64,000 nucleotides of DNA from Hoyosella subflava DQS3-9A1 (GCF_000214175.1 NC_015564.1:4650001-4714000), one strand, 5' to 3'. Positions 1-64,000 are shown, numbered from the stretch's first letter. Notes: generated by a model from the sequence alone, not told the origin. Numbers and translations: made by a program.

Positions 1-930
1 CGCGGCCAGTGCCGGAATGTCTGGTCCTGCTGTTGCACTGAGGTATTCGATCGCCAGTTGCGCTAGGTCCACTACGAAATCCGCTCGTCGGAGCTTCTGC
101 GCGGTTGCCGCAAGGCCGGCTGCCCTGCGATACGCTCCGGGCACGCCGTGGGCAGTTGTGGATGATGCGATGCCGGCCCAGCACTGAACTGATGTGTGTG
201 CGCGCGCATGTTCGAGCTTCTCGCGGAAGCTAGCTACCGCGGAGGCGGCGCTCCCGGAGGACCAGTGCACGACGACCCACCCGTTCAGGTCGAGGCGCAA
301 ATACGCATTCGCCATAGCTTCGATCCGAGCCTTTAGGTCCCCAATGTCAGATCCGGCGGATGAGGAGCCGACGAGTTGGAACACTGCAATCGTGTAGTTC
401 GCGTTGGGCCCGACATCGAATAGCCCCGTGGCTTCTCCCGACTGCAGAAGTGCATCGGCGGCGGCGCGGTTCCGCTCACGCACATCCGATAGCGGGTCAC
501 CGGATCGGTACGCTGCCTCAGTAGCAATGAGTGATACCACCTGAAAAATGTACTCGGCTACCCGTGGCATTTGCTCCGCCAGCGCGGCGCGCTCAGAAGG
601 ACTCGATTCGGCCACTACACGACGCCACAAAGCCGCGGATACGGCCTGGTAGGCACCAGTGAGCTCACTGAGCGTGGCACCGCTGGCTAGACGGGTCATT
701 GCCAGGTCGGTGATAGTTCGCAGCTCATGCGCCGTCGGAAGCTTCCCGGTTTCGAGAAATGTGACCAACGCTTCCACGTTGTGTGAAATCCCGGCGAAAA
801 AGTCACTTGCCACCAGCTCGCTCGGCACACGCTGATAAGTCGGTCCGCCCTGGCTCGCATACCAATCGATTGCGGCTTTCAGCCGGCTACGCAATGTCGA
901 GTTCGGCACGGCCGTCGAATTCGCTTCCAT
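1..930 (-). CDS. PucR-family transcriptional regulator (C-terminus cut by window edge)
   Basis: The minus-strand frame is open from an ATG at 930 to the left edge, about 310 codons with no stop. It reads as the helical N-terminal region and following linker domain of PucR/CdaR-type regulators (an RsbRD-like N-terminus, then a GGDEF-like fold region). The C-terminal PucR helix-turn-helix lies outside the window. GGGAG sits 9 nt before the ATG. An in-frame ATG at 996 would add 22 residues but has no clear ribosome binding site. The gene is divergent from the acyl-CoA synthetase at 1063, so it may control the fatty-acid genes next to it; that is inference. The family call rests on reading the translation by eye. 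Confidence 0.75.
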   Translation of the reverse strand, partial: MEANSTAVPNSTLRSRLKAAIDWYASQGGPTYQRVPSELVASDFFAGISHNVEALVTFLETGKLPTAHELRTITDLAMTRLASGATLSELTGAYQAVSAALWRRVVAESSPSERAALAEQMPRVAEYIFQVVSLIATEAAYRSGDPLSDVRERNRAAADALLQSGEATGLFDVGPNANYTIAVFQLVGSSSAGSDIGDLKARIEAMANAYLRLDLNGWVVVHWSSGSAASAVASFREKLEHARAHTSVQCWAGIASSTTAHGVPGAYRRAAGLAATAQKLRRADFVVDLAQLAIEYLSATAGPDIPALAA

Positions 931-1062
931 CAATGCACACTCCCAGCCGTTGCCAATTTGCACAACCGCGGCTCCGCAAGTTTGTCGATTCGTCATTGTC
1001 GCAACGAACCGGCCTGATGTGTGATCAGTAGCACAGCAGCCGTTTACAAGGGAGTACATACT

Positions 1063-2664
1063 TTGATCTCAATGCGCACGGTCGTCGAATCAGCCCGGCT
1101 TCGAGGACAACAGATTGCCGTGATGCAGCGCAGTGGAATCATCGACCTCAAACGTCCGCTGCGGGTGCGGCAAAAATCTAGCGCGCTAAAAACTCTCGGC
1201 CCAATTGCGAGTGGAATCACGACCGGCGCGCGGTGGCATGGTGATCGAATCGCACTCGTAGACAGGGAGGGCGCCCTCACCTACGCGCAGCTTGATCTTC
1301 TCACCAACGGGATCGCACACCGATGGCGCGCCCTTGGCATCGATGAGACGTCGGTGATCGCGGTGATGTGCAGGGATCACCGTGGACTCGTCGAGGGGAT
1401 GGTCGCCGCCGCGAAAGTCGGATCCAGGCTGGTACTCATGAACACTGGATTCAGCTCTAGGCAGTTCGTTGATGTTGCGGCTCGTGAACGCATATCGGCA
1501 GTGGTATCAGATGACGAATTCAACGCGATGGTCGCCGCACTTCCGCCGGACATCACCAGGCTGAGTACTGCAGTCCCCCATAACCGAGACTTCGAGAACA
1601 GCGACGCCGTTTCCCGCCCTTCGAGACAGGGCCAGTTTGTCCTCCTCACCGGAGGGACGACCGGGACTCCTAAAGGCGCTCCTCGCGAGGTCGGGTCCAC
1701 CTTCGCCGCTGCGCAGTTCCTGGACCGCGTCCCGCTTCGTAGCGCACAGACAGTGTTGCTGTGCGCACCACTGTTTCACGGAACTGCGTTGTCACAATTC
1801 ATCATTGCCGTGAATCTTGGCTGCACGATCGTTCTTCACGGGCGGTTCAATGCCGCGCTCGCTTTAGAACAAATCGAGGCACACCGATGCGACGCAGTGG
1901 TGCTCGTACCAACGATGCTCCGACGTATCCTCGACTGCTCGGACATCAACCGTCGGCGAACCGACAGTGTGTCAGTCATTTTCACAGCCGGAGCTGCACT
2001 GGCGCCAAGCCTCGGAGATCGGGCCATAGCCCACTTCGGATCCGTCGTCTACAACTACTACGGGTGCACTGAGACGGGAACCGCCTCCATTGCTACGCCC
2101 GAGGATTGGATCGCGGCGCCGGGAACCGTCGGTCGACCACCGCTCGGCATCACGGTGGCACTGGTCGATACGGACGGCAAGATCGTAAACAGCCCCGGCC
2201 GCAAAGGCACCATCCACGTCGGTAACTCGATCTCGTTCCAGGGGTACTCCTCAGGTGGAAGCAAGAGCGTTGCTCACGGCCTGATGTCCACCGGTGATGT
2301 CGGGCATTGGAATTCACAGGGACTGCTCTTCGTGGATGGACGCGACGACGACATGATCGTCTCTGGCGGTGAGAACGTGTTCCCGGGCGAAGTGGAGGCC
2401 GCCCTCTATGCGCATCCCGAAATCACGGAGGCTGCTGTCACGGGAGTGCCCGACGAGGAGTTCGGACAGCGTTTGTCGGCAGTGATTGTCCGGTCCAATC
2501 CAGACCTGGATGCTCACGCTGTCCGCGATTACGTCCGCTCCGAACTCGCGCGATTCAAGGTTCCCCGCGACGTTCTGTTCGTGGACGAGATACCGCGAAC
2601 CACCGCCGGGAAAATCGATCGTCGGGCGATGACCACGCTCACAGCAGAAGCCCGAACTGAGTGA
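1063..2664 (+). CDS. Long-chain acyl-CoA synthetase (AMP-binding, FadD12-like)
   Basis: This is an ANL-superfamily adenylating enzyme that would activate fatty acids with ATP and CoA. The P-loop motif LLTGGTTGTPKGAP lies near residue 193. It is followed by the YYGCTETG adenine-binding motif, the STGDVG motif and a C-terminal domain ending in PRTTAGKIDRR with the catalytic lysine. The N-terminus contains SGIIDLKRPLR, typical of mycobacterial FadD12/FadD2 proteins. I chose the TTG at 1063 because AAGGGAG lies 8 nt upstream. GTG 1021 and ATG 1072 are alternatives. A secreted lipase gene follows after about 110 nt, so released fatty acids may be its substrates. Substrate chain length cannot be read from sequence. 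Confidence 0.9.
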   Translation: MISMRTVVESARLRGQQIAVMQRSGIIDLKRPLRVRQKSSALKTLGPIASGITTGARWHGDRIALVDREGALTYAQLDLLTNGIAHRWRALGIDETSVIAVMCRDHRGLVEGMVAAAKVGSRLVLMNTGFSSRQFVDVAARERISAVVSDDEFNAMVAALPPDITRLSTAVPHNRDFENSDAVSRPSRQGQFVLLTGGTTGTPKGAPREVGSTFAAAQFLDRVPLRSAQTVLLCAPLFHGTALSQFIIAVNLGCTIVLHGRFNAALALEQIEAHRCDAVVLVPTMLRRILDCSDINRRRTDSVSVIFTAGAALAPSLGDRAIAHFGSVVYNYYGCTETGTASIATPEDWIAAPGTVGRPPLGITVALVDTDGKIVNSPGRKGTIHVGNSISFQGYSSGGSKSVAHGLMSTGDVGHWNSQGLLFVDGRDDDMIVSGGENVFPGEVEAALYAHPEITEAAVTGVPDEEFGQRLSAVIVRSNPDLDAHAVRDYVRSELARFKVPRDVLFVDEIPRTTAGKIDRRAMTTLTAEARTE

Positions 2665-2776
2665 TACGCGGGCGCTGCCACCGATTTCCTGCCGGTCGCT
2701 GAATCCCGGAGCGTCACGATCCACACCAAGCGAGCCGCCGAAGGGTGATTCGGAAACAGATAGGAGATACCCCGAG

Positions 2777-4117
2777 ATGATCAGTACGAGCCGATGGTGG
2801 GCAATGCGGACGGTGGCCCTGCTCACCGTCGTGGGCGTTGTGGCAGGTGGCGGGGTAGCCGCCGCCGACCCGGAGTTCCCTCCGTCATTCCCACCCAGCC
2901 AGAATCAGCTGCCCCAGCTACCCTCCGAACCAGAACTCTACGACCTTCTCCCCATTCCGGTTCCTGACAAAGATCCCTGGTACGCCGACCCGCCGAATAT
3001 GGCAGATCTGGCTCCTGGCCAAATCGTACGAACACGGGAGGTCCAAACCCGGATACTGGGTGTACCATTCCCCGTCCACACCCGGCAACTGCTGTTTCGC
3101 TCGACCGATGTTCACGGCAATCCGATCGTGACCGCCACCTCGGTTATTGTTCCCGGCATTCCGTGGACCGGAAGTCCTCGGCCAGTTGTCTCGTTTCAGG
3201 AAGCCATCGATTCGACCGATTCATCGTGCAACCCCTCGCATACGCTCCAGGTCGGCACGATGAAAGAAATGCCGCTATTAGCCGGTTGGCTAGCGCAAGG
3301 TTTCGCCATCAACGTTCCTGACTTCGGCGGAAAGTTCAACACATTCAACACATATGACGAGGGGAAAATGGTCCTCGACAGCCTCCGGGCGGTGAAGAAT
3401 GACACCACGTTAGGGCTGTCGGATTCAGCAATAGCCTTGTACGGCTACTCGGGTGGCGGGTCTGGATCGATCCGCGCTGCCGAACTCCGGCAGAGCTACG
3501 CACCGGATGTGCATCTGAGTGGCACCGCCATCGGGGGCACCCCCGGAGATCTCGTGGCATTGTCAGAATTCGCCACGACAGCGCAGCCCGGACTCACTGG
3601 CACTGCCAACTTCACAATGTGGCTGGGGTTCGCGGCCCTTTCACACCATTATCCGGATGCGTTCGACGCCAGCGAACTTCTGACTGTCGAGGGCCAGCAG
3701 ATCGTGGCCGACCTGCAGAGCCGCTGCGTGTACACCGCAGCCCTTACCGGCGTGTACCGGCCGATCGACGAGTACTTCCAGCCGGGAAGGTCGCTCGCCT
3801 CTACCCCAGCCGTTCTGGAGGTTCTTCGAGCGAACAGCCTCGGCCAGCACGTTCCGGACAGTCCCGTCCTGTGGTGGCACTCGGTATGGGATGAACTCGT
3901 TCCACAATCCACGGTCCTGCCGACCGTGCAAAAGTATTGGGATAACGGAGCGGACCTGCGTTTCTACACCTCGCCAATACCGGAACACATCACGAACGCC
4001 GTCGTCGGATACCCGCCTGCATTGGTATGGATCAGCGAGATCCTGCGAGGGCTGCCACCGGGACCGCGAGTCAAGGAAGACTTCGCGCCACTTCCCCCGG
4101 ACTTCCCTGGCGCCTGA
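2777..4117 (+). CDS. Secreted lipase (secretory lipase family, LIP)
   Basis: The protein is 446 aa with a Sec signal peptide (hydrophobic stretch about residues 10-30, ending AAADP). The mature part matches the actinobacterial and fungal secretory lipase family (PF03583 type). The nucleophile elbow GYSGGGS places the catalytic serine at residue 225. WDELVPQ and the later PEHI segment give the probable catalytic Asp and His. The family hydrolyses triacylglycerols or other esters outside the cell. AGGAG precedes the ATG. Its position just downstream of an acyl-CoA synthetase in the same direction suggests a lipid-scavenging pair. Confidence 0.88.
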   Translation: MISTSRWWAMRTVALLTVVGVVAGGGVAAADPEFPPSFPPSQNQLPQLPSEPELYDLLPIPVPDKDPWYADPPNMADLAPGQIVRTREVQTRILGVPFPVHTRQLLFRSTDVHGNPIVTATSVIVPGIPWTGSPRPVVSFQEAIDSTDSSCNPSHTLQVGTMKEMPLLAGWLAQGFAINVPDFGGKFNTFNTYDEGKMVLDSLRAVKNDTTLGLSDSAIALYGYSGGGSGSIRAAELRQSYAPDVHLSGTAIGGTPGDLVALSEFATTAQPGLTGTANFTMWLGFAALSHHYPDAFDASELLTVEGQQIVADLQSRCVYTAALTGVYRPIDEYFQPGRSLASTPAVLEVLRANSLGQHVPDSPVLWWHSVWDELVPQSTVLPTVQKYWDNGADLRFYTSPIPEHITNAVVGYPPALVWISEILRGLPPGPRVKEDFAPLPPDFPGA

Positions 4118-4131
4118 ACTGAAACTCGTGA

Positions 4132-4171
4132 TGCCTTTCTTGGGGAATCTACGATTCACCTTAGAAAGGCA
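4132..4171. repeat. Inverted repeat downstream of lipase gene
   Basis: The 9-bp arms TGCCTTTCT (4132-4140) and AGAAAGGCA (4163-4171) are perfectly complementary across a 22-nt spacer. It lies between the convergent lipase and DinB genes, so a weak bidirectional terminator is possible. The long loop and lack of a T-tract make this uncertain. Confidence 0.4.
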
Positions 4172-4232
4172 CATACCTTGCGATTGTCATCGGCGGCGGA
4201 GCAGCCTGGACAGGAACGATCTCCAGGGCTAG

Positions 4233-4763
4233 CTAACGGATGCCCGCACGCAGCGCCATCCCTTTGATGTACGCTGCCTGCCCTAAGTGCTGCAGACAAT
4301 CACCTTCGACACTGACGATCCGCACGGCGGCGGTGACAGGAGGGTCCCAGGCCTCGTCGACGACGCGGTCCAGCTCGTCGGCGGTGAGAGTTTCGATGTA
4401 GCGCCGAGTTAGCTCGTGGACGTCGGCGTGATATTCCGCAACTAGTTGCGCCCCTGCGGTCACCTTGCCTACGTCGTCGCTGCTGTGGCCATAGCCGATG
4501 TCCGCGTCGTCGAACGGGAGGCCGAAACGTCCCGCCCAGCCACACTCGGTGTAGGCCTGCGCCACCCCCGCTAACCCTGAAATGTGGTCGTCCTGCACAC
4601 GCGCGAGATGCCACAGCAACCACGACATCGAGTTGGCGCCGGGGTCGGGACGGTAGACCGCAATCGCATCCGGCAGGTCCGCGGTGATGTCTTCGACGAG
4701 CTCGCGGATTCGCCCAAACGAATCGAGCAGGAGCCTCGTCACCGGCGCACTCTCAGAACTCAT
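4233..4763 (-). CDS. DinB-family protein
   Basis: The protein is 176 aa with the DinB/YfiT four-helix pattern. The metal-ligand histidines sit in SWLLWHLARVQDDH (first motif) and in DCLQHLGQAAY near the C-terminus. In actinobacteria this family includes mycothiol-dependent metalloenzymes, but the exact reaction cannot be inferred here. The ATG at 4763 is preceded by GAGAGGCGGA, a much better ribosome binding site than the upstream in-frame start at 4802. It is convergent with the lipase gene and divergent from the SRPBCC gene. No operon partner is visible. Confidence 0.82.
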   Translation of the reverse strand: MSSESAPVTRLLLDSFGRIRELVEDITADLPDAIAVYRPDPGANSMSWLLWHLARVQDDHISGLAGVAQAYTECGWAGRFGLPFDDADIGYGHSSDDVGKVTAGAQLVAEYHADVHELTRRYIETLTADELDRVVDEAWDPPVTAAVRIVSVEGDCLQHLGQAAYIKGMALRAGIR

Positions 4764-4903
4764 GATTATCCGCCTCTCTTGGAAAATCTTGGCTTTTCCC
4801 AATACTCCTTAATACTCTTGTGTGTTAGGTGCTGAAACCATCCTCGCACTAGATTTGAGCTGCAGCACTGATCCAGTCGCTTGGCGATCCATCAGGAGTC
4901 ATC

Positions 4904-5371
4904 ATGGGCGAAAACACCTTCACAGTTAGCCGTTCCGCCACGATCGGTGCGCCGCCGACCACCGTGTACGAATTGCTGTCGAACTTCCACAACTGGCCGA
5001 AATGGTCACCGTGGGAGGAACTGGATCCCAACATGGAACGGAACTTTTCGGGCGCGGAGGCCGGAGAGGGCGCCGAGTACTCGTGGTCCGGCAACAAGAA
5101 AGCAGGCAAAGGCCGGATGAGAATCATCGAGGCCATCACACCCTCCAAGGTCCGCATCGCGCTCACCTTCGTGAAACCGTTCAAATCGGAGAACACAACT
5201 TCATTCACCATCACCAGGAAAGGCGACAATTCTGAAGTGACCTGGACAATGGTGGGAGCCAAGAGCATCTTCTCGCGCGTCATGGTGCTCTTCGGCGGAA
5301 TGGACAAGATGATCGGGAAGGACTTCGAGAAGGGCCTTGCCAAGCTCAAGCGTGAGGCGGAGCGTCTTTGA
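4904..5371 (+). CDS. SRPBCC (START-like) family protein
   Basis: The protein is 155 aa with a polyketide cyclase/dehydrase-like START fold. The N-terminal beta strand and helix (IGAPPTTVYELLSNFHNWPKWSPWEEL) are typical, followed by TWTMVG and a long C-terminal helix. It would bind a small hydrophobic ligand; enzymatic activity is unproven. AGGAG lies 7 nt before the ATG. The 3' end overlaps the 3' end of the convergent aconitase gene by 26 bp. Confidence 0.85.
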   Translation: MGENTFTVSRSATIGAPPTTVYELLSNFHNWPKWSPWEELDPNMERNFSGAEAGEGAEYSWSGNKKAGKGRMRIIEAITPSKVRIALTFVKPFKSENTTSFTITRKGDNSEVTWTMVGAKSIFSRVMVLFGGMDKMIGKDFEKGLAKLKREAERL

Positions 5372-7331
5372 AGGCGAGTGAGGGAATAAGACCGCCCGCA
5401 ACGACGCCCTCAACCTGGCGCGTCGACATGCGGTGACGCACCGGGATATCAACCCCTTTTGTCGCGTTGTGCACAGTTAGTTCCTTACCGCTCTGCAGCG
5501 CGTCACGAACTCCGTCGATGACGATCACATCGTCAGCGTCGATCTGCTCGTAATCTTCGGGATTGACGAATTCGAGGGGAACGATGCCGAAGTTGGCGAG
5601 ATTTTGCCAGTGGATACGGGCAAACGACTGCGCGATAACCGCGCGTAACCCCAGGTACCGCGGGGTTATTGCCGCGTGTTCACGCGACGATCCCTGGCCG
5701 TAATTGTCGCCACCGACAATGATGTGCCCCTCCTTCCCTGCGGTTTTTGCGGCGCGCTCGGGATACGTCTCATCCACCCTCGTGAACGTGAATTCGGCTA
5801 GCTTTGGAACATTCGAGCGGAACGGCAGGGCCTGCGCTCCTGCTGGTGAAATTTCGTCGGTCGACACGTTGTCGCCCACCTTGAGCATCACCGGGGCTTC
5901 AAGCTTGTCCGGCAAAGCCGGGAAATCAGGCAGCGCGCTGATGTTCTTGCCCCGCACTGGCTCAATCTTCAGCGCTTCCTCCTTTTCGGGAGGCGCGACG
6001 AGCATCGCGGTGTTGACTGCGGCGCGCGCAGGCAAATCAAGTGCCGGATAATCAAGACCAACGTCTTTCGCCCACTCGCGGGGATCAGTAATTTTGCCCG
6101 TCAGCGCAGAAGCAGCCGCCGTTTCCGGAGAGCACAACCACACTGAATCTTCCTTTGTCCCCGAGCGCCCCGGGAAGTTCCGCGGAAATGTCCGCAGCGA
6201 ATTTCGGCCGACTGCCGGTGCTTGCCCCATCCCGATGCAACCCATGCAACCGGACTGGTGGATTCGCGCCCCAGCGATCACGAGCTCCGCGGTGGCCCCC
6301 ATGTTCGTAAGGTCCGTCAGGATTTCGCGAGAGGTCGGATTGACGTCGAAACTCACGGAAGAATCAATTTGGCGCCCCGCGACCATCGCAGCCGCGATCG
6401 CGAAATCACGGAGACCGGGATTGGCTGACGAGCCGAGAACTACCTGACTTACTGGCTCACCTGCGACCTCGCGGACGGGAACCACGTTGTCAGGCGCGGA
6501 CGGCTTCGCGATGAGCGGCTCGATCTCCGACAAGTCGATGTGTTCCTCAACGTCATACGTGGCGCCCTCGTCAGCAAGAAGCTCCTGAAAATCGCCTTCA
6601 CGATCCTCCACGCGCAGAAATTCCAGTACCGCATCGTCCGCGGGGAACACGGAGGTGGTCGCGCCCAGTTCCGCCCCCATGTTCGCGATGACATGGCGGT
6701 CCATAGCGGTGAGATTCGCTAGGCCCGGTCCGTGATACTCGATGATGCGGCCAAGCCCGCCCTTCACGCTGTGGCGGCGAAGCATTTCGAGAATAACGTC
6801 CTTCGCCGAACACCACGGCGGTAGCTCTCCCGTAACCTCGACGCCCCAGATTTCCGGCATGCGCAGATAGAGCGGCTCCCCCGTGATAGCCAAAGCGACC
6901 TCGAGACCTCCGACTCCGATCGCGAGCATGCCCAGTGAGCCGGCGGCCGGGGTGTGTGAATCAGAACCCACAAGCGTCTTCCCCGGAATGCCGAACCGCT
7001 GCATATGGGTCGGGTGGGAAACACCGTTCCCCGCTTTTGAGAACCACAATCCGTAACGCTGGCTCGCGGTACGCAGAAACTCGTGGTCCTCCGCGTTCTT
7101 CTCGTCGGCCTGCAGTAGGTTGTGATCCACGTACTGCACACTGACTTCGGTGCGGGCACGATCGAGTTTGAGTGCTTCGAGTTCCTGCATGACCAGCGTT
7201 CCAGTCGCATCCTGCGTCAGTGTCTGGTCGATACGTAGCGAGATTTCCTCCCCGGGCGTCATCTCGCCCGAGACAAGATGCTCAGCAATGAGCTTCTGGG
7301 CAACGTTGCGGGGTTGTGGGGCATCAGCCAT
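5346..7331 (-). CDS. acn: Aconitate hydratase (short bacterial type)
   Basis: The protein is 661 aa and would interconvert citrate and isocitrate with a [4Fe-4S] cluster. GSDSHTPAAG holds the first cluster region, and SGCMGCIGMGQAP carries the paired cluster cysteines. NFPGRSG is the active-site loop and NYGQGSSREHAA is the C-terminal swivel-domain signature. At about 660 aa it is much shorter than the roughly 930-aa AcnA of mycobacteria and fits the Aquifex-type putative aconitases. The start at 7331 has GGAGGAGG 6 nt upstream. The true housekeeping AcnA may lie elsewhere, so this could be a paralogue with a different hydroxy-acid substrate. Confidence 0.88.
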   Translation of the reverse strand: MADAPQPRNVAQKLIAEHLVSGEMTPGEEISLRIDQTLTQDATGTLVMQELEALKLDRARTEVSVQYVDHNLLQADEKNAEDHEFLRTASQRYGLWFSKAGNGVSHPTHMQRFGIPGKTLVGSDSHTPAAGSLGMLAIGVGGLEVALAITGEPLYLRMPEIWGVEVTGELPPWCSAKDVILEMLRRHSVKGGLGRIIEYHGPGLANLTAMDRHVIANMGAELGATTSVFPADDAVLEFLRVEDREGDFQELLADEGATYDVEEHIDLSEIEPLIAKPSAPDNVVPVREVAGEPVSQVVLGSSANPGLRDFAIAAAMVAGRQIDSSVSFDVNPTSREILTDLTNMGATAELVIAGARIHQSGCMGCIGMGQAPAVGRNSLRTFPRNFPGRSGTKEDSVWLCSPETAAASALTGKITDPREWAKDVGLDYPALDLPARAAVNTAMLVAPPEKEEALKIEPVRGKNISALPDFPALPDKLEAPVMLKVGDNVSTDEISPAGAQALPFRSNVPKLAEFTFTRVDETYPERAAKTAGKEGHIIVGGDNYGQGSSREHAAITPRYLGLRAVIAQSFARIHWQNLANFGIVPLEFVNPEDYEQIDADDVIVIDGVRDALQSGKELTVHNATKGVDIPVRHRMSTRQVEGVVAGGLIPSLAFKDAPPHA

Positions 7332-7432
7332 CAGTGCCTCCTCCAGGCGGCTCAGCGCCAACTGCTTAAGTGCAAACGGGCGTCCTTTGTCGTGTACCCG
7401 ACTGGAGGAGTTCTAATCGTCGCGGTACTCCG

Positions 7433-8554
7433 CTACGGAGTTGTTAATTGCGCACGCGGCTTCGCCGGAGCGATACCCCTGAGTCGCGGATGCAGTTCGA
7501 AGAGAAAATCCATCCGCGCTAGGAGGATGAGCTTGTGTGCGGTCAGCGCGAGGATGACCACCGAGGCTGTGACGAGCAGTGGAAGCACGGCGCCCACGCC
7601 TGGCAGTGCGGTGAGGACCGGCACCTTCAGCAGTAGCGCCACGACGACCGCGATGAGAATGTCCATCATCACGTAGACCGGCAGTGTCCGGGTCCCGATG
7701 CTCTGGAATACATTGCCGACCATAGTGCCGACAAGCCAGGCTGCGACCAGAACGCCAAGGCCCAGGCCAATGGTGGTGACGAGCAGCCGCAGTTCGCGCG
7801 CGTCGAAAACATTGAGCTTGACGATGGGGACGTACACGGCAGCATAGGCGGCCAGCGCTACCAGGACCGTCCAGCCCTTCGCGAGACGACTGAATGCTAC
7901 GACAAGCTGCTTCGCGTGCAGCGCCAGAAGGAAGTAGACGAAATACATCGCCATGTTCCGCCATCCGAAACCGATGTCGGCGAAGAAGCCGTACCGCCCG
8001 TACGCGGAGATCGACAAGGCAACGGCGAACCCGAACTGCACGGCCAGCGGGAACCGCGAGATCAGCTTCGCGACGATCGCGAAAACCGCGAGCCCGTAGA
8101 TGAACCACAAGGCACTGCTCGGCAGATACAGGCCGCGAATCACCGCCTCGAATTTCGCATAACCCCCGTGGCGCACTTCCTCAGGCAGCAAGTTGTGGGC
8201 AACGAAGAACATCAACAACCACACCGTGTACAGGTAAAAGAGGTGTGCGACACGGCTGCGCATCATTTTCGTCCAGGTCATCGAGATCATGCCCTGCGCG
8301 AACAATCCTGAAGCCGCAAAGAACAAGGGCATCCGGATAGGCTGAAGAAACGCGTTGATGTCACGCCAGAACTCAGGCGTGAGGTCCTTCCGGACCAGCA
8401 TTCCCACAGCGTGCAGCAGCACGACAAGTGTGATCGTCAGACCTTTCGCAAGGTCTACCCATTCAACTCGTGGCTTGATTCTCTGGGGTTCGGGAGCATC
8501 CACGGCAACAGTCGGTAGCGGCAGAGAACTCTGCGTTGGCTGTGCCGACTGCAT
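7433..8554 (-). CDS. Membrane acyltransferase (acyltransferase-3 family)
   Basis: The protein is 373 aa with about ten hydrophobic segments after a short polar N-terminus. It begins RVEWVDLAKGLTITLVVLLHA, the typical first helix of acyltransferase-3/OafA/fucose-4-O-acetylase-like proteins, with the conserved histidine in LLHAVG. The family O-acylates sugars or cell-surface polymers using cytoplasmic acyl-CoA. GGGAG lies 9 nt before the ATG. The acceptor is unknown. The aconitase gene is in the same direction about 100 nt downstream, but the two are probably independent. Confidence 0.85.
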   Translation of the reverse strand: MQSAQPTQSSLPLPTVAVDAPEPQRIKPRVEWVDLAKGLTITLVVLLHAVGMLVRKDLTPEFWRDINAFLQPIRMPLFFAASGLFAQGMISMTWTKMMRSRVAHLFYLYTVWLLMFFVAHNLLPEEVRHGGYAKFEAVIRGLYLPSSALWFIYGLAVFAIVAKLISRFPLAVQFGFAVALSISAYGRYGFFADIGFGWRNMAMYFVYFLLALHAKQLVVAFSRLAKGWTVLVALAAYAAVYVPIVKLNVFDARELRLLVTTIGLGLGVLVAAWLVGTMVGNVFQSIGTRTLPVYVMMDILIAVVVALLLKVPVLTALPGVGAVLPLLVTASVVILALTAHKLILLARMDFLFELHPRLRGIAPAKPRAQLTTP

Positions 8555-8665
8555 CGGATCAACTCCCTTTTTTATGCGCGATGACTTAAGAATCCCCTTA
8601 GAAAGTTATGCGCACGTAAAGGTAAGTTGAAGAGCTTTGCAACCAAGGTCACATTGCGATGCCGC

Positions 8666-9925
8666 TCACTGACCGATCAGGGCATCAGCTCTTTCCAGTG
8701 AATCGACCACAGTCGGCCAGCGCTCGGCACCGTCCTCGGGTGTCCCCAGCACGCCATCGGGATCAACAAGCACTATCGACGCGTGATCATCTGTCACAAG
8801 TCGGCGAACCAGTTCGAACGTCAGGCGACGCGCTACATCGCTGAAGCCGGTGACGCGGACGAAGTCGAAAATGATCGCGAGGTCCTCTTGTTCGCGTTGC
8901 TCAACCTCGCGCACCACGGCTTCAATACCTGCAAACCGCACTGCACCCTGTAGCTGATAGCACAGCGCAGTGCCGCGAACACCGCTGGCGCGGAACACCG
9001 AGCGGCCTATCGGCGGGGTCTCCATCAAGTGGAGCTCCATGTCCCGGGACAAATGTTCGAATAGTTCGACGCCCCTAACGCTGTTGCCGCGGCTATCCAC
9101 CCTCGGCGAGTAGACGGCGATACCCAACTGGCCAGGCAGGACGCCGATGATGCCGCCAGCGATGCCACTCTTCGCCGGGATTCCAACAGCTGACATCCAG
9201 TCCCCGGCGGCGTCATACATGCCGCAGGTCAGCATCACGCTGAGCACCTGACGCACCGTGGCGCGGCTGAGCAGTCGGTCCCCAGAGATGGGCTGCAGGC
9301 CACCATTCGCGAACGTCGCAGCCATCAGCGACAGATCACGCGTCGTCACCGAGAAGGCACACTGCCAGGTATAGCCGCGCACCACTTCGGCTGGTTCTTC
9401 CTCGAGCACGTCAACTGTGCGCAGCATATGCCCGATCGCGAGGTTGCGATGCGCCACGTTGTGCTCCGACTCATCAAAGCTAAGTTCCCGGCCCGCAAGC
9501 TGACTGTAGTGCTGCCGGATTCGGGCTGTCCGCTCGTCGCAATCGGCACCGGAAACGAGAGCATGTGCGGCTATCGCACCTGCATTGATCATCGCGTTAA
9601 ATGGGCGTCCGGTCGAGGGCTCCAGAGAGATCTCGTTGAACGCATCGCCTGACGGTTCGACACCGATCTTGCGATGTACTGCGTCCTCTCCCGAATCCTC
9701 GAGCGCGAGTCCGTAGGTAAAGGGTTTGGACATCGACTCGATAGGAAAGTGGTTGTCGGCGTCACCGGCGCAATACGTCGCGCCCTCGACCGTGGTTATT
9801 GCGATCGCCAGTTGGTCAGGGTCGCACTCGGGGGCATTCCGGTACGCATCTTTCACCTCACCACTGTGGTCAGGCGCGTAGCGCTTGAGAACGTGCTCGA
9901 GATAGTCAGGCACCGGAGACTTCAT
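8666..9925 (-). CDS. glsA: Glutaminase A with C-terminal STAS domain
   Basis: The protein is 419 aa. Residues 1-300 are a serine-dependent beta-lactamase-like glutaminase with the S64-M-S-K67 catalytic motif (PIESMSKPF), NAMINAGAI, and a glycine-rich block before GVLPGQLGIAVYSPR. It hydrolyses glutamine to glutamate and ammonia. Residues from about 315 form a STAS domain (LAIIFDFVRVTGFSDVARR), as in other actinobacterial glutaminases. STAS domains usually mediate partner or nucleotide binding, so activity may be controlled through it. The gene is divergent from the OhrR-like regulator at 10147, and the shared 220-bp spacer contains a strong palindrome. Confidence 0.92.
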   Translation of the reverse strand: MKSPVPDYLEHVLKRYAPDHSGEVKDAYRNAPECDPDQLAIAITTVEGATYCAGDADNHFPIESMSKPFTYGLALEDSGEDAVHRKIGVEPSGDAFNEISLEPSTGRPFNAMINAGAIAAHALVSGADCDERTARIRQHYSQLAGRELSFDESEHNVAHRNLAIGHMLRTVDVLEEEPAEVVRGYTWQCAFSVTTRDLSLMAATFANGGLQPISGDRLLSRATVRQVLSVMLTCGMYDAAGDWMSAVGIPAKSGIAGGIIGVLPGQLGIAVYSPRVDSRGNSVRGVELFEHLSRDMELHLMETPPIGRSVFRASGVRGTALCYQLQGAVRFAGIEAVVREVEQREQEDLAIIFDFVRVTGFSDVARRLTFELVRRLVTDDHASIVLVDPDGVLGTPEDGAERWPTVVDSLERADALIGQ

Positions 9926-10096
9926 GGATCTGGTCTACCCCGTGGCTTCCACCCCAATCCCCGACTCCGCACCATCTTCCGACGACAGAATCCACAAGCT
10001 GGGGGACCAAAGGATGGCAATAGAGCATTCAATCAGCGCAGCCGAACGTGGCCGGCAAGCATGCGGCCTTCCCGCCGAGGAGTAAACAGCCAGGTA

Positions 10097-10126
10097 CACG
10101 ATTAGATCGTGCACCATCTAATCGTG
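10097..10126. promoter_or_regulatory. 30-bp palindromic operator upstream of ohrR-like gene
   Basis: The arms CACGATTAGAT (10097-10107) and ATCTAATCGTG (10116-10126) are perfect reverse complements. The centre holds GTGCAC, itself palindromic, so only one base pair of the 30-bp dyad mismatches. It lies 20 bp upstream of the GTG start of the MarR/OhrR-type regulator, next to two TATGCT -10-like hexamers (10130-10135 and 10135-10140). Autoregulation is the simplest reading. Confidence 0.8.
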
Positions 10127-10146
10127 CGCTATGCTATGCTACCTTC

Positions 10147-10605
10147 GTGAGCAACCCCGAAACTGACCCTCTCGCACTCGACCGGCAGGTGTGCTTCGCC
10201 CTCGCAGTCGCGAACCGTGGCGTACTCGCTGTCTACCGCCCCCTGCTCGAGCCGATGGGTCTCACACACCCGCAATACCTTGTGATGCTTGCCCTCTGGG
10301 AGCAATCACCACGCACGGTCAAGAGCATCGGCCAGGCGCTCCAATTGGATTCGACGACGCTATCGCCGCTACTCAAGCGGCTCCAGGCGGCGGACCTGAT
10401 CATGCGGGAACGCAGCAGGGACGACGAGCGGCAACTCGCCGTCACGCTCACAGAAAAGGGCCGGGCGCTACGTGCGGAGGCCGAGAAGATTCCTCCAGCG
10501 GTAGTGGGGCGACTAGGAGTCAGCGAAGCTGCACTCGAAGACCTGCACCGGGCACTCACACACATCAATCAAGCTGCCCTGAAAGCAGGTGCCCTCCCAC
10601 GATGA
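10147..10605 (+). CDS. ohrR: OhrR-like MarR-family regulator
   Basis: The protein is 152 aa with a MarR winged helix. The N-terminus LALDRQVCFALAVANR closely follows OhrR proteins, with Cys16 at the position of the peroxide-sensing cysteine. The segments LTHPQYLVMLALWE, LDSTTLSPLLKRL and RDDERQLAVTLT are also OhrR-like. OhrR represses ohr, which detoxifies organic hydroperoxides, until the cysteine is oxidised. No ohr gene is adjacent; the next gene is a DUF5313 membrane protein. There is no clear ribosome binding site and a TATGCT hexamer ends 6 nt before the GTG, so the transcript may be leaderless. It is preceded by a 30-bp palindrome. Confidence 0.85.
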   Translation: MSNPETDPLALDRQVCFALAVANRGVLAVYRPLLEPMGLTHPQYLVMLALWEQSPRTVKSIGQALQLDSTTLSPLLKRLQAADLIMRERSRDDERQLAVTLTEKGRALRAEAEKIPPAVVGRLGVSEAALEDLHRALTHINQAALKAGALPR

Positions 10606-11000
10606 CAGCAACGCGAAAGCCCACAAGGAAACGACCCGGACCCCTCCAGTGGATCGGCTACTCATTCGGGCGCACCCTGCCGCCCTCGATGCAGGAGTGG
10701 GTGCGTAACGACCTCACTGGCGACCACGCGGTGGCCCGCCATCTCATTCGCGGCATGGTCCCATTTCTGCCCCTGTTTGGCGCGGGTCTTCTCCTACCGG
10801 GCCCGCTAGCTCTGAGAGGCGGGGTCGTCCTCCTCGGCCTGCTTCTTGCCCTCTTCTATTCCGCCGCCTACATGGAGCCCAACCGCAAAAGGCGGCTCCA
10901 ACGGCATGGCCTTCCCGCTGACCTGCAAAACGGACGCAAGATTCAGCAGTTCGAAGCTGAGAAAGCGCGGTATCAGCGTCACTACCGGTCTGATCCATGA
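10602..11000 (+). CDS. DUF5313 family membrane protein
   Basis: The protein is 132 aa. Its ATG overlaps the TGA of the OhrR-like gene as ATGA, so the two are translationally coupled. It starts with a basic stretch, then PLQWIGYSFGRTLPPSMQEWVRNDL and two transmembrane helices (about residues 53-85), then FYSAAYMEPNRKRRL and a charged tail. This pattern matches the actinobacterial DUF5313 family, whose function is unknown. Coupling to a peroxide-type regulator hints at a stress-linked role, which is inference only. Confidence 0.85.
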   Translation: MTATRKPTRKRPGPLQWIGYSFGRTLPPSMQEWVRNDLTGDHAVARHLIRGMVPFLPLFGAGLLLPGPLALRGGVVLLGLLLALFYSAAYMEPNRKRRLQRHGLPADLQNGRKIQQFEAEKARYQRHYRSDP

Positions 11001-11013
11001 CACTCGTGATGAC

Positions 11014-12213
11014 TCAGCCGCGCAACGCCTTCACCCACGAAATTCGCGAGCCGGTCGTCAGCACCGTCCGCTGATAGATCCGTGCTGCGAGAATCGACGC
11101 GACCAGGCATGCAATCACCATGACCGCGATCGAACCTGCTAGTTCGAGAGGTGACGTCACCCCCGCAGCGGTCCGAACCGGCATCACGAACGCGGAGAAC
11201 GGCGGGATCCAAGCCAGCACATTGCTCAACGTCCCCTCTGGGTTGAAAATTGCGGGAATGCTGATGCCGAAGCACGCCATGAGAATGATCATCAGCGGCG
11301 ATGCGGCTTGCTGCATCTCCTCCTGACGCGAAACCAGCGAACCCGCGGCCGCATAGAGCGTCGCAAAGAACACGAACCCGAGCACTACCCAGATGACGGT
11401 GGCAGCGAAGACCGATAGTGCCGTCGTCGTCACGGTGAGCAAGCCAAGCAGCTGAGCGGCCACGATTCCGACGACGCCATATGTCACCACGCTCAGCAGC
11501 GCGACAGCGCCGATTCCGAGGATCTTGCCCCACAGCAGCTGCAGCGGCCGGATAGTCGAGAGAAGCAGCTCGACGATCCGGCTCGACTTCTCCTCGGTCA
11601 CACCCATCGCCACATACATGCCGTATCCCATGACCGTGCCGAAAAGCAGGTACAACGCCACCCAGGACATGATGATCCGCTCACCACGCTCTGGATCCGG
11701 CTGGGCGATGGTTTCCACGGAAACCTGGGCAGTGTCGACTGCATTTTGCAACGCCGCAGCATCAACGCCCTGCGCGCCTAAAGCCTGATCCAGCGCAAGG
11801 GCCGAGACTGCGGTCTCGAGGATGGTGCGCAGCATCGGATCCGGTTCGTCGTCACTCACGATCGTGTAACTGCCATCGGCATTGGCCAGCAGTGCAGCCT
11901 CGACATCGCCCGATTCGACCAGCGCTCGAGCCTCCTCATCGGAGGCGGCTTCCTCGACCTCGACGGGTACCTCCATCGCGGTTGCCGTCTCACCGATCAC
12001 CTGCGCCAACTGTGGCGCGTCGCCAGTCAGCGCAATCTGAGATGGCTCCGCTTCCCCGTCGCCCCGGAAGATCGAGAACGCAACTAGGGCGCCCACTATG
12101 ATGGCGACCGTCACCAGAGTGCCTACGACAAATGATTTCGTTCGAACCTGCGCCAGGAACTCTCTGCGGAATACGAGCCATATGACATTGCGGGACTGAT
12201 TCTTTCGGGTCAT
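11014..12213 (-). CDS. ABC-2 type exporter permease (NatB-like)
   Basis: The protein is 399 aa. It has one N-terminal transmembrane helix, a large extracytoplasmic domain (about residues 50-170) and five C-terminal helices containing YVAMGVTEEKSSRIVELLLS, the signature of NatB/ABC-2 permeases. It overlaps the upstream ATPase gene by 4 bp, so the two form one transporter. NatAB systems export Na+ or amphiphilic compounds; the substrate here is unknown. A DUF5313 gene ends 13 bp away on the opposite strand. Confidence 0.88.
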   Translation of the reverse strand: MTRKNQSRNVIWLVFRREFLAQVRTKSFVVGTLVTVAIIVGALVAFSIFRGDGEAEPSQIALTGDAPQLAQVIGETATAMEVPVEVEEAASDEEARALVESGDVEAALLANADGSYTIVSDDEPDPMLRTILETAVSALALDQALGAQGVDAAALQNAVDTAQVSVETIAQPDPERGERIIMSWVALYLLFGTVMGYGMYVAMGVTEEKSSRIVELLLSTIRPLQLLWGKILGIGAVALLSVVTYGVVGIVAAQLLGLLTVTTTALSVFAATVIWVVLGFVFFATLYAAAGSLVSRQEEMQQAASPLMIILMACFGISIPAIFNPEGTLSNVLAWIPPFSAFVMPVRTAAGVTSPLELAGSIAVMVIACLVASILAARIYQRTVLTTGSRISWVKALRG

Positions 12214-13100
12214 TCGGAAACCACCTCTCGGAAGAGCTCAGTCAACGTCGGGCGATGCGCAGCAAAATGCCGCACCGGGCCGTGAGCCAGCGCGGCCTGA
12301 AGGACCGACTGGTCGTCGACGTGATCCTCAAGTTCAAGCAAAGACACTGCATTTCCGTTGGATGACAGCAGCCGAACCCCTGGAATCTGCTCGGCCCACA
12401 CGGTCGGGGCGTTCGGCGCGCTCACGGCGAGTTGACGCTTTCCCCGCGCACGCAATTCCTCGACCGAGCCGATAGCTCGCATCTCACCACGAACGATGAT
12501 GCCTACCCGGTCACACAGGCGCTCCACGAGATCCAGCTGGTGACTCGAAAAAACCACGGGCGCACCGAGTCGTGCCTTCTCGCGAAGTACCTCACTCATC
12601 ACGTCGACAGCAACCGGGTCAAGACCGGAGAAGGGCTCATCGAGAACCAGAACTACCGGGTCGTGAACGAGAGCCGCCGCGAGCTGCACACGCTGTTGAT
12701 TCCCTAGACTCAGTTCCTGAACATCACGGCCCCGCTTGTCTTCAAGACCGAGACGGTCCGTCCAGCGTTCCATACTGAGGAAAGCCTCTTTGCGGGTCAT
12801 CCCATGGAGTTCGGCCAGGAAGACCAACTGATCGGCCACTTTCATTTTCGGGTAGAGGCCGCGTTCCTCCGGCATGTAACCGATCGTCTTCCGGGTGGCG
12901 AAATCGATCGGCCGGTCGTCGAGTCGCACTTGGCCGGAATCCGCAGTCAGCACCCCCAGCGCGATCCGCATGGTGGTTGATTTTCCTGCCCCGTTGCTGC
13001 CAACGAACCCAAGGATCTCCCCTGGACGAACGTCAAAGGTGACGTCCCGCAACGCAGTGATGTCACCATACTTTTTGCACAGCCCGTCAATCTCAAGCAT
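12210..13100 (-). CDS. ABC exporter ATP-binding protein (NatA-like)
   Basis: The protein is 296 aa. It has Walker A GSNGAGKST (about residues 34-42), the Q-loop region GYMPEERGLY, the signature LSLGNQQ and Walker B VLVLDEPFSGLDP, followed by the H-loop SSHQLD. The C-terminal 80 residues are the DUF4162-like extension found in NatA and drug-exporter ATPases. It is the first gene of a two-gene operon with the permease (4-bp overlap) and powers export of an unidentified substrate. Confidence 0.92.
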   Translation of the reverse strand: MLEIDGLCKKYGDITALRDVTFDVRPGEILGFVGSNGAGKSTTMRIALGVLTADSGQVRLDDRPIDFATRKTIGYMPEERGLYPKMKVADQLVFLAELHGMTRKEAFLSMERWTDRLGLEDKRGRDVQELSLGNQQRVQLAAALVHDPVVLVLDEPFSGLDPVAVDVMSEVLREKARLGAPVVFSSHQLDLVERLCDRVGIIVRGEMRAIGSVEELRARGKRQLAVSAPNAPTVWAEQIPGVRLLSSNGNAVSLLELEDHVDDQSVLQAALAHGPVRHFAAHRPTLTELFREVVSE

Positions 13101-13133
13101 CAGGCCCCTCTTCCGCTAAGTGGCTCCCGCAGT

Positions 13134-13550
13134 TCACGCGTTCGGCTCGCGAATTGCCGCGATCGCCTCGATCTCGACAAGTTGGTCGTCATATCCGAGG
13201 ACCGTTACGCCCAACAATGTGCTCGGTACGTCATGGTCTCCGAACGCGTCCCGCACCACTTCCCAGGCGGTGACCAGGTCGGTCTGGGATGAGGACGCGA
13301 CAAGCACACGAGTACGGATGACATCCGCCATCGACGCTCCCGCCTCAGCCAGCGCGACCTTCATGTTCTCGATCGATTTCACTGCCTGGCCGGCGTAGTC
13401 GCCAATTGCGGCCGTCGAGCCGTCAGCGTTAAGGGGGCACGCGCCGGCGAGGAAAACCAGCCGAGCGTCAGCAGGAGCAGTTGCGGCATAGGCGTATTCG
13501 GCAATATCGGACAATGAGGAAGAGCGGATCAAAGTCACAGCAGAAGGCAT
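13134..13550 (-). CDS. RidA/YjgF family protein
   Basis: The protein is 138 aa with the Rid fold. The segments ARLVFLAGACPLNADGS, GDYAGQAVKSIENMKVALAEAG and VIRTRVLVAS are typical. The canonical RidA arginine is retained in DVIRTRV, so imine or enamine deaminase activity is plausible. It is divergent from a GNAT gene with only 33 bp between starts, so the two may share control. No pyridoxal-phosphate enzyme is adjacent to indicate a substrate. Confidence 0.88.
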   Translation of the reverse strand: MPSAVTLIRSSSLSDIAEYAYAATAPADARLVFLAGACPLNADGSTAAIGDYAGQAVKSIENMKVALAEAGASMADVIRTRVLVASSSQTDLVTAWEVVRDAFGDHDVPSTLLGVTVLGYDDQLVEIEAIAAIREPNA

Positions 13551-13583
13551 ACTTCACTCAAGCACATGTGAGGGGCGGTGAAC

Positions 13584-14087
13584 ATGATTCGGCCAGTCCG
13601 CAGGGCTGACTTTCCGGTCGTGCAAGCTATTGAACGAGCCGCGGGGGTTGCATTCGCGGACATCGGTATGGGGGCAGTGGCCGAAGATGACCCGCCTTCC
13701 CTCGACGAGTTGCTGCGGTACGAATCGGCGGGCCGCGCCTGGGTCTATACCGATGATCGGGATGTTCCGGTCGCCTATCTCATCGCGGATGTCGTCGACG
13801 ACTGCGCTCACATTGAGCAGGTATCTGTCCACCCTGATCGTGCAGGCCAGAAGCTTGGCAGACAGCTGATCGAGCACGTGGCGGACTGGGCACGAAAAGC
13901 GGGGCTCTCTACGCTGACGCTCACCACGTTCACTGAGGTTCCGTGGAACGGTCCCTACTATCGGAAACTCGGCTTCCGGTACCTCAGTGAAGACGAAATG
14001 ACACCAGGCCTGCGAGCGATCAGAACAGAAGAAGCAGCCCGCGGTCTCGACCGCTGGCCACGCGCCTGTATGCGTCGGGATCTATAA
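13584..14087 (+). CDS. GNAT family N-acetyltransferase
   Basis: The protein is 167 aa. The acetyl-CoA binding motif is present as VSVHPDRAGQKLGRQLIEHV, followed by LTLTTFTEVPWNGPYYRKLGF, typical of GNAT enzymes acting on small amines or metabolites. I chose ATG 13584 because GAGGGG lies 8 nt upstream; GTG 13578 is too close to it. The acceptor is unknown. It is divergent from the RidA-family gene. Confidence 0.88.
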   Translation: MIRPVRRADFPVVQAIERAAGVAFADIGMGAVAEDDPPSLDELLRYESAGRAWVYTDDRDVPVAYLIADVVDDCAHIEQVSVHPDRAGQKLGRQLIEHVADWARKAGLSTLTLTTFTEVPWNGPYYRKLGFRYLSEDEMTPGLRAIRTEEAARGLDRWPRACMRRDL

Positions 14088-14252
14088 GGCTCCTCCTCGG
14101 CGCCGCGGGGTATGCCCACACGATCGAGATACGGCCGGGCGCCGCCCGAAGCTGGTCCAAGCAAGGTCATAGCCTTGCCTCAGTCGACGTCTCGGCATAT
14201 CTCAGACGCCTGCGCACTCGACACCAGCAAGATCGCGTGGTGCGATGGCTCT

Positions 14253-16049
14253 ATGCGCGCACCGCGACTGAACTCCTCGCTGCACATTCGTCTCCGCTCC
14301 AGGCTTGTTCTCGCGGCTGGGCTCGCGCTCGTCATGATCAGCGCAACCTCCTGCGGGCTCTTCACGGACGAGCGGCGCGACACCCTCGAGGCGTTCGCCG
14401 ATGCCGTGAACGCTGGCGACGTCGAAACGGCAGCAGCCATGACGACCGACCCGGACTCCGCTGCCGAAGCCATCCAGGCCAGCCTTGACGGAATGGTCAC
14501 GGCAGGCAGGACGATGAGTATCGGCATCGAAGAAGACGTCGCGCAGACAGTGACCGTGTGGGACCTCGGGGAGGGGCGTATCGCAGAAACTGTCGGCGAG
14601 GCCGACTTCGCAGAAACCGCGGAGGGCATGCGTCTGGTGTGGTCGCCCCAGCTCATCGACACCAGGCTCGAACCTGGAGGCCGCCTTGTCTACTCGGATC
14701 TCCTCGACTATGACACCCCGGTCGTGGACCGCAACGATGTGCCAGTCATGACTTGGCAAACCGTCACCGTGGTCACGCTGGCAGCTGGAGCGGAGGCAAG
14801 CGCAGATTCAGTCGCATCCGCGGTTTCTGATGCGGCGCCGACAATCACGGGGAGCTCCATCCGCGAGGGAATGGCCGAAGCTGAGGGACAAAGCTATGCC
14901 GTCGTTACGCTCAGGGAGGACGCGGCAGCACCGATCCGTGACCAACTCGCCGCGATAGAGGGTGTGCAGCTCAGCGAGCAGGGCCGGCTGCTGACAGAGG
15001 ACCGGGCACTCACGACACCCGTCCTGCGTGGCCTGCCCGACGCGTGGGAAGAGACACTGCGCGCCGAGCAAGGCTGGTCCGTCATCGCGAGTAATCCTGA
15101 CTCGTTTGAACGCATCGCCGGGGAGGATGCAGGTGTGGTCGCCAACGTGCCGACCTCCCTGGACCTGGAATACCAGCAGGCCGCACAGGCTGCCGTCGAC
15201 GGTGAAGGCCAGCCAGCGGCAATCGTCGCTATCGAGCCTTCTACCGGCGGAATCCTCGCGGTGGCACAAAACTCCGCCGCAGACTCGCAGGGTCCGATCT
15301 CCCTTACCGGGCTATACGCACCCGGATCGACATTCAAGATCGTCACGACCTCCGCAGCGCTCAACGCTGGCATCACTTCGCCCGATGAGCTGCTGCCCTG
15401 CCCCGGTGAGGCGACTGTCGAAGGCCGCACCATACCCAACGATGAAGGCTTCGACCTGGGGCAAGTACCGCTACATACGGCGTTCGCGCGGTCATGCAAC
15501 ACCACACAGGCGATGCTTGCCGTCCAGCTGGAGCCTGAAGCGCTGACACAGACTGCTGAATCACTCGGCCTCGGAGTGGATTTCGATATCCCAGGGCTCA
15601 CTACAGTCACGGGCAGCGTCCCCACCACCGAAAGTGGTCCCGCGCGCGTCGAGGCTGCGATCGGACAGGGACAAGTACTCGCGAGCCCCTTCGGGATGGC
15701 AGTCGCAGTCGCATCGCTCGCAAACGACGGCACCATGATCATGCCTGGCCTCCTCGAGGATGAGGAGACGACGGGGGATGCAGAACCCGCCGCGCTCCCG
15801 GTAAGTGTCGTCGACGCTATCCGCGAAATGATGCGCGAAACCGTCAGCAGCGGAACCGCCACCGCGCTCGCCGACATTGCCGGCCTCGGCGGAAAAACTG
15901 GAACCGCGGAAGTCGGCGGTGCCGCTTCCAACGGCTGGTTCGTCGGCATCGCCGGGGACATCGCTTTTGCTACGTTCGTCGAAGGTGGAGACTCTTCCGC
16001 ACCTGCTGTCGCGGCGTCTGGACGATTCCTCCGGGCCGTGGCGCAATAG
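14253..16049 (+). CDS. Lipoprotein penicillin-binding protein (class B, Rv2864c-like)
   Basis: The protein is 598 aa. It has a basic N-terminus, a hydrophobic helix and a lipobox-like ATSC with Cys34 as the lipidation site. Next come an NTF2-like MecA-N-type domain (about 38-150), a dimerisation region, and a transpeptidase domain with S359-T-F-K, S414-C-N and K548-T-G. It would cross-link peptidoglycan at the outer face of the membrane. The order and the lipoprotein anchor match mycobacterial PbpLipo (Rv2864c). The lipobox -3 residue is Ala, which is acceptable but not ideal. The ATG at 14253 has only a weak ribosome binding site. Confidence 0.9.
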   Translation: MRAPRLNSSLHIRLRSRLVLAAGLALVMISATSCGLFTDERRDTLEAFADAVNAGDVETAAAMTTDPDSAAEAIQASLDGMVTAGRTMSIGIEEDVAQTVTVWDLGEGRIAETVGEADFAETAEGMRLVWSPQLIDTRLEPGGRLVYSDLLDYDTPVVDRNDVPVMTWQTVTVVTLAAGAEASADSVASAVSDAAPTITGSSIREGMAEAEGQSYAVVTLREDAAAPIRDQLAAIEGVQLSEQGRLLTEDRALTTPVLRGLPDAWEETLRAEQGWSVIASNPDSFERIAGEDAGVVANVPTSLDLEYQQAAQAAVDGEGQPAAIVAIEPSTGGILAVAQNSAADSQGPISLTGLYAPGSTFKIVTTSAALNAGITSPDELLPCPGEATVEGRTIPNDEGFDLGQVPLHTAFARSCNTTQAMLAVQLEPEALTQTAESLGLGVDFDIPGLTTVTGSVPTTESGPARVEAAIGQGQVLASPFGMAVAVASLANDGTMIMPGLLEDEETTGDAEPAALPVSVVDAIREMMRETVSSGTATALADIAGLGGKTGTAEVGGAASNGWFVGIAGDIAFATFVEGGDSSAPAVAASGRFLRAVAQ

Positions 16050-16187
16050 CTACCGGCGGCAGCTACTGTCGACACCGCGCAGATGAGCGTGAGAACGGCG
16101 GATCCCGTCACCGGCCGCGTGCTAGGGTAAGTCCCCGCTAGCGCATCGCACCTTTGGTCACGACATACGTACAGCGAAGGAGTCGTG

Positions 16188-16640
16188 ATGGCACGATTTC
16201 TGCCCCAGGCTCTATCCGATGCGCTCAGCAGACCCAGTCGGACAATCCGGGAATTCCAGGATGTTCGGGAGGAAGTCGACGCCACACTTGGCGAGGTCAA
16301 GCACACGATGGGCGAGGTCGCCCAAACCTTAGCTGAAGTCGACAAACTCATGACTGACGTGGGCCGCACACTGCAGAACGTCGACACGACCCTCACCGGG
16401 ATCGGCAGGACTCTGAGCAGCGTGCTCGGCAACGTCGACACGACCCTCACTGAATCGTCCGCAACGCTCAGTGATGTCAAGAAGCTGCTCTCCCGGTTGG
16501 ATGAGGAGCGAGAAGTACTGGGCAAAGTTCCGGAACTCACTGCGAAATTTGGGGAACTCGATGCAATCGCGAAGGAAGTCCGCGAGATACATTCAGCTGT
16601 CCTCAAGCAGCAACAGACCTCCCCGAATCCATCTGCGTAA
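16188..16640 (+). CDS. Coiled-coil repeat protein, unknown function
   Basis: The protein is 150 aa and almost entirely helical. Degenerate heptad repeats occupy residues 20-115, including two near-identical NVDTTLT blocks (encoded around 16378 and 16432) and several LGEV/LAEV/LSDV repeats. It resembles the DUF948-like or apolipoprotein-like coiled coils found in actinobacteria. No signal peptide or membrane segment is seen, so it is probably cytoplasmic. AAGGAG lies 5 nt before the ATG at 16188. A role in cell-envelope scaffolding near the PBP gene is speculation. Confidence 0.8.
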   Translation: MARFLPQALSDALSRPSRTIREFQDVREEVDATLGEVKHTMGEVAQTLAEVDKLMTDVGRTLQNVDTTLTGIGRTLSSVLGNVDTTLTESSATLSDVKKLLSRLDEEREVLGKVPELTAKFGELDAIAKEVREIHSAVLKQQQTSPNPSA

Positions 16641-16721
16641 GTCAACAGAACCTGCCCGAAATCGCCGACAAAAGCGACTACCGCAGATGGATTTTCGTAG
16701 CTGGAGACTGCCCCGGTGGTC

Positions 16722-16985
16722 TCACGCCTCGAACGGGATGGTGTTGCCTGCCGCGTCTACGGCTCCCTTGTTGGCGTCGATCGCGTTCGCGAGTTCGTCG
16801 ATACTGTCCCAGGTGCGCGGCGGCCGTCCGTCGAGGTTGCCAATAGTCAGCCAGGTTGCATTGTTGCGGTAGCGCACCAGGCCATGGCCGTCCCCGTCGA
16901 GCTGAACGTCGAGTTCGCCGGAGATCGAACCTTCCTCGTCAGTCATCACCACCACTTTGCCGGGAACGGGAACGCACTCGCTCAT
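16722..16985 (-). CDS. Small acidic protein coupled to HNH nuclease gene
   Basis: The protein is 87 aa, strongly acidic, with no signal peptide or membrane segment. I do not recognise the family. Its ATG overlaps the stop of the secreted HNH-nuclease lipoprotein gene by 4 bp (16982-16985), so both are translated from one message. The C-terminal half (RTWDSIDELANAIDANKGAV) looks like a short helical domain and the first half like beta strands. An acidic protein coupled to a nuclease may be an inhibitor, but nothing direct shows this. Confidence 0.75.
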   Translation of the reverse strand: MSECVPVPGKVVVMTDEEGSISGELDVQLDGDGHGLVRYRNNATWLTIGNLDGRPPRTWDSIDELANAIDANKGAVDAAGNTIPFEA

Positions 16986-17773
16986 TCAAGCTCTCCCTTC
17001 GTGATGCATTCTGTCGCTGCATTTCTCAGCGCACTGTGTTCGTCCGGATCTACCGTCAGGCCGTATTTGACCTTGACCTGCGTGTAGCGCTCAACGTACT
17101 CGCAACGGAAGTTTCCCGGCGGCAAATACGTCGACGGATCCTGATCACCTTTCGACCGGTTTGCTGAGGGGTCCGAAATCACCACGTTCAGCGCGTCATT
17201 CGCAATCAGCGTTCGCGTCTCCAGATCCATTTCGCTTGCACCTGAACGCCATGCCTCACCGAGGGCAACAATGTGTTCCGCATCGACATCGGAAGAGTTG
17301 GTCATCCACTTGTAGTCGCGCAACTCGCCAGATTCCCGGTCGATCACCCCGTACTGATCCAACCACCCGCCACCTGGTCCGACGGCGAAGTCACAGGTGT
17401 CCGGATCGAGGGTGACATCGCCGGTAGCGTCGCGCAGGAGGACAGCATCACGGGAGGTACAGCGCCCTTCGATGAAGCTGTAAGTGGCGCCGAACCCGAA
17501 TTGCGGGTCCAGGCGTTCCCAGTGGGGAAAGTCGCTTCGGTCGTAATCGGCCATGGTCGATTCAGCAGCCATCTCGAGCTCGCTGATGAGGGCCAGGACT
17601 CCCCGATCATCGGGATAGTGTGGGGGTGCTTCCTCGGGCGTGAGGCTTCCGGTATCGATGAAATCGAACCACTCGTCCAGCGTGTCCTCGAAGCTCGACG
17701 GCTGGCAAGCGACAACTCCCAGGGCAACCGCTCCAACAACAGCTCCGACAGTCCAGCGTGCAGATACGGCCAC
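16982..17773 (-). CDS. Secreted HNH-family nuclease lipoprotein (DUF1524-like)
   Basis: The protein is 263 aa. The N-terminus is a lipoprotein signal (GVVAC, Cys23). The C-terminal half has the DUF1524/GmrSD-C type HNH motif: DAEHIVAL (164-171), ANDALNV (191-197) and SANRSKGDQDPSTYLPP (about 203-219), then a tail with EY and K residues. In actinobacteria such proteins are predicted extracellular or surface-bound nucleases. Cys127 and Cys105 could form a disulphide. It is translationally coupled to the small acidic protein downstream. Function could be nutrient scavenging from DNA or antagonism of other cells. Confidence 0.85.
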   Translation of the reverse strand: MAVSARWTVGAVVGAVALGVVACQPSSFEDTLDEWFDFIDTGSLTPEEAPPHYPDDRGVLALISELEMAAESTMADYDRSDFPHWERLDPQFGFGATYSFIEGRCTSRDAVLLRDATGDVTLDPDTCDFAVGPGGGWLDQYGVIDRESGELRDYKWMTNSSDVDAEHIVALGEAWRSGASEMDLETRTLIANDALNVVISDPSANRSKGDQDPSTYLPPGNFRCEYVERYTQVKVKYGLTVDPDEHSALRNAATECITKGELE

Positions 17774-17845
17774 AACAACCCCTCATTCTGAAATAGCTTG
17801 CTGGAGTTGATTATTCAGATGTGCGGGCGGATCTCCAAAGGGCTG

Positions 17846-18331
17846 CTACTTCAGGGAGTCGAGGAGCTGGTCGAGTGCGACGTAACTTGCACTGAGTCCC
17901 TGCGACATCCCAGACTCGAGCATTCCGTCGCGTTCTGCGCTGGTATGGAAAATCGAGTGCGTGACTACGCGGGTTCGCCCATCGCCGAGGTCCTCGAGAG
18001 TCACGCTGTCGACGACGACATAGCCGGGCATGCCGTCCCACTCGAAGGTGTACACAAGCCGTTCGGGTGGCGTGACCTCGCGATAGCGGCCCTCGAATCC
18101 GTGCTGCTCACCGTCAGCGTGCTCGACGAACCGCCAGTGCCCGCCACGTTCTACAACCATCCTTTCAATCTCGAGTTTGTTGCCCCGCCCCCACCACTGC
18201 GCGACGAGCTGCGGCTCGGTCATAGCGCGCCAGACTATGACACGAGGCGCATTGAAGATTCGTGCGATCTGGATTTCGCGGTCGCCTGGTGTTGACACAC
18301 TGAGTGAGTCCGCGGGCGTTGAGGTAGTCAT
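17846..18331 (-). CDS. SRPBCC protein, AHSA1-like
   Basis: The protein is 161 aa of the activator-of-Hsp90-ATPase-1-like START subfamily. It has REIQIARIFNAPRVIVWRAMTEPQLVAQWWG and PPERLVYTFEWDGMPG, then a C-terminal helix (ESGMSQGLSASYVALDQLL). Such proteins are usually encoded with ArsR-type repressors. Here the ArsR gene lies directly upstream and overlaps by 4 bp. Ligand and activity are unknown. Confidence 0.9.
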   Translation of the reverse strand: MTTSTPADSLSVSTPGDREIQIARIFNAPRVIVWRAMTEPQLVAQWWGRGNKLEIERMVVERGGHWRFVEHADGEQHGFEGRYREVTPPERLVYTFEWDGMPGYVVVDSVTLEDLGDGRTRVVTHSIFHTSAERDGMLESGMSQGLSASYVALDQLLDSLK

Positions 18332-18702
18332 GACATTTGTCCTTTCGTTTGCTCGAGAAAGTCGCCGAGTCGGTCAAGGCGCATCTCGAGCATCTGGCGG
18401 TAGTTTTCGATCCACGCGGTTTCGGCGTCTAGCCGCCGGGGCCCGAGGCTGCAGTACCGGACCCTTCCGGCCTTGTGCGTTGTGACCAATTGAGCTGATT
18501 CGAGAACCTGGATGTGTTTCTTCATCCCCGTCAGGGTCATTCGAAACATTTCTGCGAGTTCGGAAATCGATGCATCACCGGCACCGAGATGCTCGAGGAT
18601 GCCGCGTCTGGTCTGATCGGCCAGTGCCGCGAAACCCCAGTCGAGCTGCTCCCGATACTGAACCATGTAGTTCAGTTTCTGCCTATTTGTGGCCACACGC
18701 AA
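18328..18702 (-). CDS. ArsR-family transcriptional regulator
   Basis: The protein is 124 aa with a winged helix: LADQTRRGILEHLGAGDASISELAEMF, the recognition region MTLTGMKKHIQVLESAQLV, and the wing HKAGRVRYCSLGPRRL. No cluster of metal-binding cysteines is present, so it belongs to the non-metal ArsR group paired with AHSA1 proteins. TTG 18702 has GAGG 6 nt upstream; GTG 18696 and ATG 18666 are alternatives. It is probably the repressor of its own two-gene operon. Confidence 0.88.
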   Translation of the reverse strand: MRVATNRQKLNYMVQYREQLDWGFAALADQTRRGILEHLGAGDASISELAEMFRMTLTGMKKHIQVLESAQLVTTHKAGRVRYCSLGPRRLDAETAWIENYRQMLEMRLDRLGDFLEQTKGQMS

Positions 18703-18751
18703 GAGTTACCTCGCATTTGTCCCAATCGGACAAGTGGTGGCCGACGGCTGC

Positions 18752-19318
18752 TCAGCTAATCGCCTGCGGTGGCTCGTCCTCGTGATCCGTGAGGGCCAGC
18801 TGAAACCAGGCAACATCGTGCCACGCGCCGTTCTTCCATCCGATCCGCTTGTACACACCGACCTGCTCGAAGCCCATCGCCGTGTGAACGCCCACGCTGG
18901 CGTCGTTCGGAAGTGCCACGCCCGCTACCGCCGTGCGGTAGCCGCGGGCTGCCAGTCGCGTGAAGAGCTCGCGATAAAGCAGGCGGCCACCTCCCGTGCG
19001 GCGCCGCCCCATCTGCATGTAGATACTCACCTCGCACGACCATCGATAAGCAGCGCGCACCTTGTGCGAACCCCCATGTGCGTATCCGACCACGACGCCG
19101 TCATCTTCCAGGACAATCCACGCATACTCATCGCGGGCGCTCGCGATGCGCGCTGCCATGTCAGCAACGGATGGGGCCTCGGTCTCGAAAGAAACCGCCG
19201 TTTCGGTGACATATGGTGCGTAGATCGCAGCGCACGCTGCGGCGTCCGCAGCGGTGGCATCGCGGATCATCAACCTCGATATCCCCATGTCGTCAATATT
19301 TGCACGGACTGAGCTCAC
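18752..19318 (-). CDS. GNAT acetyltransferase, phosphinothricin acetyltransferase-like
   Basis: The protein is 188 aa. The start of the fold, IRDATAADAAACAAIYAPYV, followed by TAVSFETEAPS, is typical of the phosphinothricin/methionine sulphoximine N-acetyltransferase (PAT/YwnH) group. The acetyl-CoA motif appears as MQMGRRRTGGGRLLYRELF, and GFEQVGVYKRIGWKNGAWHDV is the usual C-terminal signature. The GTG at 19318 forms a GTGA overlap with the stop of the upstream hydrolase gene, so the pair is translationally coupled. The real substrate may be methionine sulphone or another amino acid analogue. Confidence 0.88.
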   Translation of the reverse strand: MSSVRANIDDMGISRLMIRDATAADAAACAAIYAPYVTETAVSFETEAPSVADMAARIASARDEYAWIVLEDDGVVVGYAHGGSHKVRAAYRWSCEVSIYMQMGRRRTGGGRLLYRELFTRLAARGYRTAVAGVALPNDASVGVHTAMGFEQVGVYKRIGWKNGAWHDVAWFQLALTDHEDEPPQAIS

Positions 19319-20199
19319 CGCTGCGCCGTCAAGACGTCACGAAGGGTGCGCGCGAACGCTTCTGGCTCTCCCGTCATGCCATACTCGCCACCGAGAAAAC
19401 CAGCGTGATGGCTGGGGAACACAGCTAGTTCGGTCCCAAGTCGATGGGCAAGCGCAGCGGCGGCACGCGCAGCGAACTCACCCGCGGATTCCTCACCAGC
19501 GGCCACGATGATCCTCGCGGGGTGGTTTGCTAGCGCATTGAAGTCAGGCTCATATCCGCAGCAGCCTCGAAGGTTCTGTCCCACAAGCGGATCGTCGCGG
19601 GCGCCGTCATCTTCCGTCGGCAAACCGAAGTCCGCGGCGCTGGGACTTGGCTCGTCCAGATACGACGGCGCAAGCTCGCCCTTCACGCCGGTCAGGGCGA
19701 TGAACTTCGCCATCGCAGGGCCACTGCCAGAGCGCTGATAGGTGCGGTAAATGTCCTCGCATACCGCCAGCACGACGTCGCTATCAGGCACCACAGTCGC
19801 GAGCGGCGGTTCGTGCGCAACGAGAGTGCGCACATCATCTGGATGTGCGGTAACCAGTGCGAGCGCATTCACAGCGCCGCCGCTACTCGCGAAGATATCC
19901 ACTGGTCCGACGCCCAGCTCAACAATCAGACGGTGCAAGTCGTCCGCGTGGGTTTCGGGCGTCAGTTCACCAGTTCCGTCTGTCCGGCGGCTCCGGCCGG
20001 TGCCCCTGGGGTCGTACGTCACAACGGCGCGTTCCTCGAAATGCGACGCGAGGGTACCGAAACCTGACGCGTCCATCGGTGAGCCTGCGAGTAGGAGCAC
20101 CCTGTCGGCAGCACCGCGTTCGGGCAGTTCGCCCCGGATGTCGTAGTGCAGCACTGCGCCGGAGACATCGAGGGTTTGGGTTATTGGTGCGCTGCTCAC
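19315..20199 (-). CDS. Alpha/beta hydrolase
   Basis: The protein is 294 aa with an alpha/beta-hydrolase fold: VLLLAGSPMDASGFGTLA (oxyanion-hole strand), YDPRGTGRSRR, the nucleophile elbow FASSGGAVNAL, and a C-terminal FPSHHAGFLGG with the probable catalytic histidine. The GTG at 20199 has GGAGG 8 nt upstream, better than TTG 20205. It is coupled to the downstream GNAT gene by a 4-bp overlap. The substrate cannot be inferred. Confidence 0.88.
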   Translation of the reverse strand: MSSAPITQTLDVSGAVLHYDIRGELPERGAADRVLLLAGSPMDASGFGTLASHFEERAVVTYDPRGTGRSRRTDGTGELTPETHADDLHRLIVELGVGPVDIFASSGGAVNALALVTAHPDDVRTLVAHEPPLATVVPDSDVVLAVCEDIYRTYQRSGSGPAMAKFIALTGVKGELAPSYLDEPSPSAADFGLPTEDDGARDDPLVGQNLRGCCGYEPDFNALANHPARIIVAAGEESAGEFAARAAAALAHRLGTELAVFPSHHAGFLGGEYGMTGEPEAFARTLRDVLTAQR

Positions 20200-20272
20200 G
20201 TTCAAGACCTCCGGTTCGGCTTCGGTGATGTCATGTAGACCAGGGGATCACACAGATCTCATCGCTCCCTGG

Positions 20273-21499
20273 TCACAGTGCCTTCGCCTTTGCCAGGAGC
20301 ACGGCGCGCTGGCGCTCATTGGTCACTTGTTCTGCCGCCGTCGTGAGTTCGGCGCGTGCCTCGCTGATGCGACCCAGTTTCGCCAGCAATTCCCCGCGCA
20401 CGCTCGGCAGCAGGTGCGAGCCGCGCAGCGCGCCGCCAGCGGAGAGCCGATCAACAATCTCCAGCGCCGCTAAAGGCCCCGAGGTCATCGAGACCGCGAC
20501 TGCACGGTTGAGTTCGACAACTGGATTCTTTGTGAGCTCTCCCAGTGCCTCGTATAGCAGCACAATCCGATCCCAATCGGTGGCCTCAACACTCGCCGCG
20601 TGGGCGTGGCATTGCGCAATCCCCGCTTGCAGTGCGTAGTTGGCGCGCCCCCTGTGGAGCGCATCCGCTCGGGCGAGGGCCGCATCTCCGCGAGCGATCT
20701 GACCATGATCCCATCGAGCCCGGTCCTGGTCGGCGAGCAAAACTGGTGATCCGTCCGGCGCTATGCGCGCCGCGAACCGTGCAGCCTGGAACTCCATGAG
20801 TGCGACGAGTCCATGTACCTCCGGTTCTCCGGGCGCAAGCTCCGCAACAATACGCCCGAGACGCAACGCCTCGTTGGCGAGATCCGTGCGAATCCAGCGG
20901 TCGCCCGATGTCGCGGCATAACCCTCAGTGAAGATCAGATAAATTACGCTCAGCACTCCACTCAAGCGAGTGGACCATTCCTCAGGTTCGGGCACCTCGA
21001 ACGGCACTCGAGCGGCCGTGAGAGTCTTCTTTGCCCGCACAATCCGCTGCTGCATCGTCGGCACTCCGACTAGGAACATCCGCGCGATTTCCTCGCTGGC
21101 CAGGCCACCGACTATGCGGAGGGTCATCGCCACCTGAGCGTCCCGGCCGAGCACCGGATGGCACGCAGTGAAGATGAGCCGCAGCACGTCATCATCAATC
21201 GGTTCCCACTCGCCGCTGATGTGCGCTTCAAGGTCACGAGCGATCGTGCGGTAGCGCTCGTCAAGCCGCTCACGCCGACGCCAACTGTCGATTGCCTTGC
21301 GTTTCGCTACAGCGGTGAGCCAAGCCCCGGCATTTCGGGGCACACCCGACTCAGGCCACTGGACCAGCGCGTCGGCCACGGCTTCCTGCGCGAGGTCCTC
21401 AGCGAGACTGACATCTCCGACCATCCGCGCGAGTACGGCGACCACTCGCGCCCCCTCGATGCGCCAGATCGCATCGAGGGTTCGGCGGATATCAGTCAT
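20273..21499 (-). CDS. ECF RNA polymerase sigma factor, ECF42 group
   Basis: The protein is 408 aa. The N-terminal third holds sigma region 2 (LAEDLAQEAVADALVQWPESG) and region 4 (LRIVGGLASEEIARMFLVGVPTMQQRIVRAKK). A roughly 230-residue helical C-terminal extension (DUF6596 type) begins near FEVPEPEEW and ends with TPR-like segments. This architecture, plus the directly upstream DGPF/YCII gene, defines the ECF42 group, which has no classical anti-sigma factor and whose extension controls activity. The ATG at 21499 lies 16 nt after the YCII stop. A promoter matching the ECF42 type sits upstream of the pair, so the operon is probably autoregulated. Confidence 0.93.
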   Translation of the reverse strand: MTDIRRTLDAIWRIEGARVVAVLARMVGDVSLAEDLAQEAVADALVQWPESGVPRNAGAWLTAVAKRKAIDSWRRRERLDERYRTIARDLEAHISGEWEPIDDDVLRLIFTACHPVLGRDAQVAMTLRIVGGLASEEIARMFLVGVPTMQQRIVRAKKTLTAARVPFEVPEPEEWSTRLSGVLSVIYLIFTEGYAATSGDRWIRTDLANEALRLGRIVAELAPGEPEVHGLVALMEFQAARFAARIAPDGSPVLLADQDRARWDHGQIARGDAALARADALHRGRANYALQAGIAQCHAHAASVEATDWDRIVLLYEALGELTKNPVVELNRAVAVSMTSGPLAALEIVDRLSAGGALRGSHLLPSVRGELLAKLGRISEARAELTTAAEQVTNERQRAVLLAKAKAL

Positions 21500-21515
21500 C
21501 TCGCAGCTCGCTTCA

Positions 21516-21938
21516 TCAGTTGGTGCCGAGTTCTTCCCGCCATCCAGCTTCTTTCTGGACGTACTCATTGTCGGAGAAGTCTTCGAAATCGCTTTCATCC
21601 GTGACGCGACGGACCTCGAGTTTCGACCCGGGGCCCAACGGGCAGCGTTTGGCCCATTCCACAGCCTCTTCCTTCGACGATGCCCGAATGAGCCAGAAAC
21701 CGTTGAAGAGTTCGTGCGTTTCACCGTACGGACCGTCAGTCACGATGGGTTCCTCAGCGGAGAAGTCAACGACGAAACCTTCTTCAGCCCCGGAAAGCCC
21801 CTCACCACCAAGCAGCACTCCTGCCTTCATCATGGATTCGTTGTAGGCGCCCATCGCGTTGATGATCTCTTCGAACGGCATGTCCTTCGACGCTTCGATA
21901 GCCGCATCGGTGGATCGCATGATCAGCATGTACTTCAT
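21516..21938 (-). CDS. YCII-related DGPF-domain protein
   Basis: The protein is 140 aa, beginning MKYMLIMRSTDAA and carrying the DGPYGE motif and the helix SSKEEAVEWAKRCP, typical of DGPF/YCII proteins encoded with ECF42 sigma factors. YCII folds resemble dimeric ferredoxin-like enzymes with a catalytic His-Asp pair in some members, but the DGPF group has no known reaction. AAGGGA precedes the ATG at 21938. It is the first gene of the operon with the ECF42 sigma factor. Confidence 0.92.
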   Translation of the reverse strand: MKYMLIMRSTDAAIEASKDMPFEEIINAMGAYNESMMKAGVLLGGEGLSGAEEGFVVDFSAEEPIVTDGPYGETHELFNGFWLIRASSKEEAVEWAKRCPLGPGSKLEVRRVTDESDFEDFSDNEYVQKEAGWREELGTN

Positions 21939-21989
21939 CGTCGTTCCCTTTGCTCTCTGAGGTGCCCTCGTGGCTCCTTCTACTCTGAC

Positions 21990-22016
21990 GTCGACTGGGA
22001 AACGAGTGGATCGACA
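21990..22016 (-). promoter_or_regulatory. Candidate ECF42-type promoter of the YCII-sigma operon
   Basis: On the minus strand TGTCGA (22016-22011) is followed after exactly 17 nt by CGAC (21993-21990), 52 nt upstream of the YCII start. ECF42 promoters are reported, to my knowledge, with a TGTCGA -35 and a CG(A/T)C -10. The match and position suggest autoregulation. Confidence 0.7.
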
Positions 22017-22057
22017 TTCCCGCAAAATTTCTTCAAAATTTGCCGGCCGGTGCTCAA

Positions 22058-22738
22058 TCACAGCAAATGCTGGTAGTTCATCGCTGCATCGGCCAGTAGT
22101 GCCGTGCCCGCAACCAGAAACACGACACGTACCGCTCGTGGTCCGTAGCGAGTCACGAAACGAATGACCGCCAGGTACCGACGTCGGGCGGCGGTTGTTG
22201 AACGAGTCGCCATGATGAGGACAACAGCTGGCGGAATCAGAGCGACCAGGCAGTACACGACAACGATGAGTGGCCACCACCCCGGCAGCGGCTGGTGAGC
22301 CACAATCATGCCTAATCCCGCAAGGTACGGAACCGCCGTGGGGGCTTGAGCCATACCGATCGCGACACCGACGCCGAGGAGGAGTAAGGGGTTCCGGCGA
22401 AGCCGAGCCGTCCATTCCGGGGGCTGCTTTCGTTCCGAAGCCGGGAGCAGCGCAATGACGATCAGTACGACGCCCACCAATAACTCGGCCCAGTAGCGCA
22501 TCGTTGGGGTGAAGCTGACCTCAAAGTGGTCAGCCAGGAAGCTCACGCCCAGCACAGTCAGAAGACCAAAGGCAGTAGTGACCATGAAAACGCCGAGCAG
22601 AAAACCGACCCCACCTGGGACTGGCGACCTGCGGGCGAGGCGTGCATCGTAGACGATCGCAGCGGTCGCCCCCACTAACAGAACGTCAAGGGAATCAAGG
22701 AGCGAAAACCCCAGTAGCGCCAGCAACAGCGTCGTCAT
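22058..22738 (-). CDS. GAP/Sap-family membrane protein
   Basis: The protein is 226 aa with six hydrophobic segments and a short basic loop (about residues 105-115) in the middle. It resembles the GAP family (sulfolipid-1-addressing protein Sap and GPL-addressing proteins of mycobacteria), a LysE-like group linked to export of surface glycolipids. The opening GFSLLDSLDVLLVGATAAIVYDARLARR and the GMAQAPTAVPYLAGL block are typical. It is divergent from ldh with 44 bp between starts. No glycolipid biosynthesis gene is nearby, so the substrate is open. Confidence 0.8.
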   Translation of the reverse strand: MTTLLLALLGFSLLDSLDVLLVGATAAIVYDARLARRSPVPGGVGFLLGVFMVTTAFGLLTVLGVSFLADHFEVSFTPTMRYWAELLVGVVLIVIALLPASERKQPPEWTARLRRNPLLLLGVGVAIGMAQAPTAVPYLAGLGMIVAHQPLPGWWPLIVVVYCLVALIPPAVVLIMATRSTTAARRRYLAVIRFVTRYGPRAVRVVFLVAGTALLADAAMNYQHLL

Positions 22739-22782
22739 CAGGTTGCCAGCCTACCCCGGGCGCGTATCTCGCTTCAGTGAGA

Positions 22783-23760
22783 ATGACTGAGACAATGATC
22801 TTCATGGGCGTGGTGGAGAATTCGAAACTAGCGATTGTCGGCGCAGGCAGCGTCGGGGCGAGCCTTGCCTATGCGGCGCTGATCCGCGGTTCGGCACGAC
22901 ACGTCGCGCTGTACGACATCAATGAGGCGAAGGTAGATGCGGAGGTGCTGGACCTCGCGCATGGCACCCAGTTCACCGGCGTGAGCGACATCGTGGGTTC
23001 CAAGGACCTCATCGCCGTCGAAGGCGCGCACGTCGTGGTCATCACCGCGGGCGCGAAGCAGCATCCCGGACAGACCCGGCTGGACCTCGCCGCAACGAAC
23101 GTCCGTCTGCTCGAGCAACTCATGCCTGACCTTGTTCAGCATGCGCCCGAGGCGTTCTACGTACTCGTGACGAATCCGTGCGACGTGCTCACGGTGGCCG
23201 CGCACCGCATGTCCGAGCTCCCCCCGCACCGGGTGTTCTCATCTGGGACGGTCCTCGACACGTCACGCTTACGCAGACTGCTCGCCGACCGTGCCGGAAT
23301 CTCAACCGCCAGCGTGCACGCCTACATTGCGGGTGAGCACGGTGACACCGGATTCCCAGTGTGGTCAAACGCAAGAATCGGGTCAGTTCCCATCCTCGAT
23401 TGGCGCAGCCCGGAAAGCGTCCCACCGTTCGCCGCTGAGGAACTCGATCGCATCGCGATTGATGTCCGTGACGCGGCATACAAGGTGATTAAGGGAAAAG
23501 GCGCAACGAACTACGCAATCGGTCTCGCGGGGGCACGCATCGTCGAAGCCCTCCTCGGGGACGAGCACGCAATCATGCCGGTGAGTACGGTCCTGGGCGG
23601 CTTGTACGGCGTCGATGGCATTGCGCTGTCAGTGCCATCCGTAGTCAGCGCATCAGGCGCCGTCCCAGTCACCGAAACACCCTTCGCAGCAGATGAACTC
23701 ACGCTGCTCCACCGCTCCGCCGACACTCTAGCGGCATCTCTTCGGACGCTTGGTCTCTAG
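22783..23760 (+). CDS. ldh: L-lactate dehydrogenase
   Basis: The protein is 325 aa. It has the NAD-binding motif IVGAGSVGASLAY (about 18-30), GAKQHPGQTR (substrate loop with Gln93 rather than the Arg of malate dehydrogenases), VTNPCDVLT, and the active-site GEHGDTG with His186. It interconverts pyruvate and L-lactate with NADH. The start is uncertain: ATG 22783, 22795 and 22804 are all in frame with weak ribosome binding sites; 22804 would give the usual roughly 318 aa. Its stop overlaps the stop of the convergent thioesterase gene by 4 bp. Confidence 0.92.
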   Translation: MTETMIFMGVVENSKLAIVGAGSVGASLAYAALIRGSARHVALYDINEAKVDAEVLDLAHGTQFTGVSDIVGSKDLIAVEGAHVVVITAGAKQHPGQTRLDLAATNVRLLEQLMPDLVQHAPEAFYVLVTNPCDVLTVAAHRMSELPPHRVFSSGTVLDTSRLRRLLADRAGISTASVHAYIAGEHGDTGFPVWSNARIGSVPILDWRSPESVPPFAAEELDRIAIDVRDAAYKVIKGKGATNYAIGLAGARIVEALLGDEHAIMPVSTVLGGLYGVDGIALSVPSVVSASGAVPVTETPFAADELTLLHRSADTLAASLRTLGL

Positions 23761-24200
23761 CGTTCCCCAGAGGTTGCCCATACGGTGCCCTGCGCAATTG
23801 CGCAGAGTGTGACGGTCCCGTCTGGCTGGATCGCTTCGATGGATGCGGTCGCGACCGCCTGTTTCCGGGTGTGGTGGGCCACGGTGGCTGTAGCGCGAAG
23901 CGTGCCGATACGTGCAGGGCGCAAATAGTTGACCGTCATTCCGGCTGTCACCACATTCGGCCCCAGCACGCTTCCAGCCGCGAACGTGAGGACATTGTCT
24001 GCCGCGTACGCCAGCACACCGCCATGGACGAGGCCGTACTGCTGAAGATGCCTGTGTTCAATATCTATCTCCAGAACAGCGGCACCCTCACCGAACGCCG
24101 TGATTCTGGCACCGATCTGTCCATTGAAGGGCTGCGCCGCCAGGACCTTTTGAGCGAGTGCGAGTGAGTCGGAAGCAACCGACGTGTTGGCGATCCTCAT
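23757..24200 (-). CDS. PaaI-type hotdog thioesterase
   Basis: The protein is 147 aa with a hotdog fold. LVHGGVLAYAADNVLTFAAGS is the typical PaaI segment with the HGG motif, followed by VVTAGMTVNYLRPA. It would hydrolyse acyl- or aryl-CoA thioesters. It starts 55 bp from the divergent TetR regulator, and the spacer carries two copies of a TAGAGA-centred palindrome, so TetR probably represses it. TTG 24209 is an alternative start. No clear ribosome binding site is visible. Confidence 0.9.
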   Translation of the reverse strand: MRIANTSVASDSLALAQKVLAAQPFNGQIGARITAFGEGAAVLEIDIEHRHLQQYGLVHGGVLAYAADNVLTFAAGSVLGPNVVTAGMTVNYLRPARIGTLRATATVAHHTRKQAVATASIEAIQPDGTVTLCAIAQGTVWATSGER

Positions 24201-24210
24201 AACTACCAAA

Positions 24211-24250
24211 ATAGAGACTTATCTCTATAACGGCTAGAGACTATCCTCTA
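24211..24250. promoter_or_regulatory. Double TetR operator between thioesterase and tetR
   Basis: Site 1 (24211-24228) is a perfect dyad with arms ATAGAGA and TCTCTAT around CTTA. Site 2 (24235-24250) has arms TAGAG and CTCTA. The sites are 23 bp apart and fill most of the divergent spacer. Site 2 contains TATCCT (24242-24247), a -10-like hexamer ending 7 nt before the tetR ATG. Confidence 0.8.
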
Positions 24251-24254
24251 AAAT

Positions 24255-24836
24255 ATGGGCCGACACTCAGTGCACACCGCACAGACATTGATCGAAGCGG
24301 CAATAACGTTGTTCGCCCGTGGTGGAGCACGCGAGGTAACCATGGCGGCGATCGCGCGTATGACCGGCGCGCCAAGCGGCTCGGTGTACCACCGCTTTCC
24401 AGATCGGCCGTCGCTGCTCTCGGCAGTGTGGCGTCACACGGCCCGCGATTTTGAAGCAGGCTACCGCGACCAGCTCGGTTCGGACCCCTCGCCCGACGCC
24501 GCCATCACCGTAGCCGTCTGGTGTGTCGAGTGGTGCCGCATCCATCCAGAGCGCGCGGCGGTGCTGCATTCCGGGATGCGGGCGTTCTCACCCGAGACCT
24601 GGTCAGCCGACCAGATTGCGGCCAACCAGGCCGAGGAATGCGCACGTGACCGCGAGTTCGCAACGGTCGTCGCCGCAATCGCAGAACGATCCGGGCACCG
24701 CCGTGACGAGGTTGCCTTCGCGATGCTCGGCCTGCCACTCGCCATCGTCGGCAGCCACCTGCAGTCGGGAGATTCTGTGCCACATAGAGCGAGCGACCTC
24801 GTTCGCCGTATCGCCAGCCGCCTTTTGCTCAGCTAA
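24255..24836 (+). CDS. TetR-family regulator
   Basis: The protein is 193 aa. Its N-terminal helix-turn-helix is HTAQTLIEAAITLFARGGAREVTMAAIARMTGAPSGSVYHRFPDRPSLLSAVWR. The ligand domain is unassigned. The ATG is 5 nt after the second operator repeat, with a TATCCT hexamer 7 nt upstream, so a leaderless transcript is likely. It probably represses itself and the divergent PaaI-type thioesterase, with an acyl-CoA or aromatic ligand as a plausible effector (inference). Confidence 0.92.
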   Translation: MGRHSVHTAQTLIEAAITLFARGGAREVTMAAIARMTGAPSGSVYHRFPDRPSLLSAVWRHTARDFEAGYRDQLGSDPSPDAAITVAVWCVEWCRIHPERAAVLHSGMRAFSPETWSADQIAANQAEECARDREFATVVAAIAERSGHRRDEVAFAMLGLPLAIVGSHLQSGDSVPHRASDLVRRIASRLLLS

Positions 24837-24868
24837 CACATTCCGCGGCAAGGCCTGCTGGTTCCAAC

Positions 24869-25411
24869 TCAGGCTGCGTCTGATGTTGCCCACCGGCGCT
24901 CATAGCCGGCTAGCCGCGCGATGAGTGCCAGAGTTCCCAGCGCGACACGCTGAATCCACACCGGAATCCCGGCAATGTAACCGTCCTGGTAGTCCCACAG
25001 CAGCGATAGTGCCAGCGGGTCGCGTGGCACGCCAGAACGTGTGGTCTTCCCTGTGACGTCCAGGTTTCGCCAGAGGGTGAACATCTCCCAATGACGAAGC
25101 GGTGGGCGAATTTCGTGCTCAATGACTGTGCCGGCGGATTCGTTCCAGAACTCGTGGACAGCGCGCGCGGGGGCACTCACCGTGGTTCCCGGAGTTGCAA
25201 CCGTCTCAGTTCCTTCGATGCGGAACCGCAACTTGCCCTCCCGGACAGTCCAGCGCTCACCGAGAACAGGGTGCCAGTGGGGACCAGCCTGCCGGCCACA
25301 TTGTGGCAGTTGATGTTCGAGCCGCAGATAGTCGCCTTCACCATCGGAGCCCTCCGCAAGCAGCCGGATCCGATGACCGCTACGAAAAACGAGTTCGGGC
25401 CGCTGTTCCAT
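24869..25411 (-). CDS. Cupin-domain protein
   Basis: The protein is 180 aa. Residues 1-110 form a cupin barrel: LEHQLPQCGRQAGPHWHPVLGERWTV gives the HxH...E metal-binding motif 1, and PARAVHEFWNESAGT gives motif 2 with the last histidine. The remaining helical tail includes a hydrophobic stretch (IPVWIQRVALGTLALIARLAG) that may contact the membrane. It is divergent from a MarR regulator whose start is 30 bp away, with a palindrome between, so it is a likely target of that regulator. Reaction unknown. Confidence 0.88.
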   Translation of the reverse strand: MEQRPELVFRSGHRIRLLAEGSDGEGDYLRLEHQLPQCGRQAGPHWHPVLGERWTVREGKLRFRIEGTETVATPGTTVSAPARAVHEFWNESAGTVIEHEIRPPLRHWEMFTLWRNLDVTGKTTRSGVPRDPLALSLLWDYQDGYIAGIPVWIQRVALGTLALIARLAGYERRWATSDAA

Positions 25412-25424
25412 CCTTCAAGATATA

Positions 25425-25435
25425 AAGGTAACCTT
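25425..25435. promoter_or_regulatory. Palindromic operator between cupin and marR genes
   Basis: AAGGT-A-ACCTT is a perfect 11-bp dyad, extended imperfectly to ATAAAGGT...ACCTTCGTAT (25422-25440). It lies in the 30-bp divergent spacer, 6 bp before the marR GTG and 13 bp before the cupin ATG. It overlaps a TATAAA -10-like hexamer (25421-25426), a good repressor site. Confidence 0.65.
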
Positions 25436-25441
25436 CGTATT

Positions 25442-25924
25442 GTGTCAATAGCTACACCCGATGCATCGTTGCTGAAGCTGCTCACACTCGCGTCGCGGGC
25501 CGTTGAGCGTGAACTGAACCGTGAGCTGCGCGCGGTGCTCGACGACAGTTTGCGGCCCGCGCATTTCGCCGTATTCCGATATTTCGACTCCGCTCGGATG
25601 GAAGAAGCGGACAGTGAAAGCAGCCAGCCGGGCGTGCGCGTCACAGAACTTGCGGACGCCGCCGGGATGACACAGCAGTCGATGGGTGAGCTGGTGACGC
25701 ATCTAGAGCAGTGCGGCCTCGTTGAACGCCGGGTCGCTAGAGCCGATCGTCGTGCTCGTCTCGTAACCCTTACCGACGCCGGACGCGAGGCGCTAGCGAT
25801 CGCACGTAGGTGCACGACCCGAATCGATGAGGTGATACGCGACCATATTGGCGCGCGTGCATTTGCTGAGCTTCGCACCCAGCTCGCTAGCGTCTACGAC
25901 TTGTACCCGCAGAGCGAGCATTGA
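25442..25924 (+). CDS. MarR-family regulator
   Basis: The protein is 160 aa. It has a MarR winged helix: RVTELADAAGMTQQSMGELVTHLEQCGLVERRVARADRRARLVTLTDAGRE, flanked by dimerisation helices. It begins with GTG 25442; the frame is open further upstream, but that region is the divergent cupin gene. A palindrome abuts the start. It probably controls the cupin gene and itself. It ends 11 bp from the stop of dnaB on the other strand. Confidence 0.88.
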   Translation: MSIATPDASLLKLLTLASRAVERELNRELRAVLDDSLRPAHFAVFRYFDSARMEEADSESSQPGVRVTELADAAGMTQQSMGELVTHLEQCGLVERRVARADRRARLVTLTDAGREALAIARRCTTRIDEVIRDHIGARAFAELRTQLASVYDLYPQSEH

Positions 25925-25935
25925 GAGAAGCTGCT

Positions 25936-27372
25936 CTACCCCCGGGCCATGTCCACAAAACGCGAGAAGTGCAGTTGGTGAGCGACAGTGATGGTCGCAG
26001 TCGGTCCGGCACGATGCTTGCCCACGATGATGTCCGCCTCTCCCCCGCGCGGGTCGTCTGGCTCGAATGCGTCTGGCCGGTGAAGCAGGATAACCATGTC
26101 GGCATCCTGTTCAAGCGATCCCGATTCACGCAGGTCAGAGACCTGCGGGCGCTTATCTGTGCGCTGTTCAGGGCCTCGGTTCAGCTGGCTGATCGCGATA
26201 ACAGGGACTTCGAGTTCTTTCGCCAGCAGCTTCAGGCTTCGCGAAAATTCAGAGACCTCCTGTTGCCGTGACTCGTGCTTCTTGCCGGAAGACATGAGCT
26301 GCAGGTAGTCGACGATGACGAGACTGAGGTCGTTCTTCTGCTTGAGACGACGTGCTTTCGCCCGGATCTCCATCATTGTCAGATTTGGTGAGTCATCGAT
26401 GAAGAGCGGCGCCTCGCTGATCTCACTCATTCGGCGGGCTAGTTTCGTCCAGTCGTCATCGTTCATCTTGCCCGAACGCATATCTGCGAGTTTGATTTTC
26501 GCCTCAGCGGACAGCAGCCGCATGACGATCTCTGTCTTGCTCATTTCGAGGGAGAAGAGCGCACCCGCTTTTCCGTACTTGATGCAGCACGACCGCAAAA
26601 AATCCATTCCCAGCGTGGATTTTCCAACCCCAGGCCTGGCCGCGATGATGATCATCTGACCGGGGTGCAGCCCATTGGTGAGTTCGTCGAATTCCACAAA
26701 ACCTGTTGGGACCCCGAGTGAAATGCCACCGCGGGAAGCGATCGAGTCGATTTCATCCATGGTGGGCTGGAGGAGTTCCTCGAGCGCAACATAGTCCTCG
26801 GTGGTGCGACGTTCAGTGACCTCAAAGATTTCCGCCTGTGCCCGGTCGACGACAGTGGCGACGTCCTGTCCGTCCGAACCTGCGTAGCCGTACTGCACAA
26901 TCCGCGTCCCAGCTTCGACCAGCCGACGCAGAATGGCCTTCTCCGCCACGATCTCCGCATAGAAACCCGCATTGGCGGCGGTAGGAACCGTGGAGATGAG
27001 CGTGTGCAGGTAAGGCGCGCCACCAATGCGTCTCAGGTCGCCACGCCGCTCCAGGTCAGCAGCGACCGTGACCGGGTCTGCGGGTTCGCCTCGCCCATAC
27101 AGATCGAGGATGCTGTCGTAAATGTCCTGATGGGCCGGGCGGTAGAAATCCCCTTGGCGTAGCTTCTCTACAACGTCCGCAATCGCGTCCTTGCTGAGCA
27201 GCATGCCGCCCAGCACGGCCTGCTCAGCGCCGAGGTCCTGCGGCGGCTGACGAAGCAGGCCGTCAGCGCGGGAGTCTGTGCGGTTCCCATTGCTGCTGTG
27301 GCTGCTGCCATCACCCGGGGCCTCGTCTCCGTCGCTCGGTGCGACATAACCCCGGTCGTCGACTACCCCCAC
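25936..27372 (-). CDS. dnaB: Replicative DNA helicase DnaB
   Basis: The protein is 478 aa. An actinobacterial low-complexity leader (1-45) precedes the DnaB N-terminal domain (PPQDLGAEQAVLGGMLLS) and a RecA-like domain with Walker A ARPGVGKST (245-253), Walker B SLVIVDYLQLM, and the QLNRGPEQRTDKRP and SGSLEQDADMVILLHR motifs. It unwinds DNA ahead of the replisome as a hexamer. No intein interrupts the Walker A or later motifs, unlike several mycobacterial DnaB proteins. It lies downstream of rplI across a terminator and a spacer rich in DnaA boxes. Confidence 0.97.
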   Translation of the reverse strand: MGVVDDRGYVAPSDGDEAPGDGSSHSSNGNRTDSRADGLLRQPPQDLGAEQAVLGGMLLSKDAIADVVEKLRQGDFYRPAHQDIYDSILDLYGRGEPADPVTVAADLERRGDLRRIGGAPYLHTLISTVPTAANAGFYAEIVAEKAILRRLVEAGTRIVQYGYAGSDGQDVATVVDRAQAEIFEVTERRTTEDYVALEELLQPTMDEIDSIASRGGISLGVPTGFVEFDELTNGLHPGQMIIIAARPGVGKSTLGMDFLRSCCIKYGKAGALFSLEMSKTEIVMRLLSAEAKIKLADMRSGKMNDDDWTKLARRMSEISEAPLFIDDSPNLTMMEIRAKARRLKQKNDLSLVIVDYLQLMSSGKKHESRQQEVSEFSRSLKLLAKELEVPVIAISQLNRGPEQRTDKRPQVSDLRESGSLEQDADMVILLHRPDAFEPDDPRGGEADIIVGKHRAGPTATITVAHQLHFSRFVDMARG

Positions 27373-27472
27373 GCACCCCTCCTAAGCACCGATCGTGAAC
27401 GCTCGAAACTTTCATACCCGAGGGGTACGACATGTTGCCGGACGGCTCTGCGCGCTCGACGCTAGGGACTCA

Positions 27473-27838
27473 TGTTGATAACCGCAAGATCACCTGTGCA
27501 CAGACCTGTGCACAGTTTGTGGATAGACCAGGAGCGATCTGTGTACAGCCTGGGGATAACTTGGGGACAATCAGCACGCTGGACATTGTTAGCGCTGGCA
27601 AGGACAAGAAATGGGCTGTTGATACTGTGGACAACCCTGTGTACGGCGTGTCGCTGAGTTCCAGGATTTCGGCGTGTTGTCTCCAAATGTTCGTCTACCT
27701 GCAGTGATACAGACCACACTTTGAGGTAGTGAGCGGCTGACGATGAGCGCGTCGAAACACGGATGTGACAAATGAAAGGGGACACGCGCACGCGTTGCTG
27801 AGGAGTGATCAAACTTCGGCGCACGGAGATTATCCACA
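27473..27838. promoter_or_regulatory. Cluster of DnaA-box-like nonamers upstream of dnaB
   Basis: The minus-orientation box TTATCCACA at 27830-27838 is a perfect consensus. Near matches to its complement are TGTTGATAA (27473-27481), TGTGGATAG (27518-27526), TGGGGATAA (27551-27559), TGGGGACAA (27562-27570) and TGTGGACAA (27626-27634); the last equals the actinobacterial TTGTCCACA box. DnaA probably binds here, either to control dnaB or as a titration or secondary replication locus. Confidence 0.65.
27494..27548. repeat. CTGTGCACAG palindrome repeats
   Basis: The 10-bp perfect palindrome CTGTGCACAG occurs at 27494-27503 and again at 27506-27515, a 12-bp period. A one-base variant, CTGTGTACAG, is at 27539-27548. 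They are interleaved with the DnaA-box-like nonamers upstream of dnaB. Confidence 0.75.
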
Positions 27839-27842
27839 AGCA

Positions 27843-27878
27843 CATCTAGCCCCAAGGGGAAACCCCTGGGGCTAGATG
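27843..27878 (-). terminator. Strong hairpin terminator after rplI
   Basis: The arms CATCTAGCCCC...GGGG and CCCC...GGGGCTAGATG fold into a stem of about 15 bp with one bulged A and an AAA loop, 12 bp beyond the rplI stop. There is no U-tract, as is common in actinobacteria. It should separate rpsF-ssb-rpsR-rplI from dnaB. Confidence 0.75.
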
Positions 27879-27889
27879 ATGTGGCTAAT

Positions 27890-28345
27890 TCAGCTAGCTG
27901 GCTGAATCTGCAGGTTCAGCTTCGCTGATACCTGCGAGTGCAGCTGCACTGCCACCGAGTACTTGCCAACTGCTTTCAGGTGAGCTGAGGGCAGTTCGAC
28001 GTTGCGGCGATCAACCGCAAGGCCGGTGGCATCCTTGAGTGCGTCTGCGACGTCGGCAGCGCTGACTGAGCCAAAGAGCTTGCCACCCGCACCCGTACGA
28101 ACAGCAAGGGTGAGGGTGCCGAGCTCCTCGAGCTTCTTCTGGCCTTCCTTGGCCGCCTCGAGGTCGCGGGCAGCGCGCGTTTCGCGTGCCTTCCGCAATT
28201 CCTCGACCTGCTTTTCCGCACCGCGGGTGGCACGAATCGCCAATCCGCGGGGCAACAGGTAGTTGCGGCCGTAGCCGTCTTTGACCTCGACGGTGTCGCC
28301 AGGAGCGCCGAGGTGCTCAACGTCAGCTGTGAGGATGAGCTTCAT
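27890..28345 (-). CDS. rplI: 50S ribosomal protein bL9
   Basis: The protein is 151 aa. The N-terminal domain [36 protein letters not shown] is highly conserved, a long connecting helix follows (about 40-78), and then the C-terminal domain [16 protein letters not shown]. It binds 23S rRNA at the base of the L1 stalk. GGGAGG precedes the ATG at 28345. It is the last gene of the rpsF-ssb-rpsR-rplI operon, 19 bp after rpsR. Confidence 0.97.
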
Positions 28346-28364
28346 TCTTGGGTCCTCCCGTTCC

Positions 28365-28601
28365 TTAGCGTGCCGTTGAGGTGTACGGCAGCAAGGCCAT
28401 CTCTCGTGAAACTTTGACTGCTGTAGCAACGTCCCGCTGGTGCTGGACGCAGTTACCGGTTACACGACGTGCACGGATTTTGCCGCGATCACTGACAAAT
28501 TTCCGCAACATCGTCGAATCTTTGTAGTTGATCTGCGCTTCTGTAGCTTTACAGAACGCACAGACCTTTGTTTTTGCCGGGCGCATAAGCGCTTTGGACA
28601 T
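28365..28601 (-). CDS. rpsR: 30S ribosomal protein bS18
   Basis: The protein is 78 aa. The core [48 protein letters not shown] is diagnostic. The cysteines in VCAFCK and GNC show the zinc-binding (C+) form, as opposed to the zinc-free paralogue many actinobacteria switch to under zinc limitation. It binds S6 in the small subunit platform. Confidence 0.97.
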
Positions 28602-28651
28602 GGTCGTTCTCCGTGTATTCCTGGTGTCTGAAGGTCAGACCCAGACCCTGC

Positions 28652-29152
28652 TCAGAATGGCGGTTCGTCATCCTGTGCAGCGAATCCGCCAGCCGGAGGA
28701 GCACTGCCCCAGGGATCGCTGGCTGCGGTTGCGGCACCGGCTGTGAAGCCACCACCACGTCCGCCGCCTCCCTGACCACCATCGCTACGGCCCGCCTTGT
28801 TGACCTTGGCGGTCGCGTAACGGAGCGAGGGACCGACTTCGTCGACTTCAAGCTCAATCACCGTGCGCTTCTCACCCTCTCGGGTTTCGAAGCTGCGCTG
28901 ACGCAAACGTCCGTTCACGATGACGCGCATTCCCTTTTGCAGTGATTCCGCGACGTTCTCCGCAGCCTGACGCCAGATGTTGCACCGGAGGAACAGCGCG
29001 TCGCCGTCCTCCCACTGGCTGGTCTGCGAGTTGTACTTCCGCGGTGTCGACGCAACGGTAAACGTCGCGACGGCTGCACCCGCAGGAGTGAAGCGGAGTT
29101 CTGGGTCTGCGGTGAGGTTGCCAATCACCGTAATTACGGTGTCGCCTGCCAT
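28652..29152 (-). CDS. ssb: Single-stranded DNA-binding protein
   Basis: The protein is 166 aa. An OB-fold (1-112; [25 protein letters not shown] and [22 protein letters not shown]) is followed by a Gly-rich linker and the acidic tip DDEPPF that recruits replication partners. GGAGG precedes the ATG at 29152. It sits between rpsF and rpsR as in all Mycobacteriales. Confidence 0.97.
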
Positions 29153-29174
29153 GAATCCTCCGTTCGTCGGCGGC

Positions 29175-29193
29175 CCCGGGCGTACGGCCCGGG
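29175..29193 (-). promoter_or_regulatory. GC hairpin in rpsF-ssb spacer
   Basis: CCCGGGC (29175-29181) and GCCCGGG (29187-29193) form a perfect 7-bp stem with a 5-nt loop, 22 bp before the ssb ATG. It may adjust the ratio of rpsF to ssb expression by partial termination or mRNA processing. Confidence 0.45.
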
Positions 29194-29228
29194 TGGGCCA
29201 CAGGGCACTGGGTCTAGATCTGGGTAAA

Positions 29229-29516
29229 TCAGCTCGCGACCCGCAGGACCTTGGTACGCAGAACTGACTCATTGAGCCCGAGCTGACGGTCAAGTTCTTT
29301 CACGGTTGCAGGCTCAGCCGACACATTGATGACTGCGTAGATGCCTTCGCTGTGCTTGTTGATTTCGTATGCCAAGCGGCGCTTACCCCAGATATCGACC
29401 GTGTCGATGGAGCCGCCGCCCTGACGGATGACGTTGAGGAAAGTATCTAGTGAAGGGGCAATGGTGCGCTCGTCCAGTCTAGGATCGAGAATCACCATCA
29501 GTTCGTATTGACGCAC
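29229..29516 (-). CDS. rpsF: 30S ribosomal protein bS6
   Basis: The protein is 95 aa: [17 protein letters not shown] at the start and [21 protein letters not shown] are conserved S6 segments. It pairs with S18 in the ribosome platform. The start is GTG 29516 with a perfect AGGAGGTGAT upstream. It is the first gene of the operon and is preceded by a leader hairpin. Confidence 0.97.
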
Positions 29517-29547
29517 GGGACCACATCACCTCCTACGGGCTTGTACG

Positions 29548-29566
29548 GCCACGGACGTTCCGTGGC
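29548..29566 (-). promoter_or_regulatory. rpsF leader hairpin
   Basis: GCCACGGA and TCCGTGGC form a perfect 8-bp stem with a 3-nt loop, just upstream of the rpsF ribosome binding site in the mRNA leader. Leaders of rpsF in many bacteria carry an S6:S18-binding hairpin that gives autoregulation. This may be such an element, but the consensus was not checked. Confidence 0.45.
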
Positions 29567-29696
29567 AGGAGGGTCGTTACGTCAGTAACCCCCGAAAGCT
29601 ACCAGTTCGTCCCGGCCAAAGCGAATTCGCCCGCCCGGCCATCGCCCCAGGGGGTTCCGGCCGGCCCCATGGGCAGTTGTCGCTTAGGCTGGTGGC

Positions 29697-30488
29697 ATGC
29701 GTATCGGTGCCCACGTCCGGGATGATGCTGATCCCCTTGGTTCCGCTCAGCGATATGGAGCTGAGGTTGTTCAGCTCTTCGTCACTGACCCTCAGAAGTG
29801 GAACAAGCCCAAGCCGCACCCCCAAGCCGATCAGCTGCGGAAAAGTGGCATTGACGTAGTAGTTCACTCGTCGTACGTCATTAACGTGGCGAGCTTGAAC
29901 AACCGTATTCGGATCCCCTCCCGCAAAGCCGTCCAGCAGCAGGCCACAGCGGCCGCGGAGTTCGGCGCGTTTGGGCTGGTAGTGCACGGCGGTCACGTGC
30001 GCCAGGGCGAGGCCGTCGAGGAGGGCTTCACCAACTGGCGCAAGCTCTTCGAACGGCAGGACGATGAAGGCGGTTTCGCTGTTCCGATTCTGATCGAGAA
30101 CACCGCAGGCGGGGATTCTGCGATGTCGCGGTACTTCGATTCCATCGCTCGGCTGTGGGATCACGTCGGCGAATTTGGGGCCGGCTTCTGCCTCGATACG
30201 TGTCACGCATGGGCGGCCGGGGAGAACCTCGTCGACGCCGTCGAGCGAATCAGGTCGATCACGGGCCGTATCGACCTCGTCCATTTGAACAACTCGCGCG
30301 ATGAGTTCAACTCCGCGCGAGATCGTCACGCGAATCTCGCCGACGGAACGATAGACCCGCAACTACTCACCGAAGTCGTTCGCCAGGCGGGTGCACCTGT
30401 GGTTCTCGAGACGCCTGCCGAGGGACTCGAGGACGACATCGAATTTCTGCGTGAGACGCTTTCGCAGTCACAACCCGCCAGCAATTAA
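29697..30488 (+). CDS. nfo: Deoxyribonuclease IV (endonuclease IV)
   Basis: The protein is 263 aa with a TIM-barrel AP endonuclease fold. It starts MRIGAHV, with VHSSYVINVAS, VVHGGHV, ILIENTAGG, FCLDTCHAWAAG and LVHLNNSRDEFNSARDRH carrying the zinc-ligand His, Glu and Asp residues. It cleaves abasic sites in base excision repair. In this window it is the first gene of the accessory island beyond rpsF and is divergent from it. Confidence 0.95.
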   Translation: MRIGAHVRDDADPLGSAQRYGAEVVQLFVTDPQKWNKPKPHPQADQLRKSGIDVVVHSSYVINVASLNNRIRIPSRKAVQQQATAAAEFGAFGLVVHGGHVRQGEAVEEGFTNWRKLFERQDDEGGFAVPILIENTAGGDSAMSRYFDSIARLWDHVGEFGAGFCLDTCHAWAAGENLVDAVERIRSITGRIDLVHLNNSRDEFNSARDRHANLADGTIDPQLLTEVVRQAGAPVVLETPAEGLEDDIEFLRETLSQSQPASN

Positions 30489-30520
30489 GCTGCATCAAGA
30501 CGTCTGCGAGGAGTTTCGTG

Positions 30521-31858
30521 GTGATGACAGCTGTGCGCAGGCACCTGCCACTGATTGCGGTGGTGCTGGCGGCATTCTCCCTGCTGCTGGCATACCTCAA
30601 CAAGGCCCGGTGTGCCGGGCCCGTGTTCAGCGAATTCGGGCGCAGCGAGAATTTCGACCTGTACAAGAATCAGCTGGTCTGCTACTCGGATATTCAGCTC
30701 TTGTGGCTCGGACGTGACATCGACCGCCACGTTTTCCCGTTCATCGAGGGCGGCATAACCCCTGATGGTCGGCTTTTCGGTGGCACCGTTGAATACCCGG
30801 TGCTCTCCGGCGTACTGATGTGGCTCGGCGCCATCCCCTCGTCCAACGACGCGGAGTTCCTCTTCTACTCGGCTCTCTTGCTCACGCCGTTCGCTTTGCT
30901 GACGGCGTGGATGCTCGCCAAGCTGGGCGGCCACCGCGTGTTGCTGTTTGTCGCAACTCCTCCGCTCATTATGTACGGCTTCCACAATTGGGAATTGCCC
31001 GTTGTCTTCACCGCTGTGGCCGCGATATACGTCGTGACGACGGCCCAAACGTGGAGCATTCGAACGCGCGGTATTGTCGCAGCTGTCCTGCTCGGCATTG
31101 GCCTGTGCCTGAAGTTGTACCCCGGAATTTTTGTTCTCCCATTGGCTCTCTATGTGTTGACAGAGGGGAAGAAAGAGCGCGGGCACTTCGATTTCCGGGG
31201 GGCCTTTTCTGTCGCGGGTGCCGCGGTGGCAACCGTAGCCGCGATAAATGCGCCATTCGCTATTGCTGGCTTCGAGGGCTGGCGGGCATCATTCGAGTTC
31301 CAGTCACTCCGCCGGGCTGATATCACAACAAACTCGATCTGGTACTGGGGCCTCCTCCCTAGGATGGAAGACGAGACTGTCTACGACGCCTGGGTGGAGT
31401 TGCTTTCACCTGCACTGATCCTTACTTCCTTCGCCGTCGCGGTCGCAGTCGGATGGTGGACCTACCACCGGCACGGAACGTACCCGTGGGTAGGAGTCTC
31501 GGCGGCGATGCTGTGCGGTTTCCTGCTTTTCCACAAGGTTCACTCACCACAGTTTGCTCTGTGGCTGATCCCGTTCTTCATTCTCCTTCGCGTTCCGTGG
31601 CAACTGATCGGCGCATATCTTCTCGCCGACATCGCAATTGGCATCGGTGTCTTCCGGTATTTCTACGATCTCGGAGCGGGCATCGATCCAACTGGCGGCT
31701 CAGAACTTGTGACACAGGTGGGGGTCTGGGGCCGAGCGGCTGGCCTTGTCATCTTCTACGCACTCTTCCTGCGAGCGTCCTACGTGCCGGACGAAAACGA
31801 CACAATAACGCGTGATACCTCACCCGTGAACGCATATACCAAAACGCACAGCCCGTAA
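30521..31858 (+). CDS. Rv0051-like membrane glycosyltransferase (GT87/DUF2029)
   Basis: The protein is 445 aa with about ten transmembrane helices. The shared family segments are a cysteine-rich first loop (VCYSDIQ), VEYPVLSG, LGIGLCLKLYPG, NAPFAI and LFHKVHSPQFALWLIPF. They match the Rv0051-type polyprenol-phosphate-sugar-dependent glycosyltransferases. A second, longer member lies at 38336-39919 next to ponA1; this one is the island copy. GAGGAG precedes several candidate starts (GTG 30518, GTG 30521, ATG 30524). It probably adds a sugar to cell-envelope glycans at the outer face of the membrane. Confidence 0.85.
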   Translation: MMTAVRRHLPLIAVVLAAFSLLLAYLNKARCAGPVFSEFGRSENFDLYKNQLVCYSDIQLLWLGRDIDRHVFPFIEGGITPDGRLFGGTVEYPVLSGVLMWLGAIPSSNDAEFLFYSALLLTPFALLTAWMLAKLGGHRVLLFVATPPLIMYGFHNWELPVVFTAVAAIYVVTTAQTWSIRTRGIVAAVLLGIGLCLKLYPGIFVLPLALYVLTEGKKERGHFDFRGAFSVAGAAVATVAAINAPFAIAGFEGWRASFEFQSLRRADITTNSIWYWGLLPRMEDETVYDAWVELLSPALILTSFAVAVAVGWWTYHRHGTYPWVGVSAAMLCGFLLFHKVHSPQFALWLIPFFILLRVPWQLIGAYLLADIAIGIGVFRYFYDLGAGIDPTGGSELVTQVGVWGRAAGLVIFYALFLRASYVPDENDTITRDTSPVNAYTKTHSP

Positions 31859-31942
31859 TCCTGTGTTCTCATTGCCGTAGTACGATCATTTGTTTGAATG
31901 ACAATGGGCAGCGTCGTGGCGGGACGCGCTGGGGAGGTAGTG

Positions 31943-32629
31943 ATGTCGGCGAGCACTGGGCACACGTCGGAGGCACACTCACGCGTACGGAGAATCGGCC
32001 TCGTTGAGGATCACGAGTCGGTGGCGATCGGACTCGCTACCATCCTGGCGGATTACCCAGATCTGGAACTTGTGGTCGCGGCCCGCACCGTCCAGAACCT
32101 TCTGGACAAGGAGCAGGACCTCGATCTGGTCGTCCTTGATTTGCGGCTCGGCGACGGGTCCTCGCCAAAAAGCAACGTCAGTACATTGCATTCGCACGGC
32201 CTGAAGGTCCTTGCGTTCACCGGGGCGGAAAATCCCTTCCTAGTACGATCCGCTGCCCGAGCTGGCGTTCTTGGCGTCGTCCGCAAATCCGAGCCGGCTG
32301 CGGCGGTAGTTGATTCCATCCGCTGCGCGGCAGCAGGCGGGCAGGTCGTCACCACCGACTGGGCCGCCGCCATCGATGGTGATCCGCACCTGCCCAACGT
32401 GGGCCTCAGCCCACGCCAGCAGGAAGTGCTGGCGCTGTACGCGTCCGGCGAGAAAGCGACCCGCGTTGCGCACCTCACCGGCCTCGCTGAGCAGACCGTG
32501 TATGACTACCTAGCGCGGATCCGTCAAAAGTACGCGGAGGCGGGTCGGCCTGCGCCGACCAAAACTGATCTTTTCAAGCGGGCGGTCGAAGACGGCTGGC
32601 TGCCCGTACCCGAACATCCCGGCTCGTGA
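31943..32629 (+). CDS. NarL/LuxR-type response regulator
   Basis: The protein is 228 aa. The receiver domain keeps all key residues: E22-D23, phospho-acceptor D66 (LVVLDLRL), T93 and K115. The C-terminal HTH is LSPRQQEVLALYASGEKATRVAHLTGLAEQTVYDYLARIRQKYAEAGRPAPTK. GGGGAGG lies 5 nt before ATG 31943. The cognate kinase gene starts 10 bp downstream. Two further HTH proteins of the same subfamily (35156 and 35479) share the rare tail RxKYxxxGRxAxxKxxLxxRAxxDGL, so the three derive from one another. Confidence 0.92.
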   Translation: MSASTGHTSEAHSRVRRIGLVEDHESVAIGLATILADYPDLELVVAARTVQNLLDKEQDLDLVVLDLRLGDGSSPKSNVSTLHSHGLKVLAFTGAENPFLVRSAARAGVLGVVRKSEPAAAVVDSIRCAAAGGQVVTTDWAAAIDGDPHLPNVGLSPRQQEVLALYASGEKATRVAHLTGLAEQTVYDYLARIRQKYAEAGRPAPTKTDLFKRAVEDGWLPVPEHPGS

Positions 32630-32639
32630 GGATGCTGCC

Positions 32640-33887
32640 GTGTCTACCGCAGTGCTGGCGAAGCCGCACTCTCAGGAACAATCGGCTGCCGCCGAAACCG
32701 AGCCGATAACTCCGGCCGCGTACCACAAGGTCTTCCGCACATTCGCGCTGGTACTGGGCGTCGCTGGTGTTTCCCTAGGCCTGCTCAATCAGCAGCGTGT
32801 GACGCGCGAATTAGAGATCTTGCCGATGTGGTGGAGCATCCCCGCCTTGTCCGCCGTGTTCGCCTCCACCCTTGTCCTCGCTCTGACCGCGTACTTCGCT
32901 CCAATCCGGATTCTGTGCGTCCTGCTCCGCACCATTTCCATCGGTTATGTCCTGGCGCTGATCACGTGGCCACTCGCCTACTCTGGCCCCCCACTCGAGG
33001 ACGACTTTCGCTGCTGGTTATGGTCGGTTAACGCGCTCGCGGCAATGGCAGCCGCCGTCGCCTGGCCACCCCGAATAGCTCTGCCCTACCTGGCGCTGAT
33101 CCCAGCTGGGAGTGTGCTGCTGAACGCGTATGCCGCCGAGCACGCCGAATGGGGCAACGTCATCGAAGACATTGCGATGGCAACGACAGCAGCGACTGTC
33201 TACGTCTCGATGGGCCTGATCGGTCTCAACACAGGCTGGCGGCTGGACGAAATCAAAGCGAGCGCACAAGCACGCGCAGCGAAAGCAGCCGCAACCGCGG
33301 CTCGCAACCAGGAACGTGAACGCATCGACGGGCTGATCCACGATGGCGTGATCTCAACGCTTCTCAACGCTTCACAGGGCGGTGACACTGCGGTGCTAGC
33401 GCGCCAGTCGCGCCGCACTCTCGACCAAATCGACGGGTTGCGCGCCGGCGTAGAGGCAGCGCGGGCCTTCCGCGGCTCTGAAGCAGTCGCGTACTTACGC
33501 TCAGCGGCAATGGACATCTCGGAAGATGTAATCGTCAACCTCGATGCCCCGCGCGAGATGGACAGCTTCACAATCCCCGCGCACGCCGTGCGTGCGATCG
33601 GTGCGGGACTCGCTGAAGCGCTGACCAACAGCATTCGGCACGCCGACGTGCCGGGACGCACGACGCACCGGACAGTGTCAATATCGATGTACCCAGAACG
33701 GTGCCGCGTCTCCGTGCACGACAACGGCAGAGGCTTCGACCCACGGAGCATCCCTGCTGACCGCCTAGGACTCGCGGTGAGTATCCGAGGCAGGATGGCA
33801 CGTGTACCCGGGGGAAGCTCACGAGTCGAAAGCACCCCCGGAGGCGGCACCAACGTCACACTTTTCTGGCGGAGCAGCGATGATTGA
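32640..33887 (+). CDS. Sensor histidine kinase (NarL-partner type)
   Basis: The protein is 415 aa. A roughly 25-residue cytoplasmic leader is followed by six transmembrane helices (about 33-205) without a large external domain, so the signal is probably sensed in or near the membrane. A coiled linker leads to the phospho-accepting RERIDGLIHDGV with His234, and the ATPase domain has N-box GLAEALTNSIRHAD and G1 VHDNGRGFDP. It starts with GTG 32640, 10 bp after the response regulator. Its last 8 bp overlap the start of the kinase-like gene. Confidence 0.92.
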   Translation: MSTAVLAKPHSQEQSAAAETEPITPAAYHKVFRTFALVLGVAGVSLGLLNQQRVTRELEILPMWWSIPALSAVFASTLVLALTAYFAPIRILCVLLRTISIGYVLALITWPLAYSGPPLEDDFRCWLWSVNALAAMAAAVAWPPRIALPYLALIPAGSVLLNAYAAEHAEWGNVIEDIAMATTAATVYVSMGLIGLNTGWRLDEIKASAQARAAKAAATAARNQERERIDGLIHDGVISTLLNASQGGDTAVLARQSRRTLDQIDGLRAGVEAARAFRGSEAVAYLRSAAMDISEDVIVNLDAPREMDSFTIPAHAVRAIGAGLAEALTNSIRHADVPGRTTHRTVSISMYPERCRVSVHDNGRGFDPRSIPADRLGLAVSIRGRMARVPGGSSRVESTPGGGTNVTLFWRSSDD

Positions 33888-34941
33888 CAGCCCATTCCGC
33901 CACCGTGATATCCCCGCCATCTTGGGTCTTCGCAGCTCAGCAGCGTGGATTGTGGTCGTGTTCGTGGTGGCGGCATACGTCATCGTCGCCGCCCGCAGTT
34001 CCAGCGGCCTCGAATATCCCGTCGTCGCAGCAGTGGCTATCACGGCGATCGCGCTCGGCGGCTTCGCCATCGTATTCGCCAAGAGCGACCCGTTGCCTCT
34101 GCGCGCTGCGCTACCGCTTGGCGCCATCGCTCCGGTGCTGGCACTGCTTTTCTCGTTTCAGTTAACGCCGGGAGAGTTCCCGCATAACGCCACCTGGTAC
34201 GTCAACGCTGTGACCTTCATCGTGTGTTTCACCGCACTGCGGGGACGGATCCTGATTGCGTGGATCAGCATGGGCATGATGGCTGTTGTGCTGACGTGGT
34301 GGGGGCTCAGCCACGGTGAGGGGCTAGCGTTCGGGTTCTGGCGCACCGCATTCTCAGCCAACCTGCTACTACTCGCGACAATCCTCGCATTCACGATGCG
34401 GCCCGTCGCGCGGACGGTATTCGCGCTGCAAGAGGGGGCGCTGCAGCGAGCTGCGGAACAAGCATCGACAACCGCGATACTCGAGGAGCGCGACCAGCGG
34501 CTGCAGCGTCTCAATGAGCTTGTCCGCCCACTCCTCGAACTCATCGCGTCAGGCACGGAGCTCACTGCGGCCGAGCGAGAAGAGTGCAGGTTGATCGAAG
34601 GCCAGCTGCGGGACTCGCTCCGGGCGAGGGCACTCGCCGTCGCTCCCATCCAGGAATCAGCGAAGCACGCCAGGCAGCGCGGGGTCGACGTCGTCCTGCT
34701 CGATGACGGTGGTCTTACCGGAGCCAGCGCCGAAATTGTGTCCCGGGTGCGCAAAGCGATCAGTTCAGTTCTCGACGACGCGCTGAACGGCCGGGTCACG
34801 GCCCGGGTATTGCCGAATGGGCGCGACGTATTGGCGACGATTCTCAGTACAAGCAACGATTTCACAACAAGAATCACAATTAACAGACACGGCGAAACAG
34901 AGTGGAGCCGTGAACCGACCCGCGTCTCTCCAACATTGTGA
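33880..34941 (+). CDS. Degenerate sensor-kinase-like membrane protein
   Basis: The protein is 353 aa. It has five to six transmembrane helices and a coiled region (about 195-250, TTAILEERDQRLQRLNELVRPLLELIA), laid out like the kinase upstream. No phospho-accepting histidine motif is present, and the C-terminal region lacks N-box and G-box motifs. It therefore looks like a catalytically dead kinase paralogue. The 8-bp overlap with the kinase gene implies co-translation and a possible heteromer. I do not recognise it as a named family. Confidence 0.8.
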   Translation: MIDSPFRHRDIPAILGLRSSAAWIVVVFVVAAYVIVAARSSSGLEYPVVAAVAITAIALGGFAIVFAKSDPLPLRAALPLGAIAPVLALLFSFQLTPGEFPHNATWYVNAVTFIVCFTALRGRILIAWISMGMMAVVLTWWGLSHGEGLAFGFWRTAFSANLLLLATILAFTMRPVARTVFALQEGALQRAAEQASTTAILEERDQRLQRLNELVRPLLELIASGTELTAAEREECRLIEGQLRDSLRARALAVAPIQESAKHARQRGVDVVLLDDGGLTGASAEIVSRVRKAISSVLDDALNGRVTARVLPNGRDVLATILSTSNDFTTRITINRHGETEWSREPTRVSPTL

Positions 34942-35022
34942 CCAGGAGACCACACGGAGAATTTGATCGGCCGGCGATCAAAACTAATCGCAACAATGCG
35001 TCCCATAAACGCCCTGGATGTT

Positions 35023-35054
35023 GCCCCTAGTTTTAGGGGCACTAGAACTAGGGG
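35023..35054. promoter_or_regulatory. Alternative stem-loops of CCCCTA half-sites
   Basis: GCCCCTA (35023-35029) pairs with TAGGGGC (35034-35040), giving a 7-bp stem with a 4-nt loop. The same left arm, as CCCCTAGTT (35024-35032), also pairs perfectly with AACTAGGGG (35046-35054). The two folds exclude each other. It lies in the 214-bp spacer between the kinase-like gene and the free HTH gene; it is a candidate operator of the LuxR-type proteins or an attenuator. Confidence 0.65.
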
Positions 35055-35155
35055 ATTTCCAACTAATCGGACATCGCCTAATGTTTGGCATTATCGGAGG
35101 CGGGTACTGCCCTCACTCCGGCAAGACTGACAACACAGAAGTGAGGTCCGATCTC

Positions 35156-35482
35156 ATGAGTGCCCCATCACCTCTGCATCCTCAGCACGAGGCCGGCCAG
35201 GCTCGCACGGTTGAGCCCGCCCTTCGGCACCTCGCACTCGTCCGCTCAGCCCGAAATCGCCCCGCACTGTCCCCCCGCGAAATCGAAGTTCTGCGCGCCT
35301 GGTTCGCAAGCGATTCGAAAACCACGGTGGCCAGTAATCTTTCAGTTTCCCTCGGTACAGTGAACACCCACCTTGCGCGCGTTCGCTCGAAGTACGCAGC
35401 GGTTGGCCGCACCGCGCCCACGAAGGCCGCGCTTGTAGCCCGCGCCCTCCAGGATGGACTCGTCCAGCTCGAGGAACTCTAG
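35156..35482 (+). CDS. Stand-alone LuxR-type HTH protein
   Basis: The protein is 108 aa. A 30-residue polar leader is followed by a NarL/LuxR HTH: LSPREIEVLRAWFASDSKTTVASNLSVSLGTVNTHLARVRSKYAAVGRTAPTK. No receiver domain is present, so it cannot be phosphorylated in the usual way. It is a sibling of the HTH domains at 32400-32600 and 35500-35700. The last 4 bp overlap the stop of the convergent pseudo-receiver gene. Start at ATG 35156, with GTG 35141 possible. Confidence 0.88.
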   Translation: MSAPSPLHPQHEAGQARTVEPALRHLALVRSARNRPALSPREIEVLRAWFASDSKTTVASNLSVSLGTVNTHLARVRSKYAAVGRTAPTKAALVARALQDGLVQLEEL

Positions 35483-36090
35483 ACGGACGACCAGTGGTTG
35501 CGGCATGGACACGGAATAAGCCCGTCTTCCAGCGCGCATCGCAGCAGGCCCACCTTCCCTTCAGCAGCGCGACCAGCAGAAATGTACTTTGCTCGCGCCC
35601 TGTCGAGGTGCGTGGACACCGTGGTGGGGGCAACGCCAAGTTCCGCAGCAACTTCGCGCACTGTCATGCCCATTGTGTACGCGATAACCGCATCCTTCTC
35701 TCGCGCGGAAAGTTGCGGCGCAGGCCGCGCAAATCCATCGTCCGCTGGTCCGATCAACCGCTCTACGGTTGAAACGACAGTCTTTGTATCGATTGCATAG
35801 TGCAGCCACGCCGCATCTGGTACTGCAGTTGCCATCTCGGGGTCTCGCGCACCCAAAACGACCACCGGTGCGTCGCGGGGTGCCAGCACCCGGAAACGGT
35901 CCGCGTCACGCCCTGCACCGACTGTGCGGTAGATGACGAGGTCGAATGTCGATGATCCGTTTCCCGCGCCTACTTGTGCGGCCCGGTATCCGCGTTCCCT
36001 CAGCAGTGCTGCCAGCGCGTCATCCAGGAAATCGCCGCGTCCCACGATTCCGATCCACTTGCCCACTGCTGCCGCCTCGACAAGCCTCAC
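35479..36090 (-). CDS. LuxR-type regulator with degenerate receiver
   Basis: The protein is 203 aa. The N-terminal domain has receiver-like strand pattern (WIGIVGRGDFLDDALAALL, DLVIYRTV, APVVVLGARD), but the acidic pair, the phospho-acceptor Asp and the conserved Lys are all missing. The C-terminal HTH is LSAREKDAVIAYTMGMTVREVAAELGVAPTTVSTHLDRARAKYISAGRA. It should act without phosphorylation, perhaps by dimer mixing with the true response regulator or by ligand binding. The GTG start at 36090 has GAGGAA close upstream. It faces the stand-alone HTH gene tail to tail. Confidence 0.85.
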   Translation of the reverse strand: MRLVEAAAVGKWIGIVGRGDFLDDALAALLRERGYRAAQVGAGNGSSTFDLVIYRTVGAGRDADRFRVLAPRDAPVVVLGARDPEMATAVPDAAWLHYAIDTKTVVSTVERLIGPADDGFARPAPQLSAREKDAVIAYTMGMTVREVAAELGVAPTTVSTHLDRARAKYISAGRAAEGKVGLLRCALEDGLIPCPCRNHWSSV

Positions 36091-36513
36091 TTCCTCACTG
36101 CCCTTCTCGCTTGCGCGTCCCGATGGATCAGTTACGCCGCAGGCATCTGCTGGACGCGTACGCTACCTGCATTGAACGCCACAGAACGGACATGCACAAT
36201 CCGGCAATATTGCTGTCGGACAAAGAACCGACACATGATCGCCGAAATAGGCGCACAATCGGATCATGGGCAGCACGATTAGTACCCCGCAACACGGCAC
36301 CGCTGTCGGGTCCGTGCGGTCAGTTCGAACGCGGGCGCACTCTTCAGTTAATTCCACAGAATCGGTCACACCACGGTGGACGTGGGTCCAATCGCGATGG
36401 TCCGGTACACCTGCGAGAATAATCTTCAGCAAAACCCGGGAGAGGAGCTACTGGTAATTACGAGGACTTTCTGACTAACCAATACCGACAAATTTGACTT
36501 CAGGGGTAAAAGA
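36091..36513. other. Non-coding spacer upstream of proline dehydrogenase
   Basis: I find no supported gene; the open frames here lack family resemblance and good ribosome binding sites. A short inverted repeat TGTCGG / CCGACA spans 36213-36232. The promoters of the divergent pseudo-receiver and proline dehydrogenase genes must lie here. Confidence 0.5.
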
Positions 36514-37437
36514 ATGCTCCGCCGCTTATTGCTGAATGCATCGGATTCGCCGCGCGCCCGGCACTTCACCGAGAACAGCCGTATGGCGCGCCCGCTTGTT
36601 AGCAGGTTCATCGCCGGCGACTCACTCGAGGCCGCGTTGCCCGCAGTTCGCGAGCTCGTCCAGGACCGGTACGTGAGTCTTGATCATCTTGGTGAATTCA
36701 CAACTGACGACTCAATCGTGCGTGATGCGGTCACCCTCTACACCGATGTACTCGACAAACTCGCTGACGACGGGATCGCTGATCGTGTCGAGCTCTCCGT
36801 CAAGCTCTCCTCACTTGGATCAGCCCTCACTCGCGATGCATTTCCTGCGACGCTGGCTGCGGCGCAGGAGATTTGCGCTGCTGCGGACGCTGCGGGGACA
36901 TGCGTGACCGTCGACATGGAAGGAGCTGGGACTACGGATCTCACGTTGTCCGTTGTCCGCGCACTTCGTCGGGACTTCCCGAAGACTGGCCTAGTTCTGC
37001 AGGCCCACCTGCGCCGCACCGAAAGTGACTGCCGCGAGATCGCCAACTCTGGCACCCGGGTGCGCCTTTGCAAGGGCGCGTACCAGCACCCAGCGGACGC
37101 CGTCTACAGCACCCGCGAGGAGGTCCGTGAATCCTTTCGCAGGTGCCTTTCGATCCTCGTGAGCTCCGATACCTACCCGATGGTGGCAACGCACGACCCC
37201 GTTCTCATTGATTTTGCGGCGAGCCTCGCCGCTCGCACGAAGTGCGGGCGCGGCGATTTCGAGTATCAGATGTTTTACGGCATCCGCCCTGCAGAGCAAG
37301 TGCGACTTGCAGCCGAAGGTGCGAAAGTGCGCGTCTACGTCCCATTCGGGACGGAGTGGTACCCCTACTTCATGCGGCGACTTGCTGAACACCCGTCAAA
37401 CTTGTTCTTTTTGCTGCGGGGCGAGGGCCCCGCCTAG
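36514..37437 (+). CDS. Proline dehydrogenase (monofunctional)
   Basis: The protein is 307 aa with the PRODH TIM barrel: VELSVKLSSLG, VTVDMEGAG, GLVLQAHLRRTESD, VRLCKGAYQHP, PMVATHDP, EYQMFYGIRP and RVYVPFGTEWYPYFMRRLAE, which includes the FAD- and substrate-contacting residues. It oxidises proline to pyrroline-5-carboxylate. The partner P5C dehydrogenase gene, often adjacent, is absent from the island, so it must be elsewhere. AGGGG precedes the ATG. The gene is followed by an unrelated secreted protein gene. Confidence 0.93.
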   Translation: MLRRLLLNASDSPRARHFTENSRMARPLVSRFIAGDSLEAALPAVRELVQDRYVSLDHLGEFTTDDSIVRDAVTLYTDVLDKLADDGIADRVELSVKLSSLGSALTRDAFPATLAAAQEICAAADAAGTCVTVDMEGAGTTDLTLSVVRALRRDFPKTGLVLQAHLRRTESDCREIANSGTRVRLCKGAYQHPADAVYSTREEVRESFRRCLSILVSSDTYPMVATHDPVLIDFAASLAARTKCGRGDFEYQMFYGIRPAEQVRLAAEGAKVRVYVPFGTEWYPYFMRRLAEHPSNLFFLLRGEGPA

Positions 37438-37524
37438 CCGAGATGGTCTCGTACACACGCCAATCGATGATCCGCCCGGCGCAAAGTGTTAATGTGATCT
37501 GCACCACAGCACTTGGAGGGCATG

Positions 37525-38433
37525 GTGGTCGAACCTGCGAACCCGATACGCGCGATAAGCGCGCGGAGCGCAGGAATCCTCATGTCCATACTCACCATCT
37601 GCCTGCTCATCGCGTCAGCGCCACCAGCCACCGCAAGAGAAGAACCCGACCTCACCCTCCCGAGCGACGCTCTTAGTCAGGCGGTCTCGTGCCACGCCGG
37701 TCAAGAGGTACAGCTGAGCAGGCGGCCCGAACCACTGCTCCTCGTTCCCGGGGCAGGTGCTGCCGTGAGTCAAGGACTCCTCGACGAGTTGCTTGCCGCT
37801 GGTCACACCGCGTGCGTTCTCACACCGCCGGATATCCATGCGCGCAAGCCGCATCTCTACTCCGAGTATGTCGTCAACGCGGTGCGCGCGATGGAGGCGG
37901 TCCACGGCGACCGTATCAGCGTGGTCGGTTCCGACGATGGCGCCACGATTGCGCTGGGAACACTGCACCAATGGCCTTCCACCGCCCCCGCAGTAAAAGC
38001 CGTAGTCAGCATCGCGCCGCGCTTCTCAACTCCCCTGCTAGCTTCCGGCGACGCCGCGGCGCGCTGGTACTCGACTTTCGAGAACCGCAGCCTGCCTTCC
38101 GGACCCAGCTATACAGCCGTCGTTCACAGCAACGACGCCCGCACCCTCGCGGGCCACGTTAGCCTGCCTGAGAACTCGCCGCCCCTGGCCGCCATGACGG
38201 TAGTTGCGGTGCAAGATGCCTGTCCATGGCTACCTCCTGAAGCACGCATAATCGGGACGACGGCTCAGGACCGGCTCGACGATCTCCTCCGCACCCAGAA
38301 CGTGTCGCTAGCCGACGACCCAATCGCACAGAAACTCACGGCCGCAGTTCTGGCTGCCTCTGCCGCGACTGATGTCCTCTCGGATGCAGCCACTTCGGCA
38401 GCCATCGCGGGGGCGCGTCAGGCTTGCCAGTGA
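37525..38433 (+). CDS. Secreted alpha/beta-hydrolase-fold protein, atypical nucleophile
   Basis: The protein is 302 aa. A signal peptide (about residues 15-38, ending PATA) precedes a lipase-B-like hydrolase fold: EPLLLVPGAGAAV, GHTACVLTPPDI and an elbow VVGSDDGATIAL. In the elbow the usual GxSxG is GSDDG, so Asp occupies the nucleophile position. It may be a dehalogenase- or epoxide-hydrolase-like enzyme, or a non-catalytic relative. GGAGGG 4 nt before GTG 37525 decides the start over ATG 37522. Its last 98 bp overlap the 3' end of the convergent glycosyltransferase gene. Confidence 0.75.
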   Translation: MVEPANPIRAISARSAGILMSILTICLLIASAPPATAREEPDLTLPSDALSQAVSCHAGQEVQLSRRPEPLLLVPGAGAAVSQGLLDELLAAGHTACVLTPPDIHARKPHLYSEYVVNAVRAMEAVHGDRISVVGSDDGATIALGTLHQWPSTAPAVKAVVSIAPRFSTPLLASGDAAARWYSTFENRSLPSGPSYTAVVHSNDARTLAGHVSLPENSPPLAAMTVVAVQDACPWLPPEARIIGTTAQDRLDDLLRTQNVSLADDPIAQKLTAAVLAASAATDVLSDAATSAAIAGARQACQ

Positions 38434-39919
38434 TGACACCACCGACAGGATCGTCTACACCATGCTGGCGAACCAGGTCTTCCTGCGGCCGGTAGATCTG
38501 CCTGATAATCAGCGCGCAGAGGGCAAGAACCGCGAGATCACGAACGACGACTGTGGCCGTAAACCACTGCTCTGGCAGCCCTTTGTTGCTGATCCCGTGG
38601 TAGTACATCATTCGCGGAGCCCACACTAGGGCGTCAACGGCCATCCAGGCTAAGAGGATGCGGATGTGCGGCAAAGCGAGAACTGCAAGAGGCACGAGCC
38701 ACAGAGAGTATTGAGGGCTCCACACCTTGTTCGTCAGTAAGAAACCCGCAACTAGCAGGAAGCACAATTGCGCGACACGTGGCCGCCGCGGAGCCGTCAG
38801 CGCGATATATCCGACCCCGGCACACACGAGCAAGAAAAGCAGCAGGGACACCAAATTCAGGATTGATGGACTTTCCCCCGGAAGAAGGGGGCCATCGAAA
38901 CCTTGCCACCCTGTGAACGTGCGGATGACGTTGTAAATGGAGTCAGGGTCCATTCCACGTTCACGATTGAGGCGGAAGAATTCATTCCAGCCATTCGGAT
39001 ACAGCATTGCGATGGGCAAATTAATTGCCAGCCACGTCGCCGCGGTCGTCGCTACTGCTTGCAGCCACGAGCGCAGAGTCGCAGACCGGATCGCGAGTAC
39101 CAGAAACGCTCCGAGTATGAACAATGGGTAGAGCTTCGCCGCAGTACCCAGCCCGAGGAGGACGCCCGCGAGCATTGGCTTCTTGCGGCTCCACGCGAGG
39201 AGCGCGGTAGCGGCGAACGCCGTCGCGATGGCGTCGAAGTTGGTGAAAAGGTGCACAATCACAAGTGGTGAGATCGCGACAAGCGCAGCGTCCCAGATCC
39301 GCCGGCCCGCCAGCAGCGCTGTCGCCCAGACCGTGACGAGCCAGGCCAGCGCGAGTCCCACCGCCGAGACATTGAAGTACACAACTACAGGTAGCGCTCC
39401 CGGTAGAAGACCTGCGCGGGCACCCTCTGACCAGACGCTCCCGATCGCCGCCGCAGCGAACTGGTAGAGACCCGTGAGCACCGGATACTCCATGTACCGG
39501 GTCGTAATCGATCCGTCCGCCGCCTCTTGTTCCAGAGCGGTCTTGTAAGGGAAGGCAAGCTGATTAAGACGATGCACTCCGTAGAGGGGAACCGTGTCGG
39601 AGTAGCACAAGGCGACATACTGCCGCCCGTCACGCCAATCGATCGTCTGCGCTCCGTCCGGGCCCCCGGGATACTGCTGGATGCATGCGGCTTTGCCGAG
39701 CCAGCCGAGCGCCATAATCGCGACAGCGATCACGAGGACAACGCGTAGCGGCGTGAGGAAACGGGCCCGGCCGATAAGCGCGTGCTTGCCCACCGGGCCG
39801 CCGATGACGGTACTGAGGCGGCGCACCGTCGGGTCGGTGAGACTCGGCAGGTCCCGATCCGGCTCTGTGAGCCCTGATCGTCTCGCCTGACCTGATTGGC
39901 GTCGCCGACTGGCCGTCAC
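38336..39919 (-). CDS. Rv0051-like membrane glycosyltransferase (GT87/DUF2029)
   Basis: The protein is 527 aa. A polar N-terminus of about 50 residues precedes about ten transmembrane helices, with LCYSDTVPLYGVHRL, MEYPVLTGLYQF, LGLGTAAKLYPLFI, INLPIAM and TNKVWSPQYSLWLVPL. This is the orthologue of Rv0051, which follows ponA1 in M. tuberculosis; here its ATG overlaps the ponA1 stop by 4 bp. It probably transfers a sugar from a polyprenol donor to a cell-wall glycan outside the membrane. A shorter paralogue lies at 30521. Confidence 0.88.
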   Translation of the reverse strand: MTASRRRQSGQARRSGLTEPDRDLPSLTDPTVRRLSTVIGGPVGKHALIGRARFLTPLRVVLVIAVAIMALGWLGKAACIQQYPGGPDGAQTIDWRDGRQYVALCYSDTVPLYGVHRLNQLAFPYKTALEQEAADGSITTRYMEYPVLTGLYQFAAAAIGSVWSEGARAGLLPGALPVVVYFNVSAVGLALAWLVTVWATALLAGRRIWDAALVAISPLVIVHLFTNFDAIATAFAATALLAWSRKKPMLAGVLLGLGTAAKLYPLFILGAFLVLAIRSATLRSWLQAVATTAATWLAINLPIAMLYPNGWNEFFRLNRERGMDPDSIYNVIRTFTGWQGFDGPLLPGESPSILNLVSLLLFLLVCAGVGYIALTAPRRPRVAQLCFLLVAGFLLTNKVWSPQYSLWLVPLAVLALPHIRILLAWMAVDALVWAPRMMYYHGISNKGLPEQWFTATVVVRDLAVLALCALIIRQIYRPQEDLVRQHGVDDPVGGVITGKPDAPPRWLPKWLHPRGHQSRQRQPELRP

Positions 39920-42192
39920 GCAGCGTCAGTGGTCGCCGGTGCGGGCGTCGTTGTCACGCCCTCACCCTGTCCTGCCGGATTGCGACCAGCGCCTGGTACG
40001 ACGCCGCCGCCTGCGCCCGGCGTAGCACCACCCTGGCCGGGGGTGCCCTCTCCCTCGCCAGCTTCACCTTCTTCGGGCTCAGTTGGTGTTCCGCCGTTGT
40101 TGTTACCCGGGATCGGGATTTCGACGGTCAGACCTGGGGCGATCTCGATTGTCGCGGTGGATGCCGGTTCATCCTCTTCTTCCGTCGCCTCTTCGGTCTC
40201 TTCAGGCTCTTCAGTCTCAGTCGGCGGTACGTAGACTGGGACACCAGAGACACCACCAATGGGGTCGGGCGTCGGGAACGATTCCCATTCGGTGTTGACC
40301 AGCGCGGAATCCATCGTCGACTTCCAGATCGTCGCGGGGATTCCCGAACCGTAGATCTGGCCGCCCCAAGCGTTCACAAGCGGATCACCATCGTTGGTGC
40401 CCACCCACACAGCTGTGGAGAGCGAGGGTGTGTAACCAATCATCCAGGCATCGCGGTTGAAGCCAGTGTCACCGAGCTGCGTGGTCCCCGTTTTTGATGC
40501 CGAAGGCCTGCCGCCAGCGAGCGCGTTGCCGTTCGAGTAGGCCGCAATCGGTTCCATCGCGGACGTCGCGTTGTCCGCGACAGCAGCCCGGAGCCGTCGT
40601 TCACCATTCGGATTCCCACGGTCGAACAGGAGATTTCCGTCCGCTGTAACGACCCGCTCGACGAAGTACGGCTCATGAAACTCACCCGACGCCGCGAGCG
40701 TCGCATACGACGACGCCATGTCGATCGGGCGGACCTGGTACTGCCCGAGCACAATACCGTTGTTCGGCGGATCACCATTTTCGGTGAGAGCTTCGTGGTT
40801 CAGTCCGCGGATCTCGCGGGGAATGCCTGCTTTGTGCGCAGCTTCCTTCACGTCGAGCGGCCCGCGATCAAGCGAAAGCATGAGCCGATAAAAGGACGTG
40901 TTCAGCGACTGTTTCAGTGCTTCAGCGATCGAGCAGCGCCCGCAACTTGCTCCACCAACATTCCGGACGGTGATGCCGTGCATTGTGACCGGGCTGCTGT
41001 CGAAGGGCTGGGTAACCGGAATACCCTGTTCCAGGGCTGCAACGAGACCAAACACCTTGAAGGTAGAGCCTGTCTGCAACGGTGCCTGCGCGTAGTCGAA
41101 GCCGGTACCGTCAGTGCCGCCATAGTAAGCGCGCACGGCGCCACTGCGGGGATCCACAGACACCACTGCGGAACGAAGATTGTCGGGCTGTCCGGACAGG
41201 TTGTTCTGGACTGCGCGGACCGCCCCTTCCTGTGCAGTGCTGTCGATAGAGGTCGTGATCTGCAGGCCCTCAGTGTTAAGGGTCTGCTCCGTGATGCCGA
41301 GCGAGTGCAGTTCCTCAATGACACGGGACCTGATAAGGCCGTTCGGCCCCGGCGTCGTGGTTGCGGCCGTCGCCTCCTCTAACGACCGGTACTCCGGGTA
41401 TTGCGCCGCAGCGCGTTCACTGGCGCTCATAGCACCAATAGCGACCATGCCATCGAGTACATAACCCCAGCGGGTTTCGGCGGCTTCGCGGTTCTGCGCT
41501 GGATCCAGACGCGACGGCTGCTGGATGGTAGCCGCAAGGACCGCGCCTTCTTCAGGGGTGAGGTTGCTGACGGGTTTCCCGAAGTACGCTTCGGCTGCGG
41601 AAGCAATTCCGTACGCGTTGCGGCCGTAATAGATCGTATTGAGGTAGGCGACCAGAATGTCGTCCTTCGACCACTCCCGCGCCATCTTCGTCGCGATGAC
41701 GAGTTCCCGCATCTTGCGAACGAGCGAGCGATCCGCGCCAACCAATGCGTTTTTCACATACTGCTGGGTGATCGTCGACCCGCCGCCTGCGTCGTCACTG
41801 CCGAGAACGTTGTCCCTAACAGCTCGCGCGAGGCCGGTCACAGAGAACCCCGGGTTTGTGTAAAAGTCGCGGTCCTCCGCGGCGATGACCGCATTCAGAA
41901 CATGGTCCGGAATCTGGTCTATCGACACTTCGACCCGGTTGCCTTCCGGCGGCACGATGCGAGCGAGCTCAGTTTCACCATCATCAGTGAAAATGGTCGC
42001 CACCTGGTTAGTGGGAATGTCGCCCGGCCGCGGAACGCTCGCCGCAACGTAGTAGGCCATGAAGGTTCCGATGGGAAGCACAAGCATGACGACGAACGCA
42101 ACCGCGATGAGCCGTAGTATCAGGCCCTTGCGCGATGTGCCCTTCGTCGCCACTGGCCTTTTCCCAGCGGATGCACTTCTGGTCGAACTCAC
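39916..42192 (-). CDS. ponA1: Bifunctional penicillin-binding protein, PonA1-like
   Basis: The protein is 758 aa, class A. A short cytoplasmic tail and one transmembrane helix (about 25-50) precede a GT51 glycosyltransferase with catalytic Glu106 (IAAEDRDFY) and GGSTITQQYVKN. The transpeptidase has S376-TFK, S429-LN and K567-TG. The tail (from about 660) is rich in Pro, Glu, Thr and Gly, as in mycobacterial PonA1. It polymerises and cross-links peptidoglycan. It leads an operon with the Rv0051-like glycosyltransferase. Confidence 0.95.
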   Translation of the reverse strand: MSSTRSASAGKRPVATKGTSRKGLILRLIAVAFVVMLVLPIGTFMAYYVAASVPRPGDIPTNQVATIFTDDGETELARIVPPEGNRVEVSIDQIPDHVLNAVIAAEDRDFYTNPGFSVTGLARAVRDNVLGSDDAGGGSTITQQYVKNALVGADRSLVRKMRELVIATKMAREWSKDDILVAYLNTIYYGRNAYGIASAAEAYFGKPVSNLTPEEGAVLAATIQQPSRLDPAQNREAAETRWGYVLDGMVAIGAMSASERAAAQYPEYRSLEEATAATTTPGPNGLIRSRVIEELHSLGITEQTLNTEGLQITTSIDSTAQEGAVRAVQNNLSGQPDNLRSAVVSVDPRSGAVRAYYGGTDGTGFDYAQAPLQTGSTFKVFGLVAALEQGIPVTQPFDSSPVTMHGITVRNVGGASCGRCSIAEALKQSLNTSFYRLMLSLDRGPLDVKEAAHKAGIPREIRGLNHEALTENGDPPNNGIVLGQYQVRPIDMASSYATLAASGEFHEPYFVERVVTADGNLLFDRGNPNGERRLRAAVADNATSAMEPIAAYSNGNALAGGRPSASKTGTTQLGDTGFNRDAWMIGYTPSLSTAVWVGTNDGDPLVNAWGGQIYGSGIPATIWKSTMDSALVNTEWESFPTPDPIGGVSGVPVYVPPTETEEPEETEEATEEEDEPASTATIEIAPGLTVEIPIPGNNNGGTPTEPEEGEAGEGEGTPGQGGATPGAGGGVVPGAGRNPAGQGEGVTTTPAPATTDAA

Positions 42193-42231
42193 GATGAAAC
42201 TCCAGTCCTCGCGGTCAACATCCGGCCCGCG

Positions 42232-42651
42232 TCACTCACTGGCGGTCCGGGCACTGCGCCGCGTCCTTGTCGATCGCGATCGCCGCGGCGGAGCCTCGCC
42301 GAGAACGTACGACTGCACCAGATGGTTCCAGCTGCACGTCCGGCAAACCTCGACGACGTGAACCGTGAACTCATCTTTTGTTTGTGCCAGGCGAATGATC
42401 TCATCATTGCTCCGCGCGGAACCCGATACGGTTCCCAAGCGGTCACCGAACACCCAGGATACGATCGTTAGCTGTTCCTTACGGCAAATCGGGCACACCA
42501 CAGTACTTGGCCGTCCGTGAAACTTTGCAGCCCTAAGGAGGTAAGGGCTCGCATCGCACACCTCAGCAACTCCGACCCGGCCAGCGAACACTTCAGCCAG
42601 GACGGAGCGACGCTGGAGCGCGTAGTCCACGGTCTGCCGCTGCGATCGCAC
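42232..42651 (-). CDS. DUF5318 protein (Rv0049 orthologue)
   Basis: The protein is 139 aa. The start QRQTVDYALQRRSVLAEVF and the segment CDASPYLLRAAKFHG match Rv0049. Two CxxC motifs, CPIC and CRTC, probably bind one zinc as a ribbon, with SWNHLVQSYVLG after the second. The Arg/Ser-rich tail is poorly conserved. It lies 39 bp upstream of ponA1 in the same direction, the same context as in M. tuberculosis, so a link to cell-wall growth is plausible. Function unknown. Confidence 0.9.
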   Translation of the reverse strand: MRSQRQTVDYALQRRSVLAEVFAGRVGVAEVCDASPYLLRAAKFHGRPSTVVCPICRKEQLTIVSWVFGDRLGTVSGSARSNDEIIRLAQTKDEFTVHVVEVCRTCSWNHLVQSYVLGEAPPRRSRSTRTRRSARTASE

Positions 42652-42754
42652 ATAGACCAGAGTACGTCCGCGGTCTTACGAGCAGTCAGGCTGGTGGCGC
42701 AATTCGTAAACCAGCCACCGTCGTGATGTCTGACACTCACCGACTAGCGAGACG

Positions 42755-42797
42755 AAAGCAGCCCGGAGTGCATACTTGTGCACTTCCGGGCTGCTTT
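42755..42797 (-). terminator. Rho-independent terminator
   Basis: AAAGCAGCCCGGAGTGCA (42755-42772) pairs with TGCACTTCCGGGCTGCTTT (42779-42797), an 18-bp stem with one bulge and a six-base loop. It is followed by T-runs in both directions and lies 22 bp past the stop of the lipoprotein gene at 42820. Confidence 0.9.
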
Positions 42798-42819
42798 TTC
42801 GAGAACCTGAGTACCTGAC

Positions 42820-43242
42820 TTAGTAGCCGGTCCCTCCGGTCCCTTCTTCCTCAGGCATTCCCGTATCACCACCGGTCACTCCGGCTTCACTGATCGGGGT
42901 TTCTTCGTCACCCTCGAGCGCGCACATCGCATCGATCGAAAGCAGCGCCGAATCAATTTCCGCCTCGCTGGGGTCCTGCTGGCCCTCTTGCTCGAGGTAG
43001 TCCGTCACTGTGGTCCGCTGGGTCTCAGGATCCTGCTCCGCAAACTCGCCGCACGTGGTGTCACCCCCCTGGCCGAAGAAATCTTCGACGCCTTCAGTTG
43101 CAGTGTCACCCATGTCACCAAGCGTGTCGCCCGTGTCCTCGAGCACGTCATTGCCGTTCGTGTCGTCACCGCAGCCAGCCACCGCGAGCGCCGCTGCCGC
43201 ACCGCAGGCCGCAAAAACCACGCGGGGATTCTTCAGGTTCAT
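42820..43242 (-). CDS. Lipoprotein with HdeA-like two-cysteine domain
   Basis: The protein is 140 aa. Lipobox LAVAGC marks a lipoprotein. After a Gly/Asp/Thr-rich linker comes a 50-residue helical block bounded by cysteines (TCGEFAEQDPETQRTTV...IDAMC), resembling HdeA-type or DUF732-type small periplasmic domains. The tail is acidic and Gly-rich. AAGGAG precedes ATG 43242. The first 20 residues are nearly identical to those of the lipoprotein at 43864, so the two arose by duplication. Confidence 0.82.
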   Translation of the reverse strand: MNLKNPRVVFAACGAAAALAVAGCGDDTNGNDVLEDTGDTLGDMGDTATEGVEDFFGQGGDTTCGEFAEQDPETQRTTVTDYLEQEGQQDPSEAEIDSALLSIDAMCALEGDEETPISEAGVTGGDTGMPEEEGTGGTGY

Positions 43243-43588
43243 TCGCACTCCTTATCTGGTTCCGGGCAATCTCCGAATGCAGTAAGTCAGCAGGACAATA
43301 ACGCGTGGTGCACGTATGCAGCCAAACGCAACTACCGCCATCCCTGACTGCCCGCCAACATACACGAACTAATCAGGCGGTGAAACTATCCTGAACGTTT
43401 AAACGATTCCGTGTCTTTCGCGAGTCACGCCAAGAAGCCATTACTCGCCCCCGGGGAAACTATTCCCTGGGAGTTATGCGACTCCTGATGCCAGCTCAGC
43501 AGATTGTCGACACGGAATTATGAATGCGCCTGCACGCACGCTCGGGGGAAGAACACACCTCCGAGGTCAGGATCCCATGCGCCAGCGG
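43243..43588. other. Spacer between sibling lipoprotein genes, with hairpin
   Basis: No gene is seen. CCCGGGGAA (43450-43458) and TTCCCTGGG (43463-43471) form a 9-bp stem with a 4-nt loop, including one G-T pair. It may end transcripts of the lipoprotein gene that stops at 43589. Confidence 0.5.
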
Positions 43589-43864
43589 CTAGAAGCCGGA
43601 TCCGCCCTCGGTGCCCATTCCGCCATCTTCAGGCTGCATACCTGGGTCTTCATACATACCCGGGTCTTCGTACATGCCCCCCTCGTTGGGGTCCATGCCG
43701 GGGTCTTCGTACATTCCGCCGTCGTCATTCATCACGCCATTGTTTGTGCCGTTGTCGGTAATACCGTCGTCCGTTGTGCCATCGTCGTCCCCACAGCCGG
43801 ACAGTGCCAGCACGGCGACAGCACCGCACGCGGCAAATGCTACACGCGGGTTCTTCAAATTCAT
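43589..43864 (-). CDS. Small repeat-bearing acidic lipoprotein
   Basis: The protein is 91 aa. Its signal peptide (MNLKNPRVAFAACGA...LALSGC) copies that of the lipoprotein at 43242. The mature part is about 65 residues of low-complexity Asp, Gly, Asn and Met with repeats of GGMYEDPGM and MYEDPGM. No fold is predictable. It may be a surface-exposed spacer or metal/calcium-binding peptide. AAGGAG precedes the ATG. Confidence 0.8.
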   Translation of the reverse strand: MNLKNPRVAFAACGAVAVLALSGCGDDDGTTDDGITDNGTNNGVMNDDGGMYEDPGMDPNEGGMYEDPGMYEDPGMQPEDGGMGTEGGSGF

Positions 43865-44289
43865 CGGCTCTCCTTATTCGCGTCGTCAGTGCTCGTTACC
43901 TATAGCAGAGACGTCACCTGGCATGATCCCGCCATAACCAGAATCGACCCCTGCTGCCCCCACCGTACCTGAATGATGTAAAGGCAGAAAGCACCCATTT
44001 AAATTAGTGCCTCACAATACGGATGCCGACGGGCGCTACCTGGCGTTACGGGATGTGAAATAGTAATTCACCAGTCAATTTGAATAGCCTGTTTCCGGCA
44101 TTCGGGATTAATCGTGCCGCATCGGTAGTGGGACTACCGCCGGGCGTGTCACCGCCTCCCAAATGGCGACCCGCTGACACTTCTGGTAGCGGTCAATATA
44201 TCGGTGCGATACAGTTGGGCATCGCATCGCCACGCCTGCACGTGGCATACACATTAGGTCTGTCCCATGAGCGCCTGAAGGAGGTGGCA
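43865..44289. other. Non-coding spacer upstream of padR-ino1
   Basis: This carries the promoters of the divergent lipoprotein and padR-ino1 units. No gene is supported. A weak inverted repeat TGCGAT / ATCGCA (44205-44210, 44221-44226) lies 64 bp before the padR GTG and may be a regulator site. Confidence 0.45.
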
Positions 44290-44892
44290 GTGCTCGAGCT
44301 CGCGATTCTCGGCCTCCTCCAAGAGGCGCCCATGCACGGCTACGAGCTGCGCAAGCGGCTCACCGGACTCCTCGGGCCCTTCAGGGCGTTCTCGTACGGC
44401 TCGCTATATCCGGCGCTGCGTCGGATGCAGGCGGACGGGCTCATCGAGGAGGATCCGCAATCCGAGGGGACAGGGCTTCGGCGACGCGCCCGGAAGGTGT
44501 ACGAGATCACCGGAAAGGGCCGGAACCGATTCGCCGAGCTTGTGGCCGACACCGGGCCACAGAACTACAGCGATGATGGATTCGGGGTTCACCTGGCGTT
44601 CTTCAGCCGCACACCGGCCGATGCACGGTTGCGGATCCTCGAAGGACGCCGCAGGCAAGTCGAAGAACGGCGGGAAGGCCTTCGCGACGCGATTCGCCGC
44701 GCCACGAGCCACGACCGCTACACCAGCCAGTTGCACCAACTCTCCCTGGAATCCAGCGAGAGGGAAGTGCGGTGGCTTAACGAACTCATCACAGCCGAAG
44801 CCAGGGCAGCTAGCCGCAGCGCAGATGCCACCCTGCCTACTGAGCCATCCAGCGAGCTTCACCAGAAAGAAGGAGATCCCGAACATGGGTGA
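44290..44892 (+). CDS. PadR-family regulator (Rv0047c orthologue)
   Basis: The protein is 200 aa. The PadR winged helix is [23 protein letters not shown] with [17 protein letters not shown]; a helical C-terminal domain follows ([21 protein letters not shown]). A perfect AAGGAGGT precedes the GTG at 44290. The stop overlaps the ino1 start by 8 bp, so the two are co-translated, as in M. tuberculosis Rv0047c-Rv0046c. It probably controls inositol synthesis. Confidence 0.93.
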
Positions 44893-45961
44893 CAATAAGG
44901 TACGCGTCGCGATCGCAGGCGTGGGGAACTGCGCCTCATCGCTGGTCCAGGGCGTTGAGTACTACAAGAACGCAGATGATACCGCCACCGTTCCCGGGCT
45001 TATGCACGTTCGTCTAGGCCCTTACCACATCAACGATGTCGAGTTCGTTGCTGCGTTCGACGTGGACGCCAAGAAGGTGGGTATTGATCTCGCGGAAGCA
45101 ATCAACGCGAGTGAGAACAACACCATCAAGATCGCTGACGTTCCGCCGAGTGGCATCACCGTCCAGCGTGGCCCCACCCTCGATGGCCTAGGCAAGTATT
45201 ACCGCGCCACCATCGAGGAATCGGACGCCGAGGCCGTCGACGTTGTCCAGGCGCTCAAAGAAGCGCAGGTAGATGTCCTCGTGTCATATCTACCTGTCGG
45301 ATCGGAAGAAGCCGACAAGTTCTACGCACAGTGCGCCATCGACGCTGGCGTAGCGTTCGTCAACGCATTGCCCGTGTTTATCGCTTCAGACCCGGTCTGG
45401 GCGAAGAAGTTCGAGGACGCTGGCGTGCCAATTGTTGGTGACGACATCAAGTCCCAGGTGGGCGCGACAATTACCCACCGCGTCATGGCGAAGCTGTTCG
45501 AGGATCGCGGTGTGCAACTCGACCGCACGATGCAGCTGAACGTCGGCGGCAACATGGACTTCAAGAACATGCTCGAGCGCGAGCGCCTCGAGTCGAAAAA
45601 GATCTCCAAGACTCAGGCAGTAACGTCCAACATTAAGCGTGAACTAGTCGCCAAGGACGTTCACATTGGACCCTCCGACTACGTCGGCTGGCTCGATGAC
45701 CGCAAATGGGCGTACGTACGGCTCGAAGGCCGCGCGTTCGGTGATGTGCCACTGAACCTCGAGTACAAGCTCGAGGTATGGGACTCGCCCAACTCCGCTG
45801 GCATCATCATCGACGCTGTCCGTGCGGCGAAGATCGCCCTTGACCGCGGCGTAGGCGGACCAGTGTTCTCCGCTTCTTCGTACCTCATGAAGTCGCCACC
45901 AAAGCAGCTTGCAGACGACGTGGCACGTACGCAGCTCGAGAGTTTCATCGAAGGCGAATAA
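44885..45961 (+). CDS. ino1: Inositol-1-phosphate synthase
   Basis: The protein is 358 aa. It converts glucose 6-phosphate to myo-inositol 1-phosphate with NAD, the first step towards phosphatidylinositol, LAM and mycothiol. The N-terminus [18 protein letters not shown] is the Rossmann loop; [42 protein letters not shown] and SNIKREL are active-site blocks. The length matches actinobacterial Ino1. AAAGGAGAT precedes the ATG. Confidence 0.97.
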
Positions 45962-45977
45962 GCCTCACAGCCTGCAG

Positions 45978-46016
45978 AAAGCGGGGTCACGGTCACGTGG
46001 ACTGTGGCCCCGCTTT
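45978..46016 (+). terminator. Hairpin terminator after ino1
   Basis: AAAGCGGGGTCACGGTC and GACTGTGGCCCCGCTTT form a stem of about 17 bp with mismatches and a 5-nt loop, 17 bp beyond the ino1 stop. T-residues follow (TTTGTTG). Confidence 0.85.
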
Positions 46017-46096
46017 GTTGCGCGCAAGTATCGCTTAGGCCGAATCGGGTACTACTCCAACGGCAGACAGCGCACCACAGCCCGAGAGGAGCGACC

Positions 46097-46480
46097 GTGA
46101 GCGATCAGAACAAAGGCCAGCCTGGGGACACCACTGGCGGCGACCCAGTCCACACCACCCCAGAAGAGGCAATTGAGGAAGAGGAATCTCAGCGCGTCGA
46201 CAAAGAGGACACTACGAAAAGCAGCAGCAGTAAGGCTGCGGGCGCCGTCCCAGATACGTCTGAGCTAGACCCCGAAGTCCTCCGGAAGGCCGAGGAGGAG
46301 GTCGCGGGAGTCAACAAGAAGTACAAGCCGGGTGCCCGCCCCACGGTCAAGGTGCCCGACACTGGAGGCACAGTCACCGGGACTGCCTTCGCTGAAGACT
46401 TTGCTGACCACGAGGAAAACGAAGACATCATCAAGGACTACGAGGAGCGCAAGGAAGCGGAGTCGGAAACCGAGGAATGA
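46097..46480 (+). CDS. Highly acidic hypothetical protein
   Basis: The protein is 127 aa, rich in Glu, Asp, Thr and Lys, with no signal peptide, membrane helix or known domain. It looks largely disordered; PGARPTVKVPDTGGTVTGTAFAEDF is the only ordered-looking segment. AGAGGAG lies 5 nt before GTG 46097. It sits between ino1 and the antiporter, whose stop is 5 bp away on the other strand. Confidence 0.72.
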   Translation: MSDQNKGQPGDTTGGDPVHTTPEEAIEEEESQRVDKEDTTKSSSSKAAGAVPDTSELDPEVLRKAEEEVAGVNKKYKPGARPTVKVPDTGGTVTGTAFAEDFADHEENEDIIKDYEERKEAESETEE

Positions 46481-46484
46481 CGCC

Positions 46485-48476
46485 TCACTCGCCTGCCTGC
46501 TGAACCTCCGCGGAGACGCGCTCGGCTGCTTCGTCCGCGACCTGTTGTGCAAGCACTCCGGCGGACACCATCTGCTGCAGAGCCTCGACGATCGCGATAC
46601 GGCTCAGCGCCTTAGCCTGACGGCGGCGCAGCACGCGCTCGTCGAGTTTCTCGGAGATACCAAGATTCTCCAGCGTCTGGCTCGCCATCTCCTCCCAGTG
46701 GGCAAAGAGCCCCTTCGCGATGTCGACGTTCGCGACCTCCACATTCGGAAGGGACTTAAACAACTCCAACTCATCCGCTGCATTGTGCGATGCGAGCCGC
46801 CGGGCACAGATTTCGATATAGCCGACTTCGTCGAGGTCCTCGCCGAGCGGGGGCGGGAGTTTCCCCAGCGTCCACCGATGCAGCCTGGCGTACCACGGAA
46901 GGCAGGCCCGTCGGGCCTCATCCACCCGAAGCCCGCCCGCGCTGACCTCCTCGATCTCGTCGTCAATCTCCTGCATGAGGGTGCGAGTCGCGATCGGCGG
47001 CAACAACCCCGCGTCACTGAGGTTCTGATAACTCTCGCGCTGGATATGCAAACCGCGCAGCTCCAGGACGTCCACTTGCTCCTGGGCTGTGAGGCGGGTG
47101 CGAGCGAGCTGATCACGGGCATCGGCTTCTGCCACATCGAGGTGGGCCGTGACGAGTTCATCGCTGAAATTCAGATCCGCGAGCCGCTCTCGCGCGGATC
47201 GAACACCAACCATGCGGGCGAGTGCCTCCAGATACTCATCCTTGCGGCTCGGTTTATCCAGCCCAAGCGCATGGACCACAAAAGAGATGGTCGTTGCGTT
47301 TATGAGTAACGTGGCAAGTACCACTCCCCCCGTCATAGCGATGAACTGGTCACGCAGGTCCCCTAGTTCCAGGGGCAGCGCGAGAGCTAGGGCTAGAGCG
47401 ACACCGCCCCGCAGACCACCCCAAATGACAACAGCGGAGTTCCGGTTCCCCACCCTCGGTATCCGCGCGAGCCGCTCCAGCGTCAATACAACAGGAATGA
47501 CGCCGAGGGGACGCGAAATCAGCACCGCGGCGATACCCAAACCGATCGCCGCCAAGTTGTCCCGGATCAACTGGAAGTCGAGGGCGAGGCCAATGAAGAG
47601 AAACAGCAGTGCGTTTGCCATATAGCCAAGGGACTCCCACAGCTCATGGAGCAGGTCGCGTGCGGCGTGCTGGGCGCGGCTTTCGAGGAGACCACCGACG
47701 GTGATACCGGCCGCAACGGCAGCCATTACGCCAGAAGCATGCAGGATCGCTTCAGCGAAGACGAACGATCCGTACGCGACCGCGATTGACATTGCAGCGG
47801 CAGCGAGGCGATCCAGTAGCGGCAGCAGCAACACCGCTAGTGTGCCGACAATCGCACCCGTCAATATCCCGCCGGCTACCACCACGACGAAATCAACAGC
47901 ACCGGCCCCTGCCGATAGGGCTCCAGTTACGGCTGCGACAGCGAGAATGTTGTACAGCACAATCGCAACACCGTCGTTGAGCAGACTCTCCCCCTCCACC
48001 AGGGTGAGCAGCCGCCTCGGCACACCGAGTTCCCGGAAGATCGCGACCACAGCGACCGGGTCGGTAGCGGAAATCAGCACGCCGAAAAGTAGCGCCGCAA
48101 AAATGGGGACACCGAGGAACGCCGTCAGACTCGCCCCGACAATGAGTGCAGAAATCACGAGGGCGGCAGATGCGAGAGCACTGATAGCGAGAAGATTTCT
48201 CATAAACTCGCGCGTAGATAGACCTAACGCGGCTTCAAAGATGAGGATAGGTAAGAACAGATTGATGAGTAGTTCCTTGAACCCCTCGCCACTCAGCAGT
48301 TCAGAAACGGCGAGATTGGCTCCCATTTCTGATGCGAGAAGTCCCGCGACCGCGAGAACAACTGTGAGCTGAATGTGGATCTTACGGGTGATCAGGCTGA
48401 TCAGAACGGCTGCACCCAGCAAGAATGATACTTCGAGCAAAGCTCGCGGAAGTTGCTCAACCAGATCCTCGGGCAT
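46485..48476 (-). CDS. CPA1-family Na+/H+ antiporter
   Basis: The protein is 663 aa. Residues 1-410 hold about twelve transmembrane helices of the monovalent cation:proton antiporter-1 family, with ISATDPVAVVAIFRELG and GESLLNDGVAIVLYN around the ion-binding Asp/Asn pair. A cytoplasmic C-terminal region of about 250 residues is helical and may regulate transport. GAGGTG precedes the ATG. It would exchange Na+ or K+ for protons in pH or salt homeostasis. Confidence 0.92.
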   Translation of the reverse strand: MPEDLVEQLPRALLEVSFLLGAAVLISLITRKIHIQLTVVLAVAGLLASEMGANLAVSELLSGEGFKELLINLFLPILIFEAALGLSTREFMRNLLAISALASAALVISALIVGASLTAFLGVPIFAALLFGVLISATDPVAVVAIFRELGVPRRLLTLVEGESLLNDGVAIVLYNILAVAAVTGALSAGAGAVDFVVVVAGGILTGAIVGTLAVLLLPLLDRLAAAAMSIAVAYGSFVFAEAILHASGVMAAVAAGITVGGLLESRAQHAARDLLHELWESLGYMANALLFLFIGLALDFQLIRDNLAAIGLGIAAVLISRPLGVIPVVLTLERLARIPRVGNRNSAVVIWGGLRGGVALALALALPLELGDLRDQFIAMTGGVVLATLLINATTISFVVHALGLDKPSRKDEYLEALARMVGVRSARERLADLNFSDELVTAHLDVAEADARDQLARTRLTAQEQVDVLELRGLHIQRESYQNLSDAGLLPPIATRTLMQEIDDEIEEVSAGGLRVDEARRACLPWYARLHRWTLGKLPPPLGEDLDEVGYIEICARRLASHNAADELELFKSLPNVEVANVDIAKGLFAHWEEMASQTLENLGISEKLDERVLRRRQAKALSRIAIVEALQQMVSAGVLAQQVADEAAERVSAEVQQAGE

Positions 48477-48733
48477 CGGGCACCTCAGGTTTAGCCGTAG
48501 TTGATCTAACGGTGCGCCTGCCTATCCCCGTGTGTCAATAGCGCAATTAGTGACGAAAAGTTTGTTTTGCGTGATAATGGTCGAAAGCCTACAGAATTAA
48601 CGCTGACAATTCGCCGTCAACCGTTGTGCAGGCCAATCACCTCGGCCGAAGACACGCTGCGCGGAGGCAATCGGATCGCCGCCATCCATGGGTCATGATG
48701 CGCAACGGCGCCCGCCACGGTATTAGTGGAAGC

Positions 48734-49501
48734 ATGGACCGCCCCCTTCGAATCGGTGTACAGATCCAGCCCCAGCACGCCCCCGACTACAGGCTTATCC
48801 GTGACGCTGTGCTCCGCGCTGAAGATGCCGGAGTCGACGTCGTTTTCAACTGGGACCACTTCTTCCCCCTCTACGGCGAACCCGATGGCCCCCATTTCGA
48901 ATGCTGGACCATGCTCGGTGCGTGGGCCGAGCAAACCGAGCGAGTCGAGTTCGGCGCGCTCGTCACATGCGGTGCATATCGCAACCCTGATTTGCTTGCC
49001 GACATGGCGCGGACCGTCGACCACATGTCCGGTGGTCGACTGATCTTCGGTATCGGCTCCGGCTGGTTCGAGCGTGACTTCGACGAATACGGCTACGAAT
49101 TCGGCACCAAGGTTTCCCGCCTCAACCTGCTCGGCGAGTACCTGCCCCGGATCGAAGAGCGCTGGAAAAAGCTCAACCCGCCACCCACGCGGAACATGCC
49201 TGTCCTGATCGGCGGTGGTGGCGTCAAGAAAACATTGCGCCTTGTCGCTCGGCATGCAGACATCTGGCACAGCTTCGGCGACCTGGAAACTTTCACATAC
49301 AAGTCCGGCGTGCTCGCCGAACACTGCGGGGCCGAGGGCCGCCACTCCAGCGAAATCGAGCGGTCAATCCAGTTCCCCGGCGTGGCCGACGCCGACGACT
49401 TCGTCGCTGCTGGCGCGTCCTTCTTCACCGTTCCCATTAACGGCCCGCACTACGACATGGCACCAGTCATCGAGGCGATCAAATGGCGGGGCTCGAGGTG
49501 A
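48734..49501 (+). CDS. LLM-class F420-dependent oxidoreductase (Rv0044c-like)
   Basis: The protein is 255 aa with a luciferase-like TIM barrel. The segments NWDHFFPLYGEPDGPHFECWTML, GALVTCGAYRNPDLLADMARTVDHMSGGRLIFGIGSGWFERDFDEYG and VLIGGGGVKKTLRLVARHADIW are typical of the F420 group. The gene context matches Rv0044c beside hydrolase Rv0045c. The ATG at 48734 follows GTGGAAG. Substrate unknown. Confidence 0.9.
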   Translation: MDRPLRIGVQIQPQHAPDYRLIRDAVLRAEDAGVDVVFNWDHFFPLYGEPDGPHFECWTMLGAWAEQTERVEFGALVTCGAYRNPDLLADMARTVDHMSGGRLIFGIGSGWFERDFDEYGYEFGTKVSRLNLLGEYLPRIEERWKKLNPPPTRNMPVLIGGGGVKKTLRLVARHADIWHSFGDLETFTYKSGVLAEHCGAEGRHSSEIERSIQFPGVADADDFVAAGASFFTVPINGPHYDMAPVIEAIKWRGSR

Positions 49502-49504
49502 CGA

Positions 49505-50290
49505 TTAGCGTCCGCTGCTGCCTTCGATGAGAATGGCGGCGATCTCCTCTGGATCGTCGATCATCGGTACGTGCCCAATCCACGGCATCACGATGACGCG
49601 CGCCTGCGGAAACGTATCGCGCACTTTCGCGGACTCGTAGACGGGAAGAATGAGATCGCCACCACCCCACTGCACCGTGACCGGGACCGATGGGTCGACC
49701 TGCGGTGAGTACGCCCAGTCTTCGCCCTGGATAACATCGATCAGGGAGTTCGAGGTCAATGAGTTGAGATCGCGTAGTGCGTCATCGGGGCTTACCCGCC
49801 ACGGCCGTCCGAAGAACGCCCCGAGTGCAACGCTGCGCCCGATCTTGGTGTTCAGCAACGGGCGGCTGACCGGCTTCGCTACCCGTGCAACTGCCCGCAT
49901 CGCTAGGAACGTCTTATTCGTTCGTACCTGGTCTAGTTTGCTGACCCAGAAGCCGCCCGGCGAAAGGGCGGTCGCTGACGCGACAACGCCCCGGGCGGCC
50001 AGTTCCAGCGCAAGCCAGCCACCGAGCGAGTTCCCCGCGACGTGGACCTCATCGCCTTCCGGCGTGATTTTCGGAAGAAACGCTTCGACCTCATCCGCGA
50101 GGGCCTGCAGACACTTCTCCCCTTTGGGCAGTTGGGGGGACTGCCCATGGCTCGGCAAGTCGATTGTGACTACGCGACGGTGCTTCGCCAGCAACGGGAT
50201 CACCGGATTCCATACATCCTGACAGTGCACAATCCCATGGATCAGCACCAGAGTGGGGCCCTTGCCGAATACGCGGTACGCGAGGTCCAT
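49505..50290 (-). CDS. Alpha/beta hydrolase (Rv0045c-like)
   Basis: The protein is 261 aa. GPTLVLIHGIVHCQDVW is the oxyanion region, VVTIDLPSHGQS follows, the nucleophile elbow is VAGNSLGGWLAL, and the histidine lies in PWIGHVPMIDDP. The context beside the LLM oxidoreductase matches Rv0045c, a reported esterase. The ATG at 50290 fits the fold start; the longer frame upstream adds an unlikely leader. It is convergent with the oxidoreductase, with only 3 bp between stops. Confidence 0.9.
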   Translation of the reverse strand: MDLAYRVFGKGPTLVLIHGIVHCQDVWNPVIPLLAKHRRVVTIDLPSHGQSPQLPKGEKCLQALADEVEAFLPKITPEGDEVHVAGNSLGGWLALELAARGVVASATALSPGGFWVSKLDQVRTNKTFLAMRAVARVAKPVSRPLLNTKIGRSVALGAFFGRPWRVSPDDALRDLNSLTSNSLIDVIQGEDWAYSPQVDPSVPVTVQWGGGDLILPVYESAKVRDTFPQARVIVMPWIGHVPMIDDPEEIAAILIEGSSGR

Positions 50291-50397
50291 GCCCCGATTA
50301 TCGCCGCTCGCCCGGTGGAGTCGGCACGGGGGTGGACAGACCCCTTCGGCCATACACCCTCTGCCCCGACCAGGACCCGCCTACAGGCGGTGTGTGG

Positions 50398-50619
50398 TCA
50401 GGAGTCTGGGTGTCTGGTGCGCGCAGGTTCACGGAGTCGCCGCCACTTCCGGTATGTGAACCACAGCAACGTCACACACACGAGCAGAATCACCGATGGG
50501 CCGAGTGCCACATCGCCCCGAAAGATGACAGCAACTGCACTGAAGAAGGCTATCGCTGTGAAGAAGCTCAAGAATCCAAGGAGCACTTCGAGTCGTTGCC
50601 GCAATCCGACCGGGTGCAT
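50398..50619 (-). CDS. Small membrane protein of the sugar transporter operon
   Basis: The protein is 73 aa with two transmembrane helices (about residues 12-31 and 37-54) and a basic tail. Its ATG shares a base with the stop of the permease gene (TGATG), so the two are translationally coupled. A small hypothetical membrane protein is also encoded in the C. glutamicum trehalose-uptake locus, to my knowledge, so this may be a transporter accessory. No homologue is recognised by name. Confidence 0.78.
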   Translation of the reverse strand: MHPVGLRQRLEVLLGFLSFFTAIAFFSAVAVIFRGDVALGPSVILLVCVTLLWFTYRKWRRLREPARTRHPDS

Positions 50620-51536
50620 CAGCTCTTCACACCGCCAGCCGTCAATCCGGAGACGATCCGGCGCTGGAAGATGAGCACCATGATCACGAGCGGAATGGTC
50701 ACCAAGGTTCCCGCGGCCATGATCGCCGAGTACGGCTGCGCGAACGGATTGTCTCCGGCGAACCGGGCAATCGCGACCGTGACGGGCTCAGTAGATCGGT
50801 TCGAGAGGAGGCTTGCTAACAGGAACTCATTCCACGTGAAGATGAAGGCCAGGATGGCGGTAGTGAACAGTGCAGGCGCAGCCAGGGGAAGCATGATGAT
50901 CCGGAATGCCTGCGCCCGTGTAGCGCCGTCGACGCGAGCTGCTTCCTCGAGTTCCCATGGCAGGTCCCCGAAGAAAGACGTGAGCGTATATACGGTCAGC
51001 GGCAGAACGAAGGAAATGTTCGGAATGACGAGGGCCTGGTACGTTCCGATCCAGTTGATATCCGTGAAGAGCTGGAACAGTGGCGTGACCAGCGAAACGG
51101 TGGGGAACATTGCGGCTCCAAGAATCACACCCGTGACGACGTACTTCCCGCGAAAGTCAAGACGCGCCAGTGCATAGGCGGTGAAGATCCCCAGCAGCAA
51201 CGCGATAGCAGTGGTGGCCGCACCGATTATCAGGCTGTTGATGATCGCGCCCATGAAGTCATTCCCGGCACGCGGCGTGAGTGCGCTGCGGAAGTTATCG
51301 AATGTGATGTGGGTCGGCCACGGGGTCGTGTCGAAGGTGTACCGGTAATCACGGAACGCGGTAACCACCATCCAGTAGAAGGGCGCGAGCCCCCACACTA
51401 GGATGAACCCCACGCCTAGGTAGGTTCGCAGAATCTGACTCCTGCGCTTACGCTGTGCGATCGCCTTTGCTGCCGTGACCTTTCCAGCATTTTCGCGCGA
51501 GTGCGGACTAGGCGGCGCCGTTGTTGCACTTACCAC
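50619..51536 (-). CDS. Sugar ABC transporter permease (SugB/TusG-like)
   Basis: The protein is 305 aa, a MalG-type permease with six transmembrane helices. The EAA-loop LEEAARVDGATRAQAFRIIMLPLAAPALFT contacts the ATPase. The likely start is GTG 51536, one base after the upstream permease stop, with AAGGG 9 nt before it; the frame extends to 51584. It is the second permease of the operon. No ATPase gene is present nearby. Confidence 0.92.
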   Translation of the reverse strand: MVSATTAPPSPHSRENAGKVTAAKAIAQRKRRSQILRTYLGVGFILVWGLAPFYWMVVTAFRDYRYTFDTTPWPTHITFDNFRSALTPRAGNDFMGAIINSLIIGAATTAIALLLGIFTAYALARLDFRGKYVVTGVILGAAMFPTVSLVTPLFQLFTDINWIGTYQALVIPNISFVLPLTVYTLTSFFGDLPWELEEAARVDGATRAQAFRIIMLPLAAPALFTTAILAFIFTWNEFLLASLLSNRSTEPVTVAIARFAGDNPFAQPYSAIMAAGTLVTIPLVIMVLIFQRRIVSGLTAGGVKS

Positions 51537-51537
51537 G

Positions 51538-52587
51538 TCATGCGCCCTTTCGCTCCGCGTCCTGTGTACGAATAGCATTCGCACCCAGCCATTTCACCAT
51601 GATGAATGCAACGCCGAATATCATGAGAAATACGAGCGTGGACAACGCTGACGCGCTATTGAAGTTCCCCTGCCTGATGTCAGCGACCACCAGAATCGAC
51701 ACCGTCGTGGTCGGCGACGCTCCGGAAACTCCGTGCAAAATTGCGGGCAAATCGTACATGCGCAGCACATCAAGGGTTCGGAACAAGATCGCGACCATGA
51801 GCGCGGGCTTGACGAGAGGAAGCGTGATCTGGGTGAATCGCTGCCAGGCGTTGGCGCCATCAACCTTCGCCGCCTCATAAACATCCTGCGGAATCATTTG
51901 CAGCCCAGCGAGAATCAGAAGAGCCACGAATGGCGTAGTTTTCCATACATCCGAAATGATGACCGCGAATCGGGCAGCCCAGTCGTCGGTGAGCCAGCCG
52001 ACCTGGCGGCCCATTATCCGATTCGCGATGCCCTGATCGGCGAAAATGAAGTACCAGAGCTTCGCGGTGACTGCTGTCGGTATGGCCCACGGGATCAGAA
52101 CGCTCGCTCGGAGCAGCGAACGCCCCATGAACGTCCGGCTCATAATGATGGCCATCCAGAACCCAAGCACGACCTCCACCGTGACGGTGACACCCGCGAA
52201 GAAGAACGTGACGCCGACTGATTCCCAGAAGTTCGAGCACAACGTTCCCGGCGGGCAGGAGATCGTCTCCCCGAGAGAACTTGTGGTCTGCTGGAAGATC
52301 CACCTGGTGTAGTGCGCGATGCCCGCGAAACCGCCATCGATGAACCGGCCCGTGTCCTGATCGAACCCCCGGTCACTCTGGAATGACAAGTACACCGCGC
52401 GGAGCACCGGGTACATGATGACCACAGCGAGGATGACCATCGACGGGGCGATCAGGTATACGGGGCGCCAGTCGCGTTTCCTGCGCGAAGGGCCAGCCTG
52501 CTGCGGAGGCAGCGAAGGGCCAGCCTGCTGCGGAGGCAGCGAAGGGCCGGAGGCATTTGCACCTCCGGCCCTAGCCGATTCAGCCAA
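51538..52587 (-). CDS. Sugar ABC transporter permease (SugA/TusF-like)
   Basis: The protein is 349 aa, a MalF-type permease. The N-terminus has a Pro/Gln-rich stretch, made from two copies of a 9-residue unit (SLPPQQAGP) followed by basic residues, then six transmembrane helices. Its EAA loop is YEAAKVDGANAWQRFTQITLPLVKPALM. It starts with TTG 52587, 26 bp after the binding-protein gene, with AAGGAG before it. The N-terminal repeat comes from a 27-bp tandem duplication. Confidence 0.92.
   Translation of the reverse strand: MAESARAGGANASGPSLPPQQAGPSLPPQQAGPSRRKRDWRPVYLIAPSMVILAVVIMYPVLRAVYLSFQSDRGFDQDTGRFIDGGFAGIAHYTRWIFQQTTSSLGETISCPPGTLCSNFWESVGVTFFFAGVTVTVEVVLGFWMAIIMSRTFMGRSLLRASVLIPWAIPTAVTAKLWYFIFADQGIANRIMGRQVGWLTDDWAARFAVIISDVWKTTPFVALLILAGLQMIPQDVYEAAKVDGANAWQRFTQITLPLVKPALMVAILFRTLDVLRMYDLPAILHGVSGASPTTTVSILVVADIRQGNFNSASALSTLVFLMIFGVAFIMVKWLGANAIRTQDAERKGA
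52487..52550. repeat. 27-bp tandem repeat in permease gene
   Basis: The 27-bp unit at 52487-52513 is repeated exactly at 52514-52540, with a 10-base partial copy after it. It is in frame and encodes the repeated SLPPQQAGP segment near the permease N-terminus. Copy number could vary between strains by slippage. Confidence 0.95.
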
Positions 52588-52613
52588 GTGAATCTCCTTC
52601 AGTCCCCCAGGAG

Positions 52614-53873
52614 TTAGCGTCCTGCGGCGTCGATCGCGGATTGCATGTCAGCAATCGCTTCATCCACAGACTTGTCGCCACGGATTGCAGCATAGGCATT
52701 GTCGCGGATCGCAGTCGAGATGGCCTCGTAGAACGGGGTGACTGGGCGCGGCTCCGCGTTCTGCAGTGATTCTTTCAGCGCCTGCAGGTAGGGGTATTCC
52801 TCGAGAAGTTCTTCGTCGTCATAGACCGATTCGAGGACCGGCGGGAACGCGGCCTCCATAAAGGAGCGCTGGTTCTCTTCACTCTGTACGAACTCGATGA
52901 AGTCGCGCGCGGTGGCTTTGTTCTCGGAGAAAACGCTGATGCCGTTGTTGTATCCACCCAGCGTCGACGCTCCGACGCCATCCTTGCCTGGAAGCGGAGC
53001 GACAGCAAAGTCGCCTGCGATCTCTGACTCCTCACTCTCACCGATGGCATACATGTACGGCCAGTTGCGCGCGTACATCGCGTCACCGCCCGTGAAGGTC
53101 AAGTGTGTTTCTTCTTCGGAGAATCCTGTTGCGCGCTGTGGGATCACGCCATCTGCGAACGAGTCGACAAGCAGTTGAAGTGCTTCATGAACCTCGGGAG
53201 TGTCAACCTCGGGTGTCTGGCCGTCCTCACCGACAATCGCGCCGCCGAAGGCGTTTACAGCCTCCGACACATTCACCGTGAGTCCCTCATAGTTGCGGAA
53301 CTGACCGATGTAGCAGTCGATTCCTTCATCGAAGGCTGCGGGGCACGATTCAATCAGCTCATCCCACGTCTCCGGAGGAGTCTCCACAAGGTCAGTCCGG
53401 TAAAAGAGAAGTGCGCCGTTTGTGTTCTGGGGTGCCGCGTAGAGGGTGTCGCGGTAGGTGGCGCTCTCCACGGTTGCAGGGAGGAGTCCCGACGTCTCTA
53501 TCGCAAGTTCGTCTTCGAGGGGCTGCAGCCAGCCCTCTGCTGCGAACTCCGCGGTCCACACGACGTCTAGCGCCATCACGTCGTACTGACCGTCCTGGGC
53601 CTGCAGTGATTGCACGAGGGCGTTGCGTTGCTCATCGGCTTCACCAGGAAGTTCGATGAACTCGACCTGCTCGTCCGGGTTGTCTTCGTTCCAGCGATCG
53701 ATGACCTGCATCATCACCGCGGCGTCATTCCTGCCCATCGCGAAGGAAATTGGCCCGCGGCCATCGAGGTTTTCCTCGGCCGCCTGATCAGCGCTCAAGG
53801 GGTTAGAACACCCTGTCAGCAGCAGCGCAGTCGCCGCACCCGCTGCGAGTAGCGCTCGTGGGATCAAAGACAT
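52614..53873 (-). CDS. Trehalose-type ABC substrate-binding lipoprotein (LpqY-like)
   Basis: The protein is 419 aa. Lipobox LLLTGC gives a membrane-anchored lipoprotein. The segments YDVMALDVVWTAEFAAEGW and TNGALLFYRTDLVETPPETWDELI are strikingly like mycobacterial LpqY, the trehalose receptor, and RPVTPFYEAISTAI is conserved near the C-terminus. ATG 53873 has GGAG 6 nt upstream. It is the first gene of the importer operon. Trehalose is the likely substrate; a maltose-type sugar is possible. Confidence 0.9.
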   Translation of the reverse strand: MSLIPRALLAAGAATALLLTGCSNPLSADQAAEENLDGRGPISFAMGRNDAAVMMQVIDRWNEDNPDEQVEFIELPGEADEQRNALVQSLQAQDGQYDVMALDVVWTAEFAAEGWLQPLEDELAIETSGLLPATVESATYRDTLYAAPQNTNGALLFYRTDLVETPPETWDELIESCPAAFDEGIDCYIGQFRNYEGLTVNVSEAVNAFGGAIVGEDGQTPEVDTPEVHEALQLLVDSFADGVIPQRATGFSEEETHLTFTGGDAMYARNWPYMYAIGESEESEIAGDFAVAPLPGKDGVGASTLGGYNNGISVFSENKATARDFIEFVQSEENQRSFMEAAFPPVLESVYDDEELLEEYPYLQALKESLQNAEPRPVTPFYEAISTAIRDNAYAAIRGDKSVDEAIADMQSAIDAAGR

Positions 53874-54154
53874 TGTCACTCCAGTTCTATCGTGCCTCAC
53901 AGTGCCACACCGTGTTACGCAGCAATCACCGTCGGCAAACAGTGTGCCCTCTCACACCAACAAATAGCGGCATTTGCGTCTCGACACCGCATCGATCAGC
54001 GTGCCCGCCTACAGAACAGACCTGTTTTGCGGCCTACTGCATCCGTGTTCTTCGGGCGTCTTCTTAGCCGTTACCGCACCCTCCCCTGCTGCTCACCTCA
54101 CCTCTCTACTGTCCGGGACGATCAGCAGCCCGTGAGCCGTCGTAGGAGCGATTC

Positions 54155-56227
54155 GTGACACTGCAGCCCCTATACCTCTTCGTCAAACATGATGGGACGT
54201 CCTCCCGTTCACACCTGACGTGCCAGTATCGCTGCGGCGACGCATGCTCTCAGCCCGTTCCGAATACGTCCGAGAATCCGTACTTTCGCGATGTCGCACG
54301 CATGGCCCTCGATCGGCGTACCGTCCTTCGCCGGGGTGCGCTCGCTGTGCTCACGGCGAGTGCCGGTGGTTCGCTCCTCTCCGTGGGCACCGGTTCGGCT
54401 GCAGCGCAGCCAGGCTCGATCGACGTCGGATCCGGGGATTTATTACTAGATCTCGTACCTCCTCCTCCCGGACTGGATTTCGAGGCCGTCGTGCCGAACA
54501 ATCGAGACGCAGTTGTGGTCCCTCCCGGCTATTCCAGTGGTGTCGTCATCCGGTGGGGCGATCCGGTGATGCCAGGAGCGCCGGAGTTCGATTTCGGCAA
54601 TCAAACAGCGGCAGCCCAGGAAAAGCAGTTCGGCTACAACAACGATTTCGCCGCACTTTTGCCGATCGCCGGAGCTCTGAACGAGTACCTCCTGGTCGTC
54701 AGCCACGAGTACACCACGGAGCCGGCGATGTTCTTCGGGTACGACGAGGACGAACCGACTGAGGATCAAGTCCGGATTGCGTGGGCCGCGCATGGACTCT
54801 CGGTCGTCAAGGTGGAGGGGCATCCGGGCGGTGGCGCGCTCGTCCCCATGATGTCGAATCTGAACCGCCGCCTCACCGCGACTTCCGAGTTCCGGTTGAC
54901 AGGTCCCGCAGCCGGAAGCTCGTTGGTGCGTACTACCGCGGATCCCACTGGAACACGGGTACTCGGTACGCTGAACAACTGCGCAGGCGGTGTAACCCCG
55001 TGGGGAACTGTTCTTTCCGGCGAGGAGAACTTCAACCAATATTTTGGCAACGGTGACGGAGTGACTGCGGAGCCCGCTCGTACCCGGTTGCGCCGGTACG
55101 GCATCACAGGCGAAGCGTCGAACCGTCGCTGGGAGAGTTTCGATTCCCGGTTTGATGTGACCAGAGAACTCAACGAGCCCAACCGGTTTGGGTACATCGT
55201 CGAGATCGACCCGTGGGATCCCGCGTCGATGCCGGTGAAGCACACCGCGATGGGGCGGTTCAAACATGAAGGCGCGACGATTTACGTCACGGGTGACGGT
55301 ACGGTCGTCTCGTACATGGGCGACGACGAGCGATTCGACTACATCTACAAATTCGTTTCGTCGAAGAAGATCATGCCGGGTGACGGGGCGGCGTCCATGC
55401 GTCACAACATGACGATTCTCGATGAGGGCACCCTGTATGTCGCGCGATTCCAGGGAAATTCACCAGCGGCGGAGATCGACGGTTCAGGCCGTCTGCCAGC
55501 GGATGACAGGTTCGATGGCAGCGGCGAGTGGCTGCCCTTGCTGCGCTCAGAAGGCGAGACTGCCACGTCATTTGTGGAGGGCTTCAGCGCTGAGGAAGTG
55601 GCCGTTTTCACGCGCCTGGCCGCGGACAAAGTAGGGGCGACAAAAATGGACCGTCCCGAAGACGTCGAGGCGAATCCAAAGACTGGAAAGGTCTACGCGG
55701 CGCTGACGAATAACACCCGGCGTGGTTCCGGAGGCTATCCACGCGCCGACGAGGCCAACCCCCGCCACGGCAACAAGAATGGTCACGTGCTCGAGTTAGA
55801 GGACGACCACGCAGGCACCACGTTCACCTGGAACATCCTGCTTGTTTGCGGTGACCCCGCGACTGCCGACTCGTACTTTGGTGGTTTCGACAAGTCCCGG
55901 GTCAGTCCGATTTCATGCCCCGACAATGTTGCCTTCGATCCTTTTGGCAACCTCTGGATCGCCACGGATGGAAACGCGCTGGGAACTAACGAAGGTCTCT
56001 TCTCCGTTGTGCTGGACGGCCCGCGCCGCGGCGAGACGAAACAGTTTCTAACAGTTCCTGTCGGAGCAGAGACGTGCGGACCGATCGTGACCGAGGAGCG
56101 CGTGCTCGTTTGCGTCCAGCACCCCGGTGAAAGCGACAACTACACGGCGGAAACGCCGGCTTCACACTGGCCGGACGGGGGCACCTCGCAGCCCCGCCCG
56201 GCAGTTGTCGCTGTGTGGAACGGTTAG
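54155..56227 (+). CDS. phoX: PhoX-family alkaline phosphatase
   Basis: The protein is 690 aa (DUF839). A conserved roughly 50-residue leader with LTCQYRCGDACSQPVPNTSENPYFRD precedes an internal twin-arginine signal (DRRTVLRRGALAVL). The catalytic domain contains SHEYTTEP, NNCAGGVTPWGTVLSGEENF, MGRFKHEGA, DRPEDVEANPKTGKVYAALTNN and CPDNVAFDPFGNLWIATDG, the Ca/Fe-binding propeller motifs. It would release phosphate from organic phosphates outside the cell. AGGAG precedes GTG 54155. Confidence 0.93.
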   Translation: MTLQPLYLFVKHDGTSSRSHLTCQYRCGDACSQPVPNTSENPYFRDVARMALDRRTVLRRGALAVLTASAGGSLLSVGTGSAAAQPGSIDVGSGDLLLDLVPPPPGLDFEAVVPNNRDAVVVPPGYSSGVVIRWGDPVMPGAPEFDFGNQTAAAQEKQFGYNNDFAALLPIAGALNEYLLVVSHEYTTEPAMFFGYDEDEPTEDQVRIAWAAHGLSVVKVEGHPGGGALVPMMSNLNRRLTATSEFRLTGPAAGSSLVRTTADPTGTRVLGTLNNCAGGVTPWGTVLSGEENFNQYFGNGDGVTAEPARTRLRRYGITGEASNRRWESFDSRFDVTRELNEPNRFGYIVEIDPWDPASMPVKHTAMGRFKHEGATIYVTGDGTVVSYMGDDERFDYIYKFVSSKKIMPGDGAASMRHNMTILDEGTLYVARFQGNSPAAEIDGSGRLPADDRFDGSGEWLPLLRSEGETATSFVEGFSAEEVAVFTRLAADKVGATKMDRPEDVEANPKTGKVYAALTNNTRRGSGGYPRADEANPRHGNKNGHVLELEDDHAGTTFTWNILLVCGDPATADSYFGGFDKSRVSPISCPDNVAFDPFGNLWIATDGNALGTNEGLFSVVLDGPRRGETKQFLTVPVGAETCGPIVTEERVLVCVQHPGESDNYTAETPASHWPDGGTSQPRPAVVAVWNG

Positions 56228-56574
56228 CGGGTTTCTGACCACAGCATCTGCGTGATGGGCAGCATGCCCCCCTCGCCTAGGCATGTGGCGAATGATGGCT
56301 GCCCTACTGGCATCCACGGCCCAGTCACTCGCATCGTCGTGAAACCGTGGCTGCTGCCACCGATCTGCGGGAAGACCCGGTCTACACAATCCATGACGAT
56401 CCGGTGCTCGCCAGTTCCTTCCAGACAGAGCGAAAGCCCTGCCACTCCCATCGGAAGGTACGGGCAGTCGGCGGGTTGTTGCGCTTGACCTGTCGCAGCC
56501 GCGGCGAGCATCGTCCCGGCCGCGACCACGCCCGCGCATGCCCCAGCGGCCATCAGCCTCACGATTTTCCCCAT
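56224..56574 (-). CDS. Small secreted cysteine-containing protein
   Basis: The protein is 116 aa. A signal peptide (about 1-32, cleaved near GQAQQ) leaves a mature protein of about 84 residues with four cysteines, which could form two disulphides. I do not recognise the fold. AAGGG precedes the ATG at 56574. It is 16 bp downstream of the flavin monooxygenase gene in the same direction, so co-transcription is likely. The stop overlaps that of convergent phoX by 4 bp. Confidence 0.78.
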   Translation of the reverse strand: MGKIVRLMAAGACAGVVAAGTMLAAAATGQAQQPADCPYLPMGVAGLSLCLEGTGEHRIVMDCVDRVFPQIGGSSHGFTTMRVTGPWMPVGQPSFATCLGEGGMLPITQMLWSETR

Positions 56575-56590
56575 AGCGCTGATCCCTTCG

Positions 56591-58264
56591 TCATTTGGTC
56601 TGTTCGGAAATGCTATCGAGATCCACGGGTGCAAGCTCGTGAAACCGGTCACCCGGGCCTGGATTCTCGGAATGAGACTGCCCGCCAAGCTGTTTCTGGA
56701 CCGCCCATACTGCGTTCAGGGCAGTGGTTACTGCTCCCTCCGCCCAGCCAGACGTGAATGAGATGTCATCTCCCGCGATGTAGATGCCGCGGTGGCGGTC
56801 GAGGAAGTTGTCCTGCATAAAGTGGGTAAACAACCGGCGCTGGTATCTGTAGTGCCCGGGAAGATTATTTCCGAAGGCACCCATGAAGTTCGGATCGCTT
56901 TCCCACGAGACGGTGATCGGTTTGCCACGAATGTGCGCTGCTATGTCGACGTCAGGGTAGATCTTCCGTAATGAGTGCAGCATGAGGCGAACACGTTCAT
57001 CTGGGTCCAGCGCGAGCCACTTCAACGCATCGTCATTCCAGGTGTAGCTCAGGCAAATCAAGGCCGGCCGGTCTGGCCCGTCGTCGAGGAGGTAGGTTGC
57101 TCTGGTTAGCCGGTCCGTGAGCGTCATGCTCATGACGTCCCGGCCGGTGCTTGGGTCCCGGTCAAGCCAGAACGGCCGGTCCACCATCACGAACGTTTTG
57201 GACGACTGCATGTAGTGACTGCGTTCCATTGCCGCCCAGAGTTCCTGACTGAAAAGGGATTCGTCGCAGTCGATTTGTGCAGAAAGCAACCACGTCTGGC
57301 ATGTCGCGACGACGGCCGGGTACGTGGCCGAGTTCCCCAGGCGGTCCTCGACGCTGATTGCTGTGGGTGATACGCGGTGCACCGCCTTCACACCTACCCG
57401 TGGACCAGCTGGGTGCAACGCGGCGAGCGAAGTTCCGTGTGGCCAGTGCATCAGGCCCTGTGCTGGGTGCTTCCACAGCGCGCGCGCGACGGTGTCCGCT
57501 CCCCCGATGATGCGCCGTTGATCGATGTCCGCGTTGGTGAACACCACCCGCAGTACTTCAAGGATGGAGTTAGGGAAATCGGTATCCCATCCGCCCGTGC
57601 CGAATCCGACTTGACCGAATGTCTCGCGGAACGAAAATGGGGCAGCCCGGAAAGCACGTGATCGGGCTAAGAATCCGTAGAAGGACTCGTCATCGAGTCG
57701 ACCGACGAGCTCGTTCCAGAGCAGTTTGATCGCACGCGTGTCACGCGCACTGATTGCGGCCTGGATCGTTTCGCGGCCTACCTCATCGAGGCAGTCTGCC
57801 CAGGCTGCGGCGACGTCGCGGAAAAGCGGAGGAAGGTCCTGAATCGTCTGCGCGTAGTGCCGCACTCCGGCAAGTTCGATGACGGTGCTGGATGTCGCTT
57901 GCGACAGCGGATTCGGGAAAGGCCTCGTGCTGACGTCGCACGCATCGACGTAGTGGAAGAACGCTCGGCCTGACGCGGGGAAACGCATGGCCCCGAGATC
58001 AGCCGCCGGGGATTCTGGGCCATCGAACCGTACGCTGCGCATCCGACCGCCGAGGTGAGCAGATTCGTACACGACGGGACGTAAACCGAGGCGCATTAGT
58101 TCATGGGCCGCGACGAGACCGGCCATTCCGGCTCCGATGACCGCCACTTCCGTCCCCTGGGCATCCTGAGGTATGGAGCCGAGACCCGCTCGATGCGATA
58201 GGTACTCGTCGTACGAGAACGGGAAGTCCGGAACGAGCATCGTGAGCAGCGGCGCAGCTGTCAT
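56591..58264 (-). CDS. Flavin amine oxidase, tryptophan 2-monooxygenase-like
   Basis: The protein is 557 aa. The FAD-binding GxGxxG is EVAVIGAGMAGLVAAHELMRLGLRPVVYES, followed by LGGRM and DLGAMRFPASG. The C-terminal block IYIAGDDISFTSGWAEGAVTTALNAVW is characteristic of bacterial tryptophan/phenylalanine 2-monooxygenases and related L-amino-acid oxidases. It probably oxidises an aromatic amino acid to the amide or keto acid. ATG 58264 has GGAG upstream. IAA-amide hydrolase is not next to it, so auxin synthesis is not shown. Confidence 0.88.
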   Translation of the reverse strand: MTAAPLLTMLVPDFPFSYDEYLSHRAGLGSIPQDAQGTEVAVIGAGMAGLVAAHELMRLGLRPVVYESAHLGGRMRSVRFDGPESPAADLGAMRFPASGRAFFHYVDACDVSTRPFPNPLSQATSSTVIELAGVRHYAQTIQDLPPLFRDVAAAWADCLDEVGRETIQAAISARDTRAIKLLWNELVGRLDDESFYGFLARSRAFRAAPFSFRETFGQVGFGTGGWDTDFPNSILEVLRVVFTNADIDQRRIIGGADTVARALWKHPAQGLMHWPHGTSLAALHPAGPRVGVKAVHRVSPTAISVEDRLGNSATYPAVVATCQTWLLSAQIDCDESLFSQELWAAMERSHYMQSSKTFVMVDRPFWLDRDPSTGRDVMSMTLTDRLTRATYLLDDGPDRPALICLSYTWNDDALKWLALDPDERVRLMLHSLRKIYPDVDIAAHIRGKPITVSWESDPNFMGAFGNNLPGHYRYQRRLFTHFMQDNFLDRHRGIYIAGDDISFTSGWAEGAVTTALNAVWAVQKQLGGQSHSENPGPGDRFHELAPVDLDSISEQTK

Positions 58265-58382
58265 GCCATCTCCGTCGGTCGGGTGCCCGATCCGCAAATC
58301 GGGCGGCTCAGCGAGCAGGTGGTTCACCCTACTTGAAAAGGGGTTTTATGAGTTTTCATTCGAGTGCCAATTTCCGGGCACC

Positions 58383-58418
58383 CGTCCGGTCATGCGTCCG
58401 GTCATGCGCCCGGGCATG
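58383..58418. repeat. Three tandem 12-bp repeats
   Basis: Two exact copies of CGTCCGGTCATG are followed by the variant CGCCCGGGCATG, whose end joins the 12-bp palindrome CGGGCATGCCCG (58411-58422). A nearby 17-bp segment (58415-58431) recurs with one mismatch at 63347-63363. The 58265-58634 spacer holds no gene apart from this. Confidence 0.85.
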
Positions 58419-58634
58419 CCCGCGAGCAGGCAGCGGTCATGTGACTGGTCAGGGTAATGGTGCTGCCCAGTGGCGTTACGGGCCACGCGTACCACCCTTG
58501 CGTGGGTTGGTCGCAACCGCATCAAGGTTGGGTTCCGGTTCTCGAACAACCCGCTCGACGCACTGCGCTCATGTAGGCACGTCGAAGTCGCCCACATACA
58601 GAGGGATGATTCAGCAGCGACTAGCCTGGCACCT

Positions 58635-59312
58635 ATGCCTGTCGCCCTCATTACCGGAGCAAGCCGCGGCTTAGGTGCTGCGATCGCCCAGGAACTCGAA
58701 TCCACACACAGCCTCCTCCTCGGTGGCCGCGATGCTGAGGCGCTGACACCCCTGGCAGATCATCTGCCGAACGCTCAACCCTGGACAGTGGATCTGACCG
58801 ACCACGACGCAGTTGAGCGAGCAGCACGCCAAATCGAAGAGCTCGACGTTCTGGTGCACAACGCCGGTTTTGCGCGTATCGGATCCATCGAAGACACATC
58901 GCTAGACACATGGCGCACCACAATGGAAGTGAACCTCTTTGCGGTAGTCCACCTCACACGCGTCCTGCTCCCGGCGCTGCGACGGGCGGGGGGTCACGTA
59001 GTTCTCATCAACTCAGGAGCCGGACTGCGCGTCAACCCTGGCTGGAGCGCTTACGCTGCCTCGAAGTTTGCGTTGAGAGCGTTCTCCGACGCCTTGCGAG
59101 CCGAAGAGCCATCGCTGCGGGTTACCTCGATCCACCCGGGCCGAATCGACACCGATATGCAGCGCGCGATCATCAGCGCCGAGGGGAAGGACGAGTACAA
59201 CCCTGACGATTTCCTCAAGACATCGACGGTTGCGCTGGCCGTGGGAAATGCCATTCGCACTCCCCGCGATGCCCACCCGACAGAAGTGATGCTCCGGCCA
59301 GCCACACGCTAG
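58635..59312 (+). CDS. Short-chain dehydrogenase/reductase
   Basis: The protein is 225 aa, a classical SDR. ALITGASRGLGAAIA is the NADP(H)-binding TGxxxGxG motif, VHNAGFARIG is the NNAG region, and INSGAGLRVNPGWSAYAASK has the catalytic Ser-Tyr-Lys set. A TAGCCT hexamer 7 nt before the ATG and the absence of a ribosome binding site suggest a leaderless transcript. Substrate unknown. Confidence 0.9.
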   Translation: MPVALITGASRGLGAAIAQELESTHSLLLGGRDAEALTPLADHLPNAQPWTVDLTDHDAVERAARQIEELDVLVHNAGFARIGSIEDTSLDTWRTTMEVNLFAVVHLTRVLLPALRRAGGHVVLINSGAGLRVNPGWSAYAASKFALRAFSDALRAEEPSLRVTSIHPGRIDTDMQRAIISAEGKDEYNPDDFLKTSTVALAVGNAIRTPRDAHPTEVMLRPATR

Positions 59313-59355
59313 TTGGTGTTCAGAACTGAGGCGTGAACGGGATAAGCGGCGGCGC

Positions 59356-62271
59356 TTAAAGGACGATGTTGACCATTTTTCCGGGCACAACAATCACCTT
59401 CCGCGGTGTCTTTCCCTCGATCAACGTGGCGATCTTGTCGTCTGCCAGTGCCACCTGTTCCACGTGCTCGCGGGATGAATCCGCTGGCACGTTGATGCGG
59501 CCGCGGACCTTTCCATTCACCTGGATGGGGTATTCGAGGGTCTCATCCGCCAGCCATCGTTCGTCTGCCGTCGGGAAGGGTCCGTGGGCAAGCGGGGTTT
59601 CGTGGCCGAGCCGAGACCACAACTCCTCCGCAACGTGTGGGGCAAGTGGCGCCATCATCAATACGAGCGGTTCGACGGCTGATCGAGGAGCGCCATTCGG
59701 GTAGGCCTTGGTGAGGTGGTTTGTCAGCTCGATGAGCTTCGCACCAGCGGTGTTCATGCGCAGGGACGCATACTCCTCATCGACTCCGGCGATCGTCCGA
59801 TTTACGACGCGAAGCGTGGTCTCGTCGAGCTCTCGCTCGACGACTTTCATAGCGCCCGATTCTTCATCGATGACAAGGCGCCATACGCGCTGCAGGAATC
59901 GATGGGCGCCGATGACGTCCTTGGTAGCCCACGGCCGGGAGGCGTCGAGAGGTCCCATCGACATCTCGTACACGCGCAACGTGTCGGCACCGAAGTCTTC
60001 GGCTATTTCATCAGGAGTGACGGAATTCTTAAGGCTCTTACCCATCTTTCCGTACTCTTGATTGACCTCAACGGTCTGCCCGTCCGGTCCAGTCCAGAAG
60101 AACTTATCGCCCTTTTCCTCGACCTCATCGGCCGGAACGTACACACCACGCGAATCGGTGTAGGCAAACGCTTGAATGTAACCCTGGTTAAACAGACGCC
60201 GATAAGGTTCGACTGAGCTCACGTGCCCCAGGTCATGGAGCACCTTGTGCCAGAAGCGCGCGTACAAGAGGTGCAGCACGGCATGTTCGACGCCACCGAC
60301 ATACAGGTCGATTCCTCCGGGGTCGTGTGGACCGTGAATCTCGGGGCGCGGGCCGACCCAGTAAGCCTCGTTGTCCTTGGCACAGAACTCGTCCTGATTT
60401 GTCGGATCGATGTACCTGAGCTGATACCAGGAACTGCCCGCCCACTGAGGCATGACATTGGTGTCCCGGCGGTAGGTCTTCAGGCCGTCACCCAAGTCAA
60501 GCTCGACGTTCACCCAGTCGGTTGCCTTAGCAAGCGGAGGCGACGGCTCCGAGTTCGCATCATCGGGATCGAAAGTGACAGGTGCGTAGTCCGTCAGGTC
60601 GGGGAGTTCGACCGGCAACATCGAGTCTGGTAGCGCGTAGGTGACACCGTCTTCGTCATACACGATGGGGAAGGGTTCGCCCCAATAACGCTGACGAGCG
60701 AAAAGCCAGTCCCGCAGCTTGTACTGAACGGTGCCCTTCCCTCTGCCCTGCTCTTCGAGCCACGAGATCGCACGGGTTTTCGCCTCGTCTACACGAAGGC
60801 CGTTGATGTTAAGCCCGCTATCGTTCGCCGAGTTGATACCCACTCCATCCCCAGTGAACGCTGCGTCGAGCGTTTCCGGTGCCGAAGTGTCGGAACCCTC
60901 TGTGTCGGCAGCAATCACCCGGACGATTTCCAGACCGAAAGTCGTAGCGAACTCGAAGTCACGAACGTCGTGCGCAGGAACTGCCATGATCGCGCCGGTC
61001 CCGTAGCCGGTCAACACATAATCTGCGATGAAGACCGGGATCTTGTGACCATTGACGGGGTTCGTGGCAAAGCTACCGAGGAAGACACCCGTCTTTTCTT
61101 TGTTCTCTTGGCGTTCCAAATCAGTTTTCGATGCGATGGAGGCCCGGTATTTGGCTACAGCTTCTGCTGGGCTTGCCGCTCCCCCGGTCCATCGGGCGTC
61201 TGTGCCGGTCGGCCACTCGGCCGAAATCAGCGTGTCAACAAGTTCATGCTCGGGTGCGAGGACCATGTACGTCGCACCGAACAATGTGTCTGGGCGCGTG
61301 GTGAAGACTTCGATGTCACGTCCAGAGTCGGTCGCGAACTCCACGTTGGCACCACGCGAACGGCCGATCCAGTTGCGCTGCATCGTCTTGACCTTGTCGG
61401 GCCAATCAAGTAGATCAAGATCGTCGAGGAGGCGGTCAGCGTAGGTGGTGATGCGCATCATCCACTGCTTCAACTCTTTGCGGAAAACGGGGAAGTTGCC
61501 GCGCTCACTGCGTCCGTCCGCAGTTACCTCCTCATTCGCCAGAACGGTGCCGAGACCAGGGCACCAGTTGACCTGAGCGTTCGAGTGATACACCAGGCGA
61601 AACTCTTCGAGGACAGCGTCGCGCTCAGCTCTCGTCAGCTCTGCCCAGTCACGTCCACCGGGCACCGCCCGGGCACCTGACTCGAACTCCGCGATCAGTT
61701 CCCCGATGCTGCGGGCACGCCCGAGTTCGCCGTCGTACCACGAGTTGTAGATCTGGAGGAAGATCCACTGTGTCCAGTGGTAGAAATCTGTGTCCGTTGT
61801 CGCGACCCGGCGACGCTCGTCGTGCCCCAGGCCGAGACGCCGGATCTGAGCCAGGTAGCGCTCGATATTCGCTTCCGTGGTGGTGCGGGGGTGGGTCCCG
61901 GTTTGCACCGCATACTGTTCCGCCGGAAGCCCAAAGCTGTCGAAGCCCATCGTGTGGAGTACGTTGTGGCCGCGCATACGGTGATACCGGGCGTAGACAT
62001 CGGTTGCGATGAATCCGAGCGGGTGCCCGACGTGGAGCCCGGCGCCCGAGGGATACGGGAACATGTCCAGAACAAAAAGCTTGTCCTCGGGGACATCCCC
62101 TGCGAGTGGTCCCGTCGGGTTTGGCGCATGGAACGACCCGAGTTCGTTCCAGCGCTCCTGCCAGCGGCGCTCGATCTCTCCTGCCAATTCAGCTGTATAC
62201 CGGAATTGCGGAGTGAGATCGCGTGCGGATGTGTCCGTACCAGTCCTCGTGTTTGTCCCTGAATCACTCAC
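59356..62271 (-). CDS. leuS: Leucyl-tRNA synthetase
   Basis: The protein is 971 aa. The class I signature HVGH is at residues 80-83 and the KMSKS loop is the variant KMGKS ([15 protein letters not shown]). An editing domain ([22 protein letters not shown]) and anticodon/C-terminal domains are all present. It ligates leucine to tRNA-Leu. It corresponds to Rv0041 and anchors the synteny of the window. It is convergent with the SDR gene. Confidence 0.97.
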
Positions 62272-62388
62272 TGTGGCTGTCTACCTACCGAGTCGTCGCG
62301 CCGATGGTCCACCAATGGGGCGGACACTGTGCCCCGATAAGACTAATGGCTACACTGCCCAGATTCCGACTCCGCCGCCTTCCGCCGT

Positions 62389-62811
62389 ATGCTGGTGACC
62401 GTGCTTGTCGCTGCAATCGTCCTCCTTGTGCTCGCTGCGTTCTTCATCACCGCCGGGATAGCGGGCGCCATCGAACGTCTCCCACGCAACCGTTTCGCCG
62501 GGGTGCGTTCCCCTGAAACGCTCCGCGATGATGACACCTTTCGGGTCGCCAACAAGGTCGCGGCGCCCACAATGATTGGCGCGGGCACCATTCTGGTCTT
62601 CGGGGCAACAGGCGGCGTGGTGTTGTCCGGCTGGCTGACCGTGGTCGCCATGCTGGCCGCTGTCGTCGCCGCGATTCTGGTTGCCGGGGCGGGGGCTAAC
62701 CTCGGTATTCGCGCAGCCCGCGCAGTGCCCGCCGCGACAGGCGGTGCCTGCTCGACCTGCAGCGGCTGTTCCATTGCGGAAGCTTGCTCGCCACAGGACG
62801 GCTGCGCGTGA
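62389..62811 (+). CDS. SdpI-family membrane protein with Cys-rich tail
   Basis: The protein is 140 aa with three transmembrane helices. RLPRNRFAGVRSPETLRDDDTFRVANKVAAP is the SdpI/YhfL-family motif (RNxxxGVRxxxT). The final 22 residues carry five cysteines in CSTCSGCSIAEACSPQDGC, which may bind a metal cluster or be redox active. It is divergent from leuS and overlaps the next gene by 4 bp. Confidence 0.85.
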   Translation: MLVTVLVAAIVLLVLAAFFITAGIAGAIERLPRNRFAGVRSPETLRDDDTFRVANKVAAPTMIGAGTILVFGATGGVVLSGWLTVVAMLAAVVAAILVAGAGANLGIRAARAVPAATGGACSTCSGCSIAEACSPQDGCA

Positions 62812-63209
62812 TCACCTTCGGCGCTTTCAGCATCTACGTTGATGATCAAGACCGGGCACTGCGCTTCTACACCGAACTACTGGGGTTCACCAAGAAGAAC
62901 GACCTTCTCGTCGGTGGTGCACGATGGCTAACCATAGTTCCCTCTGCACACGTCGATGGAACGGAGCTCCTCCTTGAGCCCAATGGCAATCCAATTGCCG
63001 CGGAGTACCAGAAGAACCTCTACGACGCACGCATCCCTGCGGCCGTTTTTGCTGTAGACGACTTGGTGGCCGAGCACCGTCGGCTCGCATCGCTAGGTGT
63101 GGTTTTCACCATGCGCCCCACCGAAATGGGAGCGAATCTCCAGGCGATGCTCGATGACGGATGCGGGAACCTGATTCTGCTCAACCAGCCGCTGTCCGAC
63201 GCGACTTAA
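62808..63209 (+). CDS. VOC (glyoxalase-like) family protein
   Basis: The protein is 133 aa. GAFSIYVDDQDRALRFYTELLGF starts the first betaalphabetabetabeta unit, TELLLEPNGNPIAAEYQKNLYD follows, and AMLDDGCGNLILLNQ ends the second. Such proteins include dioxygenases and antibiotic-resistance proteins. GTG 62808 overlaps the SdpI-family stop as GTGA, so the two are translated together. Confidence 0.88.
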   Translation: MITFGAFSIYVDDQDRALRFYTELLGFTKKNDLLVGGARWLTIVPSAHVDGTELLLEPNGNPIAAEYQKNLYDARIPAAVFAVDDLVAEHRRLASLGVVFTMRPTEMGANLQAMLDDGCGNLILLNQPLSDAT

Positions 63210-63548
63210 TCCGCTACTCCCCCGCGGCCATGGCCGGACGACGGCCCGCATACTGCCCGGACATGCCCGCGGGCGGCACCGGCAGGCGGGCCAGTAAACC
63301 CTTCCTGATCGGGCATGCTCGGTGACGTGCCCGGTTGCTGACCGAACATGCCCACGAGCAGGCTCAAGCATGACCATCACAGACCACACTCGAGGACGTC
63401 ACCTCTAGGTAACAGTAGCCGTCGCCACTCACGCTCGGAACCCCGGTGCAGAGGCGTACGAACCAATTCCGTCACGTGACAGCGTTTGCTTCACGCACCA
63501 TCAGTGATAGACCTCGCAGAACACTGCGCGTATCGAGGTATTAGCGTT
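63210..63548. repeat. Spacer with dispersed GC-rich CATGCCC repeats
   Basis: No gene is seen. Copies of CATGCCC or CATGCTC recur at 63272, 63314 and 63347, with GCCCGCGGGC (63275-63284) as a perfect palindrome. The segment 63347-63363 matches 58415-58431 in 16 of 17 bases, so the two spacers share a repeat family. Confidence 0.65.
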
Positions 63549-64000
63549 GTGTTCGTGAAAAGACTCTCGCGCTACGGCATTGATGGCTTCATCCTTGCGA
63601 TTTTTGGTGCCGTTGTCATCGCGAGCCTTCTTCCTGCCACAGGAGTATGGGAAACCGTCGCCACTTGGGCAACACGCTTTTGTATCGCGTTGCTTTTCTT
63701 TCTGTATGGCACGCGCCTTGCCCCACAAGACGCGCTAAAGGGACTCACACATTGGCGACTCCATATCGTCGTACTTGCTGCAACTTTCGTGGTATTTCCC
63801 CTCCTAGGAATGGCAATGAAGCCACTCGAGCCAGGAATAGTCACCCCCGGGCTCTACGCAGGACTGCTATTCCTGTGTCTGCTCCCTTCTACTGTGCAGT
63901 CCTCAATCGCCTTTACCTCAATCGCGCGTGGAAATGTAGCCGGAGCAATAGTCAGTGCATCCGCGTCGAACCTGATCGGTGTCTTCCTGACCCCCCTGCT
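63549..64000 (+). CDS. Bile acid:Na+ symporter-family protein (3' end cut by window edge)
   Basis: The frame is open from GTG 63549 to the right edge, about 150 codons. The reading GIDGFILAIFGAVVIASLLPA, FFLYGTRLAPQDALKGL, LLFLCLLPSTVQSSIAFTSIARGN and VSASASNLIGVFLTPLL is typical of the SBF-like (PF13593) branch of bile acid:sodium symporters. GAGG lies 10 nt before GTG 63549; GTG 63555 is an alternative. Substrate unknown. Confidence 0.85.
   Translation, partial: MFVKRLSRYGIDGFILAIFGAVVIASLLPATGVWETVATWATRFCIALLFFLYGTRLAPQDALKGLTHWRLHIVVLAATFVVFPLLGMAMKPLEPGIVTPGLYAGLLFLCLLPSTVQSSIAFTSIARGNVAGAIVSASASNLIGVFLTPL

Follow-up and report, generated by a model that had tools for sequence, protein, structure and literature searches.

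A pseudo-kinase companion family encoded with sensor histidine kinases in Hoyosella subflava and other actinobacteria, probably part of an asymmetric kinase

Background

Histidine kinases are homodimers in textbooks, and few natural heterodimers are known. In two systems, DivL acting on CckA and RetS acting on GacS, a genuine kinase is under the control of a kinase-like protein; DivL and RetS are unlinked, full-size regulators. In the FasB/FasC/FasA system of group A Streptococcus two sensor-kinase-like proteins accompany one response regulator; FasB has been proposed to phosphorylate His246 of FasC, the two form a heterodimer in two-hybrid assays, and one partner has been suggested to be a pseudokinase whose CA domain is dispensable (PMC12675982). 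Outside the kinases, duplication followed by fusion gave rise to the mammalian membrane adenylyl cyclases, which are pseudo-heterodimers (PMC9552081); a cyclase anchor can be replaced by a six-helix kinase receptor (PMC4821796).

We describe here a locus of Hoyosella subflava DQS3-9A1 that lies in an analysed stretch of 64,000 nucleotides (NC_015564.1:4650001-4714000; "the window") and in which a sensor kinase gene is followed by a gene for a kinase-like membrane protein, and compare it with these systems.

Results and discussion

Gene content of the locus

The first gene, at 31943-32629 (+), encodes a 228 amino acid NarL/LuxR-type response regulator (RR). It has both a receiver with the acceptor Asp (D66, codon 32138-32140; Response_reg E 1.5e-7) and a GerE helix-turn-helix (HTH; E 1.6e-6), making it a NarL/FixJ response regulator, and is 76-98% identical to its counterparts in Hoyosella and sister-genus relatives. 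The second gene, 32640-33887 (+), encodes a 415 amino acid sensor histidine kinase (HK) with a multi-helix membrane part, a phospho-acceptor H234-D235 in the H-box (H234 codon 33339-33341), N330, a DxGxG motif at 361-365, and a match to HATPase_c (PF02518) at E 6e-10. The first-pass annotation, made from the sequence alone, had called these two an intact NarL-type pair with D66 and H234, and the residues and domain matches agree with it exactly. No DHp model (HisKA_3) is reported for HK at E values up to 1; the DHp-CA part of DesK aligns in the fused-protein model discussed below. The best family match of HK is to the MacS kinases (NCBIfam NF047322, E 1e-18), but its 67.6 bits are far below the family cut-off of 300.

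The third gene, 33880-34941 (+), encodes a 353 amino acid protein that we call the companion. As its start ATG is at 33880, it overlaps the HK gene by 8 bp (33880-33887, +), just as had been annotated; this overlap likely reflects translational coupling, and plasmid copies of the two genes are also annotated as overlapping, by 1-4 bp. The fourth gene, 35156-35482 (+), encodes a 108 amino acid protein that is a free LuxR-type HTH, as described earlier (GerE E 2.9e-9), and the fifth, convergent gene, 35479-36090 (-), a 203 amino acid GerE-type regulator; these last two overlap by 4 bp at their stops. From their translations we take the 5' neighbours of the locus to be dnaB, ribosomal protein genes with ssb, and a GT87-like membrane protein gene, and the 3' neighbour to be a proline dehydrogenase-like gene. 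Compared with H. altamirensis, dN/dS is 0.03-0.07 for all five genes, which indicates purifying selection; compared with genome G317 it is 0.03-0.14 for the first four, with synonymous sites near saturation there. None of the genes therefore looks like decay.

The companion has lost the catalytic features of a kinase

The companion of the window carries R216-P217 (34525-34530) in the place of the His-Asp pair, no N-box or D-box was found in it, and it has no match at a meaningful level in Pfam or NCBIfam, which bears out its earlier description as a kinase-like membrane protein without the histidine and ATP boxes. Among 95 companion sequences the phospho-His column contains Arg in 62 and Val, Leu, Gly, Thr and others in the rest, His not being among the residues listed, and the following column is Pro in 90. 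None of 66 family members matches any HATPase model or has a Pfam match beyond noise. In the kinases of the companion loci the His is kept in 92 of 96, the Asn in 95 of 95 and the G-box motif DxGxG in 93 of 93.

The predicted structure of the companion (mean pLDDT 91) has a membrane part of six helices, a long stalk continuing into the first of two DHp-like helices, and a small alpha/beta domain resembling a CA domain. When this domain is set against the kinase half of the fused-protein model, the ATP-lid region (the segment with the helix lying between main strands two and three) is missing. Residues 249-337 align over 84-90 residues with the CA domains of DosS, DesK, AgrC and PhoQ at Z 6-7, a score below the search tool's caution level, with rmsd 2.6-3.1 Å. 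The structural matches listed over this part are kinase CA domains; a Z of 6-7 by itself could reflect a common arrangement. Foldseek alone gave no match of the companion model to the PDB at E 0.001, and a PDB sequence search with the companion profile returned nothing significant. The same profile hits kinases at E 4.6e-12, the match spanning the membrane and DHp regions. In hhalign comparisons the kinase and companion membrane halves align with a probability of 83 (shuffled columns at most 0.1) and the cytoplasmic halves with 34-51 (shuffled at most 0.7), the C-terminal homology being weak when judged from sequence only. The profile match and the alignment of the membrane halves establish common ancestry with the kinases; our reading is that the companion probably arose by kinase duplication and subsequent loss of catalysis.

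The absence of catalytic boxes is what might be expected of a decaying gene fragment, and the first-pass annotation had named a broken copy in close relatives as a ground for giving up its idea of a signalling module. The gene is instead that of an intact, conserved partner: it has a dN/dS of 0.06-0.10 within Hoyosella and nearly 100 homologues with invariant residues. We consider the chance of decay negligible and regard it as ruled out. The companion of H. altamirensis DSM 45258 (L033) is 98% identical to that of the window.

Three regions of the companion are invariant or nearly so, L-R-D-x-x-R at 243-248, A-R-x-R-G-V-x-V-x-L-L-D-D at 264-276, and R309, P312 and R315, and the near-invariant charged residues R244, D245, R248, R265, D275, D276, R309 and R315 may form a ligand site or have another role. 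LRDxxR, ARxRGVxVxLLDD and RxLPxGR are better conserved than the membrane part, as might be so if the companion had acquired a new ligand- or protein-binding function on an old CA fold, with these charged residues as the site and kinase asymmetry a secondary matter. The same residues could, however, form an interface with the kinase, and no ligand-binding fold stood out in the PDB comparison, so that we judge such a new function decidedly unlikely to be the main explanation.

Distribution of the companion and its pairing with the kinase

The H. subflava genome contains three kinase-companion pairs; in the two besides that of the window the genes again overlap, and their companions are 35% identical to the window companion. 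A scan of named genomes gave 67 companion loci, among other genera in Rhodococcus, Nocardia, Tsukamurella, Gordonia, Antrihabitans, Lolliginicoccus, Demequina, Cryobacterium, Microbacterium, Nocardioides and Actinomyces. In even draws the companion is present in 18 of 299 genomes when the order is sampled and in 43 of 394 when the class is sampled. It is also encoded by 12 plasmids of Rhodococcus, Gordonia and Pseudarthrobacter, where the annotation is "hypothetical protein" in all 12. We opened five of the plasmid loci: an ATP-binding protein (the kinase) is immediately 5' of the companion in all five, and a LuxR-type, response or sigma-like HTH regulator is 5' of the kinase in four; the Gordonia plasmid pG135 has the order RR-HK-companion-HTH. 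The companions are a conserved family for which neither Pfam nor NCBIfam offers a model and which protein-family databases do not recognise, and no description of it was found in the open-access literature searched. Profile iteration drifted (105 to 183 ORFs), so single-round profiles were used. Exported proteins are encoded downstream of companions in 18 of 86 cases (background 75 of 728), a signal too noisy for use.

The association with a kinase is very strict. Among the 85 companions with enough flanking sequence, 59 follow immediately after a separate kinase gene on the same strand and 24 are fused to a kinase; the two exceptions are L097, a divergent fused protein, and L141, a fragment. 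An RR gene is nearby on the same strand at 66 of the 85. When 27 genomes were searched with both profiles, 40 kinases corresponded one to one with 40 companions, 38 adjacent and two fused; the 38 are the full-length separate kinases at E values up to about 2e-84, the fused two come next, and positions were matched by eye. None of the seven companion-free genomes has such a kinase. In one sister genus, kinases that match less well (E about 1e-44 and above) have no companion, so the pairing rule is limited to this kinase family. An ordinary HK-RR pair with chance neighbours was considered and rejected.

Repeated fusion of kinase and companion

Of 98 companions found, 28 are fused to the kinase in one reading frame, kinase first, mostly as proteins of 700-900 residues; they occur in Nocardia wallacei, Cryobacterium, a Microbacterium-Nocardioides group and the Mycobacteriales genus g7. 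Mapped onto the companion tree, the two states, fused or separate, require five changes, at least three of which are forced by well-supported branches. Recurrent gene fusion is a classic sign of a physical complex, and because of this fusion and the one-to-one co-occurrence we infer that kinase and companion form one.

The AlphaFold model of the 791 amino acid N. wallacei fused protein (pLDDT 79, pTM 0.67, built on 27 sequences) has as its top ten PDB matches membrane adenylyl cyclases, AC5, AC8 and AC9, at Z 17.8-21.4 over 339-408 residues that span both membrane bundles and both stalks. These scores are well above the level of about 13 at which the structure search advises caution for helical bundles, and the two bundles are therefore predicted to lie side by side as a pseudo-dimer in this single-chain model, with which kinase-kinase and companion-companion pairing would also be compatible. 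The kinase half matches the CA domains of VraS, DesK and DosS at Z 13-15, and no cyclase domain is present in the 27 fused members.

The kinase might alternatively be an ordinary homodimer, touched and tuned by the companion as a separate membrane protein, itself a homodimer, in the manner of LiaF or RocA. Most loci do have two separate genes, the companion retains a membrane bundle and stalk of its own, and the kinase alone has all of the catalytic residues. Repeated in-frame fusion, strict one-to-one presence, homology of the companion to the dimerising part of the kinase, and the packing of the bundles as a pseudo-dimer in the predicted fused structure argue against such an accessory sensor, which we think quite unlikely.

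The HTH-only gene, a candidate operator and the fifth gene

The HTH-only gene is a second member of the module. It adjoins the RR-HK-companion trio in 18 of 85 loci, all in the Mycobacteriales (the HTH-only alignment consists of 18 sequences, from genes adjoining HK-companion genes), and takes one of three positions: after the companion, between the RR and HK genes, or upstream in divergent orientation. On its 5' side in the window is a 20-bp dyad, TGCCCCTAGTTTTAGGGGCA, at 35022-35041 that is probably an operator, to judge by its pattern of conservation. It is kept at loci L122, L127, L133, L042 and L135; the genomes with the box 5' of their HTH-only gene, which represent several genera, are those of H. 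altamirensis, G317, H. rhizosphaerae, Rhodococcus sp. HM1, G251 and G290. It has 0-2 mismatches to the consensus, an equally good match occurred in none of 200 shuffled controls, it is nearly unique genome-wide, and it moves with the HTH gene when the latter sits elsewhere in the operon. R. hoagii has a weak version, and the dyad is absent at the HTH-only genes of Tsukamurella, the own-genome paralogue and genus g5. A second inverted repeat, CCCCTAGTTTTAG / CTAGAACTAGGGG, overlaps the dyad at 35024-35054. The TGCCC-N10-GGGCA dyad replaced a first operator guess, CTAGTT...AACTAG, that was not enriched in genomes.

Each genome of Hoyosella and its sister genus has 2-4 sites of the strict palindrome GCCCCnAnnnnTnGGGGC and none of the reversed control; outside these two genera it shows no excess over the control level. 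Sister-genus genomes that have the RR and fifth genes and lack HK, companion and HTH genes at the locus retain palindrome sites, and the RR or the fifth protein is therefore tentatively favoured as the binder. Guessing at a regulon by clustering of gene neighbours gave mostly wrong-frame ORFs and clade synteny.

Full-length close orthologues of the fifth gene were found only in Hoyosella and the sister genus g94 (97, 73 and 47-54% identity), where it is either convergent to the HTH gene or immediately beside the RR gene. Its product has a GerE HTH (E 6e-7). It had been annotated as a regulator with a degenerate receiver: all orthologues do lack the acceptor Asp, the acidic pair and the Lys, and receiver ancestry itself is not supported by the profile comparison, the N-terminal domain giving no Response_reg match and an hhalign probability of 6.8 against receivers. 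In genus g5 analogous HTH proteins with other N-termini come after the companion. An uncommon tail (RxKY, GRxA, DGL) had also been said to link the three HTH domains; the RR tail has DGW instead of DGL, and tails of the form RxKY...GRxA...DG are widespread in this bacterial family, with about 150 matches listed, so this is no rare tag.

These results bear on the proposal that all five genes form a module in which a dead kinase and a dead regulator modulate a complete pair. The five are together in H. altamirensis, G317 and H. rhizosphaerae, and RR and fifth gene remain adjacent where HK, companion and HTH gene are missing (L124-L126). Against this, the fifth gene is not found outside Hoyosella and its sister genus, its product's descent from a receiver finds no support, and the companion resembles an obligate half of the kinase rather than an add-on that tunes an otherwise complete pair. 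The five-gene module is thus rather unlikely as it was framed, and partly right: the companion is with its kinase everywhere, so that neither of the refuting findings named in advance was seen for it, and the HTH-only gene recurs. What is conserved is a core of RR, HK and pseudo-kinase genes, to which the HTH-only gene is sometimes added.

A proposed asymmetric kinase

We think it probable, from the sequences and predicted structures together, that the companion is the second, unequal half of an obligate asymmetric kinase. A kinase gene would have been duplicated, and one copy would have retained the membrane bundle and dimerisation helices but not the phosphorylatable His, the N-box, the D-box or the ATP lid, a history that sequence and model support. 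The resulting obligate kinase would consist of two chains in Hoyosella and of a single chain where the genes are fused. Its paired six-helix bundles, placed side by side as in the fused model, may detect a signal close to the membrane; the kinase half would provide the His and the ATP site, and the companion would hold or release the active shape. If the protein is a heterodimer, the sole His and the sole ATP site are on one chain, and autophosphorylation would therefore be in cis. By ordinary two-component chemistry the phosphoryl group would then pass to D66 of the RR, the RR or the HTH-only protein would act on the dyad 5' of the HTH-only gene, and the latter may constitute a second output layer.

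A broader proposal, which we consider evenly balanced, is that these proteins are an unrecognised actinobacterial family of asymmetric histidine kinases whose history mirrors that of the mammalian adenylyl cyclases, a duplication after which one half became catalytically silent and the halves were repeatedly fused, and which includes twelve-helix, single-chain pseudo-heterodimers that phosphorylate only in cis and sense through the bundle interface. If true, evolution would have fixed an asymmetric kinase across many genera, including inseparable single-chain forms, and would have provided a natural system for studying what each half of a kinase dimer contributes and whether cis phosphorylation suffices. 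How a six-helix membrane bundle signals is a question shared with the adenylyl cyclases, and naming the companion would turn a frequent "hypothetical protein" into a testable signalling subunit.

Comparison with known systems

FasB/FasC belongs to another family with another type of response regulator, and the arrangement of its catalytic parts differs: the phosphorylated His remains on FasC and the CA domain comes from FasB, for a proposed trans reaction, whereas in Hoyosella both His and CA domain are on HK and the companion has no phospho-acceptor His of the FasBC kind. Unlike DivL and RetS, the companion is operonic, present one to one with its kinase and repeatedly fused to it. C. glutamicum ChrS is likewise an actinobacterial case of a pseudokinase affecting a two-component system; it is reported to be a pseudokinase version of ChrS itself rather than a separate conserved family beside the kinase (PMC9491836). 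For the output side, BldM/WhiI and CmrT/CmrR (PMC4125116, PMC12632262) include atypical or pseudo-receiver regulators that are models for pairing of the HTH-only or fifth protein with the RR; they differ in that the HTH-only protein lacks a receiver altogether and that of the fifth protein is putative.

The mammalian adenylyl cyclases and Rv1625c share with the kinase-companion pair two six-helix bundles, long stalks and diverged halves (PMC9552081, PMC4821796). The pseudo-dimer of two bundles in one chain is seen only in the fused homologue, in a predicted model, and the window system has two chains. The output of the Hoyosella type is a kinase, and the likeness is architectural, the best sequence match being at E 0.016. 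The pair, with its pseudo-kinase member, is best read as an addition to the rare heterodimeric kinases.

Plasmid copies and incomplete loci

The kinase-companion module, in which an intact sensor kinase has a pseudo-kinase (the companion) encoded beside or fused to it, is mobile, because plasmids, both linear and circular, carry it in Rhodococcus, Gordonia and Pseudarthrobacter (L200-L204), in one case adjoining conjugation genes. The gene table of one of these plasmid records, L202, omits the HTH-only LuxR/GerE gene at about 8913-9220. A companion that clusters with those of Tsukamurella (L057) lies on a contig labelled as an Acidobacteriaceae MAG, which was probably mis-binned.

Kinase-less companion fragments, one of them with an internal stop, are present at G160:C36:26478-26837, G345:C1:433056-433418 and G357:C1:632998-633207, and are probably leftovers of lost kinase-companion pairs. 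At the sister-genus loci L124, L125 and L126 (genomes G333, G315 and G345), the orthologue of the fifth gene, a GerE-type regulator, is convergent to the adjacent response regulator orthologue, and kinase, companion and HTH-only gene are all absent between them; this response regulator has survived the loss of its kinase at that locus.

Conserved DNA elements and neighbouring genes

The GCCCCTAnnnnTAGGGGC palindrome also occurs just upstream of a TetR-type gene, both in H. subflava (G000:C3:4170606-4170623, L179) and at G345:C5:118624 (L181), and is kept across two genera. Two more palindromes in H. subflava, at C3:2910056 and 2914151 (L169, L174; see also L100:103-993), neighbour another response regulator with the same type of HTH tail, a small membrane protein and a DUF7937/LRV_2 protein, and a second kinase-companion pair is 5-10 kb away. 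Close downstream of the TGCCCC box, the dyad upstream of the HTH-only gene, L039, L042, L133, L135 and L204 share a second conserved element, CCGTCTCGGC; an alternative sigma factor may use it as a promoter element. The fused kinase genes of L083 and L092 are followed by genes whose products, small and exported, carry a GSLAYW-type signal sequence and are possible targets.
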